Positions 1 through 64,000 of a stretch of DNA of 64,000 nt are shown here, in pieces. Within the stretch, counting starts at the first letter, position 1. Every line of letters starts with the position of its first letter. Position numbers and translations under genes: made by a program. Source of the stretch: Rhodocytophaga aerolata (GTDB lineage Bacteria > Bacteroidota > Bacteroidia > Cytophagales > 172606-1); NCBI RefSeq assembly GCF_030503435.1, contig NZ_JAUKPO010000030.1, positions 1 to 64,000 of the forward strand, given 5' to 3'. The notes under the pieces were generated by a model. That model worked only from the letters and a program-made list of their open reading frames with translations, ran no database searches and was not told the origin of the DNA.

Positions 1-157
1 AAACAGTTATAAAAACGCAGCTTAACTATTTGTCCAGTTTATTGTTGCAAGTTCAATTGAATAATTTATACCAATAGTTTAGTTACCTAGGCAACAATAG
101 ACTAAAATAGGTTTTACAAAGCATTAAAAAACCTGCAAGTTTGTAAGTGAATAATAT

Positions 158-3100
158 ATGGAAACGTTACAAAATAAAACCAAAGCCCAGTTAATAGAAG
201 AGATCCTCCGGTTGCGTAAATCGGTAGTTCAGCGGATGGATTTTGTATCTGCGCCTGAAGAAGTGGCTACTAATAGTGTTCTGGAAGGTTCCTATACCGG
301 ACTGGGAACCGGCCATACATCAGACATAGATATTTATGACTTTGACCTGAATTACCGGGGAATATTTAATTCCAGCAGCGATGCTATTTTTATATTCAGC
401 AAAGATGGAATCATTCTGGATGTGAATCAGAGTGCCTTACAAGAATACCAGTGTACCAAAAAAGACCTGCTGGGGATGTATGCTGTTGACTTTTGCAAGA
501 AATATAACTATCCGGCAGATGTAGACAAACTCCAGCAAATTTTTGACTATACCTGGCAAGGAAAAGATACCAGAATGGAGTGGGAAGGCGTGACTCCTTC
601 AGGCAAGTTTCTGGCCCGTGAAATTGTGTTTAAAATAGGCCGGTATCTGGGGGAAGAAGTAATTATCAGCTATGGAAAAGATATTACGGAAAAAAAGCAG
701 GCACAAAAGATCATTCAGGAAAGTGAAGCCAGATTCCGCACCCTGGCCGATAATGCCCCGGTATTATTGCGGATGACCAATGAAAACCATCAATTTTATT
801 ATTTCAATAAACAATGGTTGCAGTTTACCGGCCGTTCGCTGAAGAAAGAAAATGATAAAGGCTGGCTTGGGTGTGTGCATGGCGACGATAAAGCTCAGGT
901 AAGCGAAGCGCTGCAATATGCCTTCAAAAAGAAAAAAAGCTACGAAATCAGCTACCGGCTCAAGCGGAAAGATGGGCAGTACCGGTGGATTCTGGATAAT
1001 GGCGTGCCACATTTTGATACTGAAGGAAAATTTAAAGGATTTATCTCTTCGGCGCTCGACATAAGTGAGAGGAAGATGGCCGAAGAAGAGAAGCAACGGG
1101 AAGATGCCATCCGGAGTGCAGATGAAACCTTTATGAAAGCCCTGGAAGATGTAAATTTTGCCGGCTTACGCGTAGAAAAAGATGGTACCCTTTCTTTTAT
1201 TAATAATTATCTGCTTAATGCCACCGGCTACAAACGGGAGGAAGTAATTGGCAAAAACTTTTTTGATTTTTTTGTGCCTGCCTATGAACGGGAAGCCCGC
1301 CGCGAAGAGTTCACCAGAGCTTTGCGGAATGGGGGCTTTTTTGAAAACATGGAGCGCAGTTTACTTACCAGAGATGGCAAAGTTCGCTTCATCCAGTTCA
1401 GTTCCGTCATGCTCAATAGCCAGGGCGGCGAAATACAAGGCATTACCCGCATTGGTGAAGATGTAACCGACCGGAAAAAAGTTACTGAAAGCCTTGCCCG
1501 TAACCAGGCGCAACTGCAAGACTTATTTGACAATGCCAATGACCTGATCCAGATTATTTCTATGCGGGGAGATATTTTGTTTGTGAACAAAGCCTGGAAA
1601 GACAAAATGGGCTACAAAGACAGTGAAATTGAGAACATGAACCTCAAGGACATTGTGCACCCGGATTATGGAAAGTCTACCTTACGAATGTTCCGCCGTA
1701 TTGTAAAAGGAGAGAAGTTATTCAAGTTCCAGACGGTATTTGTAAGCCGCGAAGGAAACAGCATTTACCTGGCAGGTAGTGTGAGTTGCCGCTATGAGAA
1801 TGGCAGGCCTACGGCTTTCCGTTGTATACTATACGACACTACCGATAAAATACGGGCTGAAAAAGCACAAAACTTGTATTACAGTATTGCCAGCTTAACC
1901 ACCAAAAGCCATAATCTGGATAATCTCTATCAGAATATTCATAAGGAACTAGGCAAAGTAATTGAGGTAAGGAATTTTTATATCACCCTGTATAATAAAG
2001 AAAAAAATTCACTCAACTTCCCCTATTATGTAGACGAAGATCAGCATGGAGAAATACGCCTGACGCAGCGGAAAGTGGGCAAAGGCTTAACTGAGTATGC
2101 CATGTTCTACAACGAGCCCTTGTTCCTCTATGAGGAGCAGATCCGGCAACTGGCCAAAGACCATAACCTGGAAATATTTGGGGCCATACCCAAAGTATGG
2201 CTGGGCGTACCCTTAAAAGTAGAAAACCGCATTACCGGAATTATTGCTGTAAAATGCTACAGAAGCCGTACTACCTATAGCATCCGCGATCTGGAATTAC
2301 TCGACTTTATATCCGGCCAAATTGCGTTGGCCATTGAACGGAAGCAGAACGAAGAAAAGCTGCAAAAGCAAACGGCCCGCTTAAATGCTATTTTTGAAAG
2401 TGGCACTCACCTGATGTGGTCCATCAACCGCAAAATGTATCTGACTTCATTCAATCAGAATTATGCCGATGCAATTGAAAGCCAGTATGGGGTAAAACTT
2501 ATTCAGGGAAATGCCACTGAAAAAGTACGTTCATTCCTGTTTAATGACGAACAATACTTATTGTGGGAAAGAAAATACGAAGCCGCTTTCCGGGGGAGTC
2601 CGCAGTACTTTGAGGCGCAGATGAACGACCGGGATGGCAAAAGTGTATGGCGGGAAATTTACCTCAATCCTATTTTTATGCAGGACGGCAGCATCGAGGA
2701 GGTTTCCGGTATTGCCCATGATATTACGCATAAAAAGCAGGCAGAAATTGCCCTGATGGAAAGCGAAGAAAAATTCCGCGATATATTCGAATCGTTCCAG
2801 GATATTTATTACCGCTCCGATCTGACCGGCCGTATTCTTATGATCAGCCCATCGGCCTATGAAGTTAGCGGATACCGCCCTTTTGAGATCATTAATAAAA
2901 AGATATCTAATTTTTTCAATGATATAGCCAGAAGCCGGAATGTGCTCCGGGAACTATTGCGCTATGGCAGTGCCAAAAACCTGGAAGCTAGTTTCCAGAC
3001 CAAAAGCGGCTCCATTCTGCAATTCATTCTCAACATGCGCCTGGTGTATGATAAACAAGGTAATCCGGTAGAGATAGAAGGCGTTGCCCGGGACATTACC

Positions 3101-4717
3101 GAACTGAAGAAATCAGCAGAAGAACTGCTAAAGGCTAAGGAGATTGCAGAAAAATCACTGAAAATTAAAGAGTTGTTCCTGGCTAATATGAGCCACGAAA
3201 TCCGTACGCCAATGAATGGTATTATTGGCATGATTGACTTGCTAAGCGACACAGACCTACAACCCACACAGCTGGAATATGTGCAGACAGTAAAAAAATC
3301 ATCGGAGACGCTGCTGTATATTCTTAACGACATACTGGATCTGTCGAAAATTGAGGCTGGCAAAATGGAATTACATAAAGCACCCATGTCGCTGGAAGTA
3401 ACCATTGAAAAATTGTATGCCTTGTTTGCCCAGCAGGCAAATTCCAAAAAGAATGAGCTTAGCTATCAGATAGAGCCTGAAATTCCGAAGTTTATTGTAG
3501 CCGATGAAACCAGGTTACTGCAAATACTTTCCAACCTGACATCCAATGCCATTAAATTCACAGAAAATGGTAAAATCACTATTAATGTTTCGCTGATACA
3601 AAGTAAGGGTAAACTGAAAAAGTTTAAGGTAAAAGTAACAGATACCGGTATTGGAATAGCGCAAGAGAATTTGTTTTTGCTGTTCAATAACTTCAGCCAG
3701 ATAGATAATTCTTCTTCTAAGTCGTATGCTGGTACAGGCCTTGGACTATCCATCGCCAAAGAGCTAAGCCGCATGATGAATGGTGAAATAGGTGTGGAAT
3801 CTGCCCCGCAAAAAGGCAGTACTTTCTGGTTTACTTTTGAAGCCAAAGAAACGCAGACCGCTCCACAGAATTTACCTTCTACCACCAATGATTTTAAAGC
3901 TGGCGACCACTTTGGCAACTCCTCTCCATTTATTCTGTTAACCGATGATAATATTGTAAATCAGCGGGTAGCCAGTGAAATTCTGATTAAATCCGGCTGT
4001 ATACTTGAAGTAGCCAGCAATGGGCAGGAAGCCATAGATCTGGTACAGGCTACCTATAACGATCCGGACAAACGTATGTATGACCTCATTTTTATGGATA
4101 TACAAATGCCGGATATGGATGGGATTGAGGCAACCCAGAAAATAAAACAACTAGCCATCGACAAACTTCCACCCATTGTAGCCATGACGGCTTATTCAAT
4201 GCGTGAAGACCGGGACCGTTTTCTGAGCCAGGGTATGGACGATTATATACCTAAACCTATCCGGGCTAATACGCTGATTGCTAAAGTAAAGGAATGGTTT
4301 GTACCACAGAAAAAAACTTCTGCAAAGAAAGGTAAACAAGCGAAAGTCAAGGAAGCAGAGGTAGTAGCAGATGGCGCGCCAATTTTGAACCAGGAAGTGA
4401 TGGAACAGCTAAAAAAATTCGGAGGCATAGAACTGTTGGCAAGCGTATTTGAAGATTTTGATACAGAGACGGCACAGTTGCTGGAAGAATCTAATAATTA
4501 TTTAAAAAATAACGACTACAATAAAATTTTAAGTAATTTGCACACACTCAAAGGCAGTGCAGGTACCATTGGAGCCGACCGGATTGCCAATTTATCAAGA
4601 GATGCTGAAAGCCGCTTGAAAAATAAAATTACGGATCAGCTGGCAGCCGATCTGCAAAATCTGCAGCTATTTTTTAAAGAGTTTCAAACTGAATATAAGA
4701 AAGCATTAATAACCTAA
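158..4717 (+). CDS. Giant hybrid sensor histidine kinase (6 PAS, GAF, receiver, HPt)
   Basis: The 1519-residue protein has no obvious transmembrane segment and is probably a cytoplasmic sensor. Reading from the N-terminus there are four PAS/PAC units (about residues 65-180, 190-310, 320-445 and 450-565), a GAF domain (about 575-735), two more PAS units (about 745-865 and 870-990), a HisKA domain with phospho-acceptor His1013 in NMSHEIRTPMNG, an HATPase domain (GTGLGLSIAKEL), a receiver with phospho-acceptor Asp1314 in FMDIQMPDMDG, and a C-terminal HPt domain with His1462 in LHTLKGSAGTIG. All four phosphorelay modules are therefore in one chain, as in ArcB/BarA-type kinases. The signal is unknown; several PAS domains suggest redox, light or small-ligand sensing. 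The next gene, a lone receiver 3 bases downstream, is the likely output partner. Confidence 0.95.
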   Translation: METLQNKTKAQLIEEILRLRKSVVQRMDFVSAPEEVATNSVLEGSYTGLGTGHTSDIDIYDFDLNYRGIFNSSSDAIFIFSKDGIILDVNQSALQEYQCTKKDLLGMYAVDFCKKYNYPADVDKLQQIFDYTWQGKDTRMEWEGVTPSGKFLAREIVFKIGRYLGEEVIISYGKDITEKKQAQKIIQESEARFRTLADNAPVLLRMTNENHQFYYFNKQWLQFTGRSLKKENDKGWLGCVHGDDKAQVSEALQYAFKKKKSYEISYRLKRKDGQYRWILDNGVPHFDTEGKFKGFISSALDISERKMAEEEKQREDAIRSADETFMKALEDVNFAGLRVEKDGTLSFINNYLLNATGYKREEVIGKNFFDFFVPAYEREARREEFTRALRNGGFFENMERSLLTRDGKVRFIQFSSVMLNSQGGEIQGITRIGEDVTDRKKVTESLARNQAQLQDLFDNANDLIQIISMRGDILFVNKAWKDKMGYKDSEIENMNLKDIVHPDYGKSTLRMFRRIVKGEKLFKFQTVFVSREGNSIYLAGSVSCRYENGRPTAFRCILYDTTDKIRAEKAQNLYYSIASLTTKSHNLDNLYQNIHKELGKVIEVRNFYITLYNKEKNSLNFPYYVDEDQHGEIRLTQRKVGKGLTEYAMFYNEPLFLYEEQIRQLAKDHNLEIFGAIPKVWLGVPLKVENRITGIIAVKCYRSRTTYSIRDLELLDFISGQIALAIERKQNEEKLQKQTARLNAIFESGTHLMWSINRKMYLTSFNQNYADAIESQYGVKLIQGNATEKVRSFLFNDEQYLLWERKYEAAFRGSPQYFEAQMNDRDGKSVWREIYLNPIFMQDGSIEEVSGIAHDITHKKQAEIALMESEEKFRDIFESFQDIYYRSDLTGRILMISPSAYEVSGYRPFEIINKKISNFFNDIARSRNVLRELLRYGSAKNLEASFQTKSGSILQFILNMRLVYDKQGNPVEIEGVARDITELKKSAEELLKAKEIAEKSLKIKELFLANMSHEIRTPMNGIIGMIDLLSDTDLQPTQLEYVQTVKKSSETLLYILNDILDLSKIEAGKMELHKAPMSLEVTIEKLYALFAQQANSKKNELSYQIEPEIPKFIVADETRLLQILSNLTSNAIKFTENGKITINVSLIQSKGKLKKFKVKVTDTGIGIAQENLFLLFNNFSQIDNSSSKSYAGTGLGLSIAKELSRMMNGEIGVESAPQKGSTFWFTFEAKETQTAPQNLPSTTNDFKAGDHFGNSSPFILLTDDNIVNQRVASEILIKSGCILEVASNGQEAIDLVQATYNDPDKRMYDLIFMDIQMPDMDGIEATQKIKQLAIDKLPPIVAMTAYSMREDRDRFLSQGMDDYIPKPIRANTLIAKVKEWFVPQKKTSAKKGKQAKVKEAEVVADGAPILNQEVMEQLKKFGGIELLASVFEDFDTETAQLLEESNNYLKNNDYNKILSNLHTLKGSAGTIGADRIANLSRDAESRLKNKITDQLAADLQNLQLFFKEFQTEYKKALIT

Positions 4718-4720
4718 CGT

Positions 4721-5098
4721 ATGAACGCCGCAAAAAAAGTACTTATCGCTGAAGATAGTTCTGTCATTCAAAACCTGACTAAGAAGATTTTACAGTTCCA
4801 GAATTTTGATATTGTTGCTGTAAAAAACGGTGAGCAGGTATTACAAACGTTACAAAAAGAAGACATCGATATAATTCTCATGGATATTAATATGCCAGTA
4901 ATGGACGGCATGGAATGTGCCCGTCAGGTACGTGCCCTGCCTGATGCCAAAAAGGCTGGTATCCCCATTGTAGCCATCACTGGCAACGCCAAAAATTATT
5001 CCATGGAAGATTTCAAAAAAGCCGGCATCACGGATTATCTTCAGAAGCCTCTGGATTTTGATAAACTGGTAAGCGTCGTAAAAGAATTGACGGCTTAA
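4721..5098 (+). CDS. Single-domain response regulator (CheY-like)
   Basis: This 125-residue protein is a bare receiver domain. The acidic pocket (AEDSS near residue 11), the phospho-acceptor Asp55 in LMDINMPVMDG, the switch Thr in AITGN and the conserved Lys in LQKPLD are all present, and there is no DNA-binding or enzymatic output domain. It starts 3 bases after the stop of the giant hybrid kinase, so the two are almost certainly co-transcribed and form a phosphorelay, with the kinase's HPt domain as probable donor. Output would be by protein-protein interaction. Confidence 0.93.
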   Translation: MNAAKKVLIAEDSSVIQNLTKKILQFQNFDIVAVKNGEQVLQTLQKEDIDIILMDINMPVMDGMECARQVRALPDAKKAGIPIVAITGNAKNYSMEDFKKAGITDYLQKPLDFDKLVSVVKELTA

Positions 5099-5202
5099 TA
5101 ACTATTTATTCTGGTAAATGAGTGATTAGCTGATTAAAGGCAGTTTCATACCCATGCCTTTTGTCAGATAACCTGTCATTCTTTTACCTATTTTTATTTC
5201 TG

Positions 5203-5484
5203 ATGCAAATAAAGTATACAGCCCAGTTTCTGCATAAGCTGGAAGATATTTTCGCAGAATCTGATTATATGTTGCGGTACGAAAAAGGCAACTTTAAATC
5301 AGGATACTGTGTTCTGAAAGATACCAAAATTGTGATCATCAATAAGTATTTTACAACAGAGGGGAAGATTAACTGCTTACTGGATATTCTCCGTACTATC
5401 CGGATGGATACCTCCAGGTTTAGTGAAAAAAATAAAAAATTATTGGACGAATTAACCACGTCAGTGCCGGTAAAACAGGCATAA
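5203..5484 (+). CDS. Small conserved hypothetical protein
   Basis: This 93-residue soluble protein has no signal peptide or membrane segment. The ATG at 5203 is preferred over a TTG at 5161, which would add a hydrophobic stretch of 14 residues without support. The body shows alternating short strands and helices (residues 1-60), then a charged tail. I recognise no catalytic motif. It sits between the phosphorelay pair and the metallo-hydrolase gene in the same orientation and may share their transcript. Confidence 0.7.
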   Translation: MQIKYTAQFLHKLEDIFAESDYMLRYEKGNFKSGYCVLKDTKIVIINKYFTTEGKINCLLDILRTIRMDTSRFSEKNKKLLDELTTSVPVKQA

Positions 5485-5557
5485 TATGGTTTCCCATTCC
5501 TGACAAATTCTTTACCCTTTTGGGAAGCTTTTGCAGGGTTACTCCGCTAACAAACGT

Positions 5558-6319
5558 ATGGTTGTAACTTTTCTGGGTACAGGCACTTCACAGGGAATTC
5601 CGGTAATCGCTTGCGAATGTGAAGTATGCCATTCAGTTGATTTCCGCGACAAACGTCTGCGCGTATCGGTGCATCTGCAAATTAATGATAAGAGCTTTAT
5701 TATAGACTCTGGCCCGGATTTCCGGCAGCAGGTACTCCGCGAACGGATAAAAACCCTGGATGCTTTACTCTTCACGCATGAGCATAAGGATCACACCGCT
5801 GGCATGGATGATATCCGTTCTTATAATTTCAGGCAGAAAAAAGATATGCCCATTTTCGGCAGGGCTTCGGTAATAGAGCAGATTAAGCGGGAGTTTTTTT
5901 ATATATTTTCTGATTTTAAATATCCAGGCATTCCCAGAGTTGAGGTGAATATTATTGAAAATACCCCTTTTCTGGTGGAAGGAATCAACGTAATTCCAGT
6001 GGAAGTAATGCACTACCGTTTGCCTGTATTCGGTTTCCGTATTGGCGACTTTACCTATATTACTGATGCCAACTATATTGCCCCGGAAGAACTGGAAAAA
6101 ATAAGAGGTTCTAAAGTAATTGTACTCAATGCCCTCCAGAAAGAATCGCATATTTCCCATTTTAACCTTTCGCAGGCCGTAGAACTTCTCAAGGAATTGA
6201 AGCCAGATAAGGCTTTTCTTACCCATATTAGCCATAAACTGGGCTTACATGCCGAGGTAGAAAAAGAATTACCAGCCTTTATCCGAATCGCCTACGATGG
6301 GTTAAAGTTTGAAGTGTAG
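5558..6319 (+). CDS. MBL-fold metallo-hydrolase (PhnP-like)
   Basis: This 253-residue protein has the metallo-beta-lactamase fold. The metal-binding motif is FTHEHKDHTAGMDD (HxHxDH), with a glycine-rich start TFLGTGTSQGIP and later ligands near ITDANY and the C-terminal LTHISH. A cysteine pair in CECEVC near residue 28 is typical of PhnP/lipoate-type phosphodiesterases of this family and may bind structural zinc. The ATG at 5558 was chosen over an upstream TTG because the conserved strand starts at once after it. The family cleaves phosphodiesters, but the physiological substrate here is unknown. It ends 7 bases from the convergent permease gene. Confidence 0.88.
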   Translation: MVVTFLGTGTSQGIPVIACECEVCHSVDFRDKRLRVSVHLQINDKSFIIDSGPDFRQQVLRERIKTLDALLFTHEHKDHTAGMDDIRSYNFRQKKDMPIFGRASVIEQIKREFFYIFSDFKYPGIPRVEVNIIENTPFLVEGINVIPVEVMHYRLPVFGFRIGDFTYITDANYIAPEELEKIRGSKVIVLNALQKESHISHFNLSQAVELLKELKPDKAFLTHISHKLGLHAEVEKELPAFIRIAYDGLKFEV

Positions 6320-6326
6320 AGGTTCC

Positions 6327-8870
6327 CTATACTTCCGTCCGAAGAATCTCCAGTGGTGGTCGGTTTAATACGCCACGGCTATTAAGCATGCCAATCAGTA
6401 CAGTTAATCCAGTTACTACAACTAGTACAACCATCAGTGGAGTAAGTACTGGCTGGAAAGGTACTTCAAACACAAATAGGGCTAATAACCAGCTGCTAAT
6501 AAGTGATAATAAAATGCCCGATAACGTAGCCAAAGCTCCCAGAAAAAGATATTCGATAATGGAAATTTGGATGATTTGCTTGCTATTGGCGCCTAGTGTC
6601 CGGAGCAGCACACTTTCTTGTATCCGCTGATATTTGCTGATAATGACAGAACTGCTCAATACGATTAATCCGGTGATAATGCTAAATAAAGCCATAAACT
6701 GGATAACAAATGATACCTTATTCAAGATTTCATCAATAGTGCGCAGAATCAAACCCAGGTCAATAGCCGATACATTGGGATAGGCCTGTACTAATTCCCG
6801 CTGAAACTTAGCCGACTGGTCGGATGACTTTACTTTGGTAACCAGCACATGAAACTGAGGCGCTTCTTCCAATACTCCATTTGGAAACACAATAAGAAAA
6901 TTGGTTTGTACCCGGTTCCAGTCTATTTCCCGGGTGCTGCCAACATAGGTTTTAATAGGAGAACCTTGTACGTTAAAGACGAGTTCATCGCCTATTTTCA
7001 ACTTCATCCGCTCCAGATACCGGTCTTCTACAGAAACGAAAATGCTGTCGGAAGGTGAATTAAGTTTGCGCAACTGGCCCTGCTGCAATTTTTCAGACGT
7101 AATCAGCTTATCGCGGTAGGTAACCCGGTATTCCCGGGTGAGTGCCCAGTCAGGAATTTTGGCAGAGGTATCTTTTTGAATAGCTTCTACCGTACGTCCA
7201 TTAATTTGAGAAAGGCGCATAGTAACAATAGGAGCTTCCTGTAAAATAGGAATGCCTGAATCTTTAGCCAGTTTCACTACTGCTTCTTTCTGATTGGTTT
7301 GAATATCGAAAAGCACCATATTTGGCTGGTTACCGCTGCCTGAAAGTGTTACCTGGTCTAACAGCAGGTTTTGGGATACATATAAAGTAGAAATCAGAAA
7401 TGTACCCAGGCCAATGGCAATAATCAGAATCAGGGTTTGGTTTTGCGGGCGGTATAAATTGGCCAGGCTTTGCCGCCAGACATAACTCCAGGAAACCGGG
7501 AAAAAGCGGCGTACCAGATACATAATTAATATGCCCATGCCGGTTAGTAAGAGAAAAGCCACACAAATACCCACGGTAAATCCTAAAGCCTGCCGCCAGT
7601 CTCTGATCTGCAAATAAGCAAACCCTCCAACAAACAAAATAATAAGCCCATAAATTAACCACCTGGCCGGATCTTTCGCCGAAGTATCTTCCTCAAAAGA
7701 AGCCCGCAGGGTACGCAAGGGAGAGATACGCCGGATAGATAATAAAGGCAGCAAAGCAAATAATACGGCCATCGTTAAGCCAATTCCTACACCCTGCCCA
7801 ATGGCTGCCCAGGCAATGGTAACCGCTACATCTACCGGAAGGAATTCTCCCAATATTTCAGGCAGCACAAATTGAATAGCCGACCCCAACAAAGCCCCCA
7901 TCAGCGCACCAGTAAAGCCCATCAGAAAAGTTTGAATAAGAAATATATAAAAGGTTTGCCAGCCCCCGGCGCCCAGGCAACGCAATACAGCTACAGAAGC
8001 CAGTTTTTCTTTCACATATAAATGAATGGCACTAGCCACCCCTACACAACCCAACAACAGGGCAATAAAGCCTACTAAATTCAAAAAACGGGTCATGTTA
8101 GCAAATGTGCGGCCTATTTCCTCTTTTCGTTCTTCTACTGTATCTGAGTTGATACCTTCTTTATCTAATCTGGGTTCCAACGTTTCTGCAAGCTTTTCAA
8201 CATCGGTGCCAGGCAGCTGGTAATAAAACTTATAGTTGATCCGGCTGCCCCGTTGTACCAAGCCAGTACCATCTAGATAATTGAGGGGAATATATACCGT
8301 TGGCGCTACAGTCGTTGAAACTGCTGACTGACCGGGCATTTTTAAAATTCTGCCTATAATATAGAAAGTAGTTTCGCCAATTTTTACTGAATCGCCGGGT
8401 TCAATGTTGAACTGGGTCATCAGCACATCGTCTACCAAGGCTTTTTTGCCGCCTTGCTTAAAGGTGCTAAAAGCATCGGCAGGAATGGTTTCTACTTCTC
8501 CAAAATAGGGAAAGTTTCCTTGTAAAGCTTTTACCTGAATAAGCCGGGTTCCGCTGTTTTTCGGAAAAAATACCATGGATGCAAACCCCCGCTCTTCTGA
8601 CCTTTCCTGACCTATAGAGTCTATCAATTGCTGTGCTTCCGGAGAAACAGGCTTATTTGTGCTTAAGGCCAGGTCGGCTCCTAATAGTTCTTTCGCCTGG
8701 TCATCTATACTTTTTTCAAGGTTGATGGCAAATGAGTTAATGGCTACCAAGGCGGCTATACCCAGCATAATGGAAGACATAAACAGGAGCAGACGTTGCC
8801 GGCTTTTGCGGCTGTCGCGCCAGGCCATTTGCCATAGCCAGGGATTAAAAGGAGAGGAGGAGGAAGACAT
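6327..8870 (-). CDS. FtsX-like ABC transporter permease (YbbP-type)
   Basis: This 847-residue inner-membrane protein has the layout of the large YbbP-type permeases. There is one N-terminal transmembrane helix (about residues 28-48), a MacB/FtsX-type periplasmic domain, a central group of helices (about 260-480), a second periplasmic domain, and three C-terminal helices in an FtsX domain (about 720-835). The gene for its ATPase starts upstream in the same orientation (stop at 8892, 21 bases before this start), so they form an operon. In Escherichia coli the YbbAP pair is thought to act with TesA in extracting or exporting hydrophobic molecules. The divergent TesA-like gene here repeats that arrangement. 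Confidence 0.92.
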   Translation of the reverse strand: MSSSSSPFNPWLWQMAWRDSRKSRQRLLLFMSSIMLGIAALVAINSFAINLEKSIDDQAKELLGADLALSTNKPVSPEAQQLIDSIGQERSEERGFASMVFFPKNSGTRLIQVKALQGNFPYFGEVETIPADAFSTFKQGGKKALVDDVLMTQFNIEPGDSVKIGETTFYIIGRILKMPGQSAVSTTVAPTVYIPLNYLDGTGLVQRGSRINYKFYYQLPGTDVEKLAETLEPRLDKEGINSDTVEERKEEIGRTFANMTRFLNLVGFIALLLGCVGVASAIHLYVKEKLASVAVLRCLGAGGWQTFYIFLIQTFLMGFTGALMGALLGSAIQFVLPEILGEFLPVDVAVTIAWAAIGQGVGIGLTMAVLFALLPLLSIRRISPLRTLRASFEEDTSAKDPARWLIYGLIILFVGGFAYLQIRDWRQALGFTVGICVAFLLLTGMGILIMYLVRRFFPVSWSYVWRQSLANLYRPQNQTLILIIAIGLGTFLISTLYVSQNLLLDQVTLSGSGNQPNMVLFDIQTNQKEAVVKLAKDSGIPILQEAPIVTMRLSQINGRTVEAIQKDTSAKIPDWALTREYRVTYRDKLITSEKLQQGQLRKLNSPSDSIFVSVEDRYLERMKLKIGDELVFNVQGSPIKTYVGSTREIDWNRVQTNFLIVFPNGVLEEAPQFHVLVTKVKSSDQSAKFQRELVQAYPNVSAIDLGLILRTIDEILNKVSFVIQFMALFSIITGLIVLSSSVIISKYQRIQESVLLRTLGANSKQIIQISIIEYLFLGALATLSGILLSLISSWLLALFVFEVPFQPVLTPLMVVLVVVTGLTVLIGMLNSRGVLNRPPLEILRTEV

Positions 8871-8891
8871 AGGTGTTACAACTAAATAAAA

Positions 8892-9593
8892 TTAAATCTG
8901 CTGACGGACAGCTTCGGTGAGGGTATCGGAAACCACACTCCCTCCTTTGATACGGATGATACGGCCGGTTTTGGCAGCTAAATCTAAATCGTGTGTTACT
9001 AAAATAAGGGTAGTACCTTGTTCCCGGTTCAGTTCAAATATTAGTTTTTCTACCTTATCACTGGTTTCGGTGTCCAGGTTGCCGGTGGGCTCATCGGCAA
9101 ACAAAATTCTGGGTTTGTTAGAAAAAGCCCTGGCCAGGGACACCCGCTGTTGTTCGCCGCCAGAAAGTTGCGTTGGATAATGGTGTTGCCTGGAAGCTAG
9201 TCCCACGCGGTCTAATAACTCCAGCGCCCGTTTGGCTACCCCTTTTTCCCCACGCAATTCCATGGGCACCATTACATTTTCCAGGGCAGTAAGGGTAGGC
9301 ATTAGCTGAAAGTTCTGAAAAATAAATCCTACATATTGATTCCGTACTCTGGCTCTTTCATCTTCGCTCAGTTTATCGAGCTGTACGCCATTTAGAAACA
9401 CACTGCCGGAGCTAGACCTGTCCAAACCGGCACATAAGCCAAGTAAAGTTGTTTTTCCGCTACCAGATGGGCCAACGATGGAAAAAGTATCGCCTGCTTG
9501 TACATCAAATGATACGTTATCCAATACGGTTAATGTACGGTTGCCACTTTGATAAGATTTTGTCAGATTTTGAACGCGTAATATGCTTGACAT
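8892..9593 (-). CDS. ABC transporter ATP-binding protein (YbbA/LolD family)
   Basis: This 233-residue cytoplasmic ATPase has Walker A GPSGSGKTT (about residues 41-49), the signature LSGGEQQRV, Walker B RILFADEPTGNLD and a switch His in LVTHD. This subclass (YbbA, LolD, MacB, FtsE) drives mechanotransmission-type exporters with FtsX-fold permeases, in keeping with the permease gene downstream. The ATG at 9593 was chosen because the conserved domain begins directly after it; an upstream ATG at 9632 would add 13 residues unlike the family. About 280 bases separate it from the divergent esterase gene, so the space holds both promoters. Confidence 0.93.
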   Translation of the reverse strand: MSSILRVQNLTKSYQSGNRTLTVLDNVSFDVQAGDTFSIVGPSGSGKTTLLGLCAGLDRSSSGSVFLNGVQLDKLSEDERARVRNQYVGFIFQNFQLMPTLTALENVMVPMELRGEKGVAKRALELLDRVGLASRQHHYPTQLSGGEQQRVSLARAFSNKPRILFADEPTGNLDTETSDKVEKLIFELNREQGTTLILVTHDLDLAAKTGRIIRIKGGSVVSDTLTEAVRQQI

Positions 9594-9872
9594 TGAAGAT
9601 ATAAGGCTGCTATAGTAAATGATTGTATGCAATTAGTAACAACAAAATGCCGCTTTTGATCCCGCTATGTGATAAATGGACAAGTTGCCGGATGAAAGGA
9701 AACATGCATCCATACCTATGGGTATAACTCATAGGGCCTCTGTTTGTTATACATACGTATTAGATGAAATAATATTGGATTTTTTTACTTGAACACAGAA
9801 TAATTTTAGTAATATACTGGTTATCCTAGTAGAAAGCCATTAATCACTGGTATTATTTTTATAAGTTTACAT

Positions 9873-10586
9873 ATGATTAAGCTCGTTAAAACACTTTATT
9901 TCTATAGTTTATTGGGATGCCTGTGTACGGCTTGTCAGTCAACCAACTCTGAGGAGCAAACCACTGCTACCACCCAGCAAACAAAAGATACTGTTTCTAC
10001 AAAAACGGCTTCCAAGGCTGAACCCAAAACTATTCTTTTCTTTGGTAACAGCCTTACGGCTGGATATGGTCTGGAGCCCTCACAAGCTTTCCCGGCAATA
10101 ATTCAGCAGAAAATAGATTCTGCCGGCTGGAATTATACAGTAATTAACTCAGGCTTAAGCGGAGAAACTACGGCTGGCGGTAAGAGCCGGATTGGCTGGG
10201 TACTGAGGCAGAAAGTAGATGTGTTTGTGCTGGAGCTTGGCGGAAACGATGGCCTACGCGGCGTAGAACTGGAATCTACCAGAAATAACCTGCAAGCCAT
10301 TATTGATACGGTACGGGCAAAAAATCCGGATGTTAAAATAATTTTGGCTGGTATGCAAATTCCGCCCAATATGGGACCCGACTATACCAGTAAATTCAGG
10401 ACAATTTATCCTGAGTTGGCTGAGAAAAATAACTTGCCCTTAATTCCCTTTCTGTTAGAAGGTGTGGGTGGAATTGCCAGGTTAAATCTACCAGATGGTA
10501 TTCATCCAACGGCCGAAGGGCATCAGCTTGTGGCCGCAAATGTATGGAAAGTGCTGGCTCCCATTTTACAAGAGCAGAATAGTTAA
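9873..10586 (+). CDS. tesA: Arylesterase / lysophospholipase-like SGNH hydrolase, lipoprotein
   Basis: This 237-residue protein is an SGNH/GDSL hydrolase like TesA. A lipoprotein signal ends at LCTAC, so the mature enzyme is probably anchored by Cys near residue 21 with a Thr/Ser-rich linker after it. Block I reads FFGNSLTAGYGL, with the nucleophile Ser in place but Asn where GDSL normally has Asp. The oxyanion residues lie in SGLSGETT and ELGGNDG, and the catalytic Asp/His pair in DGIHPTAEGH. The substrate is likely an acyl ester or lysolipid. It is divergent from the YbbA/YbbP-type transporter genes, as in Escherichia coli. Confidence 0.9.
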   Translation: MIKLVKTLYFYSLLGCLCTACQSTNSEEQTTATTQQTKDTVSTKTASKAEPKTILFFGNSLTAGYGLEPSQAFPAIIQQKIDSAGWNYTVINSGLSGETTAGGKSRIGWVLRQKVDVFVLELGGNDGLRGVELESTRNNLQAIIDTVRAKNPDVKIILAGMQIPPNMGPDYTSKFRTIYPELAEKNNLPLIPFLLEGVGGIARLNLPDGIHPTAEGHQLVAANVWKVLAPILQEQNS

Positions 10587-10615
10587 TGTGAATACAATAA
10601 AAATCTGGAAATTAT

Positions 10616-10658
10616 AAATGTCTGCTGAAAAGGATAAACTCCCTGCCAGCAGACATTT
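10616..10658 (+). terminator. Hairpin after the esterase gene
   Basis: A perfect 12-base inverted repeat (AAATGTCTGCTG and its complement) with a 19-base loop lies 30 bases after the esterase stop. A mixed T-rich tract (CTGCTTTATTTC) follows. It is probably a transcription terminator, though the U-tract is imperfect. Confidence 0.5.
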
Positions 10659-10728
10659 CTGCTTTATTTCTGCACATTTCCACATTTTGTTTAACTTGCC
10701 GCCAGTTTTATTTCAAGCCAACTAAGCT

Positions 10729-12417
10729 ATGCGCCTAACAACGTGTTTGTTTTATACTTTTCTGCTATCTGCTTCCCTTATTTTTTCACTTACTCAATCT
10801 TACGCACAAAGTGTATATGCTCCCTTAAACCGGGATTATTACCACCTGCTGGAAAGATACGAAATAAAATACGGCCGCTTTGCGGAGGGGTTCCATAGCC
10901 ATATCCGGCCTTTTGAACGCAAAGGAATAGCCCAACTGGCTGACAGTGTAGCCGCCAATCATAATTATTTGACTTCGCGCGACCGGTTTAATATTGATTA
11001 TCTTCGAAACGACAACTGGGAGTGGACTGATAGTGCTTCTAACGACAACCGCAAACCCATCTTTGGTATTTTTTACCAGAAAAAGTCAGACTTGTATCAG
11101 TACCGGAGCGATGATTTTGAAGTGCACGTTAACCCGGTATTGTACCTGGGCGCAGGCGTAGCATCCGGTGAAGATGTCACACCCTATATCAATACCAGAG
11201 GGGTAGAACTGCGGGGAATGATCTCCAAAAAAATTGGCTTTTATACTTTTCTGGCAGAAAACCAGGCTGTATTTCCCGAATATGTACGTGAGCGGATCGG
11301 ATTTTATAATGCAGTGCCTAATGAAGGATACTTTAAACCTTTCAAACAGAACGGTGTAGATTTTCTTACGGCCAGAGGGTATATTACGTTCAACATCGTA
11401 AAACCCATACAAGTACAGTTTGGGCACGACCGCAATTTTATTGGCAATGGTTACCGTTCCATGATCTTATCCGATTACTCGAACAGTCATTTGTTTTTAA
11501 AGCTCAATACACGCGTCTGGAAAATTAACTACCAGAATATCTTTGCCCAGATGAATGCGGATATCCCCACCTTTGCAGATGCCGTGTTTCCAAAAAAATA
11601 TTTTGCCTTCCACCACTTAAGTGTAAACCTCACCAAAAACCTGAATATAGGTATATTTGAAGCGGTTATGTTTGGCCGGGGCGACTCTACGCAGCGCAAT
11701 GGCTTTGACCTGAATTACCTAAATCCTCTTATTTTTTACCGATCCATAGAACAACAGATTGGCAGCGAAGATAATGCATTACTCGGCATGGACTTTAAAT
11801 GGAATTTCCTGCGGCATTTCTCCGTATATGGCCAGCTGATGCTCGATGAGTTTTTATTAGGGGAGATCAGAGATGGCAATGGCTGGTGGGCAAACAAACA
11901 AGCCGGACAAATCGGATTAAAATACATTGATGTAGCCAATATTCCCAACCTGGATTTACAGGCAGAAGCCAATATTGCGAGGCCATATACCTATTCCCAC
12001 GAAACACCTTATACCAGTTATGCCCATTACAATCAGCCACTGGCCCATCCGCTGGGAGCTAATTTTTATGAGTTTATCGGTATTCTGCGTTACCAGCCTA
12101 TCAACCGCCTGCAACTAACTGGTAAACTGATTTATGCGGAATATGGCGCAGATTCTCCTGGCACTAACTGGGGTGGGAATGTACGGCTACCTTACCAGAC
12201 ACGGGTGCAGGAATATGGGAATGAGATTGGGCAGGGAGTAACCTCGTATCTTACGTACGCCGATCTTACAGCCAGTTATCAGTTCAAGCACAATTTGTTT
12301 TTAGACGTAAAGCAAATTGCCAGACGGGTAAACACAGCATTGCCTGTAAAGCAGAATACCTTATTTACGTCTGTAGCACTCCGGTGGAATATTCCACAAC
12401 GGATGTATGAATTTTAA
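10729..12417 (+). CDS. Wzi-like outer-membrane beta-barrel protein (capsule assembly/RemB-like)
   Basis: This 562-residue protein has a cleavable signal peptide (about residues 1-26, ending near SYAQS). The mature part is rich in aromatic residues and short amphipathic strands, typical of an outer-membrane barrel. The overall pattern, with repeated tracts such as FGHDRNFIGNGYRS and ending in an aromatic residue (MYEF), fits the capsule-assembly Wzi family. In Bacteroidota that family includes the gliding-related protein RemB. The probable role is binding or surface assembly of exopolysaccharide. The assignment rests on pattern recognition rather than a single diagnostic motif. Confidence 0.75.
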   Translation: MRLTTCLFYTFLLSASLIFSLTQSYAQSVYAPLNRDYYHLLERYEIKYGRFAEGFHSHIRPFERKGIAQLADSVAANHNYLTSRDRFNIDYLRNDNWEWTDSASNDNRKPIFGIFYQKKSDLYQYRSDDFEVHVNPVLYLGAGVASGEDVTPYINTRGVELRGMISKKIGFYTFLAENQAVFPEYVRERIGFYNAVPNEGYFKPFKQNGVDFLTARGYITFNIVKPIQVQFGHDRNFIGNGYRSMILSDYSNSHLFLKLNTRVWKINYQNIFAQMNADIPTFADAVFPKKYFAFHHLSVNLTKNLNIGIFEAVMFGRGDSTQRNGFDLNYLNPLIFYRSIEQQIGSEDNALLGMDFKWNFLRHFSVYGQLMLDEFLLGEIRDGNGWWANKQAGQIGLKYIDVANIPNLDLQAEANIARPYTYSHETPYTSYAHYNQPLAHPLGANFYEFIGILRYQPINRLQLTGKLIYAEYGADSPGTNWGGNVRLPYQTRVQEYGNEIGQGVTSYLTYADLTASYQFKHNLFLDVKQIARRVNTALPVKQNTLFTSVALRWNIPQRMYEF

Positions 12418-12491
12418 TGGGGGTTAAAAGAAGCAGAAAACGAATTGTTAAAAAAAGCGTTAGTACTATAAACTAATTATACCCTACCGAT

Positions 12492-12896
12492 ATGACTTCT
12501 TTTAAAAAGATAATGTATGTCATTTATACATTAATGTTAATTCTTACCATTTTAGGTGTGTTGTACAATGATAGCATCATAGCCACTTTTGATCTGGAGA
12601 CAAGTAATACGCTATGGATGTTCTGGGCATTAATCGGATATGTGTTACTTATGTTTGAAAGTGTACTGGAAAATATTCACCTTTCTAGCAAAAATAAATC
12701 GTATGCACAGCTTGCCAAAGAAAATACAGAATTGAAAGCCCGCATGTACGACGATATGATGAAAACCAGAGACCGCGACTTTGACAAAGACAGAACCGTT
12801 ATCAGAAATACAGATACCAGAAGGCCCGCCACTGATGTTGATGAAACCATTATTGTTGACAAAACAAAGGAAAACCGTCCAAGGCCCCTGTTGTAA
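12492..12896 (+). CDS. Small membrane protein with charged coiled-coil tail
   Basis: This 134-residue protein has two predicted transmembrane helices (about residues 6-26 and 38-58). They are followed by a polar, partly coiled-coil region (SSKNKSYAQLAKENTELKA) and an Asp/Arg/Thr-rich cytoplasmic tail. I do not recognise the family. It follows the Wzi-like gene by 74 bases and precedes gmhA by 47, so it may belong to the same envelope-polysaccharide transcript. Confidence 0.7.
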   Translation: MTSFKKIMYVIYTLMLILTILGVLYNDSIIATFDLETSNTLWMFWALIGYVLLMFESVLENIHLSSKNKSYAQLAKENTELKARMYDDMMKTRDRDFDKDRTVIRNTDTRRPATDVDETIIVDKTKENRPRPLL

Positions 12897-12943
12897 AGAT
12901 AATTAGATACTAGTAAAGCCCGCCTGCTTGCTTATATTTGTGC

Positions 12944-13522
12944 ATGAATTATTCGCAATTAATTACTGAAGAACTCTCTGAAGCAGCTCTGCTATTGCAG
13001 CGGTTTTTGTCTGACGAAAATAATTTAGTACAGATTGAACAGGTAGCCAGCCTTATGGCTGAGGCAATTAAAAATGGCCATAAGATAATATCCTGTGGAA
13101 ACGGAGGATCTCATTGCGATGCCATGCATTTTGCTGAAGAACTCTCCGGCAGGTACAGGGATCACCGCCGCTCTTTGCCTGCCATTGCCATTTCTGATGT
13201 AAGCCATATTACCTGCACGGGAAACGATTATGGATTTGACCATATTTTCAGCCGTTTTGTAGAAGGCCTTGGGCAGCCTGGCGATGTGTTGTTAGGTATC
13301 AGTACCAGTGGAAATTCTGCCAATGTCATCCGGGCTGTGGAAAAAGCAAGAGAAAAGGGAATGGTTACCGTATGCCTTACCGGAAAAGATGGTGGTAAAC
13401 TGGCTGCCCTGGCTGACAGAGAAATCCGGGTGCCACATCAAGGATATGCCGACCGTATCCAAGAAGTGCACATCAAGATCATCCATATACTCATCCTGCT
13501 AATCGAAAAAATGACCTTATAA
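12944..13522 (+). CDS. gmhA: D-sedoheptulose 7-phosphate isomerase GmhA
   Basis: This 192-residue SIS-domain protein matches GmhA in length and motifs. GmhA converts sedoheptulose 7-phosphate to D-glycero-D-manno-heptose 7-phosphate, the first step of ADP-heptose synthesis for lipopolysaccharide or surface glycans. Diagnostic stretches are [20 protein letters not shown], the phosphate-binding [12 protein letters not shown], and the C-terminal [20 protein letters not shown] with zinc- and substrate-binding residues. The ATG at 12944 is preferred over a TTG at 12938. No HldE or GmhB gene lies nearby, so the rest of the pathway must be elsewhere. Confidence 0.96.
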
Positions 13523-13578
13523 GTGCAGAACACAAAGCACAGATAGGAAAAAAGTCACCTTACATAGCTTAACAGGTT

Positions 13579-14091
13579 TTATTTTCGCTTATAGATAGGT
13601 ACTGTGCTGCAAGGTTCGCCATACATCAGGCTTTTTGCATGGGGTTTTAAAAGTCTGGTAATTTCTACATAGGCATACGTTGGGACCGGCAAATTTCCAC
13701 AGCCTTTTACGACCACCCTCGCATCTTTAAAAGAGGTTAGATCTAGTTTAGCTAAGGCATGCGAAAAAAGAGCTTCTTCCAGCGTTTCTAAGCTACCAAA
13801 TACAAAAAAATTAGCATAAGGTTCCAGGTAAGTTGCCAGCAGCATATACGCCCAGGTAGGTACAATAGCATCCGCCGAGCAAATAATAGCTACATTTTTA
13901 TCTGTATACTGAGTCCAGTCATGTGTTTTTAGAAACTCTCTGAAATCCTTTTCCTTCAAAATTAATCCCTGGAATAGATTGTCTGTAATATCATATACTA
14001 CCCTTTGGCCAGGATGGTAGAAATCTTCCAGGTCTAGCGTTAACAAGCCACTGTTAGCTACTTTGTTTATGAGTATGTCTTGTTCTTCCAT
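13579..14091 (-). CDS. DUF2480 family protein
   Basis: This 170-residue cytoplasmic protein has the hallmarks of DUF2480, a family seen mainly in Bacteroidota: an N-terminal INKVANSGLLTLDLEDFY, a central KEKDFREFLKTHDW and ADAIVPTWAYMLLA, and a Cys-containing KGCGNLPVPTYAYVEI. The function is unknown. It lies 18 bases downstream of tsaB in the same direction and is likely co-transcribed with it. Confidence 0.8.
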   Translation of the reverse strand: MEEQDILINKVANSGLLTLDLEDFYHPGQRVVYDITDNLFQGLILKEKDFREFLKTHDWTQYTDKNVAIICSADAIVPTWAYMLLATYLEPYANFFVFGSLETLEEALFSHALAKLDLTSFKDARVVVKGCGNLPVPTYAYVEITRLLKPHAKSLMYGEPCSTVPIYKRK

Positions 14092-14109
14092 AAAGATTTT
14101 ACACAGAGG

Positions 14110-14787
14110 TTATGCTTTCTTATAAAAGAATTCTTTGAGGTAAAAAGGTTCAAAATAGGCAATATTTTCAAACATATTCTTCAGGTAATGCTGATGTGCC
14201 AAAACCCCTGTATACTTAGCCGATGGATATACATCATCTGCAAACAAAGCAGTTGGTTGGTGGCTTAACAAAGGCTTGCACTTGGCTGCTCCATTTCCAA
14301 AAAAAACCACCCGGTTGCTTGCCAGAAGTTCATCAAAAGAATGTTCTTGAATGATTCGGGCATCTACAGGCAAGACAGATTCCAGTTCACTTGTAAACAC
14401 CTCACAATAAACCTCCATGCGGCGGGCATCTAGCATCGGACAAAATAAAAAATCTTTTATAGGATATTGCTTGCTTACGCCATAAGCCATTGCTTGTAGG
14501 GTAGACACAGAAATCAACGGCTTATCCAATGCATAGCACAAACCTTTGGCTGTTGCCACACCAATGCGCAAACCTGTATACGACCCTGGCCCTTTAGAAA
14601 CTGCAACAGCGGATATATCTGCCAGTTGAAAACCGGCATTATGCAGGAGTTGGTCAATCAGTAAAGTAATGGCACTGGCATGCGATTTTTCCGTAAATAA
14701 TTCGTAAACCCCAATCAATTGTGCATCCTCATGGAGGGCAACCGAGCAGACATGCGTAGAGGTTTCTATGCTAAGAATAAGTGCCAT
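14110..14787 (-). CDS. tsaB: tRNA threonylcarbamoyladenosine biosynthesis protein TsaB
   Basis: This 225-residue protein is TsaB, the scaffold partner of TsaD in forming t6A at position 37 of tRNAs that read ANN codons. The ASKHA fold starts with ILSIETSTHVCSVAL, followed by the strongly conserved VSKGPGSYTGLRIGVATAKGL and the C-terminal YPSAKYTGVLA. Its length is usual for the family. It is the first gene of a short minus-strand unit with the DUF2480 gene. Confidence 0.94.
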   Translation of the reverse strand: MALILSIETSTHVCSVALHEDAQLIGVYELFTEKSHASAITLLIDQLLHNAGFQLADISAVAVSKGPGSYTGLRIGVATAKGLCYALDKPLISVSTLQAMAYGVSKQYPIKDFLFCPMLDARRMEVYCEVFTSELESVLPVDARIIQEHSFDELLASNRVVFFGNGAAKCKPLLSHQPTALFADDVYPSAKYTGVLAHQHYLKNMFENIAYFEPFYLKEFFYKKA

Positions 14788-14904
14788 ACCTCATAAGGTG
14801 ATAAGAATAAGACCAGATACCAACGTACATATAATAATTTTCAAAAAGTAATAGTAGTTATACCATTGCTGGTTACCATCGATACAGGTAGCAATAATCT
14901 TTTT

Positions 14905-15357
14905 CTATGTATCGTATAGCCTAAGAGGATTGGAACTGAAGTTTATTTTTTCTATGATTTGAAAGTATTGCCGGGTAGCATATTTATTCATAATAAAACC
15001 TCCGCCTGAAACCCACAAAAGTTTTTCCTGGCTGCCCCTGGTATTGTACACAGTCGAATATTCACTAATGGCCAGAGACTCTGCTGAAGCAGGTTCACTC
15101 GCATACATGGCATTTAAAGAAGCTAATTCCTTCTCAAATTGGGAAGCCCCGCCACCATTTATTATATATTCTCCTCCTTCTATTTCTGCAATCAGCTCGA
15201 ATCCCTCCTCCGTTTCTATAAAACATTTTATTCCACCTTCTTCGTGAGACCGCCCTACAACATATCCACCTAAGCGGGCATCAATAGCAAAAGCCTCTTT
15301 TAATAAGCCTAAAAACTCTTCTTTGGTAAGTGTCCTGTGTACTAATGGCTGTTTCAT
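14905..15357 (-). CDS. Hypothetical protein
   Basis: This 150-residue soluble protein has no signal peptide. The N-terminal half (TLTKEEFLGLLKEAFAIDARLGG) is helical and acidic, the middle (YIINGGGASQFEKEL) is glycine-rich, and the last third has a beta-like LLWVSGGGFIMNK. I do not recognise the family and see no catalytic motif. It is transcribed in the same direction as tsaB but about 120 bases upstream of it, and is probably a separate unit. Confidence 0.65.
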   Translation of the reverse strand: MKQPLVHRTLTKEEFLGLLKEAFAIDARLGGYVVGRSHEEGGIKCFIETEEGFELIAEIEGGEYIINGGGASQFEKELASLNAMYASEPASAESLAISEYSTVYNTRGSQEKLLWVSGGGFIMNKYATRQYFQIIEKINFSSNPLRLYDT

Positions 15358-15419
15358 AAGCTCATTTTTTATAAAATTAAGCAGTTCAACTGATTTAAAT
15401 TAAAATATCTTTTAGCCAA

Positions 15420-15532
15420 TGTCATTCCGAGGGGAGGAGGAATCTCTTTAGACAGTATCGGTAACATCAAAATGATTTCTTCAACTACATTGGTTCCCAT
15501 CGGCTCTCGCCTTAGTAATCCTTGAAATGACA
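15420..15532. repeat. Degenerate interspersed palindromic repeat (GTCATTCCGAG type)
   Basis: A 113-base intergenic block begins with TGTCATTCCGAGGGGAGG and ends with CTTGAAATGACA, so its ends are inverted copies of TGTCATT. The left end, with the following GGAATCTCTTTAG, resembles a family of short palindromic intergenic elements beginning GTCATTCCGAG that is scattered in many Bacteroidota genomes. The right arm has diverged. No coding capacity. Confidence 0.5.
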
Positions 15533-15661
15533 ATTTTTAATTATCTTCTACTTCTGTTGATATGTGTAAGTCAACAAACAATGCATACATGTGAATAAAT
15601 AGATAAGAAAACTCTTTTGCAAGCCAATTTTAAGGCTATACGCATTTAATTGCTGAAAATG

Positions 15662-15704
15662 TACAAAACAAAAAAGCAGTTACAAGTTTTATCTTATAAC
15701 TGCT
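15662..15704 (-). terminator. Terminator of tRNA-Asn
   Basis: On the minus strand a 12-base-pair stem (AGCAGTTATAAG with its partner, one G-U pair) and loop ATAAAA is followed by TTTTTTGTTTT. It begins 12 bases after the tRNA 3' end and is a textbook intrinsic terminator. Confidence 0.8.
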
Positions 15705-15715
15705 TGACTTTTAAG

Positions 15716-15789
15716 CTCTTCCTCCTGGGCTCGAACCAGGGACCCTCTGATTAACAGTCAGATGCTCTAACCGACTGAGCTAAGGAAGA
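15716..15789 (-). tRNA. tRNA-Asn(GTT)
   Basis: The 74-base gene folds into a full cloverleaf on the minus strand. The acceptor stem pairs TCTTCCT with AGGAAGA, the D-loop contains AGCTCAGTCGGTTAGAGC, the anticodon stem is TCTGA/TCAGA around loop CTGTTAA (anticodon GTT, Asn), and the T-arm is CCTGG-TTCGAGC-CCAGG. The discriminator base is G and CCA is not encoded. It has its own promoter and terminator. Confidence 0.97.
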
Positions 15790-15809
15790 GTGTCTCTTAA
15801 ATCGGTGTG

Positions 15810-15841
15810 CAATAATAGCCCGTTATTTTTAATTACACAAA
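15810..15841 (-). promoter_or_regulatory. Bacteroidota-type promoter for tRNA-Asn
   Basis: Reading the minus strand, TTTG (15841-15838) is followed after 20 bases by TATTATTG (15817-15810). This is close to the Bacteroidota primary sigma consensus TTTG, 19-21 bases, TAnnTTTG. The predicted start point lies about 14 bases before the tRNA 5' end. Confidence 0.65.
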
Positions 15842-15844
15842 AAA

Positions 15845-16227
15845 AATCTTAAAAATTTTTGCCATAAATCCCTGCAATTAGCCCATAAATCAGCCTTATT
15901 TTGATTGTTGAAAAAGATAAGGATATGTTCTATGCTAGCGGTAAGTGTTTTTGAATTATTGTGTCCGCTTTATGGATAGAGAAGTTTGGAACAAAAAAGT
16001 AAATTCGGTAAATTAAGGTTGCCGTAATCGAAAAAGGTGTAGTTAGCAGGTAGTGGGTTTGTTTAAAAAGTTTTTACTGCTTAAAAAGCATTTTTAAAAC
16101 AAGCACTTATAGTTTTTCGTTTTACTATTCACATCCTGAAAAAGTTTCTTACAAATACATACTATACATTGTTAAACCTAAGGCAGATTTCGGCTTTAGC
16201 CTTATTAATCATCTATTATCTAATCAA
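15845..16227. other. Intergenic region before the Deg protease gene, nothing recognised
   Basis: This AT-rich stretch has no ORF with coding character. The only structure seen is a small palindrome, TGCTTAAAAAGCA at 16078-16090, followed by TTTTT. It presumably holds the promoter of the downstream protease gene, but no clear TTTG/TAnnTTTG pair was found. Confidence 0.4.
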
Positions 16228-17715
16228 ATGAGCAAAACACAATTTATTCTGGGGCTCTTGCTGGCTTCTGTATTGGGCGGATTTATTGCCCTGGCAGGTT
16301 TTAGATTTTTCAATGAAGATAAAAAAGAAGAATCTTTTGAACAGAAGCAAAACGTACGCTTTTCAAGCTACTTCGCCGATACTTCCTTCACCGTGCCTGA
16401 AGGGCTGAATTTTATTTATGCGGCTGAACGGGTTCGTCCGGCAGTAGTACATATTAAAACATCCTATGAAGCTACAGCCTATGGCAAATCGGAAGATGAA
16501 GACCTGGAAGGTTTATTTAAAGACTTTCATGGCAGCCCGTTTGGCGGACAATTTGGCAATCCGGGCCCAAGAGAGTCGGCAGGTTCCGGGGTTATTATTT
16601 CTGCTGACGGGTACATTGCCACTAACAACCACGTAGTAGAAGATGCCCGCAAAATCCGGGTTATTCTGGATGATAAACGCAGCTACGAAGGTACCGTGGT
16701 AGGTACCGACCCCACAACAGATCTGGCTCTAGTAAAAATAGAGGCCAAAGACCTGCCTTTTATTCACTATGGCGATTCTGATAATCTGAAAGTAGGAGAG
16801 TGGGTATTAGCCATTGGTAATCCTTTTGATCTGACCTCTACGGTTACAGCCGGAATTGTAAGCGCCAAAGGCAGAAATATTAATATTCTGCGCGATAAAA
16901 ATGGCATGCAAATAGAATCCTTTATACAAACAGATGCGGCTGTAAACCCAGGAAATAGCGGTGGAGCGTTGGTAGACCTGAAAGGTAAACTGGTAGGTAT
17001 TAACACAGCTATTGCTACCAATACCCGTTTTTCCCAGGGCTATTCTTTTGCCGTGCCAGTTACTTTAATCAAAAAAGTAATGGATGATTTGCTGAAATAC
17101 GGAGAAGTACAGCGAGCGCTCTTAGGCGTAAAAATCAGGCAAGACATTGATGCTGATTTTGCCAGAGAAAAAGGATTAAAGTCTTTGAAAGGGGTGTATG
17201 TGGATGAAGTAAATGAAGGCAGTGCTGCACAACAAGCCGGCATGAAAACCGGCGATGTTATTAAAAAAATAAATGACATTGAAGTCAATACATCGGCCGA
17301 GTTACAGGGCTTGGTAGCTACGTACCGGCCGGGCGATAAGGTAAAAGTAACCTATGAGCGGAATGGCAAGGAGATGAATACGAATGTAGTATTGAAAGAT
17401 AGTATGGGCCGGACAACGGTTGTAAAGCGTGAAATTGAGAAGCGGGAGAGTATACTGGGGGCCGAACTAGAACCTGTTGCTGCTGACGAAAAACGGAAAT
17501 TGAATATTGAAAATGGCGTGAGAATTACCCGGCTTGGGTCTGGTAAAATTAAAGATGCCGGCATTAGTGAAGGATTTATTATAACGCATGTAGATAAAAA
17601 ATCAGTGAAATCGGCTGCCGATGTAACCAAAGCCATAAAAAATATAAAAGGCCCTTTCCTCATTGAAGGCGTATATCCAGACGGAACCAAAGCATACCGG
17701 GCTGTGGAACAATAA
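16228..17715 (+). CDS. Deg/HtrA-family periplasmic serine endoprotease
   Basis: This 495-residue protein is an S1C (trypsin-like) protease with two PDZ domains, acting in periplasmic protein quality control. An N-terminal membrane anchor or signal (about residues 5-27) is followed by the protease domain with the triad His135 (TNNHVVED), Asp165 (TTDLALVKI) and Ser244 (NPGNSGGA). PDZ1 begins near residue 295 (ALLGVKIR) and PDZ2 near 405. The second PDZ is short and diverged (ARLGSGKIKDAGISEG-like), as is common in Bacteroidota. It is monocistronic, with a clear terminator behind it. Confidence 0.95.
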   Translation: MSKTQFILGLLLASVLGGFIALAGFRFFNEDKKEESFEQKQNVRFSSYFADTSFTVPEGLNFIYAAERVRPAVVHIKTSYEATAYGKSEDEDLEGLFKDFHGSPFGGQFGNPGPRESAGSGVIISADGYIATNNHVVEDARKIRVILDDKRSYEGTVVGTDPTTDLALVKIEAKDLPFIHYGDSDNLKVGEWVLAIGNPFDLTSTVTAGIVSAKGRNINILRDKNGMQIESFIQTDAAVNPGNSGGALVDLKGKLVGINTAIATNTRFSQGYSFAVPVTLIKKVMDDLLKYGEVQRALLGVKIRQDIDADFAREKGLKSLKGVYVDEVNEGSAAQQAGMKTGDVIKKINDIEVNTSAELQGLVATYRPGDKVKVTYERNGKEMNTNVVLKDSMGRTTVVKREIEKRESILGAELEPVAADEKRKLNIENGVRITRLGSGKIKDAGISEGFIITHVDKKSVKSAADVTKAIKNIKGPFLIEGVYPDGTKAYRAVEQ

Positions 17716-17737
17716 TAATTTATCCGGTAAAACCTTT

Positions 17738-17776
17738 AAACTCTTTAAATTCTCTGGTATTTAAAGAGTTTTTTTA
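17738..17776 (+). terminator. Terminator after the Deg protease gene
   Basis: A 13-base perfect inverted repeat (AAACTCTTTAAAT and its complement) with loop TCTCTGGT is followed by a run of T. Intrinsic terminator lying between the protease and the dehydrogenase gene. Confidence 0.8.
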
Positions 17777-17806
17777 TTTTTGTAAACCAGCTAACTATTT
17801 TATTCT

Positions 17807-19345
17807 ATGCACAACATCCTGGAATCGCTACAAATCCGCTCCCTTAATCCATCCTTTAGTACCGGCCTTACCTGGGGAACTACTCAGGAACGTGAGGTAA
17901 AAGCAATTCATTCGCCTATTGATGGAAAACTGATTGCTTCTGTATGTATGGCCAGTGCAGAAGATTACGAGCAAGTTGTAAAACAGGCACAAGCAGCTTT
18001 TGTTCAATGGCGCAACGTACCTGCTCCCAAACGGGGAGAGGTAGTAAGGCAGATTGGGCAAGAATTGCGGCTGCATAAAGAAATGTTAGGCAAGCTGGTG
18101 ACAATGGAAATGGGAAAGATATTGCAGGAAGGCCTGGGAGAAGTCCAGGAAATGATTGATATCTGTGATTTTGCTGTTGGCTTATCCCGCCAGCTTCATG
18201 GATTTACCATGCATTCGGAACGTGCTGATCACCGGATGTATGAACAGTACCATCCTCTAGGAATTGTAGGTATTATTTCAGCATTTAATTTTCCGGTAGC
18301 CGTATGGTCCTGGAATGCCATGCTGGCTGCCGTATGTGGCGATGTATGCATATGGAAGCCTTCGGAAAAAACACCGTTAACGGCTATTGCCTGCCAGCAG
18401 ATTATTAGCAAGGTGTTGAAAGAAAATAATGTCCCTGAAGGTGTATTCAGCCTCATCATTGGAGATGCCAGAATAGGGCAGCAGATGGCGGAAGACGAAA
18501 GAGTGCCCCTTATATCAGCAACGGGCTCTACGCGCATGGGCAAACAGGTGGCAAAAGCAGTGGCTGGCAGACTTGGGAAATCCTTGTTAGAGCTTGGAGG
18601 AAATAATGCAATAATTATTACACCACAGGCAAATATTGAATCCGCTGTGAGAGCCACCGTTTTTGGCGCTGTGGGTACCTGCGGACAGCGGTGTACGACT
18701 ACCCGCCGCCTTATTGTCCATGCCGATGTATACGATCAGGTAAAGGAAAGATTGCTTCAAATCTATGACCGGCTACCTATTGGCAATCCTTTGCAGGAGA
18801 GCACATTGGTTGGGCCGCTAATTGATAAAGAGGCAGTAAAATCATTCACCCAGGCTCTGGAAAAAGTACAACAAGAAGGAGGCAAGCTATTGACCGGTGG
18901 TAACTCCCTGGAAGGAAGTGCGTATATTTCGGGAACGTATGTAAAGCCTGCCATTGTGGAAGCAGAAAACCATTATTTAACTGTACAAGAAGAAACGTTT
19001 GCGCCTATTTTATATCTTATCCGCTATGAAGGCTCTGTAGAAAATGCTATTGCATTACAGAACGGTGTGCGGCAGGGATTGTCTTCTGCAATATTTTCTA
19101 CGCATTTACAAGAAACAGAGGCATTTTTAGCTTCTTCAGGTTCAGATTGTGGAATTGCAAATGTAAATATTGGCACGTCCGGTGCAGAAATTGGAGGAGC
19201 TTTTGGTGGGGAGAAAGAGACGGGAGGCGGGCGTGAATCAGGTTCAGATGCCTGGAAATTCTATATGCGCCGGCAGACAAATACGATCAATTATGGCAAG
19301 ACAATGCCTTTGGCACAGGGGATAAAATTTGAAATTGCACCATAA
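17807..19345 (+). CDS. ALDH7-type aldehyde dehydrogenase (probable aminoadipate semialdehyde dehydrogenase)
   Basis: This 512-residue NAD-dependent aldehyde dehydrogenase fits the ALDH7/antiquitin subfamily, whose members oxidise 2-aminoadipate 6-semialdehyde (piperideine-6-carboxylate) in lysine breakdown. Evidence is the Rossmann segment with GIISAFNFPVAVWSWN and WKPSEKTPLTA, the catalytic Glu in LLELGGNNAI, and the catalytic Cys296 in the subfamily motif GTCGQRCTTTRRL. The GGEKETGGGRESGSDAWK tract near the C-terminus is also typical. No other lysine-catabolic gene is adjacent, so the substrate is inferred from the family only. Confidence 0.88.
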   Translation: MHNILESLQIRSLNPSFSTGLTWGTTQEREVKAIHSPIDGKLIASVCMASAEDYEQVVKQAQAAFVQWRNVPAPKRGEVVRQIGQELRLHKEMLGKLVTMEMGKILQEGLGEVQEMIDICDFAVGLSRQLHGFTMHSERADHRMYEQYHPLGIVGIISAFNFPVAVWSWNAMLAAVCGDVCIWKPSEKTPLTAIACQQIISKVLKENNVPEGVFSLIIGDARIGQQMAEDERVPLISATGSTRMGKQVAKAVAGRLGKSLLELGGNNAIIITPQANIESAVRATVFGAVGTCGQRCTTTRRLIVHADVYDQVKERLLQIYDRLPIGNPLQESTLVGPLIDKEAVKSFTQALEKVQQEGGKLLTGGNSLEGSAYISGTYVKPAIVEAENHYLTVQEETFAPILYLIRYEGSVENAIALQNGVRQGLSSAIFSTHLQETEAFLASSGSDCGIANVNIGTSGAEIGGAFGGEKETGGGRESGSDAWKFYMRRQTNTINYGKTMPLAQGIKFEIAP

Positions 19346-19450
19346 TCTTACCTTGCCTAAAATATTTTTTTTTGCGTTTATTGTTGCATTTTATATCTTT
19401 AAATCAGTTACCTTTAAAAAAAATATACCTCAACTTTATCAATCATAAGT

Positions 19451-19867
19451 ATGCCTGAGCAAAAGACTAAGTACAATACCATTATGTTGATAGACGATAA
19501 TGAGATTGATAATTTGATCAATCAGAAAATTATCGAATCGTCTAATATATGTAAAAATATCTTTACTCATACCGGTGGAAAAAGTGCAATTGAATTCTTA
19601 AAAAACATGGAAAAAATTGCAGCTTCCGTACCCGGCTGTTTACCTGAAATAATTTTTCTTGATATTGATATGCCATTGATGGATGGCTTCCAGTTTCTAG
19701 ATGAGTTTGATAAACTCTCCAAAGAAACTAAACAATATTGCAGTGTAGTTATGCTTACTTCTTCTATTAATCCACAGGATATGAATAAGTCTAAAAAGTA
19801 TGATTACGTAAAAAAATATGTAAATAAGCCGCTTACCCAAGACAGCCTGTCAAAGTTAAGTATCTAA
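19451..19867 (+). CDS. Orphan single-domain response regulator
   Basis: This 138-residue protein is a receiver domain only. The acidic pocket is LIDDNEIDN, the phospho-acceptor is Asp71 in IIFLDIDMPLMDGF, and MLTSS and NKPLTQDSL supply the switch and the conserved Lys. This variant, with an Ile-Asp pair after the acidic residues and a long alpha2 region, is frequent in Bacteroidota as a stand-alone regulator. No kinase lies next to it, so its partner is unknown. A terminator follows. Confidence 0.9.
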   Translation: MPEQKTKYNTIMLIDDNEIDNLINQKIIESSNICKNIFTHTGGKSAIEFLKNMEKIAASVPGCLPEIIFLDIDMPLMDGFQFLDEFDKLSKETKQYCSVVMLTSSINPQDMNKSKKYDYVKKYVNKPLTQDSLSKLSI

Positions 19868-19894
19868 TATATTTATCTGATTTTTATCTACACG

Positions 19895-19924
19895 AGCCGG
19901 AAATATATTCCGGCTTTTTTGTTT
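19895..19924 (+). terminator. Terminator after the response regulator
   Basis: An 8-base-pair stem (AGCCGGAA/TTCCGGCT) with loop ATATA is followed by TTTTTTGTTTT. Intrinsic terminator. Confidence 0.8.
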
Positions 19925-19943
19925 TATAGGCTTTACTTTCTGC

Positions 19944-19979
19944 AATAAAAAAGGTGCTGTAATATATACAGCACCTTTG
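19944..19979 (-). terminator. Terminator of the 481-residue protein gene
   Basis: A 12-base-pair stem (AAAGGTGCTGTA and its complement) with loop ATATA is followed on the minus strand by TTTTTTATTG. It ends the minus-strand gene at 20007 and, being symmetrical, may also stop read-through from the plus strand. Confidence 0.75.
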
Positions 19980-20006
19980 TGGCTATGGTTAAATATACAA
20001 GTGTAA

Positions 20007-21452
20007 TTAAGAAGTCAATCTGTTGATAAAGCCTTCGTCCATTTTAATGTAATTGGTAATAGAGAAGCCTTTTTCATGGGTTTTGGCAAGCTTTTCTACC
20101 AGGCTTCTGATTTTAGCTGCTTTTCCGTTTTTGCTGTCGTACAGAGAAGTCTTCAGTATTTTTGTGAATAACAACATTCTCTCGCAGTTGTCTTTTCCCA
20201 AAATACGGATCTGGCGCTGAATGCTGTTCAATAACTGGCTGAACAATTCGTAGTCGTTTAATAAGCAGTATTGCAAGGCAAGTAACAGTTTTACTTCTAG
20301 CTGTGCTTGTGGGAAACGTTTCAAACTCAGGTCATTCAGCAAATTGTTGATCCACTTAGAAGCCTCATCGTACTTATTGGCATAGTAGCAGGATAAAGCC
20401 CGGTAGGTTACATAGGAAATGTATTTTGGCAGATCATTTGTATCAATCTCAAAGTCCTGGAATAACCCGTCGTTTTCCTCATACATCAAATGCTCTGTAT
20501 CTGTGCGGATGTGGCGGTTTACTTTCGTAAACAGGAACTGAGAAGGATAGGTATATAAACTATAGTTAGTAAGCAAAGTACTTACAGCATCGTTTACCTC
20601 ATCAAAGTATTTCTCAGCCTTTTTATATACTTTGTAGTGTGTATAATACTCTAATTTCAGGAATTCAAATACCAGTTTCAAATGGTAATAAATAGAATCC
20701 AGGCTATACTGCGTAAAGATCTTTTCTACATTAGCCAGGATATCCTCAATTGGCTCCATGTCGTCCTTGTGAGACTCTATTTCATCTTCCACAAATAAGC
20801 GGTGGAAAATGCTCATGCAATGCTGATATACATACAAGCGGTGAGACTGGTACAAGCGGCATACATTGTCCATTTCCCGGTGTAACAGGGTTAATTCTAG
20901 TTTCTCGGTAGGAGTGCCAGATAAGGTATATAAACCGTATTTCTTGAAGTATTCGGCCAGCAAGTCTTCTGCTTTATCTACGGCCAGCATATAGGCTACG
21001 TGACGGTTATAGAGCTGTGAGTAATTGAATAACTCAGGCGTATTGATATGCAGTTTCTTGAGCGTTTTGTAGATAACTGTTAACTCGTTAGACAAATCGT
21101 AGTCTAACAGTTCTTTCTCTAATTTCTTTAAAGTAGCTACTGCAATAGCTCTTTTTTTAGTGAAAATTATTTCATTGATATTGGCTACTTTTTTCAAAAG
21201 GTCGGTCCGTGGACTTTCCATTTGCTGCAGTAGGTATTCTTCTATTTTCTGATTGAGGCGGGAGCGGAGGGTATAATATGCATTGGTGTTTACTTCCAAT
21301 TCATCCATAATCTTGCTATCCGACAATTGCTTTTCACGCATAAACTTCAGCAGGTAGGCAGATTTTTCTGCGTTACTTGTCATCAAAGAATCGTAAATAG
21401 CTTTGTAATCTTCCTGTGAAAGTTGCTTTATTATGTTTTTTAATTTAGCCAT
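20007..21452 (-). CDS. Conserved helical protein of unknown function
   Basis: This 481-residue protein is soluble, almost wholly helical and rich in Leu, Lys and Tyr. It begins with LKNIIKQLSQEDYKAIYDSL. Segments such as LEVNTNAYYTLRSRLNQKIEEYLLQ suggest a winged-helix or helix-turn-helix-like N-terminal part, and the rest looks like TPR or other alpha-solenoid repeats (for example ALSCYYANKYDEASKWINNLL). There is no signal peptide, membrane helix or enzymatic motif. The family seems characteristic of Cytophagales, which I infer from general familiarity only. It is single, with its own terminator. Confidence 0.8.
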   Translation of the reverse strand: MAKLKNIIKQLSQEDYKAIYDSLMTSNAEKSAYLLKFMREKQLSDSKIMDELEVNTNAYYTLRSRLNQKIEEYLLQQMESPRTDLLKKVANINEIIFTKKRAIAVATLKKLEKELLDYDLSNELTVIYKTLKKLHINTPELFNYSQLYNRHVAYMLAVDKAEDLLAEYFKKYGLYTLSGTPTEKLELTLLHREMDNVCRLYQSHRLYVYQHCMSIFHRLFVEDEIESHKDDMEPIEDILANVEKIFTQYSLDSIYYHLKLVFEFLKLEYYTHYKVYKKAEKYFDEVNDAVSTLLTNYSLYTYPSQFLFTKVNRHIRTDTEHLMYEENDGLFQDFEIDTNDLPKYISYVTYRALSCYYANKYDEASKWINNLLNDLSLKRFPQAQLEVKLLLALQYCLLNDYELFSQLLNSIQRQIRILGKDNCERMLLFTKILKTSLYDSKNGKAAKIRSLVEKLAKTHEKGFSITNYIKMDEGFINRLTS

Positions 21453-21676
21453 AGCACTTATTCAGTAATTAATTTAAAAGGAGTATATATAATGATGTAA
21501 GGTTGTATATTTACACGCTAAGGTAAATCTAAATTATGATCACAATGTAACAAAATTTAAAACTATTAAAAAGAAATCATACCGAAGTAGAAAATTAGCA
21601 TAAAAAATTTCCAAACCTTATCATTTTCATGTAAAATGCTGATTTACCTAGATTTTTTGACTAAAAATGATTAACG

Positions 21677-22111
21677 ATGGTAGTAACTTCGCCTCAATCG
21701 AAGCAGGATTTTGATAGATATTATCAGTTACGCTGGGAAATCTTACGTAAACCCTGGGGACAGCCCAAAGGTAGTGAGGTAACAACAGAGGAGGATTCCT
21801 GTATTCACGCAATGGTTTTGGCCGATTCCGGGGAAATTCTGGGAGTTGCACGGCTTCAATTTAACTCGCCACAAACAGCACAGGTTAGGTTTGTAGCCGT
21901 AGCCCAGCAAGCCCAGGGAAAGGGAGTAGGTAAACTGCTAATGGAGTATCTGGAGAAGGTAGCTAAAGAAAAGGGTGCAACAGAAGTAGTACTCGATGCC
22001 CGTGAAAATGCGGTGCCTTTCTATAAAAAAATTAACTACCAGGTTACCGAGAAAACCTATTTGCTCTTCAATGAAATTCAGCATTACCGGATGGTAAAGA
22101 AATTATTGTAA
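21677..22111 (+). CDS. GNAT-family N-acetyltransferase
   Basis: This 144-residue protein has a complete GNAT fold. Motif A, which binds the acetyl-CoA pyrophosphate, reads VRFVAVAQQAQGKGVGKLLMEYLE. It is followed by VVLDARENAVPFYKKINY, the usual alpha4/beta5 segment. The N-terminal part (RYYQLRWEILRKPWGQPKG) resembles a subgroup of small acetyltransferases of unknown substrate. It converges on the small minus-strand gene at 22153. Confidence 0.9.
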   Translation: MVVTSPQSKQDFDRYYQLRWEILRKPWGQPKGSEVTTEEDSCIHAMVLADSGEILGVARLQFNSPQTAQVRFVAVAQQAQGKGVGKLLMEYLEKVAKEKGATEVVLDARENAVPFYKKINYQVTEKTYLLFNEIQHYRMVKKLL

Positions 22112-22152
22112 GAATGGCCTTCAAAATTTATTGCCTATAAAGGATTTCTACC

Positions 22153-22356
22153 TCAGCAGGACATTCCCCGTTTGTTAAATGTTTGCCAGGCTTTATCTCT
22201 TGCCTCCACATCTTCGGTAGGTATGTCACTTTCCTCAGCAGATTGATTTTGTAATGCTACATACAAACTCTCTGCTTTTCTAGCTAAATACGATTCTATG
22301 GCTTCTTTCCCTAGCTTTGCCAGCAGTTCTTCGGGTACCTCTACTTCAATTTTCAT
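22153..22356 (-). CDS. Small antitoxin-like protein, no toxin partner seen
   Basis: This 67-residue protein starts with VEVPEELLAKLGKEAIESYLARKAESLY. A short strand followed by an amphipathic helix in this style occurs in many small antitoxins and uncharacterised TA-linked proteins. The rest is acidic and then basic (EARDKAWQTFNKRG). Neither neighbour is a toxin: one side is an acetyltransferase, the other typA. The gene is credible by its clean start and frame, but the function is only a resemblance. Confidence 0.55.
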   Translation of the reverse strand: MKIEVEVPEELLAKLGKEAIESYLARKAESLYVALQNQSAEESDIPTEDVEARDKAWQTFNKRGMSC

Positions 22357-22442
22357 GGTTTTTCCTTTTTATAGATAACAGACTTCTACATGCGGTAAAG
22401 TGAAAATAGCCTATAAAAGTTTTTCTATTAACGGAAGATAAT

Positions 22443-22473
22443 AAAAAAGCCAGACGTTGAATCTGGCTTTTTT
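22443..22473 (-). terminator. Terminator of typA
   Basis: A stem of AAAAAAGCCAGA with its complement TCTGGCTTTTTT, loop CGTTGAA, lies about 20 bases after the typA stop. It has T-runs on both strands and so can act in both directions. Confidence 0.8.
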
Positions 22474-22493
22474 ATTACTTATACAGAGAAGTT

Positions 22494-24299
22494 TTAATTG
22501 GCTTTTGCTTCCATACGTTTACGTTCGTTCTCATCCAGGTAGATTTTACGCATCCGGATAGATTTTGGCGTAATTTCCAGGTATTCATCTTTCTGGATAT
22601 ATTCCATGGCTTCTTCCAGAGAGAACTGGATTTTGGGTGTAATCCGCACGTTGGTGTCTGACCCTGAAGCACGCATGTTTGTAAGCTGCTTGCCTTTCTG
22701 AATGTTTATCACAATATCATTCTGGCGGTTGTGCTCCCCAATTACCTGACCCATATATACCTCTTCACCCGGATCAACAAAGAAGAAGCCCCGGTCCTGT
22801 AACTTATCAATAGCGTAGGCTGTTCCTGCACCAGTTTCCATAGAAATAAGCGAGCCATTGATGCGTCCTGGAATGTTGCCTTTATAAGGCTCATACGCTT
22901 TGAACCGGTGGTTCATAATAGCCTCACCGGCAGTAGCGGTAAGTACGTTATTCCGTAAACCGATAATTCCACGGGCAGGAATAATAAATTCCAGGTGCTG
23001 TAAGTCGCCTTTAGGCTCCATCACCAGCAGTTCACCCTTCCGTTGTGTCACCAGTTCAATAACTTTACCGGCCGATTCCTCAGGTACATCTACCACCAGC
23101 GTTTCTACTGGCTCATGCCGTACCCCATCAATTTCTTTAAAAATTACCTGTGGCTGACCTACCTGCAATTCGTACCCTTCGCGGCGCATGGTTTCTATTA
23201 AGATAGATAAATGCAGAATTCCCCGTCCATATACCAAAAATTTATCTTCGCTATCGGTGGTCTCTACACGCATAGCCAGGTTCTTTTCTACTTCTTTAAA
23301 AAGCCTATCTCTTAAGTGGCGGGAAGTTACATATTTGCCTTCTTTTCCGAAGAAAGGAGAGGTATTAATAGTGAAGAGCATATTCATGGTAGGCTCATCA
23401 ATAGAAATTCTGGGTAATGGTTCTGGCTTTTCTGCATCTGCCAGCGTATCACCAATCTCAAAATCTTCCAGGCCCACTACAGCGCAAATATCACCAGCTT
23501 TTACTTCGGCCACTTTTATTTTACCTAAGCCTTCAAATACCTGCAATTCTTTAATGCGTACTTTCTTTACTACCTCATTGGCTTTTAACAAAGACATAAA
23601 TGCGCCTTCTTTCAGTGTTCCTCTGAATACACGGCCTATGGCTATACGGCCTACAAAAGAAGAATAATCCAGGGAAGTAATCTGCATTTGAGGTGTACCT
23701 TCTATAAAGGGGGCGGCAGGTATATTTTCTACAATGGCATCCAGCAGCGGAATAATATTATCAGTAGGTTTCCGCCAGTCGGTGCTCATCCATCCTTGTT
23801 TGGAGGAACCATAGATGGTCACAAAATTCAACTGCTCTTCGCTAGCTTCCAGGTTAAACATTAAATCGAACACTGATTCATGTACTTCGTCCGGGCGGCA
23901 ATTTTCTTTATCTACTTTATTAATTACAACAATCGGCTTCAACCCTAGTTGAATGGCTTTGCTCAACACAAACCGGGTTTGCGGCATAGGACCTTCAAAG
24001 GCATCTACCAAAAGCAGTACGCCGTCGGCCATTTTCAGAACCCGTTCTACTTCACCTCCAAAATCGGCGTGGCCTGGGGTGTCTATAATATTGATCTTTA
24101 CGTCTTTATACCGGACAGATACGTTCTTGGCTACAATAGTGATTCCTCGTTCCCGTTCCAGGTCATTATTATCGAGGATAAGGTCACCAAATTCCTGATT
24201 TTCGCGGAAAATCTTGGAGGCATGAATAATTTTGTCTACCAGTGTAGTTTTGCCATGGTCAACGTGTGCAATAATGGCAATATTTCTGATGCTTTGCAT
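22494..24299 (-). CDS. typA: Ribosome-binding translational GTPase TypA/BipA
   Basis: This 601-residue protein is the translational GTPase BipA/TypA, which binds the 70S ribosome and helps 50S assembly and stress growth. The G-domain starts at once with G1 [12 protein letters not shown], then RERGITI (G2), [14 protein letters not shown] (G3) and [13 protein letters not shown] (G4). EF-G-like domains II, III and V follow, ending in the BipA-specific C-terminal domain ([21 protein letters not shown]). Length is normal. It stands alone between two terminator or promoter regions. Confidence 0.97.
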
Positions 24300-24321
24300 T
24301 CTACTTTTTTAAATTGAGCCG

Positions 24322-24329
24322 CAAAGGTA
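24322..24329 (-). promoter_or_regulatory. Possible -7 element of typA
   Basis: On the minus strand TACCTTTG fits the Bacteroidota -7 consensus TAnnTTTG exactly and would place the start point about 15 bases before the typA ATG. A TTTG at the expected -33 distance is lacking (one lies only 11 bases upstream), so the call is tentative. Confidence 0.4.
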
Positions 24330-24591
24330 CGAATATTTGCCAAATTTAGGGTAAAGAGTCAGATAAATTGTACATTAACAATTACTTACATTTTGGTGAT
24401 CTTGCATTATTTTATTGGATTTTATAACAATTACAAGTCTGCTTAGCTAATTATTCAGACATATTATTCAATGGATTTGCTAATTTTGACTTTCTTTGAA
24501 AAATAATAGAATATTGCCTGTTGCCTTTTGTGTAGAACTTCCTGAAGGACACGTGCTTACTAAGTCGACTCACTAATCAGTATATTCATTC

Positions 24592-25503
24592 ATGTCCGTA
24601 CATATTTCGCAGTTAATAAAAATATATGGCTCTCAAAAAGCAGTAGATGGAATAACCTTTGAGGCAAACCCAGGAGAAGTAGTAGGCTTTTTAGGTCCCA
24701 ATGGAGCAGGTAAATCCACTACCATGAAAATTATTACCTGTTATCTGCCTCCCTCCAGCGGACAGGTACAGGTTTGTGGACATGATGTAGTAAAATCACC
24801 AATGGAAGTCCGGCGCAACATCGGCTATTTGCCAGAGCACAATCCTTTGTATCTGGATATGTATGTGCATGAATACCTGCAGTTTATTGGCTCAGTGCAT
24901 AAAATGAAAGGAGCTACCCTGAAGCAGCGGATCAGCGAAATGATAGACTTATGCGGTTTGGGCCGCGAGCAAGGAAAAAAAATAGGCTCTTTATCCAAAG
25001 GATACCGCCAGCGGGTTGGCCTGGCCCAATCTCTGATACACAACCCGCAAGTATTAATTCTCGATGAGCCAACCACCGGCCTTGACCCTAACCAGATCGT
25101 AGAGATTCGCCAGGTAATCAAAGAGGCTGGGAGAAATAAAACAGTCATTTTTTCTACCCATATTATGCAGGAAGTGGAAGCTATCTGCGACCGGGTAATA
25201 ATTATTAACCTGGGTAAAATTGTAGCCGACAGCCCGGTACGGGATTTATATCAGTATCAGAAAGGGTCACAAACCTTGTTTATCGAATTCAGCCACGAAA
25301 TAGACACCGAAAAACTAAGCAGTTTGCCAGATGTTCAGGCGGTTACGTCCAGAGGAGGAGGGAAATATGAAGTTCTTACTTCTGGTAGTACCGATATCCG
25401 TTCGCTCGTGTTCCGTTTGGCTGCTGAAAATAACTGGTCTCTGGTTGGGCTTAAACAGGAAGAAAACAGCCTGGAAAGTATTTTTCAATCACTAACTAAG
25501 TAA
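24592..25503 (+). CDS. gldA: Gliding-motility-type ABC transporter ATP-binding protein GldA
   Basis: This 303-residue ATPase has Walker A GPNGAGKSTTMK, signature LSKGYRQRVG, Walker B VLILDEPTTGLDPNQ and switch His in FSTHI. It has the C-terminal extension (about residues 215-303) typical of the GldA/CcmA subfamily. In Flavobacterium johnsoniae GldA works with permeases GldF and GldG and is linked to gliding. Neither permease gene is adjacent here, so they would be elsewhere on the chromosome. A generic ABC-2 exporter ATPase is the alternative. Confidence 0.85.
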   Translation: MSVHISQLIKIYGSQKAVDGITFEANPGEVVGFLGPNGAGKSTTMKIITCYLPPSSGQVQVCGHDVVKSPMEVRRNIGYLPEHNPLYLDMYVHEYLQFIGSVHKMKGATLKQRISEMIDLCGLGREQGKKIGSLSKGYRQRVGLAQSLIHNPQVLILDEPTTGLDPNQIVEIRQVIKEAGRNKTVIFSTHIMQEVEAICDRVIIINLGKIVADSPVRDLYQYQKGSQTLFIEFSHEIDTEKLSSLPDVQAVTSRGGGKYEVLTSGSTDIRSLVFRLAAENNWSLVGLKQEENSLESIFQSLTK

Positions 25504-25763
25504 TATACGACATACGCCTGAACTTCTTATTTCTTAATAGGCGCAGCAGGGGCAAGCTATTTAGGCTTTATACTAAACAGCAATCTGATTTACATGCAAC
25601 TATTAGTTGCCCTGCGGTTAGTAATTATTAAGGAAGAATGTGTAATTTAAGAATCCTGGCAGATAGAGGTATATTCTTTCAAGGATGTTAATAAGATGGC
25701 TGAATTTATCTGTTTATCACGTACCGGATTTCATTTAATATACCTTTCAATTTTTACCTACTT

Positions 25764-26285
25764 ATGAAAAGACGCATAGCCCTTCAACATATGGCAACTG
25801 TGGTAGGCGGTTTAGTCACCCTGCCTGCCTGGGCCAATGGATGGAGTAGTCAGAGCCTAACTACCAACTCTTATTTATCTGCTAAGCAGGATGCACTTCT
25901 GGCAAGCGTAGTAGAAACCATTATTCCCGAAACAGATATCCCCGGAGCCAGATCCTTGAACGTACACACATTTGTTCAGAAAATGGTAAACGATTGCTAT
26001 GAAGAGGAAGTGCAGCAAAACATGATTAAAGGGCTTCAGGTAACTGAGGAACTAGCCAGAAAAAAGTATAGTCAACCGTTCAACTCCTGTAGCGCAGATC
26101 AACGGATGGAGGTTCTTACCCAGATGGAAAATTCTGCTGATCAACCGGTAGCCGATTTCTTTAAACTGACCAAAGACCTTACCATACAAGGATACATGAG
26201 TTCAGAATATGTACTAACCAAACACATGAAGTATACCATGGTACCTGGCCATTATTATGGTTGTGTTCCGGTGGTTACCAAATAA
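25764..26285 (+). CDS. Gluconate 2-dehydrogenase subunit 3 family protein (small subunit of GMC oxidase)
   Basis: This 173-residue protein starts with a twin-arginine-like leader (KRRIALQHM followed by a hydrophobic stretch to about residue 25). The body matches the gluconate_2-dh3 family (LSAKQDALLASVVETIIPETDIPGA and VHTFVQKMVNDCY). In related systems this small subunit accompanies a periplasmic FAD-dependent GMC dehydrogenase, and its Tat signal carries the pair across the membrane. The GMC gene begins 15 bases downstream, as expected for such a complex. Confidence 0.9.
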   Translation: MKRRIALQHMATVVGGLVTLPAWANGWSSQSLTTNSYLSAKQDALLASVVETIIPETDIPGARSLNVHTFVQKMVNDCYEEEVQQNMIKGLQVTEELARKKYSQPFNSCSADQRMEVLTQMENSADQPVADFFKLTKDLTIQGYMSSEYVLTKHMKYTMVPGHYYGCVPVVTK

Positions 26286-26300
26286 ACCTCTCAGGCGGAT

Positions 26301-28016
26301 ATGGCAAACTTTACAATAGATGCAGTAAAAAAAATGACCTATGATGCCATTGTCATCGGGTCGGGTATCAGCGGGGGCTGGGCGGCTAAAGAACTTTCAG
26401 AAAAAGGTCTGAAAACCCTGGTGCTGGAAAGAGGCCGCAATGTAGAGCATATAAAAGATTACCCGACAGCTAACATGCACCCCTGGGAGTTCGAACACCG
26501 GGGTCAGGTTCCACTGGAACTCCGGAAGCAAAACCCTTTAATTGGTCAGAAAAGAGGCTTGTTCAGTGAAGCTACCATGCATTTTGTAGTCAAAGATGCT
26601 GAACATCCCTATGTGCAGGATAAACCCTTCGACTGGACAAGGGGCTATCAGGTAGGCGGGAAATCCCTGTTGTGGGCCCGGCAAACGCAGCGATGGAGCG
26701 ACCTTGATTTTGAAGGCCCGGCCAGGGATGGGTTTGCGGTAGACTGGCCTATCCGCTACAAAGATATGGCTCCCTGGTATAGTCATGTAGAGAAATTTGC
26801 CGGAATTTCAGGAAATAAAGATGGGTTGCCTCAATTACCTGATGGTGAATTTTTGCCTGCTACTGAATTGAATTGTGTAGAAACGTATTTTCAGGGACAA
26901 CTTGCCAAACATTACAAAGACCGTCAACTCATTCAGGGACGTTGTGCCCATATTACCAAGCCGGAGCCTATTCATTTTGAACAGGGGCGGGCAAAGTGCA
27001 TGCACCGGACATTGTGTTCCAGGGGTTGTCCGTTAGGGGGCTATTTCAGCAGCAATGCCTCTACCTTACCCTGGGCTGCCAAAACAGGCAACATGACCTT
27101 ACAGCCCCATGCGGTGGTGCATTCGATTATATACGATGAGAAGAAAGGCAAAGCCAGTGGTGTCCGGGTAATAGATGCCAACACTAAACAAATGAGTGAG
27201 TATTATGCACGTATCATCTTTGTTAATGCTTCAGCCCTGAATACGAACCTTATTCTGTTAAACTCTACTTCTTCCCGCTTTCCGCAAGGATTAGGCAACG
27301 ATAATGGGTTATTAGGGAAGCATATTGCCTGGCATAACTACCGGGCCAGAATAACTGCCCAATACGACGGTTACCAGGATACTACTACCGACGGACGCAC
27401 ACCTAATCATAGTTATTTTCCCAGATTCCGCAATGTACATAAACAGGAGACTGATTTTCTACGCGGCTATGCAGCTGGTTTCTCTGCCGGGCGGGGCACC
27501 AACCAGAACCGCGAGGGGATAGGAGTTTCCTTAAAAGAAAGCCTGTTAAATCCCACACTTGGCCCTTGGAACGTCAGTTCGTGGATGATGGGAGAGACTA
27601 TACCCAAAGAAACCAACTTTGTAAGCCTGGATGCCAGCCAGAAAGATCCCTATGGCATTCCACTTTTGCATATCTCGGTCGACTGGGAAGAAAATGACGA
27701 CAAAATGGTAAAAGATTATCAGGAACAGTTCACTGAGATGTTCACCAAAGCCGGATTTACCAACATCAAAACCAGTGACTCTAAACATGCGCCCGGAGCC
27801 GATATTCATGAAATGGGTGGCGTACGCATGGGCACAGATCCCAGAACATCCCTTCTGGACAAATGGAACGCCCTTCATGCCTGCAAAAATGTATTTGTTA
27901 CCGATGGAGCGTGCATGACATCTACCTCTACACAGAATCCCTCACTAACTTATATGGCTCTTACGGCCAGAGCAGCGGACTATGCGGTGAGTGAACTAAA
28001 AAAGAAAAACCTCTGA
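26301..28016 (+). CDS. GMC-family FAD-dependent oxidoreductase (sugar/alcohol dehydrogenase type)
   Basis: This 571-residue flavoprotein has an N-terminal FAD-binding Rossmann motif (AIVIGSGISGGWAAKELSEKG, split here for length: GSGISGGWAAK and LVLERG). The GMC signature is near residue 120 (GGKSLLWAR). The C-terminal active-site region has HEMGGVRMG and TQNPSLTYMALTARAADYAV. It lacks a signal of its own and is probably carried out by the Tat-type small subunit encoded just upstream. Such periplasmic enzymes oxidise sugars, polyols or keto-gluconates and pass electrons to a cytochrome or quinone; no cytochrome gene is adjacent. The substrate is unknown. Confidence 0.92.
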   Translation: MANFTIDAVKKMTYDAIVIGSGISGGWAAKELSEKGLKTLVLERGRNVEHIKDYPTANMHPWEFEHRGQVPLELRKQNPLIGQKRGLFSEATMHFVVKDAEHPYVQDKPFDWTRGYQVGGKSLLWARQTQRWSDLDFEGPARDGFAVDWPIRYKDMAPWYSHVEKFAGISGNKDGLPQLPDGEFLPATELNCVETYFQGQLAKHYKDRQLIQGRCAHITKPEPIHFEQGRAKCMHRTLCSRGCPLGGYFSSNASTLPWAAKTGNMTLQPHAVVHSIIYDEKKGKASGVRVIDANTKQMSEYYARIIFVNASALNTNLILLNSTSSRFPQGLGNDNGLLGKHIAWHNYRARITAQYDGYQDTTTDGRTPNHSYFPRFRNVHKQETDFLRGYAAGFSAGRGTNQNREGIGVSLKESLLNPTLGPWNVSSWMMGETIPKETNFVSLDASQKDPYGIPLLHISVDWEENDDKMVKDYQEQFTEMFTKAGFTNIKTSDSKHAPGADIHEMGGVRMGTDPRTSLLDKWNALHACKNVFVTDGACMTSTSTQNPSLTYMALTARAADYAVSELKKKNL

Positions 28017-28120
28017 GTAAGTTGGGTGTAAATGTATTTTGTTGTTAGTGGCAGGTTAGGTATATTAAACGTAATTGCTTGTAAAATCTATAACATTTGT
28101 CTTGCTAACGTATATTTCTC

Positions 28121-29410
28121 ATGTATCCGAAAATCAGGCTGCTGAAAGCAATTGTTTGTTTACTACTGAGCAGTTGTACATTTTTTTCGCAAGGGCAAGA
28201 TCTGGCAGCCGATAATCCATTTATGTATTATGAACAGGCCATGCAGGCCTATGCTGCTAAAAACTATTCACTGTATGCTGAAAATCTAAGCAAGGTTGTA
28301 GACCCGCAGAGCAAGCAACCAGCTTTGCTCTATCAGTTGGCTGGTGCTTACACATTAACTGGAAAACATAAAGAAGCATCAACCATCCTGAATAAGTTAG
28401 CAGCTATGGGGCTAGCTTATCCTATTTCCACCGATCCCGATTTTGAAAGCTTTAGAAAGTCAGCCTTGTTTGCCCAGGCAAAAAAAGCGTTCGATAAAAA
28501 TGTGTTTTCCAAATATTCCAGTACCCAAGCGTTTGTTATCTCTGAAAAAGACCTGGTTCTGGAAGGAATCACTTATGATGCTCAACAAGAACAGTGGTTT
28601 GTCGGGAGCATCTACAAACGGAAAATTATCCGGCTGGATGCACAGGGAAAAGCAAGTGATTTTACAACTGAAGGGCAAGAGGGCTTATTGGGTGTATTAG
28701 GTATGAAAGTAGATGTGGCTAACCGGGTACTCTGGGTTTGCAATGCTGCTCTTGGCGGAGATACCAGTGGAAATTCAGCCATATTCAAGTATGACCTCAC
28801 TAACCAAAAGCTATTGAAGAAATACCTGCTGCCGGGTGGCCAGCAAAAGCAACTGCTAAACGACCTGGTAATTCTGAAAAATGGAGATGTGTATGCCACC
28901 AATAGTGAAGCAGGAGCGGTGTATAAAATTCCTAAAGCTACCGATCAGCTGGAAATCTTTATCAAACCCGGAATATTTATTTACCCCAATGGCATAGCCC
29001 TGTCGCCCGACGGCAGTAAATTATATATTGCTCACTTTGCCGGCATTTCGGTTGCCGACCTGAGTAAGGGCACTTCCGCTGAAATGACTCACCCGGAAAA
29101 TACAACCATTGCTGGTATTGATGGGTTATCTGTATATGATAACTCATTAATCGGGGTTCAGAATGGAGTAATGCCTCAGCGAATAATACAAATGCACCTC
29201 AATCCAACGTATAATGGCCTTACTAAAGTAGACGTTCTGGAAGCAAACCATCCCCTTTTTGAGAAGATACCAACCACTGGGGTTGTTGTTGGCAATGCAT
29301 TTTATTTTATAGCCAACAGCCAGCTCAGAAGTATGGATGAACAGGGAAACATTCTCCCATTGGATCAGTTACAGGAAACAGTGATCTTGAAGCTAACTCT
29401 CAAAAAATAA
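28121..29410 (+). CDS. Secreted TPR plus SMP-30/gluconolactonase-like beta-propeller protein
   Basis: This 429-residue protein has a signal peptide (about residues 1-25, ending near FSQGQ). A short TPR-like helical part (about 30-125: YEQAMQAYAAKNYSLYAENL and LYQLAGAYTLTGKHKEA) is followed by a six-bladed beta-propeller domain of the SMP-30/LRE type (from about residue 140; for example YATNSEAGAVYKI and PNGIALSPDGSKLYIAH). It may be a lactonase or a binding protein. It follows the GMC gene by 104 bases and could take the lactone product of a sugar dehydrogenase, which is inference only. Confidence 0.8.
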   Translation: MYPKIRLLKAIVCLLLSSCTFFSQGQDLAADNPFMYYEQAMQAYAAKNYSLYAENLSKVVDPQSKQPALLYQLAGAYTLTGKHKEASTILNKLAAMGLAYPISTDPDFESFRKSALFAQAKKAFDKNVFSKYSSTQAFVISEKDLVLEGITYDAQQEQWFVGSIYKRKIIRLDAQGKASDFTTEGQEGLLGVLGMKVDVANRVLWVCNAALGGDTSGNSAIFKYDLTNQKLLKKYLLPGGQQKQLLNDLVILKNGDVYATNSEAGAVYKIPKATDQLEIFIKPGIFIYPNGIALSPDGSKLYIAHFAGISVADLSKGTSAEMTHPENTTIAGIDGLSVYDNSLIGVQNGVMPQRIIQMHLNPTYNGLTKVDVLEANHPLFEKIPTTGVVVGNAFYFIANSQLRSMDEQGNILPLDQLQETVILKLTLKK

Positions 29411-29600
29411 CACGTATTTTATATTAGCTACTTCAACTGTAACTCTTCTGGCTGTGGGCATGGCTTATCCTACTTTTTCTGTTACAGGAGGAGTCCATTA
29501 CATTTTCTTAAATTTTTTAGAATTTCTCTGTAACCATCTTCTAAAACTGAGGTTTCCCATGCAGTTATTTCTTTTGGAGATTCTAAAAATTACGCTACCC

Positions 29601-30746
29601 ATGAACTTACCATCTATATCTTCTAACGTCAGGATAGTTTCTTTCCTGGTTTCTGTTTTTACAGGTGCATTTTTTATACTAACCCTGCCTGCCACAAGCA
29701 TGGGATTATTGACAGCTGTAAATTTACCCTATGCTGCCAGATGGGATAATGCTGAACAGCGTTCCAAACAGACTAAATCCATTACCCAAGATATGACAAA
29801 GGGTTACTGGCATAGCCGGGAAACCAGAGATAAGTATTGTATCCGGTTTGGTGAAAATGAAAATGAGCACAATTGGGGTATAACGGAGTGTTTCGATAAA
29901 AATGCTTTTGAAAAAAAGCAAACCGATGTATTTCAACTAACCCGGCAAACGGGAACTCTTACGCTGACTGGAAAGCTCTATCAGGCAGAAGGAGATGGCA
30001 CATACGAATTTGTAGCCAATGAAGCATTTTTAACATACCTGACTGAGCAAGGAATTACTAGCCGCGATGAAAACTTTATGTTTCACCTCTACCTGGCTGA
30101 TATGCAAAAGCAATACATTGCGTTCCTTAAAACCCACTACACCCAAATTGAAGGAAACCGGTTAATGGAACTAGCCATACATGAGGTTTCCCAGAAAAAG
30201 TATCAGGAGTATATAGGGTTATTTGAAAAATACAGTGGTAAAAAGCCTTCCATACAAGAAGTGATCGAAGCAAAAATTCATGGAATTGACCAGGCGTATG
30301 TAGAGGAAATTCAAGCCAATGGCTATACAGGACTGGACATGAAAAAAATGATGGAAGCCAAAATACACGGAGTAAATGCAGATTTTATCAATTCTTTGAA
30401 GCAAGAAGGTTTTACTAATCTTAGTATGCAGGAGGTGCTTTCTGCGAAAATACATGGGGTAGACCCTTCATACATTGGGCAAATGAGAAAGCTGGGCTTT
30501 ACCAATCTCACTCTGGAAAAACTCAGTGAAGCAAAAATTCATGGGGTAAATGCCAGCTATATTCACGATCTGGAAACGGCCGGCTTCTCCAATCTCCCCA
30601 TCAATAAGTTAATAGAAGCCAAAATCCATGGGGTAAATGCAGATTTTATTAGTGAAGCCAAAAGCAAAGGATACAACCTGGGCACTATTGGAGACTATAT
30701 TTCCTTGAAAATACATGGCATGGCCAGAAATACCGGTAGAGAGTAG
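29601..30746 (+). CDS. Exported protein with five 29-residue KIHG repeats
   Basis: The ATG at 29601 gives a 381-residue product with a signal peptide or anchor (about residues 8-38); an earlier ATG at 29460 would add an unlikely hydrophobic leader. A non-repeat N-terminal part of about 185 residues is followed by five tandem 29-residue repeats (codons starting at 30270, 30357, 30444, 30531 and 30618) plus a partial sixth. Each opens with AKIHGV/I followed by DPSYI-type and GFTNL-type segments. Similar KIHGV repeats are known beside or within BlaR1/M56-type sensor proteins of Bacteroidota and other phyla, where their role is unclear. No M56 protease or BlaI repressor gene lies near. Confidence 0.8.
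   Translation: MNLPSISSNVRIVSFLVSVFTGAFFILTLPATSMGLLTAVNLPYAARWDNAEQRSKQTKSITQDMTKGYWHSRETRDKYCIRFGENENEHNWGITECFDKNAFEKKQTDVFQLTRQTGTLTLTGKLYQAEGDGTYEFVANEAFLTYLTEQGITSRDENFMFHLYLADMQKQYIAFLKTHYTQIEGNRLMELAIHEVSQKKYQEYIGLFEKYSGKKPSIQEVIEAKIHGIDQAYVEEIQANGYTGLDMKKMMEAKIHGVNADFINSLKQEGFTNLSMQEVLSAKIHGVDPSYIGQMRKLGFTNLTLEKLSEAKIHGVNASYIHDLETAGFSNLPINKLIEAKIHGVNADFISEAKSKGYNLGTIGDYISLKIHGMARNTGRE
30270..30722 (+). repeat. Five 87-bp tandem coding repeats
   Basis: In-frame 87-base units start at 30270, 30357, 30444, 30531 and 30618, with a partial unit at 30705. The units are clearly homologous in protein (KIHG motif at the same place each time) but diverged in DNA, so they are old duplications rather than recent slippage. 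Confidence 0.9.
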
Positions 30747-30764
30747 CGTTAAACATAGGGTATA

Positions 30765-31410
30765 TCAGCAAAATACTGACGACCATTGCTTGTTAATGGC
30801 TATTGTTTTGCCAGTCCTGAACAAAGCTTGTGAAAGAATCACTGATAGGTAGTTCTTTACCACTTTTAACTGTGCTTTCCGGTTAAGAATGGTCACAACT
30901 TTATCCATACGGACGATGTAACTTCGGTGTATCCGTTTGAATTTGTTAGAAGGCAGTTTCTCCAATATCTTTTTCATAGATGGTAATGTAAGAATAGGTT
31001 TTGTACCTTCCAGGTGGATACGGATGTAATCTTCTAAACTTTCAATGAACTCTATCTCTTTAAGCACAATTTTAACAAGCTTGTATTCGGAGTTTACATA
31101 CAGACTTTCATTGAAAATATCTTTGGGTGTTTTTTTATAGTCCAGATAATCTAGAGCCTTTTGAATAGCTTTAGTAAACCGGTCAAAGTCCATGGGTTTG
31201 AGCAGGTAGTCTAAGGCTTCTAATTCAAATCCCTCATAGGCAAATTTCTTGTGAGCCGTAGTAAAAATAATGATAGGTTTTTTTTAAGGTACGCACCAGA
31301 TCAATGCCGGAGATATCTGGCATTTGAATATCTACAAATAATATATCTACCGATGTCTGACGTAAAAACTCAGAGGCAGAAATGGCATCGTCGAATACCG
31401 CAACCAGGAT
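30765..31410 (-). pseudogene. Broken LytTR response regulator (5' truncated and frameshifted)
   Basis: Two reading frames together make one regulator of the LytR/AlgR type. The 5' piece (upstream end near 31410) encodes LVAVFDDAISASEFLRQTSV and the phospho-acceptor strand ILFVDIQMPDISGIDLVRTLKK. It then runs into a run of eight A (complement of T at 31278-31285) and loses frame. Removing one A restores PIIIFTTAHKKFAYEGFEL and joins smoothly to the 3' frame, which carries LKPMDFDRF and a LytTR DNA-binding domain (FKRIHRSYIVRMDKV). The first roughly 37 residues of a normal receiver, with the acidic DD pair, are missing. Both lesions suggest a dead gene; the frameshift alone could be a sequencing error. 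Confidence 0.8.
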
Positions 31411-32127
31411 AGAGTAAAACAATCCGGCGGAAAAATTTTTCTGGCAGGCCAGCGGGGAACTACCCAAACTCCCGGCTACCAACGGTATAGCACCTTCAAT
31501 TTTGAAGACTATTTTAATAAGCATAAAACTGCTTTTGGCAGCCTCTATGCAGTAAATGAAGTAACAATAGCAGGTTTGCAAGAGGTCAAATTAGTTGTAG
31601 AGGAAGCATCGTATATAAGTATCCTTCCCATTACAGGCCAGGTGAATGTTATCGAGCCGGATGCTACTGTCACTAAGTTGGATGTGGGTGAAATACTTAT
31701 TTTGCCAGTGGCTTCCCAGGTTACCTTGCCTCTGACTAATCCCTATGAAGCAGAAGAGATAACGTTTCTGCATGTAAGTATAAAAACCAATGAAGCAGCT
31801 GTATCAGGCCATGGGCAGGTTGTTGCTTTTGATTTAGCTTCTCTGGAGAATCAGCTGTTTTCGCTTAATTCTGTATGCAATACTACTGCTTATCCATTTG
31901 CTATCAGCCTGGGCAGGTTTGATGGAAGAAAAGAAGCTTTCTATCCCTTAAAAAATCAGCAATCCACTTTGTTTGCTTTTGTAGTTAACGGAGCTTTTGA
32001 GCTAGAGGGAAGATTGTTACATGCCAAAGATGGTTTAGCTTTATGGAACACTCCCCAGATAGAATTAGAAGCCTTAAGTAACCAGGCCATCATCGTTACT
32101 GTAGAGTTAATGAATGAGCAGAGGTAG
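31411..32127 (+). pseudogene. 5'-truncated pirin/YhaK-like protein gene
   Basis: The open frame runs back from 32127 to a TAA at about 31363, but homology to pirin-like (YhaK-type) proteins begins only near 31426-31434 with GGKIFLAGQRGT. It continues through YSTFNFEDYFNKHKTAFGSLYAVNEVTIAG and a cupin half with LEVGEILILP-like segments to a normal C-terminus. No ATG or GTG start occurs in this frame ahead of the conserved part, and the TTG at 31576 would cut the protein through its first cupin. The gene has lost its start codon and probably a few N-terminal codons. It lies head to head with the broken response regulator, with the join at about 31409-31431. Confidence 0.7.
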
Positions 32128-32146
32128 CAAAGCGTAACAGTAAAAT

Positions 32147-32175
32147 GCAAGAGTGGCCTTAGTAACCACTCTTGC
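32147..32175. terminator. Bidirectional terminator between pirin-like and peptidase-like genes
   Basis: A perfect 10-base-pair stem (GCAAGAGTGG/CCACTCTTGC) with a 9-base loop stands between two convergent genes. A TTTT lies shortly after it on both strands. Confidence 0.6.
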
Positions 32176-32193
32176 GTACTTTTAAAGCAGCTG

Positions 32194-33636
32194 CTAATAG
32201 ATATACAAACGGGTGGCAGTATTCATGTCTTTCCACCATATCCATACGTTATCGTTGTCGTTCTCAGACCAGCCCGGATAGCAGTAGGCCCATGTCCAAT
32301 CGGTGTTATCAGTCCATTGTGACCAGCCCAGGCCAATATAGAAGTGTGAATTTGCTCCAATATGTACCGGGGTATAATTATTGGCGATGCCTTCGGTTAC
32401 AATGTTTGCCAGGTTTACATTGCAGCCGGCACTATTACACCACTGATAGCGGTAATTGTATCCATAGCCCTTCGCACCAGAGTAGAATACTCCTTTGTAG
32501 CCATTGCTCCAGTAAGTCCAGCCGGTACCACTACCACAATATGTACCACTCACCGACCGTGTATACATTTGTACGGGATCGACCACATTGCGTCTGGCAA
32601 CTGTGTTGCGGTAGCGGGGACTTGTTTCGCCAGTAGAAGTGGTAGGAATTAATGAGGCTTTTCCGCGGTTGGCATCCCACCAGCCATAAATACCGGCCCA
32701 GGCATTGTTATTACAGCCCGACCAGCAAGGATATGAGTTAACACTTGTATAGGCTGGAATCTGCGTATAGTAGGTTCTTAGCCCAGGCACCCACCGGTAT
32801 TGATAATACCCCTCTGTGCGCTGGTTGGCACCTGTACGTTTCAAGGCTTCCCCATGGCCGTTAGCTGGAAAAATACGTCTTTTCATCTCCAGGGCAGCTA
32901 TGTTTCTTTTGGGTGAATAATAGTGCTGGGCATACAACTGTTTCAACGACTCATAATCGGCAATGGCCATATATTCCACACCTTCGGTGGCTTCTACAGC
33001 ACTTTTTCTGGCGCTTTTGTCGCCTGTTTTCGTGTCTTCACTGTTGCTGTCTTCCAGATCCCGGTCCTGGTTGGCTATGTAGGTGGGCATGCGTCCATAA
33101 TCAGCAACCTTGCGTCCGTTTTCTTCCATCGCATAGTAGCTTACCCCAAAGCGGTATATTTTATTCGCTTGATTCGCTTCGGTTAGCATATGTGAGGAAT
33201 AAGGGATACCCTGCGAAAAGTTTACCAAGGGATAATCTTTGTCTGTGGCACTGATCAGTATCCAGCCTTTAGGTGTCTTATTATCTTCACTAAACCAGAT
33301 TTCGTAATATGCTACGCCTTCTACACCATAGGCATAAATGGGCTGGATGCGGGCAGGTTTTTTGTTTCTGAATTCATCCGTTTGCCCGTTAATGGCCATA
33401 AATTCATTGGTTACCGAGATTACTTTTGAGGCGTTGGCGGCTTCATCTGTGTGTTGGGCAAAATAGGCTTCGCTCAGTGCTTCAATGGTACTGGTTTTAC
33501 CTCCCAGCAACGAACCTTCATTTGTGGGTGTTTGCTCGTTTTCGGTTGGGGTTTTGGTCAGTTTATCCTCTTTGTTGCAAGAGAACTGGGTACATGCCAC
33601 TAGCAGCAGCATGCCGAATAATGCTGATTTTTTCAT
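32194..33636 (-). CDS. Trp/Tyr-rich lipoprotein resembling a papain-fold cysteine peptidase
   Basis: This 480-residue protein starts with a lipoprotein signal (VACTQFSCNKEDK; Cys near residue 20). An N-terminal propeptide-like part (EAYFAQHTDEAANASKVIS and GWILISATDKDYPLVNFS) resembles the inhibitory prodomain of C10 (streptopain-type) peptidases. The C-terminal half has a candidate nucleophile in YPCWSGCNNNAWAGIYGWWD and a candidate catalytic His in GANSHFYIGLGW, in the order expected of papain-fold enzymes. It is unusually rich in Trp, Tyr and Cys (WCNSAGCN, YCGSGTGW, CYPGW). Secreted surface protease is the best guess; activity is unproven. Confidence 0.7.
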   Translation of the reverse strand: MKKSALFGMLLLVACTQFSCNKEDKLTKTPTENEQTPTNEGSLLGGKTSTIEALSEAYFAQHTDEAANASKVISVTNEFMAINGQTDEFRNKKPARIQPIYAYGVEGVAYYEIWFSEDNKTPKGWILISATDKDYPLVNFSQGIPYSSHMLTEANQANKIYRFGVSYYAMEENGRKVADYGRMPTYIANQDRDLEDSNSEDTKTGDKSARKSAVEATEGVEYMAIADYESLKQLYAQHYYSPKRNIAALEMKRRIFPANGHGEALKRTGANQRTEGYYQYRWVPGLRTYYTQIPAYTSVNSYPCWSGCNNNAWAGIYGWWDANRGKASLIPTTSTGETSPRYRNTVARRNVVDPVQMYTRSVSGTYCGSGTGWTYWSNGYKGVFYSGAKGYGYNYRYQWCNSAGCNVNLANIVTEGIANNYTPVHIGANSHFYIGLGWSQWTDNTDWTWAYCYPGWSENDNDNVWIWWKDMNTATRLYIY

Positions 33637-34105
33637 TTTTTCAGGATTAGAGTGTTAAGTAGCAGAATAGGTATGCGGAGCAGGAGAGAAAAGAGACCTG
33701 AGTGTATCAGAAGTTTGTTGTTGTTGAGGTAGTGTATAGGTCAGGCCATTGAGCCGCGGCAGGCAGGGAATCTCCGGAGCATTTCCCTGATCTGTGTGCA
33801 CTCCTTATTCTTATTCTCTGCAGTTTACCATTCCATTATTCATTGATAATGAAAGCTCCGGCAGGTAAACATGCTGCAGCAGAAAAAATTAACAGTACGT
33901 GCACTATAGGAAACCCTGCTCTCTACAAAAGTGAAGGAATTGGGTGTGTGTCTACCCAGATGGCATTAACTGGATATCCGTAATCTTGTAACCTGAATAT
34001 TTAGAGCCTTAGCCGCAACCAGGTGTTTACTTGGATACCTAATTTTTATAACTTGCCTGTCTTTTTGCATGCGCCAATGTTTGTGTTCACCTAATCTTTA
34101 TTTTT
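33637..34105. other. Intergenic region, nothing recognised except a hairpin
   Basis: This stretch between two divergent genes has no ORF of coding character. A hairpin at 33764-33789 (CAGGGAA/TTCCCTG around the palindrome CTCCGGAG) lies about 130 bases upstream of the minus-strand lipoprotein gene. Its role is unknown. Both flanking promoters should lie here, but I found no convincing consensus. Confidence 0.4.
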
Positions 34106-34972
34106 ATGAAAAAATGCTTGTATCTGGTTTTTCTTATCCTGAATGTAGTTATTGGGCTTCAGCAGGCCAATAGTCAGGCTATGCCCACTCTCGGAGTCGT
34201 AGCTTCTATCAGCAACGATAGTTTATTATATGCTACCGGGTTCAGGATGATTGGCGAAACCGTAGGAAAAATGTTATCTCCCTCTTTATCGGAGGCAGCA
34301 TTTGAAGAGAACCTTCAACAAATAAAACAAACTAAATGCAAGCTCTACCTCTGTAATGTTCTTTTTCCGGGCAGTATAAAAATTACCGGACCTCAGGTAG
34401 ATGAGCAACGGATACTTAATTATTTGGATACGGTTTTTTACCGGGCAAAACGGGCAAATGTACCGCTGATTGTATTGGGTAGCGGAGGTTCCAGGAGATT
34501 ACCGGAGGGGTATAATAAAGAGCAGGCAAAAAAGGAGTTCGCCAGCCTCTGCCGGAAAATGGCGCAGGTTGCAAAAAAATACAACAGAACCATTGCCATT
34601 GAAAGCCTGAATAGTACAGAAACAAACTTTCTGAATACGCTGGAAGAAGCAGCCGAAATAGTAAAAATGGTAAACCACCCCAACTTCCGCCTGAATGCAG
34701 ATATCTACCACATGATGAAGGAAAATGAACCGCCCCAACACATTCTGGATGCCCGCAAATACATAGTGTATGTAGAGATTGCCGAAAAAGAAAAACGTAC
34801 GTTTCCGGGAGTAGTTGGGGAAGATTTTAGACCCTATTTTCAAGCACTGAAAACCATTGGCTACAAAGGGCCTATCGTAATTGAAGGGAGAGTAGGCGAC
34901 ATTAGCCAGGAAGCACCGGCGGCCTTTGCCTACCTAACCCAACAACTGAAGGAAGTGTATGCTACTAAATAA
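34106..34972 (+). CDS. Secreted sugar phosphate isomerase/epimerase-like TIM-barrel protein
   Basis: This 288-residue protein has a signal peptide (about residues 1-25, ending near ANSQA) and an AP-endonuclease-2/xylose isomerase-like TIM barrel. Metal-site segments are AIESLNSTETNF, FRLNADIYHMM, IVYVEIAEKE and PIVIEGR, matching the Glu/Asp/His/Glu pattern of the family. Related exported proteins in Bacteroidota act on sugars or inositol-type compounds, but the substrate here cannot be told. It is a single gene. Confidence 0.82.
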   Translation: MKKCLYLVFLILNVVIGLQQANSQAMPTLGVVASISNDSLLYATGFRMIGETVGKMLSPSLSEAAFEENLQQIKQTKCKLYLCNVLFPGSIKITGPQVDEQRILNYLDTVFYRAKRANVPLIVLGSGGSRRLPEGYNKEQAKKEFASLCRKMAQVAKKYNRTIAIESLNSTETNFLNTLEEAAEIVKMVNHPNFRLNADIYHMMKENEPPQHILDARKYIVYVEIAEKEKRTFPGVVGEDFRPYFQALKTIGYKGPIVIEGRVGDISQEAPAAFAYLTQQLKEVYATK

Positions 34973-34994
34973 AAATAGTAGCTAACAGCTATAG

Positions 34995-35618
34995 TTACTC
35001 TTCATGGTTTATTCTGGCTTGTACTTTCAGGTGGATATCCACCTCTGGAAGAATATATCTGTTACCCAGTGAAGGATCGGCTGCGTGCGTCATCCCCCAC
35101 TTTGTGCGGTCAAGAGTAAATAAAGATTCAACCGTTAGCCGGTTATCCGCTAAAGTAATGTTAGCCGGGAAAGAAAGCGGGTGTGTCTGCCCCAGCAACG
35201 TGAAATTACCACTTACCATCTGATTGGCACCTGCTATTGCTCCATCGGCAGGGTTGGGTAAAGGTGTTATTTCTGTTAATGTAAAAGTAGCTTCCGGATA
35301 AAGGGCTATATTAAAAAAATCTTTGCTTTTTAAATGTTTCAGCAAAACAGGCTTTATGGTTTTGGGTAGGTCAATGTTGCGGATAGATTCGATAGGGATA
35401 CGAAATGTGCCGCCCACAACCTGTCCGTCCACTACGTGTATGCCCTGGCTTGTCACAGCAAATGTTCCATGGTGCGATACTTTCGGGCTGGCACCTTTCC
35501 ATTCTATTACTGAACTATCGGGAATTAATGTATAAGAATAGGGCTGAAGAATAACCGGCTGATAACTGGGACTGAATATAGTCCAGGCCAAAGCAAAAGC
35601 AATAAGTAATTTAAACAT
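34995..35618 (-). CDS. YceI family lipid-binding protein
   Basis: The ATG at 35618 gives a 207-residue exported protein with a signal peptide (about residues 1-16). It carries a YceI domain: SSVIEWKGASPKVSHHGTF, LLKHLKSKDFFNIALYPEATF, VSGNFTLLGQTHPLSFPAN and DRTKWGM are typical. YceI is a lipocalin-like barrel in the periplasm that binds polyisoprenoids such as quinones. An earlier in-frame ATG at 35744 would bury the signal peptide. The gene is convergent with the TIM-barrel gene. Confidence 0.92.
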   Translation of the reverse strand: MFKLLIAFALAWTIFSPSYQPVILQPYSYTLIPDSSVIEWKGASPKVSHHGTFAVTSQGIHVVDGQVVGGTFRIPIESIRNIDLPKTIKPVLLKHLKSKDFFNIALYPEATFTLTEITPLPNPADGAIAGANQMVSGNFTLLGQTHPLSFPANITLADNRLTVESLFTLDRTKWGMTHAADPSLGNRYILPEVDIHLKVQARINHEE

Positions 35619-36316
35619 GGTATTAAAAAGAGAATAGAATTGGTAAAAGTATAGGGCAGCCTGGCTGGTTGTCGCTTTTCTACTGTCTGCACTTGGTTTA
35701 TGGAAGAGAGCGGCATAAGTAACCTTTTTAAGGGAATATTTCAACCTGCTTTATGGGAAAACCTTATCGAGTATCGGTTTTATGAAGGTGCTGTTAAAAT
35801 ATGCATATTTTGCCTGAAAGTAGTATCAAAAATACTGAGATTTGCGTATAGACCGGGAAGCATATATATTCGCTTTCCTGGTTAAGCCATAAAATATTTT
35901 CTGTTAATTTGTTATACCTGAAAATTTTGTTTGCTCACGTAAAGATGTGTTACTAATTTTTAGGGCTTTTTAAACCGTTTATACAAGTTATAGTCAACAT
36001 TTTTACAAATTATCGTTAAATAGGCTAGACCAATTCCGGAGTAGCAGAAAAAGGGATGCCTTTACTTTACCGTTTAGGAAGAACTTGGCGTACTCTAATT
36101 CCAATTTCTAACTGTACGGACTTTTTAGTGTATAAGAGAACCAAAGAACTGGTAAATTGAATGGCAGCAAGGACAAATCACTTATAAAAACTATGCTTTG
36201 ATATCGGGCATCCTTGTTCTTTATTCTTCCTGTATTCTCCTAACACACCTCAGGTCAGTGTAGCTAGCCGATTGAAAAACAGCTTCTGGTCAAAGCATTT
36301 AGAAGAATTTTGCATT
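35619..36316. other. 700-base intergenic region, nothing recognised
   Basis: This AT-rich stretch lies between divergent genes. A 61-codon frame at 35700-35885 lacks any recognisable feature and was not called. No RNA gene or clear promoter was identified. Its length is unusual for this compact window, and it could hold regulatory elements for the PAS kinase or a decayed gene. Confidence 0.35.
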
Positions 36317-38170
36317 ATGATTCACCAGACATTACGTAACACTGCCACTGAACAGTTGTTGAATGAATTGTTTGACTCTCCCTGGTATGCTACTTTCCTG
36401 CTGAAGGCCATCAGAGATGAGAAAAACAACATAGTAGATTTTTGCTGGCTATGGGGCAATAAAAGAGCCGAGCAAATTCTCAGGCATTATAAGAGCTCCG
36501 GTGAGTTGAAAATGTCACAGATCATGCTCGCGGTTAATATAAATAAAGATGAAAAGCCTTTACAGTGGTATACAGAGGTAACCATTACCGGTAATGCACT
36601 TGAAAAAGAACATACCGTGGTTTACAACGGTCAGAGCCAGTGGTTCAGAGAGCGGATAACAAAATTTGAGGATGGGGTGCTGGTCATGAGTGAAGATATT
36701 ACTGAGCAGAAAACTAATCAGATAGAACTGCAACGGAAAAACACGCTGTTGCAGGGGGTGCTAGATTCTACCTGGAGCGGGGTAGGCGTTTTTAAAGCCG
36801 TACGCGATGAGAAAAACCAGATTGTCGATTTTCTTTTTGTTATGCTCAACCGGGCAGCTAAAGAAATGTATGCCGACCATCTCTCTGATTTCGATCCGGC
36901 AAAAGGAAAACTCTTTTCGCATGCATTTCCCGGAGGACTAAAACCCAACTCAAACATTGAGCGGTATGCCAGAGTGGTAGAAACAGGAGAACCTTTCCAG
37001 CTTGAGTTCTTTTATCCGCACGATGGCCTCAACGACTGGATACGGGAGAGCGGCATTAAATTCGAAGATGGCCTGGTGGTCTCTACCGAAATAGTTACTG
37101 AGCAACGGAGCAAAGCAGAAGAACTGAAACGCAGCCAGGAATTGCTGCTGGAAAGTCAGGAAATAGCGGGTATAGGTGCCTTTGAGTGGGATGAGCAACT
37201 GAATGAAAGTTACTGGACACCACAGTTATATCATATATTTGAGATAGAACCTGGCGCTGGAAAAATAACGATGGAAGTATTGCTCACCCGCATACACCCA
37301 GACGATAAAGAAACCTTCCAGATGGCTTTGCAGAGTTCAAAAGGCCGCGAAGAGCCCTACACCGTAGAATATAGAATTCAATGCAGCGATGGTAAAATTA
37401 AACATATATGGGAGAGAGGCAGGTACACAAATGGCAAAATCACCGGTGCCTCTATGGATATAACCGAAAGGAGAGAGTTAGACCTGAAGATGAAAAAACT
37501 GGCTAGCCGCAACACCGAACTGGATACCTTTGTCTACACTGCATCCCATGATCTTCGTTCGCCTGTCCATAATATGGATAGTTTACTGTCCTTTCTGGAT
37601 CAGGAGCTTACTGAAAGGCCTCAGCATATTGAAACATATATCCGGCATTTACAGAAATCTATCGCTGATCTCAAATCCACGTTGCATGACCTCACACAGG
37701 TTACAGAAATACACCCGGAAAAAACAGAACGGGTAAACCTGTCCGAAATTGTTGACGAAGTAAAAACCGGATTGCTGGAACAGATTTCGGAAGCCGGAGC
37801 TATGGTGAATGTGAAGATGCAAACGCCTTATCTTAGTATTCCCAGACGGCACGCCAAAAGTCTTGTGTACAACATGCTATCGAATGCGGTTAAATTCCGC
37901 TCGTATGACCGCCCACTCGTCATAGATATTGCCTGTTTTCGTAAAGACGGACGTTTATATATCACCTTTTCAGACAATGGTCTGGGGATAAAAGCTGAAA
38001 ATCTTCCAAAAGTATTTCAGATTTTTAAACGGTTTAATCCGGAAGTAGAAGGCCGCGGTATTGGTATGTACCTGGTAAAACGGGTAATTGATCTGAACAA
38101 TGGGGATATTTTTATTGAAAGTGAGGAAAATACCGGAACTACCTTTCATGTCCATTTCCCGGCCTACTAG
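36317..38170 (+). CDS. PAS-domain sensor histidine kinase
   Basis: The ATG at 36317 gives 617 residues with no transmembrane segment. Two related PAS-like modules are in tandem (about residues 15-135 and 140-265; both contain KAxRDEKNxIVDF near the start and KFEDGxxV before the linker). A canonical PAS/PAC module follows (about 280-390, ending in TGASMDITERRE). The HisKA domain has phospho-acceptor His411 in TASHDLRSPVHN, and the HATPase domain has NMLSNAVKF, FSDNGLGI and GRGIGMYLVKRV. There is no receiver, and no response-regulator gene is adjacent. The next gene is a STAS/SEC14-like protein. Confidence 0.93.
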   Translation: MIHQTLRNTATEQLLNELFDSPWYATFLLKAIRDEKNNIVDFCWLWGNKRAEQILRHYKSSGELKMSQIMLAVNINKDEKPLQWYTEVTITGNALEKEHTVVYNGQSQWFRERITKFEDGVLVMSEDITEQKTNQIELQRKNTLLQGVLDSTWSGVGVFKAVRDEKNQIVDFLFVMLNRAAKEMYADHLSDFDPAKGKLFSHAFPGGLKPNSNIERYARVVETGEPFQLEFFYPHDGLNDWIRESGIKFEDGLVVSTEIVTEQRSKAEELKRSQELLLESQEIAGIGAFEWDEQLNESYWTPQLYHIFEIEPGAGKITMEVLLTRIHPDDKETFQMALQSSKGREEPYTVEYRIQCSDGKIKHIWERGRYTNGKITGASMDITERRELDLKMKKLASRNTELDTFVYTASHDLRSPVHNMDSLLSFLDQELTERPQHIETYIRHLQKSIADLKSTLHDLTQVTEIHPEKTERVNLSEIVDEVKTGLLEQISEAGAMVNVKMQTPYLSIPRRHAKSLVYNMLSNAVKFRSYDRPLVIDIACFRKDGRLYITFSDNGLGIKAENLPKVFQIFKRFNPEVEGRGIGMYLVKRVIDLNNGDIFIESEENTGTTFHVHFPAY

Positions 38171-38460
38171 TTTTCTGCCAGAAGAATAGCGTTATCAGGC
38201 AGGTAAGCAGAATACGACCCGGCAAACAAGCCAAAGCACCGTTCATATCCTGACTGGCAGTATAGCCTTTTGCTACGCTGCCTGCCATTTACATATGTGC
38301 CTTTTTTCCTTCTTTTTTATGTGTGGCAAAGTAAAATCCGCTTAGCAATCCCTGATCTTACCAATACAGACCATCTGCAACTACCTTTGCACAATTACCT
38401 GTTTTTCAGTAAAGGGATGAAGGCGAAAATCAATTCGTATATTTTTTAAACTATTTACCT

Positions 38461-38865
38461 ATGACAAGTGAACTAGTACTCTTTTATCAAGACGACTTTT
38501 GCAGAATAGAATACGATCAGGCAAACAAGGTAGTCATCAGTACGCGTAACGGCTACCCAAGCGACGAGAAACTGAAAAAAAGCTTAAACCAGAGCCTTGC
38601 CTGCATACAAAAATACAAGTGCCCGAATATTATTTCCGATACACGCAAAGTAAAAGGCACCTGGACTTCTGCTAATGAGTGGATTGCCAAAGACTGGTTT
38701 CCAAGGGCTATTCAGGCAGGGTTAAAGAACATTGCGTTTATTTATCCGCCAGATATATTTGGCCAGTTTGCTTTACAAGATTTAATTAAAAAAACACCTC
38801 ATTACACATCTCAGGTGTTTAAGGACATGCCATCCGCAGAATCCTGGATTAAATCTGTTCAGTAG
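38461..38865 (+). CDS. STAS/SEC14-like small protein
   Basis: This 134-residue cytoplasmic protein has the alternating beta-alpha pattern of SpoIIAA/STAS-like domains: an N-terminal beta hairpin (FCRIEYDQANKVVISTRNG), KCPNIISDTRKVKG with the strand before a helix, and IAFIYPPDIFGQF. Similar proteins in Bacteroidota are often found near PAS kinases, as here 290 bases after one. The role is unknown; binding a small ligand or modulating a partner is possible. Confidence 0.6.
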   Translation: MTSELVLFYQDDFCRIEYDQANKVVISTRNGYPSDEKLKKSLNQSLACIQKYKCPNIISDTRKVKGTWTSANEWIAKDWFPRAIQAGLKNIAFIYPPDIFGQFALQDLIKKTPHYTSQVFKDMPSAESWIKSVQ

Positions 38866-39011
38866 GCAACCCATACAGCAAGAAAAGCTGGCGGGCAAAA
38901 AAATAAATTGAAAACTTATGCAACTTGCCTGTAACTATTTTTTAAAAGGTCCGTATAAGCATCTATACAAGACGTTAATAGTTTAGGAATAAATCATTAA
39001 CACCTTTAAGT

Positions 39012-39078
39012 AGGATTAAAAGAAAATCGGAAAGGAGCTTGGGCTACAAAAGATTTCTTTTAATCCTTTCTTTTTTTA
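39012..39078. terminator. Hairpin between convergent genes
   Basis: An imperfect 16-base-pair inverted repeat (AGGATTAAAAGAAAATC and its near-complement ending AATCCT) with a 23-base loop is followed by TTCTTTTTTTATC. Probable terminator for the STAS-like gene, possibly also for the convergent flavoprotein gene at 39102. Confidence 0.55.
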
Positions 39079-39101
39079 TCTAAGGCCACCAATAGCTTAT
39101 C

Positions 39102-40007
39102 TTAGAAGGTCTCATCAATCATCTCTTTATTTAGCACTGCGCCAGCTTTGTTACCAGCTGCAATGGCCATTGCCACAGACCGCATTGGAGTAGTACTGTC
39201 GCCTGCGGCATATACTCCGGGTATTGTAGTTCTTCCAAATTCATCTGTAACAATATGCCCGGCTTCTGTATGGGCACACCCAAGCTGCAAAGCCAGGTCT
39301 GTATGCTGCACAAACGGAACCCTGGCAAACATCGCATCTAGCGTATAGGGCTTGCCATTGGCCATAGTTACTTCTGTAAGGTAGCCTTTTGTATGGATTA
39401 TCTCCTGTATAGCCGTTTCCACTACCAGAATCTGATACTGTTGCAGTTTTTGCCGTTGTTCTGGGGTAAGAGTAGCGTTTCCATTTGTAAAAAGCACCAG
39501 TTGCTTGCTCCAGTTGGAGAGCAGTTTGACTAAATCATATCCATTATCTCCATTTCCCAGGATGCCTATTTTTTGGTTCCTTACCTCGTAGCCGTGGCAA
39601 TAAGGGCAATGCAGCACAGATATACCCCAACACTCCGCAAACCCTGGTATATCCAGCATCAGGTCTGTAATACCTGTCGCCATGAGTAATTTTTTTGCTA
39701 CAACTACGCTTCCCGAAGCTGTAGTTACTTCAAATCTACCGGCTTTTCTGTCGGCTCTTATTGCTGTATCGTGGATAATTTGTACAGTGGAGTATGCAAG
39801 TACTTGCGTTCTGGCTTTTGCGGCAATAGCCTCAGGCGTCTGGCCATCGTGTGTGATAAAATTATGAGATTGAGGCGTTTGTCTGTTACATGGTTTTCCA
39901 CTGTCAATAATCAGCACATTCCGTAAGGAACGCCCCAAAGCCATACCTGCACTGAGTCCGGCATAACTGCCGCCAATAATCAGTACTTCCACGCTATTTT
40001 GATTCAT
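39102..40007 (-). CDS. Thioredoxin-reductase-like FAD/NAD(P) flavoprotein
   Basis: The ATG at 40007 gives 301 residues that start at once with the FAD-binding motif VLIIGGSYAGLSAGMALG. A redox-active CPYCHG follows (near residue 130), then a second NAD(P)-binding glycine motif KIGILGNGDNGYD, and the C-terminal FAD segment GVYAAGDSTTPMRSVAMAIAAGNKAG. This is the layout of low-molecular-weight thioredoxin-reductase-like oxidoreductases. The disulfide pair fits reduction of thioredoxin-type substrates, but the short inserts leave the partner open. It stands alone. Confidence 0.9.
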   Translation of the reverse strand: MNQNSVEVLIIGGSYAGLSAGMALGRSLRNVLIIDSGKPCNRQTPQSHNFITHDGQTPEAIAAKARTQVLAYSTVQIIHDTAIRADRKAGRFEVTTASGSVVVAKKLLMATGITDLMLDIPGFAECWGISVLHCPYCHGYEVRNQKIGILGNGDNGYDLVKLLSNWSKQLVLFTNGNATLTPEQRQKLQQYQILVVETAIQEIIHTKGYLTEVTMANGKPYTLDAMFARVPFVQHTDLALQLGCAHTEAGHIVTDEFGRTTIPGVYAAGDSTTPMRSVAMAIAAGNKAGAVLNKEMIDETF

Positions 40008-40274
40008 AGGTAAATTGATTTTAGTTAATGTATCACTGAATATGGTGCGCAAGCAGGTAAAGATACGCTGCAAGCTCAACCCTAAGAGCAAATATAGTTA
40101 AATGCAACATTGTTGCATTTATATAAAAGATAAAAATTTTCTCTACCATCAATCGTATTATAACAAGCGGGAAGTATTTAAAAGATCAGGCGAGTGCTTT
40201 CGATTTACCTTTGAATTACCTATGTTTAGGTAGGTAGAGTTTGTTTTGCTTACTGCTCGTGTACACATTTCTTT

Positions 40275-41414
40275 ATGCGCAATCAACATCGGATATATTT
40301 GTGCCTGTTCCTGATTTTTAATACCCTAACAATGGATCATTTAATGGCTCAACAAGTAAAAAGGGCCCGTGATTATGGCATTCACATAGGCGTATTGCCT
40401 ACAGGGCCGCTAAACGCCATTACTGATGTGCCAGGTGTTAAAGTGGGGCAGGTAACCTTAATCCAGGGAGACAATATCCGCACTGGTGTTACGGCCATTT
40501 TGCCGCATGGCGATAATCTATTTCAGCAGAAATTGCCGGCTGCGATCTATATAGGAAACGGTTTTGGTAAATTAATAGGTTCTACCCAAGTAGAGGAACT
40601 AGGGCTCATAGAAAGTCCGGTAGTTTTAACCAATACCTTAAATGTAGCCACCGCCGCAGAAGCTTTAGTGGAGTACAGTTTATCTCAACCCGGCAATGAA
40701 GCCATTGGCTCAGTAAATGTAGTTGCAGGAGAGACCAACGACGGATTTCTGAATGACATCCGGGGCCGGCATGTAAAGAAAGAACATGTACTGGAAGCCA
40801 TCCGGAAAGCCAGTGGGGGAAGGGTGGAAGAAGGTAATGTAGGCGCAGGTACGGGTACTGTTTGTTTCGGATATAAAGGGGGAATAGGAACAGCTTCCCG
40901 CAAATTGCCAGCGTCCCTGGGTGGATACACGGTGGGTGTGCTGGTGCAAAGTAATTTTGGCGGCGTGTTGCAGGTGGATGGCGTACCAGTAGGAGAGGAA
41001 CTAGGTCAGTATTCGTTTAAGCAAGAGCTGGATAAATCATCCGACGGCTCCTGCATGATGGTAGTTATAACAGATGCCCCGTTGGATGCCCGTAATCTAA
41101 AGCGGCTTGCTAAACGGGCCATGCTTGGCCTGGGCAAAACCGGCGGAATTGCTTCTAATGGCAGTGGAGATTATGTCATAAGTATTTCTACCGCTTACCG
41201 GATTCCCCACGAATCGGCTCAACCTTTAGACCAGGTACCCCTGCTGCGGAATGATAATATGTCTCCTCTTTTTTTAGCGGCTATTGAAGCTACGGAAGAG
41301 GCCATCATTAATTCCCTGTTTACAGCCCGTACGATGCAAGGCTACAAAGGGCATCAGATACAAGCATTACCTATAGAAAGAGTCTTACAAATCATCAAGC
41401 AGTACAGAAAATAA
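40275..41414 (+). CDS. P1/DmpA-family aminopeptidase (S58), secreted
   Basis: This 379-residue protein has a signal peptide (about residues 1-24, ending near LMAQQ). The N-terminal ITDVPGVKVGQVTL is typical of the family, and the self-cleavage site is DG/SCMMVVITDAPLDARNL, where Ser259 becomes the N-terminal nucleophile of the beta subunit. The C-terminal part has TGGIASNGSGDYVISIST. DmpA-type enzymes are autoprocessed aminopeptidases acting on short or beta-amino peptides. The 79 bases after it lead to an unknown small protein gene. Confidence 0.9.
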   Translation: MRNQHRIYLCLFLIFNTLTMDHLMAQQVKRARDYGIHIGVLPTGPLNAITDVPGVKVGQVTLIQGDNIRTGVTAILPHGDNLFQQKLPAAIYIGNGFGKLIGSTQVEELGLIESPVVLTNTLNVATAAEALVEYSLSQPGNEAIGSVNVVAGETNDGFLNDIRGRHVKKEHVLEAIRKASGGRVEEGNVGAGTGTVCFGYKGGIGTASRKLPASLGGYTVGVLVQSNFGGVLQVDGVPVGEELGQYSFKQELDKSSDGSCMMVVITDAPLDARNLKRLAKRAMLGLGKTGGIASNGSGDYVISISTAYRIPHESAQPLDQVPLLRNDNMSPLFLAAIEATEEAIINSLFTARTMQGYKGHQIQALPIERVLQIIKQYRK

Positions 41415-41492
41415 AGTTAGCTAGCCAGTAAAGAGTAGTGGTAACTACTAGTTATTGCTTAAAAAAATATAATCTCGTTTCCCGGAAGGTAT

Positions 41493-41942
41493 ATGGAATA
41501 TTATGTGTTTACAGCAGGAGTAGAAGGCAAGCAACAATATTGTATTTCTGTTCTACCTCAAAACAAGGCAGGTATGCCGCAGGCTATAGCCGGATACCTG
41601 AAATCAGCCCAGGTAGACCTCGCAGAATTCGAGGAAAATCCGGTTTTCAAAGCATTTTTACATGCGTTTCTGGCAAAGCATCTGCCCACAGAACCAGACT
41701 TTCTGAAAGAAGGCCAGAAAGTAGGCAACGGCTATGTATACCTGGTAGATAAGCGGACAAAAAATCCCAAAGGAGATGTGCCTATGCCGGATATTATAGG
41801 GGCAATAAATTTTGAGAATGGAAATGTTCAGCCGGATTCGTACCTGCCTAACAAAAATTACAAATTGCTAACTGCCAAAGGATTCATGGGCCTGCCTGTT
41901 GCCTTGGAAGAAGCACTGCTCAAAGAATTGCAGCAACCATAA
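41493..41942 (+). CDS. Hypothetical protein
   Basis: This 149-residue soluble protein starts with MEYYVFTAGVEGKQQYCISVL and ends with KGFMGLPVALEEALLKEL. It has no signal, membrane helix or recognised motif. The frame is clean and codon use matches its neighbours, so it is probably real. It follows the DmpA-type peptidase gene in the same direction, perhaps as part of its transcript. Confidence 0.65.
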   Translation: MEYYVFTAGVEGKQQYCISVLPQNKAGMPQAIAGYLKSAQVDLAEFEENPVFKAFLHAFLAKHLPTEPDFLKEGQKVGNGYVYLVDKRTKNPKGDVPMPDIIGAINFENGNVQPDSYLPNKNYKLLTAKGFMGLPVALEEALLKELQQP

Positions 41943-42218
41943 AACAGAATGCCTGAAAAGATCAGACTTTTTTCGATAGAGGTAAAATCTAGTTAGCTTT
42001 TAAAGCCCATCTGGCAAACACAACTATTCCATAAAAAAACAAAGCTGTGTAAAGTAGAGCAACAATGAGTTCAGAAAAGCCAAAGGTTCCAGCTACTCTA
42101 GCATAAAAGTTGGTGTGAAAAAATACCACTACTGTATTTAGGTTCTTTTTAGAAGGTACTCCTGAATACTCCTGCTCACAAATGCAGAATCTTGAAAAAA
42201 GGGTGATATATCAAACAA

Positions 42219-43490
42219 ATGAATGTTGAGCTGATAAAAATCTTCGGTATTTCCTTGGGTCTAGGCTTACTGGTGGGCCTGCAGCGAGAACACGCCAACT
42301 CGGCTATTGCCGGTATACGTACCTTTCCCATCATCACTTTATTTGGAACAATTAGCGGATTACTGGCTCAGCAGTTTGGTGGTTTTGTGCTGGCAGGTGC
42401 ATTACTAGCAGTAGCCGGACTGGTAATAGCCGTAAATATCTACCACCCCTCAGATGATCCAGGGCAAACGACAGAAGCAGCTATATTACTGATGTTTGTA
42501 GTTGGAGCTTACCTGCCCTTTGGCAACCAACCCATTGCCATAGCTTGTGGAGCCATTACAGCTGTGCTGCTTCATTTCAAAAATCCTTTGCATACGCTGG
42601 TAAGCCGTTTTGGGTACGCAGATATACGGGTGATCATGCAGTTTGTACTCATTTCTCTGGTGATTTTGCCTATCCTGCCAGACCGTACGTATGGCCCATA
42701 TCAGGTACTTAATCCGCGTGATATCTGGCTGATGGTAGTGCTGATTGTGGGTATTGGTATAGCCGGATATTTTGCCTATAAGTTCTGGGGCAGCAAGGCA
42801 GGCATTATTCTGGGAGGTATTCTGGGCGGACTTATCTCCAGTACGGCCACTACCGTATCCTACGCCAAGCATAGCAAAGAGGCTCCAAAACTAGTTAAAC
42901 CGGCAGCTTTTGTTATAACAGCCGCTTCAGCCATTGCCTTTATCCGTATCTTGGTAGAAATAGCAGTGGTAGCTCCCCGGTATCTGCTTACGTTTGCTCT
43001 GCCTCTGGGTGTCGTCCTGCTGGTGATGATTATTCTTTCGGTAATTACCTATACAGGCAACCATCACGGGCAGGAAAAAAGTATGCTGGAACAGAAAAAT
43101 CCGGCTCAGCTCAAAAGTGCCTTAGTTTTTGGGCTGATCTATGGGCTGGTTGTTTTGGGTACGGCGGCTGCAAAAGATTATTTTGGAAGAAATGGGTTGT
43201 ATACCGTAGCCATTATCTCTGGCCTGACAGATGTAGATGCCATTACCCTTTCTACAGCCAGACTGGTGAATACTCAAAGTCTGGAACCCCATGCCGGATG
43301 GAAAATCGTATTAATTGCTTCCCTCTCCAATCTGGCTTTTAAAGCGGGTATTGTAGCTACCCTGGGAAACCGGAAGTTATTGCTAACAATGGCTATGTTA
43401 TTTGGAATCACTATTGGTTGTGGGCTACTTGTGCTGTTTCTTTGGCCGGAAAACCTACTGACCAACCTTATTAACCAAACGGATAAGTAG
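42219..43490 (+). CDS. MgtC/SapB-DUF4010 membrane protein
   Basis: This 423-residue protein has many transmembrane helices. The N-terminal part (GISLGLGLLVGLQREHANSAIAGIRTFPI) is the MgtC/SapB motif, and the C-terminal two thirds (with SSTATTVSYAKHSKE and SGLTDVDAITLSTARL) match DUF4010. MgtC proteins bear on magnesium or acid stress and ATP homeostasis; the role of the fused DUF4010 is unknown. The gene is alone. Confidence 0.88.
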   Translation: MNVELIKIFGISLGLGLLVGLQREHANSAIAGIRTFPIITLFGTISGLLAQQFGGFVLAGALLAVAGLVIAVNIYHPSDDPGQTTEAAILLMFVVGAYLPFGNQPIAIACGAITAVLLHFKNPLHTLVSRFGYADIRVIMQFVLISLVILPILPDRTYGPYQVLNPRDIWLMVVLIVGIGIAGYFAYKFWGSKAGIILGGILGGLISSTATTVSYAKHSKEAPKLVKPAAFVITAASAIAFIRILVEIAVVAPRYLLTFALPLGVVLLVMIILSVITYTGNHHGQEKSMLEQKNPAQLKSALVFGLIYGLVVLGTAAAKDYFGRNGLYTVAIISGLTDVDAITLSTARLVNTQSLEPHAGWKIVLIASLSNLAFKAGIVATLGNRKLLLTMAMLFGITIGCGLLVLFLWPENLLTNLINQTDK

Positions 43491-43630
43491 GCTAGCAAAA
43501 CTAGATTAGACGCTAACCTGCACCGGTAGCTTTCCCTTTCAACTCTGTAGCTACGTATGGTAAATACGGGTAGAATAATTAATAAATATATAGAAAAATT
43601 TCCAACTACTACTGACATAGGGTTGTCACT

Positions 43631-43660
43631 GGTTGGTTGTTACTTTGTAACAACCAAACC
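43631..43660. promoter_or_regulatory. Perfect 11-bp inverted repeat before the cyclase gene
   Basis: TTGGTTGTTAC (43633-43643), spacer TTT, GTAACAACCAA (43647-43657). It can be extended by GG/CC on the outer side past one unpaired A. It ends 11 bases before the cyclase ATG, so it could be a protein-binding operator, an RNA hairpin that limits translation, or both. No T-run follows, so it is not a terminator. Confidence 0.6.
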
Positions 43661-43668
43661 ACACAGCC

Positions 43669-44373
43669 ATGAGACATTTTACTAAAGTAAGTCCCGGTCC
43701 GAAAGCTACACTTGTAAATTATGAAATTGCAGGCAATGCACTAAGCCAACCAGGGCAGGGGCTGCAGGAAAAAGAGTTAGCTTTCTTTTTTCTGGATATA
43801 CGTGATTTTACTCCCTTTATTGCTTCCCGGCCGGTACTGGAAGTCATGCAGCTGTTACAAGAGGCATTCCGGATTTTCCGGCAGGCTATTCACTCTTCTG
43901 GCGGTACTATTATTGAAACAGCAGGCGATGGGTTGTATGCTGTTTTTGGTTTGGAACAGTCTCTTTCCCAGGCAGCCACGTCAGCCGTTGAGGCAGGTCT
44001 GGCTATACTCCGGGAACTGGATGAAATGAATAAATGTTACTTTGAGCCAATATATCAACACACCTTTCAGGTAGGAATTGGCGTGCATGTAGGAAGAGGA
44101 GTGGTAGGAAGATTAGAGTTAGGCGTAAATAACCAGTTAACCGTGATGGGGTATCCGGTAAATCTGGCGGCACGTTTGCAACAGGCAACCAAGCAGCTCA
44201 ACAATAGTTTTGTTATATCGCATGAAACCTACCGCTTATTGCTTCAGCCTCCCAGGGCGGCAACTAAGACTTTGTCGTTAAAGGGTATTCCAGGTCAGAT
44301 AGCTGTGCATTTGCTTGGCAAACCGTATGTGGCAGCACCTTGCCAGCCGTATTGCTGGCAGCTGGCTAGTTAG
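43669..44373 (+). CDS. Class III adenylate/guanylate cyclase, catalytic domain only
   Basis: This 234-residue protein is a lone class III cyclase catalytic domain. The first metal Asp is in FFFLDIRDFTPF, the second in ETAGDGLYAVFG, and the transition-state Asn and Arg in VMGYPVNLAARLQ. The substrate-selecting residues cannot be judged by eye. It has a short N-terminal stretch (about 40 residues) but no sensory, receiver or membrane domain, so control must come from expression or partner binding. The strong inverted repeat just upstream supports control of expression. A hairpin (TGCCAGC/GCTGGCA) at the very end of the frame is within the coding part. Confidence 0.9.
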   Translation: MRHFTKVSPGPKATLVNYEIAGNALSQPGQGLQEKELAFFFLDIRDFTPFIASRPVLEVMQLLQEAFRIFRQAIHSSGGTIIETAGDGLYAVFGLEQSLSQAATSAVEAGLAILRELDEMNKCYFEPIYQHTFQVGIGVHVGRGVVGRLELGVNNQLTVMGYPVNLAARLQQATKQLNNSFVISHETYRLLLQPPRAATKTLSLKGIPGQIAVHLLGKPYVAAPCQPYCWQLAS

Positions 44374-44495
44374 TGATTTAGTAGCAATTTTTTGCAGGAA
44401 CAGTTTGTGTATTTTCAATGAATTGTCTACTTTTTGCTCAAAACCTCGTAAGTATAAGGTAGGTAAAATGACTGATTAACATAAAAGCTATTGCA

Positions 44496-44753
44496 ATGAA
44501 AGATTTTAAAGGTAGAAAGTGTAGCTCAAGGCATTTCAGGCGTGGCAAAAATTTAATACCAGTACTCATTCCCTTGGAATGGAAAAACGACTGGCAACGG
44601 CTGAACAGAGAATGCAGACAATCTGGCACTACAGATGTGCCCGAAGATCAATACTGGAAGTGGCGGGAAGAACAAGAACGTTCTCATTCGGTAGTAGAGT
44701 CCATTAAAAGCTTTACGCATTCGTTAACAAACCGGGTTAAAAAACTCTTCTAG
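44496..44753 (+). CDS. Small basic hypothetical protein
   Basis: This 85-residue protein is rich in Arg, Lys and Trp (KGRKCSSRHFRRGKNLIPVL, DQYWKWREEQERS) and has no signal or membrane helix. I do not recognise a family. It is in frame with a clean start and stop between the cyclase and the GH31 gene, but a spurious ORF cannot be excluded. Confidence 0.5.
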   Translation: MKDFKGRKCSSRHFRRGKNLIPVLIPLEWKNDWQRLNRECRQSGTTDVPEDQYWKWREEQERSHSVVESIKSFTHSLTNRVKKLF

Positions 44754-44858
44754 CCCTGCTTCAGCTAAAAAATCTCCTACTAGGTATTTATACAGCAATG
44801 TTGACTATTGAGAAAGAAATGACGAATTTCCATTTCACGACTCAATTGCTGTTCTTCT

Positions 44859-47111
44859 ATGCCTTATCCCCCTCAAACGCCGCCAGAAAACCCGCAGATA
44901 GCTACATGGCCCGCAAGTTCAACAAATAGACTTTTCCGCCAGAAAAAATTATTTCCCCACAAACCAATAATCTATCTTCTTACCGGGCTATTCATTCTCT
45001 GGTTGATGAATCCACTTACCAGCTTTTGTCAATCCCTCACCTGGACAGAAGTAGCTGCAGGTATCTGGAAAGCGGAAGCCGGGAAACCTGAAGCCTATAC
45101 GTTGCTTAGGGCAGCTGGTGTATCTCCCAACATAGCGGCCATCTCGGCCATAGGCGAGGCAACGTTTCCGTTTGAGAGAGACGAAATAGTGGTAGAAATC
45201 CGGGATGGAAAAACTTATGTCCGCTTACCTCTGGCTAGGGAAGAACAGGTGTATGGGTTTGGGTTAAACTTTCAGACAGTGCATCAGCGCGGAAAGGTTA
45301 TGCAACTGCATGTAGATCATTATGGGAATAAAGACAATGGCCGGACGCATGCCCCGGTCCCTTTTTATGTATCTTCCAGAGGGTATGGGGTATTTGTAAA
45401 CTCGGCCCGCTACTTAGATATTTATGCAGGTGCTGCCGTACGCAAAGACAGTAAGCATCCACCAGAAGCAAAAGACCGCAATACGGATACAACCTGGAGT
45501 TCCCGGCCTTATTCAGATGCTGTGGAGATATTAGTGCCGGCAGCAGGCGTAGAGTTATATATTTTTGGTGGAAAAGAACCTTTGCAAGCCGTGCAGCGGT
45601 TCAATCTGTTTAACGGAGGCGGGTGCTTGCCTCCGCGGTGGGGCTTAGGCTTTACCCAGCGGGTACACCGCTTGTACACGGCAGATCAGGTAACAAACGA
45701 AGCAGAAGAGTTTGCTTCCCGTAAGTATCCCTTAGATTTTATTGGCCTGGAACCTGGCTGGCAAAGCAAATCGTACCCTTGTACCTTTGAATGGGACAAA
45801 ACCCGTTTTCCGGAACCAGCTAAATTTGTACAGCAGATGCTTTCAAAAGGAATACGCATTAACCTATGGACAAATCCTTATGTGTCTCCGGATGCTTCCA
45901 TGTATGAGAAAATCCTGCCGTATACCGGTTCGCACACCGTTTGGGTAGGCGTTGTGCCAGACCTGACTATGCCCGAAGCTCAAACGATCTTTTTTTCTCA
46001 GTTCGAAAAAGACCATGTAAATATTGGCGTAAGTGGATACAAGATTGATGAAGTAGATGGCTACGATACCTGGTTGTGGCCAGATGTGGCTACCTTTCCT
46101 TCGGGTATAAGTGCAGAGCAAATGCGGCAAACGTACGGAGTGCTTGTGCAGAAATACAGTACAGACATGTTCCGTAAAAATAACCAGCGGACTTATGGCT
46201 TGGTACGTGCTTCGAATGCCGGTGCTTCTTCGTTTCCCTATGTTATCTACAATGACAACTACAGCCATCAGGATTTTATTACAGGATTGGTAAACAGCGG
46301 ATTTTCCGGCGTGTTATGGACACCTGAAGTGCGGGCCTCTAAAACGGGAGAAGAGTGGCTGCGGCGTATGCAATCGGTGTGTTTTTCACCCATGGCCATG
46401 ATTAATGCCTGGGCAGACGGCACTAAACCCTGGTCGTTTCCGGAAGTAGCCAAACAGGTACAGGAGATTGCCATGCTGCGGATGCAAATGATGCCCTATT
46501 GGTATACAGCTTTTGCCAGGTATCATTTCCAGGGAATACCTCCCTTCCGGGCCATGAATCTGGAAGAGGGCTTTACTCAAAAAGCGGTAAGCGTAGTAGA
46601 AAAAACCAGTTTAGGAGAGAATCCCTATGTGGAAGCCGTTACAAAAGAGATTAAAGATCAGTATATGGCCGGAGAGTACCTTCTGGTAGCCCCTATGTTT
46701 GCCGGTCAGGCTACCCGCCAAGTGGTATTACCCACAGGCAACTGGTATGATTTTTATACTGGTAAGCTGGCAGGGAATGGGGAAGTGATCACTGTAGCGC
46801 CAGGCTTAGACAAAATTCCAGTATTTGTAAAAGATGGGGGAATTATTCCGTTGATGCCACCCCTGCTACATGCTCCCAAATCGGGTCAGAAAGTAGATTT
46901 GGAAATACGTCATTATGGAGAAAAGCCAGGCCGCTACCTGCTCTATGATGACGATGGTGAAACCTACAATTATGAAAAAGGCCAGTATAGCTGGCGCGAA
47001 ATCCGGGTGGAAAAGCAACAAAACGGACAGTTTAAAGGAAGTATCTCCAAGGCAGAAAAAAATAAGCCAGACTCAATTGGTAAAGTTACCTGGCGGTTTA
47101 TGACCAACTAA
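44859..47111 (+). CDS. Glycoside hydrolase family 31 protein
   Basis: This 750-residue enzyme has an N-terminal hydrophobic anchor or signal (about residues 36-56, LLTGLFILWLMNP, ending near SFCQS) after an unusually long polar leader. The (beta/alpha)8 barrel has the GH31 nucleophile region GYKIDEVDGYD and conserved blocks YNDNYSHQDF and MLRMQMMPYWYTAF, then C-terminal beta domains. GH31 members cleave alpha-glucosides, alpha-xylosides or related bonds; which one is not clear. It lies alone, about 12 kb before the SusCD locus. Confidence 0.9.
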   Translation: MPYPPQTPPENPQIATWPASSTNRLFRQKKLFPHKPIIYLLTGLFILWLMNPLTSFCQSLTWTEVAAGIWKAEAGKPEAYTLLRAAGVSPNIAAISAIGEATFPFERDEIVVEIRDGKTYVRLPLAREEQVYGFGLNFQTVHQRGKVMQLHVDHYGNKDNGRTHAPVPFYVSSRGYGVFVNSARYLDIYAGAAVRKDSKHPPEAKDRNTDTTWSSRPYSDAVEILVPAAGVELYIFGGKEPLQAVQRFNLFNGGGCLPPRWGLGFTQRVHRLYTADQVTNEAEEFASRKYPLDFIGLEPGWQSKSYPCTFEWDKTRFPEPAKFVQQMLSKGIRINLWTNPYVSPDASMYEKILPYTGSHTVWVGVVPDLTMPEAQTIFFSQFEKDHVNIGVSGYKIDEVDGYDTWLWPDVATFPSGISAEQMRQTYGVLVQKYSTDMFRKNNQRTYGLVRASNAGASSFPYVIYNDNYSHQDFITGLVNSGFSGVLWTPEVRASKTGEEWLRRMQSVCFSPMAMINAWADGTKPWSFPEVAKQVQEIAMLRMQMMPYWYTAFARYHFQGIPPFRAMNLEEGFTQKAVSVVEKTSLGENPYVEAVTKEIKDQYMAGEYLLVAPMFAGQATRQVVLPTGNWYDFYTGKLAGNGEVITVAPGLDKIPVFVKDGGIIPLMPPLLHAPKSGQKVDLEIRHYGEKPGRYLLYDDDGETYNYEKGQYSWREIRVEKQQNGQFKGSISKAEKNKPDSIGKVTWRFMTN

Positions 47112-47224
47112 TGAGTTTTCGTTTTTTTGCCAGATATTGGTTAACTCAGTAGCAACATTTCTGCGTAGGATTTGGTTTTATGTATAAGGAATATACTTCT
47201 AATTGCATACTTGTACATAAACAA

Positions 47225-47785
47225 ATGAATATGATGATAAAAATCAATAGTTTCTTTTTAATCCTATCTTTCCTGATTCTGCTTGCCTGCTCTCAGCAGA
47301 AAGATTCTCCAGAAGGAGGGGTGTCTACTGCTAAAACAGGCGAAAGTCCATTAACAGCAGATCAGCTGGCCAGGTTGAATAATGAATCATTAAGAGATAC
47401 GGTTGTAAAAACTGAAGAAGAATGGAAAGACCAGCTGAGTTTTGCCGCCTACCGGGTGCTACGGGAAGAAGGAACGGAACTGCCTTTTATTAATAAGTAT
47501 AACGATAATAAAAAGAAAGGAATTTACGCCTGTGCCGGCTGTGGAAATCCTATGTTCAGCTCGGAAACTAAATTTAATTCAGGCACCGGATGGCCTAGCT
47601 TTTATGCCCCACTGTCTGAGGATAAAGTAAAGGAAGTAGAAGACCGGAGTATGAGAATGGTCCGGACTGAAGTAGAATGCGTCCGCTGTGGCTCGCATAT
47701 TGGGCATGTGTTCGACGATGGACCAAAGCCTACCGGTTTGCGGTACTGCCTCAACTCCATTGCTTTAGATTTTCGGGAAGAGTAA
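47225..47785 (+). CDS. msrB: Peptide-methionine (R)-S-oxide reductase MsrB, lipoprotein
   Basis: The ATG at 47225 gives a 186-residue protein with a lipoprotein signal (ILLACSQQK; Cys near residue 20). The MsrB domain follows (from about residue 60): zinc-binding CAGC and CVRC pairs, GTGWPSF, SHIGHVFDDGPKPTGLRYC with the catalytic Cys, and NSIALDF. It repairs methionine-R-sulfoxide in envelope proteins. An ATG at 47180 would put a polar leader before the signal, and is less likely. The coiled-coil lipoprotein follows by 83 bases. Confidence 0.95.
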   Translation: MNMMIKINSFFLILSFLILLACSQQKDSPEGGVSTAKTGESPLTADQLARLNNESLRDTVVKTEEEWKDQLSFAAYRVLREEGTELPFINKYNDNKKKGIYACAGCGNPMFSSETKFNSGTGWPSFYAPLSEDKVKEVEDRSMRMVRTEVECVRCGSHIGHVFDDGPKPTGLRYCLNSIALDFREE

Positions 47786-47868
47786 AGCCGGATACATAAA
47801 CCGTGGGCGGGTAAAAAGCGTACATATTTTTCAGGAACTTGTAACAGAAATTTAAATAACCCAACACT

Positions 47869-48435
47869 ATGAAACTGACTAAACGTTATTTTACCTCCTG
47901 GAAACACATCCTGCTAGCGGGCATGGTAATAGTCTCTGTATATGCCTGTGATTCTGCGGAAACTAATCAGGAAAGGACTGAAGCCCAATTGAAGAAAGCC
48001 GGCAAAAACCTGGAGAAGGCAGGCGAGGATGTGGAAAGAGGTTTGGAAAAAGCCGGAGAAAAGATAGGCGCTGCCACCAAAAATATAGGCAGCGATCTGG
48101 AGCAAAGTAAAGATAAGTTTTTAGCTTCTACCAGAGACGAAATCCGGGAGTTAGACAAGCGTATCGACAAACTGAAAACCAGAATAAATGACCGGACAAA
48201 AGATGCCAGGCGGGAATCCAGTAAGGCTAGTGCGGAGGCAAAAGCCAAAATGCAACGGGAATTAAAGGAACTTGAATTGAAAAGAGGTACCCTGGATACT
48301 CAACTGGAAAAGCTTGAGAAATCTACCGCATCGGTATGGGAGGAGATGAAAAAAGGGGTAACTGATGCAGTGAACGATTTAAAGGAAGCGGCCACTGATG
48401 TGGAACAGGAAGTAGAAAAGGAAAGCAAAGAGTAA
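47869..48435 (+). CDS. Lipoprotein with long repetitive coiled coil
   Basis: This 188-residue protein has a lipoprotein signal (SVYACDSAE; Cys near residue 27) and then almost continuous charged helix. The part from about residue 40 has an 11-residue rhythm (LKKAGKNLEKAGEDVERGLEKAGEKIGAATKN), like hendecad/LEA-type coiled coils, and the remainder resembles a heptad coil rich in Lys/Glu (LKELELKRGTLDTQLEKLEK). It might link the outer membrane to the cell wall or help under stress. No specific family is recognised. Confidence 0.75.
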   Translation: MKLTKRYFTSWKHILLAGMVIVSVYACDSAETNQERTEAQLKKAGKNLEKAGEDVERGLEKAGEKIGAATKNIGSDLEQSKDKFLASTRDEIRELDKRIDKLKTRINDRTKDARRESSKASAEAKAKMQRELKELELKRGTLDTQLEKLEKSTASVWEEMKKGVTDAVNDLKEAATDVEQEVEKESKE

Positions 48436-48489
48436 GGCTGGTATATTCTACCATTGATAAGGTGATAAGACAATAATCTGCTTAGTAAA

Positions 48490-48535
48490 AAAATGGGCTC
48501 TTTGGTATAGTGTATATTTCCAAAGAGCCCATTTT
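48490..48535. terminator. Bidirectional terminator
   Basis: A perfect 16-base-pair stem (AAAATGGGCTCTTTGG and its complement) with a 14-base loop separates the coiled-coil lipoprotein gene from the convergent DinB gene. T-runs flank both sides. Confidence 0.85.
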
Positions 48536-48570
48536 AATTATAAAGCGTATAAGGCAAACAGCAGGTTTAT

Positions 48571-49095
48571 TCAGGCAGGTTGCTTATCCAGCAGAAATCT
48601 GATAGTTACCAGCAGCTGTCCTACATGCCGCATGGTATGTTCGGCTGCATGAAAATACAGGCCCAAGCCAGTAGAGGGAAGCTGGGCACGGCCTACGCTT
48701 CTTTTAGCTAACAACTGCTGTTCATCGGTCTTTTTTAGCTGTTCTAGGGCTCTACCAACCTGCGCAGAAAAAGCCTCCACCAGCTGGGTTGTACTACAAG
48801 GTTCTTGCGGGCATTTTCCTTCCGACTTCAGTGCTTGCAATTGTATTTCTGAAAGAGATTCACCTTTGGCATACGTAAACAGCCGGTCCAGCACGCCGGT
48901 TAAATGCTGCAGATGAAACCCTACAGATGCCAAGCCAGCCGGTTTTTCCCAGAGCAAGACATCGGGAAAGGAAGAAGCCATGGCTTGTATTTCTTCCTGT
49001 GCCTGTAGCAAGGCATGGGCCGCTGGTTGTACCCATGGATTGAAATCCGGCAAAGGACCTCTTAGCCATACTTCCGGAAGCTTAGTTGTTGACAT
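48571..49095 (-). CDS. DinB-family protein
   Basis: The ATG at 49095 gives a 174-residue four-helix bundle of the DinB/YfiT type. Three metal-binding His positions are visible: HLQHLTGV in the second helix and HAAEHTMRHVGQ in the last. Such proteins are thiol-dependent transferases or hydrolases of mostly unknown substrate. An earlier start at 49215 would add 40 residues of poor quality. Confidence 0.85.
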   Translation of the reverse strand: MSTTKLPEVWLRGPLPDFNPWVQPAAHALLQAQEEIQAMASSFPDVLLWEKPAGLASVGFHLQHLTGVLDRLFTYAKGESLSEIQLQALKSEGKCPQEPCSTTQLVEAFSAQVGRALEQLKKTDEQQLLAKRSVGRAQLPSTGLGLYFHAAEHTMRHVGQLLVTIRFLLDKQPA

Positions 49096-49232
49096 AGATG
49101 TAAAGAATAAGTGAGGGTATAGTTTCTTGAATAACTGAAAAAGGGCTGTATAGCTGACAAAGGTATGCAAATGAACTTGTTTACCTATGTTTTTAATAGG
49201 GACAAATGTTAGCATGCAGGCTTGAAAATAGC

Positions 49233-49730
49233 TTACAAATCTAATACGTACCAGGCATCTGTCGTATAATGGCCTGTATTACCTAAGGGGCCAGGAAGTG
49301 GCCGGAAGCCGAAAGAGAGGTAAAGTTGCTGGGCTTTTTCCATCCGCTTCACGGTTTCCAGGTAGCATTGCTGGTAGCCTAGCTTTCTGGCTACCTCCAG
49401 GCAATGTACCAGCAGTTGTTTTCCCAAGCCCATCCCCCGGATAGAAGGTAGCAAATACATTTTTTGCAATTCGCATATACCGGGATCGCCTCCTTTTAAA
49501 GGCGCAATACCAGCACCGCCTTTCACCTGCCGTTCATGTTCAATAACAAAAAAAGCTTTGCCTGGGGATTGATAGGCTTCATACAGAAAATCTACTTCCG
49601 GGTCGTTAATGGAGTAGCCTTCGCCTACCGCGCCAAATTCGGTCATTACCTGCCGGATAACGCCAGCCATGGCCGCATTGTCAGCTAGTTGAATCGCCCG
49701 GATTATGCCTGAAGATAAAGAGGGTTGCAT
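49233..49730 (-). CDS. GNAT-family N-acetyltransferase
   Basis: This 165-residue protein is a GNAT acetyltransferase. The acetyl-CoA-binding motif is LQKMYLLPSIRGMGLGKQLLVHCLE, followed by CYLETVKRMEKAQQLYLSFGF. It starts 46 bases after the stop of the ketopantoate-reductase-like gene in the same direction and is probably co-transcribed with it. The substrate is unknown. Confidence 0.9.
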   Translation of the reverse strand: MQPSLSSGIIRAIQLADNAAMAGVIRQVMTEFGAVGEGYSINDPEVDFLYEAYQSPGKAFFVIEHERQVKGGAGIAPLKGGDPGICELQKMYLLPSIRGMGLGKQLLVHCLEVARKLGYQQCYLETVKRMEKAQQLYLSFGFRPLPGPLGNTGHYTTDAWYVLDL

Positions 49731-49776
49731 ACGTTTCTTTACAAATGTTTCTATGGTGACTAATGCTTGCTAGGTT

Positions 49777-50757
49777 TTAGGAATTGGAACTATCTTCTGT
49801 GGCTCTGCCTATGCTCACTGGTATTTCTTCCCGGATTTGGTGGTAGATAGACTCGGTGGCTGGGACGGGAATTCCGTACAATTTTCCATACCGCATAATG
49901 GTTCCGGCAAACAGTTCCAGTTCATTGGCTGTTTTTTTTGTTTGTACATCAAGCTGTAGGGAAGTGGGTGTATGAGGTGGAAAGGTTGCTGCTTTCCGGA
50001 GCGTTTGTTCAATAATATCTGCTGGTAATGGAATGTTCTTTTGTAAGGCAATAGCCTGTATTTCTTCCATAATGGAGGTGGCCCGTTTCCGTAAAGGCAG
50101 TTCGTCGAGTATCTGGCCGATAGGGCTGTTGTAACAGGCGGATACCAATCCAAAGCTGGCAATAAAAATAAACTTTGTCCAGATGGCAGGGAAAGCATCT
50201 TCCTGATAGTCTACGTTAATAGATGCTTTTTGCAGCAGTTGAAAAAGTTCATCCGGCGAAAAGGACGGGTATTGAGGATCTTTGCCCAGAATAACTTTTC
50301 CTGGCTTGCCCTTATGTTCCACAATCCCCTTTTGTTTGATATTAGAGGCTACATACACACAAGCAGGTAAAACAATGCCCTGAGGAATAATTTTACGGAT
50401 TCTCTCATATATATCGGCTCCATTCATTAATGGAAGAATAAGGGTATCTGGCTGTATATACGCCACTAACTGGTTGCACACATTTTCTAAATCATATTCT
50501 TTCACGCAAATCAGGAATATATCTGTCTGCGGTAAAGAATAAACATTTTCTGCCAGATGTGCCGGGCGAACCACTGATTCTGCATGTTCAGGAGAAAGTA
50601 ATGTAAGGCCGTTTGTAGAGACCACCTGATACGTTTCGCTGCGTGCTACAAATGCCACCGACACCAACAGGTCATCGGCATAGGTTTGGGCGAGTTTAAA
50701 GCCAATATATCCGCCAACGCCTCCCAGCCCTATTACCGCAATTTGTGTCTTTTTCAT
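49777..50757 (-). CDS. 2-dehydropantoate 2-reductase family protein
   Basis: This 326-residue NADPH-dependent enzyme starts with the Rossmann motif IAVIGLGGVGGYIG and has the ketopantoate reductase blocks ILPLMNGADIYERI, WTKFIFIASFG with the active-site Lys, and TSLQLDVQTKKTANELE. PanE reduces ketopantoate in pantothenate synthesis. Sequence-similar paralogues of other function are common, so the reaction is probable rather than certain. The GNAT gene follows it in the same transcript. Confidence 0.85.
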   Translation of the reverse strand: MKKTQIAVIGLGGVGGYIGFKLAQTYADDLLVSVAFVARSETYQVVSTNGLTLLSPEHAESVVRPAHLAENVYSLPQTDIFLICVKEYDLENVCNQLVAYIQPDTLILPLMNGADIYERIRKIIPQGIVLPACVYVASNIKQKGIVEHKGKPGKVILGKDPQYPSFSPDELFQLLQKASINVDYQEDAFPAIWTKFIFIASFGLVSACYNSPIGQILDELPLRKRATSIMEEIQAIALQKNIPLPADIIEQTLRKAATFPPHTPTSLQLDVQTKKTANELELFAGTIMRYGKLYGIPVPATESIYHQIREEIPVSIGRATEDSSNS

Positions 50758-50985
50758 AGATTTATTCGTAGCACTACTTAGTTGAATGAGGTAGGCAATA
50801 TAAGACTATCTGCGAAAAAAATTAACGTACCACCGCATTTTGCTGGCAGAAACAATGGATTCATCAGCTAAGCGGACATAGAAAATCCTCTTATTGATAG
50901 CTGAATAAAAAAATCATTTCTACCAAAAAGAGGATGTTTCTAGTTGCAGCCATTTACAAGTGGCTGCCTAAACAGCTAGTATACC

Positions 50986-51330
50986 TTAATAGCGCATAGC
51001 GGCATAATACGATATTTTACCTTTCCGGAGCAGGCGGCCTTTCTGTTCCATCGTTTTTCCTTTTTTCAGCAGCAAGCGGCCTTCTCTTCTGATTTTGCGG
51101 GCTTCTTTTCTGTTGCCAGATTCAGCTTTTAGTGTCCGGCTCTCTCGGATCATTTGTTTTCCTTCTTCTTGCAGCCTTTTGCCCCGTAGCTTCAAAGACC
51201 TGGCTTCCTGCCTGATCTCTTTTTTACTGGGTGTTGGGTATGTATGGTCGGCCTGGCTAGGATAGCTCACCAGCAAAGCAAGGATGAGCAAGGTGGCTGT
51301 GGCTAGTTTATTTACAAATGTGGTTGTCAT
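50986..51330 (-). CDS. Small exported, strongly basic protein
   Basis: This 114-residue protein has a signal peptide (about residues 1-27, ending near SQADH). The mature 87 residues are rich in Lys and Arg, with a loose repeat of type LKLRGKRLQEEGKQMIR, LLLKKGKTMEQKGRLL. It resembles no family I know. High charge suggests binding to nucleic acid, acidic polysaccharide or membrane lipid outside the cell. It is single. Confidence 0.65.
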   Translation of the reverse strand: MTTTFVNKLATATLLILALLVSYPSQADHTYPTPSKKEIRQEARSLKLRGKRLQEEGKQMIRESRTLKAESGNRKEARKIRREGRLLLKKGKTMEQKGRLLRKGKISYYAAMRY

Positions 51331-51477
51331 AGTGGATATAGGTTAGTTAAGTGAAACTTATTCCCTGATTAATTTTATTTCTCAAGGAGTAAAGATAGTT
51401 TCAAAAAGCGTGCTAAAAATATCCGGTTATGTCCACTGGTCTTTTACCATCCGTAAGAGGCTTTGTTGGAAAGTCTG

Positions 51478-52323
51478 TTATTTAGCCGGACTCGTTTTCG
51501 CCAGTTTGGGTTTGGCTCCAATTCTCTGAAATTCATCGCTGAAAGTAGCTGTGCTGCCATCTGCCTCATGATGCGTACCCGTCTGCAAAATCTTGTCTCC
51601 TTCCACTTTGTAAGTCAATTCAGTCCATTCATTTTGGGTATACGGTACTGTTCCTATTTCAGATTTTACTATTACTTTAGCATTTTTCAGTTTATGGGTT
51701 CCACCAATAGCGTAGGCAAAGGTTGATTTACTCCCTTGTAAAGCTTCCCCCAGCTGCATCCAGTGTGTCGGGGTGATCACCCGGATAAGTTTCATCTGCG
51801 ATTTGTCCGTTACTTGCTCTTTTCCATCTTTGCCAGTAGCCTTGTAACTAACCAGTTGCCAGGTGCCAATAGCCTCATCTACCTGTTGTGCCGGCAGATT
51901 TACTTTTTCCCAGGTTTCGTCTTGTGGATATTTCTTTCCATGTAAGGTAGCCCAACCCGTTTGCCGCAATGTATTTCCTTCTACTTTCATGGTTAAATCA
52001 AAGGTAGTCTTCTTTAAATCCGGCAGAGAAGTCCACTGCACCGTTTCTATATATTTACCATCATAGGGGGAAAAAGTATAGGTTCCCCCTCCGGCATATT
52101 TCCCTGTATCTCCTTTTACTTCTGCAATCCACATAAAATGGGTAGGCGTAATAATTTTATACTCTTTTACTTTGGAGGCATCACGGGTAAGGCGTTTGCC
52201 ATTTTCGTCTTCACCCAATTGCGAAACCAGTTTCCAGGTACCTATCAGTGAGTTTTGTGTTTGTGCCGCTACCTGCAGACAATATAAGCAGGCAAGTATA
52301 AAAAATAGACAGCTAGTTCTCAT
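51478..52323 (-). CDS. Exported double lipocalin-like protein
   Basis: This 281-residue protein has a signal peptide (about residues 1-20, ending near QVAAQ) and two similar lipocalin-like domains. The first begins SLIGTWKLVSQLG with TPTHFMWIAEV and YAGGGTYTF, the second AIGTWQLVSYKATG with TPTHWMQLGEA and YAIGGTHKL. The domains therefore arose by duplication. The probable role is binding of a small hydrophobic ligand in the periplasm. It is the only gene of its unit. Confidence 0.8.
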   Translation of the reverse strand: MRTSCLFFILACLYCLQVAAQTQNSLIGTWKLVSQLGEDENGKRLTRDASKVKEYKIITPTHFMWIAEVKGDTGKYAGGGTYTFSPYDGKYIETVQWTSLPDLKKTTFDLTMKVEGNTLRQTGWATLHGKKYPQDETWEKVNLPAQQVDEAIGTWQLVSYKATGKDGKEQVTDKSQMKLIRVITPTHWMQLGEALQGSKSTFAYAIGGTHKLKNAKVIVKSEIGTVPYTQNEWTELTYKVEGDKILQTGTHHEADGSTATFSDEFQRIGAKPKLAKTSPAK

Positions 52324-52476
52324 AGGAGTGAAGGATTAAAGGGTGACTAAAGGGAAAAGTGAAAAAGTAACTAGTGCGTGTTTACAAGTCCTAGCTTCAA
52401 CCAATATTCGGTAGTTTATTAGTTTATACCTTGGATGTCTATCAAAACGGTGATCCTTATTTGGCTTACATAAAAA

Positions 52477-53574
52477 TCATTTCTTACCCTGGAAAACCCG
52501 GTTAAAAGGTGTTTCCGCTACTCTGGTAAAGCTTTTAAATCCTGCTTTGGTAGCTACTTCTTGTAAGGCGCTGTCACTGGCAACGGTTCCGAGCGCATAG
52601 GGGCCGGAAGCAATGGCATTCGGCGTACAGCATAATACCGAAGCACCAGAGTACACACGTCCCACCGGATTAAAATTTTCTTCGGTCTTTCTGCCTGCCA
52701 TCGGTTCAATTACCATCACAGAGCCATCCTGGGTTAATGCCTCATAGGCTCTTGTTAGTGCACCTACCGGATCTCCCATATCATGTAGACAATCGAAATA
52801 CGCAATTAAATCATAATCACTGCCAGGAAACTGCTGGGCACTGGCTACCTGAAATTCGACACGGTTACCAACTCCTTCCTGCTGAGCAATCTGATTGGCC
52901 CTTTCTACAGATGGTTGGTGGTTATCGAATCCGTAGAAGTGAGAGTTAGGAAATGCCTTAGCCATGATAAGGGTGGAAATGCCATGCCCTGCGCCAATAT
53001 CGGCTACTTTAGCCCCTTTTTGTAACTTTTCTTCGGCTCCTTCCACAGCAGGCAACCAGTTCTGAAGCAGGTTTCCTATGTAGCTGGGCTTAAAAAAACG
53101 TTCAGTACCCTGAAACAAACTGTGGTGGTGTTCTCCCCATAACATACCTTTACCAGTCTGGAAACCTTCTGTAATCCGTTCTAAGGCTTTGTTCATGGCA
53201 CTCACTATCTGAAACCCTCCTACCACATAGTACGGACTGTCTTCTACAGTTAAGGCAGTTGCCTGTTCGTCGGGTAATGTATATTTCTTGCTTTGAGGAT
53301 CATACGTCATATATCCTCCGGCTGCCTGATTAATGAGCCATTCCCGCACATAGCGAGCATCTGTTTGGGTGCGTTGTGCTACTTCTTCGTGCGAAAGGGG
53401 ACCTGCAAAAGCCATAGCTTTATACAAGCCTAGTTTGTCTCCTATATAACATAAAGGTGCACTGAAAGCAGCGCCAAAATCAGTGACAACTTTCCCCAGA
53501 AAGGCTTCCATTCTTTGCGAATCGATGGTTGGTGTTGGAGCTTCCGCAGAAGCAGCCTGTGATGAGTTATTCAT
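52477..53574 (-). CDS. SAM-dependent methyltransferase with winged-helix N-terminus
   Basis: This 365-residue protein has an N-terminal winged-helix-like domain (LSHEEVAQRTQTDARYVREWL, about residues 75-105) of the type found in O-methyltransferase-like proteins of the Rv2258c group. It is followed by a class I Rossmann methyltransferase domain (VADIGAGHGISTLIMAKAF as motif I, about residue 190; YFDCLHDMGDP as motif IV). The substrate is unknown. The gene has an 8-bp palindrome upstream. Confidence 0.88.
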   Translation of the reverse strand: MNNSSQAASAEAPTPTIDSQRMEAFLGKVVTDFGAAFSAPLCYIGDKLGLYKAMAFAGPLSHEEVAQRTQTDARYVREWLINQAAGGYMTYDPQSKKYTLPDEQATALTVEDSPYYVVGGFQIVSAMNKALERITEGFQTGKGMLWGEHHHSLFQGTERFFKPSYIGNLLQNWLPAVEGAEEKLQKGAKVADIGAGHGISTLIMAKAFPNSHFYGFDNHQPSVERANQIAQQEGVGNRVEFQVASAQQFPGSDYDLIAYFDCLHDMGDPVGALTRAYEALTQDGSVMVIEPMAGRKTEENFNPVGRVYSGASVLCCTPNAIASGPYALGTVASDSALQEVATKAGFKSFTRVAETPFNRVFQGKK

Positions 53575-53906
53575 GGTGGTGAGGGGTAAGAAGGAATAAA
53601 AAATGAAAAAAATGCATGATAGCCTGTTTGATAAACAGGCCGCCGTAGAATATGCCCAGATTCTTTCTACCTATAAAATAATCGGTTTTTGCCAGAGCTA
53701 TTAGCACATATGTCTCAAATGTTAGCAAAAAAGTTCTAGTCTAAAATTTTTTGTTAGGTTAAGCTGAGTTTCTTTATTGTATTGGTTTTGAATTTCTACC
53801 TGGCAATGTAGCGTTCATGCAGGATAAATCTATATATTGGCACATCCAGGGCATGTTGTCGGCGGCCACTTATTTTTCTACTTCTTTCTTGATCACGTGT
53901 ATGCAT
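53575..53906. other. Intergenic region with palindrome
   Basis: Divergent gap between the methyltransferase and GH92 genes. It holds a perfect 8-base-pair hairpin at 53622-53640 (GCCTGTTT, loop GAT, AAACAGGC) about 48 bases upstream of the methyltransferase start, perhaps an operator. Otherwise nothing is recognised. Confidence 0.4.
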
Positions 53907-56192
53907 ATGCTAAAATTTCTAGTTGCTTTTTGTTTAGTTATTCCTGCAGGCACCTATGCCCAGCTTGTAGACAAAGTAACTGATCCGGTAGAATGGGTAA
54001 ATCCGTTAGTGGGTACGGATTCTAAACCGAGTCTTTCTAATGGAAATACCTACCCGGCAATTGCTTTGCCCTGGGGAATGAACTTCTGGATGCCGCAAAC
54101 CGGCAAAATGGGCGATGGATGGGGATATACTTATGCCGCCGATAAAATCCGGGGCTTTAAACAAACCCATCAGCCTTCTCCCTGGATGAATGATTACGGG
54201 CAATTTTCCATAATGCCCCTTACCGGAAAACCCAGAATAAATGAAGAGGAACGTGCCAGCTGGTTTTCTCATAAATCGGAAGTTGTAAAGCCGTATTACT
54301 ACAGCGTTTACCTGGCCGATTATAACCTGACAACGGAAATTACACCTACCGAACGTGCTGCCAGGTTCCGCTTTATCTTTCCTCAGACCGATAGTGCATA
54401 TGTGTTAATTGATGCTTTTGATAAAGGATCGTCTATAAAAATCATACCTGCTGAAAACAAAATCACCGGCTATACGACTAAAAACAGTGGCGGCGTACCC
54501 GAGAACTTTAAAAATTACTTTGTCATCATTTTTGACAAACCCTTTGCAAGTACCGCTACTTGGAGTGGGAACCAGGTACAAGCCAATAACGTAGAACTGA
54601 CGGCTGATCATGTAGGGGCTTTAGTCGGCTTTAAAACAAGTAAAGGAGAACAGGTGCAAGCCAGGGTAGCTTCTTCGTTCATAAGCCCAGAGCAAGCAGA
54701 GCTGAATTTGAATGAAATCGGAACGGCAGATTTTGAAGCAGTGAAGCAACAGGGGAAAGATGCCTGGAACAAAGAACTAAGCCGGGTTGCAGTAGAAGGG
54801 GGTACCATAGACCAACTAAGAACCTTTTATTCCTGCTTGTACCGCAGTTTGCTTTTTCCCAGGAAGTTTTATGAGCTGGATGCAGGCGGAAAAGTAATGC
54901 ATTACAGTCCCTATAATGGAAAAGTATTGCCAGGCTATATGTTCACCGATACTGGCTTCTGGGATACGTTCCGCTCTCTTTTTCCCTTCCTCAACCTGAT
55001 GTACCCTTCACTAAATGCCCAGATGCAGGAAGGTCTGGCCAATGCCTATAAAGAAGGCGGCTGGTTGCCGGAATGGGCAAGCCCAGGGTTGCGGAATGTA
55101 ATGGTGGGTTCTAACTCTGCTTCTGTGGTAGCCGATGCCTACCTGAAAGGTGCCCGTGGGTATGATATTCAGGCGTTGTATGAGGCACTGCTGAAAAATG
55201 CTGAAAATGAAGGACCCTTGACGGCTGTTGGTAGGGCAGGCGTGAAGCACTACAATAAACTAGGCTATGTGCCCTATGATGTAGGCATAAATGAAAATGC
55301 TGCCCGTACCCTGGAGTATGCCTATGATGATTTTACTATTTATCAGCTGGCCAAAGCCCTGAAACGTCCCAAAAAGGAAATAGAGTTGTTTGCCAAACGT
55401 AGCCAGAATTACCGGAATTTGTATGATCCGGTAAGCGGACTAATGCGGGGTAAAAACCAGGATGGTACGTTTCAGTCGCCGTTTAACCCCTTTAAGTGGG
55501 GAGATGCCTTTACAGAGGGCAATAGCTGGCATTATACCTGGTCGGTGTTTCATGATGTACAGGGATTAATTAATTTAATGGGCGGAAAGGAAAAGTTTGC
55601 AGCCAAACTGGATTCTGTATTTATCCTGCCACCAGTCTATGATGAAAGTTATTACCGGTCCGTAATACATGAAATCCGGGAGATGCAGATTGCCAACATG
55701 GGCCAGTATGCACATGGCAACCAGCCCATTCAGCACCTGATCTACCTGTATAATTTTGCCGGTGAACCCTGGAAAACCCAGTATTGGGTCCGCGAAACCA
55801 TGAACCGGATGTATCAGCCAACTCCGGATGGATATTGTGGTGATGAAGATAACGGACAAACTTCAGCCTGGTATGTGTTTTCTGCCATGGGCTTTTATCC
55901 GGTTTGCCCGGCTACCGACCAGTATGTACTAGGAGCACCTTTGTTTCGAAAAATAACCCTGCAATTAGAAAATGGGAAGCAATTGATCATTAACGCCCAA
56001 AATAATAGTGCCGGAAACAGGTATGTACAGGAGTTGTCCTTGCATGGAAAGCCCTATAGCAAAAACTGGCTGAGCCACCAGGAACTCATGCAGGGAGCCA
56101 CCCTGAATTTTACGATGTCCGCTTCCCCCAATAAACAAAGAGGTGTTAAGTCAGAGGATTTTCCCTATTCATTCTCTACTGAGAAAAAGTAA
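53907..56192 (+). CDS. GH92 family glycosyl hydrolase (alpha-mannosidase type), secreted
   Basis: The ATG at 53907 gives 761 residues with a signal peptide (about residues 1-18, ending near TYAQL); ATGs at 53817 and 53901 are in frame but put extra sequence before it. GH92 motifs are GTDSKPSLSNGNTYPAIALPWGMN at the N-terminus, DTFRSLFPFLNLMYP, GWLPEWASPG, NQPIQHLIYLYNFAGEPWKTQYWVRE and GYCGDEDNGQTSAWYVFSAMGFYP. These calcium-dependent enzymes cleave alpha-1,2-, 1,3-, 1,4- or 1,6-linked mannose. It lies near the SusCD locus, separated by the opposed esterase gene. Confidence 0.95.
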   Translation: MLKFLVAFCLVIPAGTYAQLVDKVTDPVEWVNPLVGTDSKPSLSNGNTYPAIALPWGMNFWMPQTGKMGDGWGYTYAADKIRGFKQTHQPSPWMNDYGQFSIMPLTGKPRINEEERASWFSHKSEVVKPYYYSVYLADYNLTTEITPTERAARFRFIFPQTDSAYVLIDAFDKGSSIKIIPAENKITGYTTKNSGGVPENFKNYFVIIFDKPFASTATWSGNQVQANNVELTADHVGALVGFKTSKGEQVQARVASSFISPEQAELNLNEIGTADFEAVKQQGKDAWNKELSRVAVEGGTIDQLRTFYSCLYRSLLFPRKFYELDAGGKVMHYSPYNGKVLPGYMFTDTGFWDTFRSLFPFLNLMYPSLNAQMQEGLANAYKEGGWLPEWASPGLRNVMVGSNSASVVADAYLKGARGYDIQALYEALLKNAENEGPLTAVGRAGVKHYNKLGYVPYDVGINENAARTLEYAYDDFTIYQLAKALKRPKKEIELFAKRSQNYRNLYDPVSGLMRGKNQDGTFQSPFNPFKWGDAFTEGNSWHYTWSVFHDVQGLINLMGGKEKFAAKLDSVFILPPVYDESYYRSVIHEIREMQIANMGQYAHGNQPIQHLIYLYNFAGEPWKTQYWVRETMNRMYQPTPDGYCGDEDNGQTSAWYVFSAMGFYPVCPATDQYVLGAPLFRKITLQLENGKQLIINAQNNSAGNRYVQELSLHGKPYSKNWLSHQELMQGATLNFTMSASPNKQRGVKSEDFPYSFSTEKK

Positions 56193-56229
56193 TTTTCAGC
56201 AAGGCATATAACAGGAAGCTGTTGCTTGC

Positions 56230-57276
56230 TTAAAATAATTGAGAAAGGAATGTTTGAATACGGGAAACGAGCTCCTGATTATCCTGTCCAATGTTTGTAT
56301 GCGATCTGCCTGGGTAGGTATAAAACTCCAGCTGATTGCCTACTCCTAGCTCATGCATCTTATTGCTTAGTAAACTGCCTTGTTGGACAGGGGTAATTTT
56401 ATCGTCTGCACCAAAATGAATCTGGGTTTTTGGTAGAAACTCACAAAAAAACAGAGGAGAACTGGCAATCATTTTCTGACGGGTTTGAGCTACGGAACCT
56501 GAACCATTGAGCAACCCTTGCAGAAATTGATTTTGATAGGTAGGATCACGCTGATTTTTAGCCGTTAGTCCAATTAAATCTGTTGGGAAAGCAACCCCAA
56601 CAGCCAGTTTAACCCGTTGATCCCGCTCAGCCATTAATAAAGCTACTGTACCTCCCCGGCTACCTCCTCTGACAGCAGTTTTGTTTACATCAGCCTGAGG
56701 GAAATGTGCTTGTATAACATTCAGGAATGCAATTGCATCGTCGGTAGCTCCATCAAAAGCATCGGCGTGAGGGCCTTCTGATGGAGGCGACCGGTATTCT
56801 ACTCCGTTAATAGTCAGCACAAGTGTTTGTCCGCGTAAGGCTGGAATAGCGTAAATAAAAGGAATACTATCTGTTTGCGAAGTGTTTATGCGTAGGGTTT
56901 GTTGATTAACAGGATTATTATTGTCATAGCCATAGATGGACAGATATACTGGCAAAGGTTTTTCTGTAGGAGGAATAATTAACGCTCCATATTGCCGGTA
57001 GTTATTAACCTCAAAGGAAACAAACTGCAATAATGGCCCATTTGCTGAAAGTGGAATGGCTTGCTCCAGACGGAATCCTTTCACTGCTAAATCTCTGTTC
57101 TTCCAGTCTGCTTTCACGGTTTCTATTTCTGCCTGGGTTGGAGGCGCAAAGAGTGCTTGCGTATCTACTCCTTCTAAAACGTCCTCTTTGTGGCAAGAGG
57201 TGAATGCAATCCATAAACAGAGCACCCGGAAAATAGTACTGCATTTTTTCAGGCAAGTTGTATGCAAATGAGCCAT
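56230..57276 (-). CDS. Lipoprotein alpha/beta-hydrolase (esterase/S9-like)
   Basis: This 348-residue protein has a lipoprotein signal (AFTSCHKED; Cys near residue 29) and an alpha/beta-hydrolase fold. The nucleophile Ser is in AVRGGSRGGTVAL, the acid in HFGADDKITPVQQ, and the His in YPGRSHTNIG. It may remove acyl groups from polysaccharide or cut peptides; the closest known styles are acetyl xylan esterases and S9 peptidases. It converges on the GH92 gene and is divergent from the sigma-factor gene. Confidence 0.82.
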   Translation of the reverse strand: MAHLHTTCLKKCSTIFRVLCLWIAFTSCHKEDVLEGVDTQALFAPPTQAEIETVKADWKNRDLAVKGFRLEQAIPLSANGPLLQFVSFEVNNYRQYGALIIPPTEKPLPVYLSIYGYDNNNPVNQQTLRINTSQTDSIPFIYAIPALRGQTLVLTINGVEYRSPPSEGPHADAFDGATDDAIAFLNVIQAHFPQADVNKTAVRGGSRGGTVALLMAERDQRVKLAVGVAFPTDLIGLTAKNQRDPTYQNQFLQGLLNGSGSVAQTRQKMIASSPLFFCEFLPKTQIHFGADDKITPVQQGSLLSNKMHELGVGNQLEFYTYPGRSHTNIGQDNQELVSRIQTFLSQLF

Positions 57277-57519
57277 GCTAGAAGTGGTTTAGTATGTAAG
57301 AGGCTACTTATTCACCATAGGTTGCATAAACAGGCTTTATTATTTTCGCCTTCCAAGAATCTGGTGGTAAGTAGTAGTACTTCTGCCCACTAAACAAGTT
57401 TGCATCCGGCAGAGAATTCAAGCAATAGCATTTAAGTAAAGTTAATTATCACTATATTTATATTCATTACAGGAAATACCTCTATTTTTACCCACTCATA
57501 TACGGCTTATGGACATAAA

Positions 57520-58155
57520 ATGGCTTTTGCTGAGATGAACAGGAAGTTTACAGCATATACAGATGCAGCACTCTGGCAAGCTTTTAAGGATGGCGATGAG
57601 GAGGCTTTTGACTTTATGTTTGAAAAGTATGTGCAGGTATTGTATAATTACGGACGGAAATTTACGGCTGTTCCCGAAATTATTGAAGATTGTGTGCAGG
57701 ACCTGTTTGTGGAATTATGGGAGAAAAAGAAGCTGCTAAGCCCAACGGATTCTATTAAATTTTACTTGTTTAAAGCATTACGTATCAGAATTATCCGGCG
57801 GCTCAGTAAAGATCATACATTCGGGAAAGAGGGGATCGATAGTGATGTATACAACTTTGCCATCACTCTATCCTATGAATCTAAGCTCATTTCCCAGCAA
57901 CAAGATACCCATCAGCAGAAACTACTAACGCAAGCAGTAAACCAGCTTTCTAAACGCCAGAAAGAAGCCATTCACCTGAAATATTTCGATAATTTGAGTT
58001 ATGTAGAGATTGCCGGCATCATGGCTATTTCGGTAGATTCGGTGTATAAGTTAATTTCAGGGGCATTGGCTCAGCTAAAAAAACATATGCGGCAGGTATA
58101 TATCTCCCTTCTATGGAGCAGCAGCCTGATCTATTTTCTTTTATACCTTTCCTGA
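57520..58155 (+). CDS. ECF (FecI-type) RNA polymerase sigma factor
   Basis: This 211-residue protein has sigma2 (about residues 20-95: DEEAFDFMFEKYVQVLYNYGRKF with EDCVQDLFVELWEKK) and sigma4 (about 135-195: LSKRQKEAIHLKYFDNLSYVEIAGIMAISVDSVYKLISGAL) domains, without sigma3. The C-terminus ends in a hydrophobic stretch (SLLWSSSLIYFLLYLS), common in Bacteroidota ECF factors. The adjacent FecR-type anti-sigma and SusC gene with STN domain make it the regulator of the glycan-uptake locus. It would be held inactive by FecR until substrate binds. Confidence 0.95.
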   Translation: MAFAEMNRKFTAYTDAALWQAFKDGDEEAFDFMFEKYVQVLYNYGRKFTAVPEIIEDCVQDLFVELWEKKKLLSPTDSIKFYLFKALRIRIIRRLSKDHTFGKEGIDSDVYNFAITLSYESKLISQQQDTHQQKLLTQAVNQLSKRQKEAIHLKYFDNLSYVEIAGIMAISVDSVYKLISGALAQLKKHMRQVYISLLWSSSLIYFLLYLS

Positions 58156-58348
58156 TATTTTTTCTCATACCTTGTTGTGTTCCTATTTTGTGCTTGCCTG
58201 CTCTACAAGCTTGACCTGACAGCAGTAGTTGAATAAGTCAATTTATTCTATAAAAAATATTTTTTAAAAAACATGGGAAGAAATGGGTAGGTAGCTGCTT
58301 TTATGTATAAAAGGTTATCTAAAGAAGCTATCCATACTGGCAAACCCC

Positions 58349-59386
58349 ATGTCTTATACTCACTACCAGGCAGAAGATTTTGCAGCGGATGAATTTTTCA
58401 TCCGGTGGGTAAAAACACCGGACAGTGAAACAGAAGCATTCTGGCAGGAGTGGATACAAACGCATCCGGCCCAGGCAGATACCATCCGGGAGGCCCGAGA
58501 ACTGGTAGGGCTTCTGGAGACAAACAAAGATTTTCCCACTGCCGGGCAAATAAACCGCATGCGGCAACATATACATAGCCGCACCGGACGTGCCGGTAAA
58601 GTAATTTCGATGCCGCAGAAGCAGGCAGACCAGATAGCTAGGCCATGGTACCAAAGCTGGCAGAAGCTTGCAGCTGTTTTTCTGGCCTTCCTTAGTTGCA
58701 GTGCCCTGATTTGGCTAGGAATCAACAGATTTACTAAGGTTGCCTACCATACGGCTTATGGACAGATCCAGACTATTCAACTACCCGATGGCTCTATGGT
58801 TACCCTGAATGCTAATTCTGTGCTGCGCTATAGCCGTACCTGGGATGGTACACGCGACCGGGAAGTATGGCTGGAAGGAGAAGCATTTTTTGATGTAAAA
58901 CACCTTAAAACCCATAACCGGTTTCTGGTACACACGCAGGATAATTTAACGGTAGAAGTGCTGGGTACTACGTTTAATGTATTTGAGCGGAAAAGCGGCA
59001 CCAGAGTAGTGCTGCAAACGGGAAAGGTAAAGCTCAATATTCAGCAGGGCCAGAAACAAGAACAGGTGCTTATGCAGCCCGGCGAACAGGTAGAACTGGT
59101 AGAAAAAACAGGCCGTTATGCCAAAAAGAAGGTGAATACCCAGCAAGCACTGGCCTGGAAAGCACATAAACTGGTTTTCGATAATACATCTATGGCAGAA
59201 ATCGTAGCTGTGTTAGAAGAAAATTATGGCTTGCACGTAACTATTGCTTCGCCGGAGTTGCTGCAAAAAAAGCTGGTTGGTTCGGCTCCTACCCATGACG
59301 TAGATGTTTTTCTGTCGGCTCTGGCCAAATCCTTTAATCTCAAAATCAATAGAAATGGAAAAGAAGTCTCTATTGCTGGTCCTTAA
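58349..59386 (+). CDS. FecR-type anti-sigma regulator
   Basis: This 345-residue protein has a cytoplasmic N-terminal part (about residues 1-105; binds sigma factor), one transmembrane helix (about 108-128: LAAVFLAFLSCSALIWLGI) and a periplasmic FecR domain (about 135-260: TIQLPDGSMVTLNANSVLRYS and EVLGTTFNVF). The DUF4974-type C-terminal domain (about 275-345: LVFDNTSMAEIVAVLEENYG) contacts the STN domain of the cognate SusC. It lies between the sigma-factor and SusC genes. Confidence 0.95.
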   Translation: MSYTHYQAEDFAADEFFIRWVKTPDSETEAFWQEWIQTHPAQADTIREARELVGLLETNKDFPTAGQINRMRQHIHSRTGRAGKVISMPQKQADQIARPWYQSWQKLAAVFLAFLSCSALIWLGINRFTKVAYHTAYGQIQTIQLPDGSMVTLNANSVLRYSRTWDGTRDREVWLEGEAFFDVKHLKTHNRFLVHTQDNLTVEVLGTTFNVFERKSGTRVVLQTGKVKLNIQQGQKQEQVLMQPGEQVELVEKTGRYAKKKVNTQQALAWKAHKLVFDNTSMAEIVAVLEENYGLHVTIASPELLQKKLVGSAPTHDVDVFLSALAKSFNLKINRNGKEVSIAGP

Positions 59387-59495
59387 GCCGGAACAGGTAC
59401 TGTAAATACTCAATCACTAAAATAAGCAGGAGGAACCGGAGGCCATTCGTATGGTCTGCTGACCTTGTATTGTGTAAAAAATAACGATTCATTCT

Positions 59496-62400
59496 ATGAA
59501 CAAACTCCTACATTTCTCACTCCAGGCTACGCTTGTTTGCTGTACGCTGAGTGCAGCCACAGGTCAAGACCTGGCCTCTAATCAGGGAAAGATCGTATTG
59601 CTGAAAACTCCCGAAAAAGGCATAAGCCAGGCCAAAACACTCCGGACAGCCCTCTCCGAACTGGAAGTAACCTATAACGTTTCTATCATGGCCGACCAGG
59701 CACTGATCGAAGGAAAAACGATAACGGAAGACAGGACTTATAAAAACCTGGATGATGCCTTAAAAAGCCTGCTCAAAGAAACCGATCTGAAGTATGAAAA
59801 AATTAGTAAGAATTTTTATGTGATAACTCCCCTTACTGGAAAAAAACAAAACCAGATCAAAGAAATTAATCAACCCCAGACGGACGAACCGCAAACCGGA
59901 AATTCGGGTATGTATTTGCCTGCCCTTCAAAAAATAGCCGTTGCAAGAGCTATCACCTTGCGTGAAAAAGCCATAGCTATTTCCGGAAAAGTAACTTCTG
60001 AAACGAAGGAAGGTATTCCGGGAGTCAATGTATTGCTCAAAGGTACCAACACTGGTACCACCACGAATGGAGAAGGCAATTATACACTGACTGTACCCGA
60101 TGGTAACGGTACACTGGTTTTTTCCTATATCGGCTATACTACCGAAGAAGTACCCATTAATAACCGGACAGTCATTGATATTGCCCTGGTGCCCGATGTG
60201 CAATCGTTAACAGAAGTAGTAGTTGTGGGCTATGGTACTCAGAAGAAAAGCGACCTGACTGGCTCAGTAACTTCGGTAAAATCCGCAGAAATTAACTCCT
60301 TTCCGATAGCTAATCCGGTGCAGGGTTTGCAAGGCAGGGCAGCAGGCGTACAGGTGATGCAGAATTCCGGGCAGCCAGGGGCTAGCCTTTCAGTACGTAT
60401 CCGGGGAGGGAACTCACTGCGGGGAAGTAACGAACCCTTGTATGTGGTGGATGGTTTTCCGCTCACTGGTAGCCCTGCTTCACTGAATCCCAATGATATA
60501 GAGTCGATGGAAGTGCTGAAAGATGCTTCGGCAACGGCTATTTATGGTTCCAGAGGGGCGAATGGGGTAGTAATCATTACCACCAAACGTGGAAAATCAG
60601 GTAAAAGCCAGGTAGATATAGATAGTTATTATGGCGTACAGTCAGTGATCCGCAAAATCCCCTTGCTCAATGCCAGAGAGTTTGCCGAAGTGGCCAATGA
60701 ACGGGCCTTGAACGATGGCGTTACTCCCTATTTTACGCAGGAGCAAATTAATTCATTTGGGGAGGGCACCGACTGGCAAGACGAAATTTTCCGCACAGCC
60801 CCTATCCAAAATCACTCTCTTACCTTTTCTGGCGGTACGGACAAAATACAGTATTCGGTATCTGGTAATTACCTCGGGCAAAAAGGAATTATTTTAGGTT
60901 CAGGCTATCAAAAAGGTACGTTGCGGGCCAATGTGAATAGCCAGGTGAGTGAGAAATTTAGTTTTAATTTTAGTTCCATTCTGAGCCGCACTTCCCGTAA
61001 TCTGCTGAATAGTGATTTTAGTGCCCGGGGAAATGGGTTATTATCCGCTGCTTTGGTGGCACCGCCTACCATTACTCCCTACGATGCCAATGGTAATTAC
61101 AGCAATGTGGTTCCGTATGCCTTTAGCCCCAATGTATTGCAGAATCCTCTGGCCTGGGCTTTGGAGCGGAAAGAACAAAATTTACAGGATTACATACTGG
61201 TGAATACAGGTTTAACCTATGAATTTATTCCGGGCCTTTCGCTGCGTATTTCTGCGGGCATTGAAGACTTCAATAGCCGGGGAGATTATTATTCTACCCG
61301 GAAATTACCCACCACACCCAATGGAGCTGCTTCTGTTTCTACTAACCGGCGTACCAATTTCCTGAATGAAAATATCCTGACCTATACCCGCAGTTTTGCC
61401 GATATTCATAGCCTGACATTCACCGGAGGAGTTACTTATCAGTCGGATATTACCAGGTCATTCTCTTCCTCGGCCACTGGCTTTGCCAATGATGTGCTGG
61501 AAAATAATGCCATGCAAACAGGTAGTTTTCCAGGTATCCCTACCACCAGCACCACAGACTGGACCTTGCTTTCGTCCCTGGCCAGGGTAAACTATGCGCT
61601 GAAAGGACGGTATTTGCTGACCGCCAGTATGCGGGCGGATGGTTCTTCCAGGTTTGGCCGCAACAACCGCTGGGGCTATTTTCCTTCCGTAGCTTTTGCC
61701 TGGCGGATAATTGAGGAGCCTTTTATGCAAAATCTCAGCCCTTTTTCTGATCTAAAGTTGAGAACTTCCTGGGGCCGCACAGGCAGCACTGCCTTAGATC
61801 CTTACCAGACCCTAACAGTACTTTCATCTTATCAGACGATTTTTAATAACGACCTGTCTGTAGGTTTTGCTCCAGGCACACAAATGCCTAATCCGGATCT
61901 GAAATGGGAGACTACCGCACAGACCAATATAGGCATTGATGCCGGTTTCTTTGCAAACCGCCTGACCTTTACAGCCGATTATTATTTAAAAAATACGTCC
62001 GACCTGTTAGCTATCGTACCGCTGCCTCCGGCAACTGGCTATACCAATACTATTCAAAACATCGGTAAAATCCGCAATTCAGGCATAGAGCTTAGTTTGG
62101 GAAGCACCTTGTTTGATGGCCCATTTAAATGGGATGTGTCGGCCAATTTCTCAGCTAACCGCAACGAAGTGCTGAAACTGGCTGGCGGCAGTGATGTATT
62201 TGGGTCTGCCTTGCCTATTCCTTTTGCCGTGCCGGTAAATCTGGTGAGGGAAGGGTTGCCAGTTGGGGTGTTTTACGGGTTTGAGGAAAATGGGCTCAAT
62301 GAGAAAGGCGAAATTATATTCAAAGACCTCAACGGTGATAATGTGATCAATAACGATGACCGCACAGTCATTGGCAATCCCAATCCGGATTTTATTTATG

Positions 62401-62891
62401 GCTTCAACTCAACAGCTTCGTTCAAAAACTTTGAGCTCACCTTCTTTCTGCAAGGCGTTCAGGGAATGGATTTATTTAACTTCAATACATCGGGGCAGGC
62501 AAATAGCTTTGCTTTTGGGGAGAACCAGATTCAAGAGTTGTATGGCAATTACTGGACAGCCGCTAACCCTAACCCGAATGCCAAATATCCGAAGCTAAGC
62601 GTAAACACTAAGTTCCGCGAATCAGACCGCTATGTGGAAGATGGATCGTATTTGCGGTTGCGGAATATTGTACTTGCTTATAATCTTCCTACGGCTGACC
62701 TGGGCATAAAATGGCTGCGTAATGCACAAGTATATGTTAGCGGACAAAACCTGCTCACCTTTACCCGCTACTCCTGGTACGATCCGGAAGTAAATACCTA
62801 TGGAGGTGGAGCTTCTATTACGCTTGGGGTGGACCAGGCCGGTTATCCCAGTGCCAAAACAGTTACCGGAGGCATCCGGATAGGTTTATAA
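59496..62891 (+). CDS. SusC/RagA-family TonB-linked outer-membrane transporter with STN domain
   Basis: This 1131-residue protein imports glycan pieces through the outer membrane with its SusD partner. In order: signal peptide (about residues 1-24), STN domain (about 45-115; TYNVSIMADQALIEGKTITE), a carboxypeptidase-regulatory-like beta domain (about 165-240; ISGKVTSETKEGIPGVNVLLKG), the SusC motif EVVVVGYGTQKKSDLTGSV, plug (about 245-355; PLYVVDGFPL, SATAIYGSRGANGVVIIT) and a long TonB-dependent barrel ending in an aromatic/hydrophobic residue (GGIRIGL). The STN domain marks it as a signal transducer for the FecR and sigma factor upstream. The SusD gene starts 33 bases later. Confidence 0.96.
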   Translation: MNKLLHFSLQATLVCCTLSAATGQDLASNQGKIVLLKTPEKGISQAKTLRTALSELEVTYNVSIMADQALIEGKTITEDRTYKNLDDALKSLLKETDLKYEKISKNFYVITPLTGKKQNQIKEINQPQTDEPQTGNSGMYLPALQKIAVARAITLREKAIAISGKVTSETKEGIPGVNVLLKGTNTGTTTNGEGNYTLTVPDGNGTLVFSYIGYTTEEVPINNRTVIDIALVPDVQSLTEVVVVGYGTQKKSDLTGSVTSVKSAEINSFPIANPVQGLQGRAAGVQVMQNSGQPGASLSVRIRGGNSLRGSNEPLYVVDGFPLTGSPASLNPNDIESMEVLKDASATAIYGSRGANGVVIITTKRGKSGKSQVDIDSYYGVQSVIRKIPLLNAREFAEVANERALNDGVTPYFTQEQINSFGEGTDWQDEIFRTAPIQNHSLTFSGGTDKIQYSVSGNYLGQKGIILGSGYQKGTLRANVNSQVSEKFSFNFSSILSRTSRNLLNSDFSARGNGLLSAALVAPPTITPYDANGNYSNVVPYAFSPNVLQNPLAWALERKEQNLQDYILVNTGLTYEFIPGLSLRISAGIEDFNSRGDYYSTRKLPTTPNGAASVSTNRRTNFLNENILTYTRSFADIHSLTFTGGVTYQSDITRSFSSSATGFANDVLENNAMQTGSFPGIPTTSTTDWTLLSSLARVNYALKGRYLLTASMRADGSSRFGRNNRWGYFPSVAFAWRIIEEPFMQNLSPFSDLKLRTSWGRTGSTALDPYQTLTVLSSYQTIFNNDLSVGFAPGTQMPNPDLKWETTAQTNIGIDAGFFANRLTFTADYYLKNTSDLLAIVPLPPATGYTNTIQNIGKIRNSGIELSLGSTLFDGPFKWDVSANFSANRNEVLKLAGGSDVFGSALPIPFAVPVNLVREGLPVGVFYGFEENGLNEKGEIIFKDLNGDNVINNDDRTVIGNPNPDFIYGFNSTASFKNFELTFFLQGVQGMDLFNFNTSGQANSFAFGENQIQELYGNYWTAANPNPNAKYPKLSVNTKFRESDRYVEDGSYLRLRNIVLAYNLPTADLGIKWLRNAQVYVSGQNLLTFTRYSWYDPEVNTYGGGASITLGVDQAGYPSAKTVTGGIRIGL

Positions 62892-62924
62892 TTAGACGAT
62901 TTGAAATAACAAAAACATATTCCT

Positions 62925-64000
62925 ATGAAGAAATTACCTTTTCTCTTACTGCTTCTGTTATTCTCCGGCTGCAACGACTTGCTGGAAGAAGTACCGCAGG
63001 ACCGTTTATCGCAGGAAAATTTTTATAAAACTAAAGAAGATGCCATTGCTGGGCTGAATGCTGTTTATTCGCAAATGCGGGTAGGCGATGCCTATGGTTC
63101 CTGGTATCCGGCCATTATGGTCGGGCTAGACGATTATACACTGGCACGGGGAAGCCAGGTTCCTATTAGTGAATACCAGGGCATGGGTGCACTCATTGGC
63201 CGTACTGATAACCTTTGGCGGATCTTTTACCAGTGCATCAACTCTGCAAATATTGTTATAGACCTGGCTCCTGGCATTGCCATGAGTGAAACAGATAGAA
63301 ACGCCATTATCGGGGAAGCACGTTTCTTGCGAGCACTTAATTACTATAATCTGGTCCGCAATTTCGGTGGGGTGCCTCTCCGCACAACTTCCACAACCAA
63401 ACTCGATCAAGTGGGAGGTAAACGCGCTTCCGTAGAAGAAGTGTACAACCAAATCATCGAAGATTTGCAATTCAGCGAAACTAGCTTACCTGCTACGGTT
63501 AGCCAGATTGGCCGGCCTACCAGCTGGGCAGCTAAAACCCTGTTAGCAGATGTGTACCTAACCCGTGAAAACTGGGCATCTGCCCGGGATAAAGCCTTGG
63601 AGGTGATCCAGTCGGGAGCTTTTTCTTTGGTAGAAGTAAAGACCCCAGATGATTTTCTAAAAGTATTCGGACCTGAAATAGTGACTAGTACTGAAGAGGT
63701 ATTTTCGTTGAAGTTTGCCAGAATCGCCGGACAAGGCTGGGGCTATGTTATCTTCCCGCATCCTGGCGATACCTATTATGCCGTGGGTGGCTTCCGGGCA
63801 CACTATGCCAAACCAGAATTCCCGTTGATTAAAAACTGGAGCAACGCCGATCTGCGGAAAGAATATAATTTATATTCTGAGTATACCAACCGGGCAGGCA
63901 AGGTAGTACAATTGCCAGCTGCAGAGCCGATTTGTTTCCGCAAATACCGCGATGGGGTATCTGACCAGTATGGAAATGATTTTCCTTTGCTACGCTATGC
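62925..64000 (+). CDS. SusD/RagB-family nutrient-binding lipoprotein, partial
   Basis: The frame opens at ATG 62925 and runs past the window end, giving 358 residues of an expected 450-550. It has a lipoprotein signal (LFSGCNDLLEEVPQD; Cys near residue 16) and the SusD fold. Conserved segments are KTKEDAIAGLNAVYSQM, LWRIFYQCINSANIVID, the helical TPR-like EARFLRALNYYNLVRNFGGVPL and RPTSWAAKTLLADVYLTRENW. It sits as a lid on the SusC barrel and binds the glycan at the cell surface. Confidence 0.95.
   Translation, partial: MKKLPFLLLLLLFSGCNDLLEEVPQDRLSQENFYKTKEDAIAGLNAVYSQMRVGDAYGSWYPAIMVGLDDYTLARGSQVPISEYQGMGALIGRTDNLWRIFYQCINSANIVIDLAPGIAMSETDRNAIIGEARFLRALNYYNLVRNFGGVPLRTTSTTKLDQVGGKRASVEEVYNQIIEDLQFSETSLPATVSQIGRPTSWAAKTLLADVYLTRENWASARDKALEVIQSGAFSLVEVKTPDDFLKVFGPEIVTSTEEVFSLKFARIAGQGWGYVIFPHPGDTYYAVGGFRAHYAKPEFPLIKNWSNADLRKEYNLYSEYTNRAGKVVQLPAAEPICFRKYRDGVSDQYGNDFPLLRY

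Follow-up and report, generated by a model that had tools for sequence, protein, structure and literature searches.

LytS/LytTR (AgrA/LytR-type) two-component systems employ a response regulator with a receiver and a LytTR domain, and in the relatives of the regulator described here a kinase gene (His_kinase, PF06580) adjoins it. Members of the pirin/quercetin 2,3-dioxygenase family are characterized by ~230 conserved residues and a C-terminal cupin domain. A gene of each kind is found at one head-to-head join, located at 31405-31435 of the window (the whole 64,000-nucleotide stretch of DNA analysed, from contig C126 of the Rhodocytophaga aerolata genome), where a minus-strand LytTR regulator meets a plus-strand pirin-like gene. 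In contrast to the described two-component systems, the regulator is a pseudogene and its kinase is gone; in contrast to other family members, the pirin-like gene has no start codon and is 44-47% identical to its closest relatives. Like ordinary bacterial pseudogenes, which form by deletion and frameshift, the scar exhibits truncation, frameshifts, and lost partner genes. However, it differs from them in that a single join cost two genes their 5′ ends, owing to their common membership in one cluster. With a probability of about 0.7, the scar is the trace of a deletion inside this conserved cluster, such that the lineage once had a LytS/LytTR pair beside a dioxygenase-DUF171-pirin operon and lost ~3-4 kb. 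“DUF171” is a label coined in this analysis for a family-less 171-residue protein.

The regulator can be aligned in three tblastn pieces (62-77% identity) with its closest intact relative, the 237-aa regulator of locus L081. Residues 33-75 of the latter correspond to 31407-31279 (77% identity), residues 75-213 to 31283-30867, and residues 210-233 to 30879-30808. Pfam assigns Response_reg (1.2e-8) to the N-terminal piece and LytTR (3.6e-14) to the C-terminal piece. The receiver domain is incomplete: the segment of the phospho-acceptor aspartate, FVDIQMPD, is retained, while the DD acidic pair is missing and the conserved lysine segment lies in another frame. The C-terminal LytTR DNA-binding domain is present, with its last ~25 residues frameshifted. 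An earlier note on this DNA had estimated the N-terminal loss at ~37 residues including the acidic pocket; the acidic pair is indeed lost, but according to the tblastn alignment 32 residues are missing. The same note took the regulator to be intact from LVAVFDDAIS onward, which is incorrect, since the frame is broken at an A8 run and again close to the C-terminus (Table 1). With two frameshifts, the regulator is dead independently of the join. On the plus strand, 29454-30746 of the window encode a protein of 430 residues in which AKIHGV(N/D) units recur and which has neither a Pfam nor an NCBIfam match.

Table 1. Features at the head-to-head join, in window coordinates
Feature	Coordinates	Strand	Description
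LytTR response regulator pseudogene	30808..31407	-	lacks residues 1-32, two frameshifts; tblastn with the L081 regulator, three pieces
Frameshift 2 of regulator	30867..30880	-	net -1 nt near the C-terminus; conserved end SGKELPISDSF read in the other frame
Frameshift 1 of regulator	31278..31285	-	A8 run (T8 on +), net -2 or +1 nt; frame changes there
Junction	31408..31413	.	six bases between the end of regulator homology (31407) and the start of pirin homology (31414)
Pirin/quercetinase-like gene	31414..32127	+	whole but for its start codon (GTA at 31414); full-length alignment, Pirin_C_2

The pirin-like gene is almost complete. It is 44-47% identical over its full length to homologues in the same-genus comparison genome (G001) and in G035, and both domain and structure searches place it in the pirin family (Pirin_C_2, 5.6e-9; full-length profile matches to PDB entries 6uts, 1.7e-11, and YhhW, 1tq5, 2e-11). 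The earlier note had the gene begin inside its conserved N-terminus, at KIFLAGQRGT. The homology in fact extends upstream to the first base of the gene in Table 1 (window RVKQSGGKIFLAGQRG, G001 MIKQIPGKIYLSEGRG, L081 MKQTPGKIYLADQRG), where VKQSGGKIFL aligns with MIKQIPGKIYL of G001 or MKQTPGKIYL of L081, i.e., from the first or second codon. Thus, only the start codon is missing. Its absence had been recognized correctly, and there is no in-frame ATG, GTG, or TTG before 31576 (TTG), leaving the gene without a usable start. The pirin loss may be confined to the start codon, and could also stem from a small lesion in that codon itself, beside the deletion end. The frame is free of stops for its 241 codons, and of the 36 columns showing no variation among ten compared homologues it preserves 35, suggesting that the start was lost recently or that the gene is still used. 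In the pirin tree, the protein sits on a long branch (1.04).

This preservation also bears on the proposal that the short frames are functional, with a free LytTR domain translated from an ATG (30765-31193) and the pirin from a rare codon (ATT, ATC) or from the TTG at 31576. Both the open pirin frame and the existence of the ATG-started LytTR frame are consistent with it. However, the tail of the LytTR frame is frameshifted and lacks the conserved SGKELPISDS end, such short forms were not found in any relative, and the pirin has no usable start, making this proposal very improbable.

The two homologies are separated by six bases, in agreement with the claim that both losses meet within ~25 bases, and the description of two 5′-truncated genes lying head to head is confirmed with the corrections given above. 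A search for junction repeats revealed no direct repeat there. The regulator (31212-31226) and the pirin (32062-32076) do share a perfect 15-nt inverted repeat, which was rejected as a cause, as both proteins encode ELEAL at these positions; this shared coding is probably a coincidence.

The kinase, dioxygenase, and DUF171 genes are missing not only from the join but from the genome, a 9.07 Mb draft of 202 contigs that is rated 100% complete. In G001, the genes preceding pirin encode a dioxygenase (PF00775) and DUF171, a protein of 171 residues without a Pfam match. DUF171 has no match anywhere in the window's genome, and orthologues of the dioxygenase (best match 39%) and of the LytS-type kinase (best match 34%, whereas a different genus in the family retains it at 56-57%) are likewise absent from it; the kinase query was the one accompanying G001's related regulator. 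No convincing remnant of the three genes was seen within 28000-36000, such that the five-gene cluster is reduced to pirin and the remnant of the regulator. The possible removal of a LytS-type kinase gene, as previously suggested, is therefore well supported.

These absences also weigh against a misassembly of two unrelated loci, which had been regarded as the main alternative. Although the fragmented draft leaves room for such an error, the missing genes occur nowhere else in a genome rated as complete, which renders it unlikely; in addition, the joined genes share one cluster in relatives, and the regulator carries two more lesions away from the join. An assembly error is thus highly improbable.

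In relatives, the two genes are parts of one cluster, which is intact in many of them, Hymenobacter included; their proximity is thus no accident. The comparison covered 65 pirin loci from the same taxonomic order, of which 56 have an intradiol-dioxygenase gene immediately upstream of pirin on the same strand and 37 have DUF171 upstream of pirin. A LytTR regulator, nearly always with its LytS-type kinase, is found within 6.5 kb of pirin in 29 of the 65 (binomial p ~1e-8 at an assumed, generous background of 15%, ignoring relatedness). The survey was designed after the neighbourhoods in G001 and Hymenobacter had been seen, so these counts describe an association and are not a blind test. A single contig scan of the genomes gave only five Hymenobacter loci. 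None of the five proteins compared with NCBIfam matched a family there, and a search of locus L013 for the Bacteroidota -7 motif gave no signal (3 matches vs 4.9 expected).

DUF171 (~170 residues, no Pfam or NCBIfam match) is located between dioxygenase and pirin in its 37 loci, which include G001, L081, and L089. A homologue with an in-frame TAA is present in genome G005 (C19:198367-198729, locus L045), where the surrounding 13 kb (L140) hold no dioxygenase or pirin match. A parallel scar, which favours the deletion reading, is seen at ~8554-8712 of locus L114 (G325): beside a dioxygenase-pirin pair, a related regulator is reduced to short pieces that are joined to one another across a large internal deletion, with no kinase match there.

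The position of the LytTR pair relative to pirin varies. A kinase-regulator tandem is upstream in 20 loci, the pair is convergent downstream in 6, downstream on the same strand in 4, and divergent upstream in 1 (two loci are counted twice in this tally). The divergent locus, L130, has an intact regulator (-3983..-3255) and kinase (-3238..-2168) opposite the dioxygenase (-873..-124) and pirin. An intact regulator, kinase, and pirin block, which the earlier note had proposed to look for in relatives, thus exists in the very orientation it envisaged. However, the L130 regulator is of another kind (~40% identity), and its gene order is the only such case among the 65 loci.

The closest kin of the window's regulator are arranged differently. 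In the regulator tree, it is sister (99/96 support) to the regulators of L081 and L089, both of them linked to the cluster; in these two loci, pirin and regulator converge ~30-75 bases apart beside dioxygenase-DUF171-pirin. An order-wide search located further close relatives ~1 kb upstream of pirin, in tandem order, in five genomes of genus g53. Orthology of the window's regulator to G001 7168010 was dropped once cluster-linked regulators entered the tree; G001's unlinked regulator instead groups (96/78) with a remnant on another contig of the window's genome. That remnant (G000 C134:45702-46001; L053:7703-8017) is a second N-terminally truncated LytTR regulator, which starts at about residue 126 and has no receiver domain, and the genome's other strong regulator matches all lie in long open frames. 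Gene order is scrambled between G001 and the window's genome despite their belonging to the same genus; no intact ancestor of the locus was found there, and the original flanks are not comparable.

The convergent order of L081 and L089 offers a different route to the join. Starting from dioxygenase, DUF171, and pirin facing regulator and kinase, the pirin-regulator segment would have been circularised or tandemly duplicated and its outer parts lost, joining the 5′ part of the regulator to the pirin start, so that the scar would mark the joined segment ends. The sister loci have exactly this starting order, and circularly permuting the segment yields the gene order of the window as well as the loss at both 5′ ends. 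However, an additional event would have to open the segment where the two 3′ ends meet, no trace of a second copy was seen within 28000-36000, and L130 provides an example of the divergent order. This route is therefore unlikely, although less so than a misassembly.

According to the favoured deletion inside the cluster, the ancestral order would most simply have been back to back, with kinase and then regulator transcribed in one direction and dioxygenase, DUF171, and pirin in the other. From this arrangement, we infer a single event, along with its mechanism, in which one deletion of ~3-4 kb would have removed codons 1-32 of the regulator and the start codon of pirin together with everything in between: the kinase, the promoter region separating the units, the dioxygenase, and DUF171. 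In L130, ~3.3 kb lie between regulator codon 33 and the start of pirin, a distance that would be nearer 4 kb with DUF171. Deprived of kinase and promoter, the regulator would have gained its two frameshifts, whether earlier than the deletion or later, and the genes would presumably no longer be expressed; the pirin frame, being still open, would point to a recent loss or to reading from a rare start. The earlier proposal of a single deletion between divergent genes is hence upheld as to the loss of material and the existence of a divergent order in L130, but the orders in the closest relatives (convergent in L081 and L089, tandem in g53) speak against it as it stood and require one prior rearrangement to the divergent order. 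As refined here, the deletion adds two lost genes, the dioxygenase and DUF171, to the kinase proposed before.

As an instance of gene decay the scar is ordinary; of greater interest is its by-product, the conserved cluster. The LytS-LytTR-dioxygenase-DUF171-pirin cluster seems to be undescribed as far as the open-licence literature goes, in which the papers naming both “LytTR” and “pirin”, once each, are by title and abstract unrelated to a cluster of this kind. The pirin operon is adjoined by regulators from at least three LytTR subfamilies in four gene orders, suggesting repeated recruitment. Tentatively, the LytS/LytTR pair, intradiol dioxygenase, DUF171, and pirin could thus constitute an undescribed conserved module, to which the pair was recruited repeatedly and from which it was lost again in some lineages. 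What appear to be chance neighbours in the window are the ends of a cluster whose conservation spans families of the order, and this linkage, by neighbourhood alone, predicts that the LytTR pair would control the dioxygenase and the pirin-like protein.
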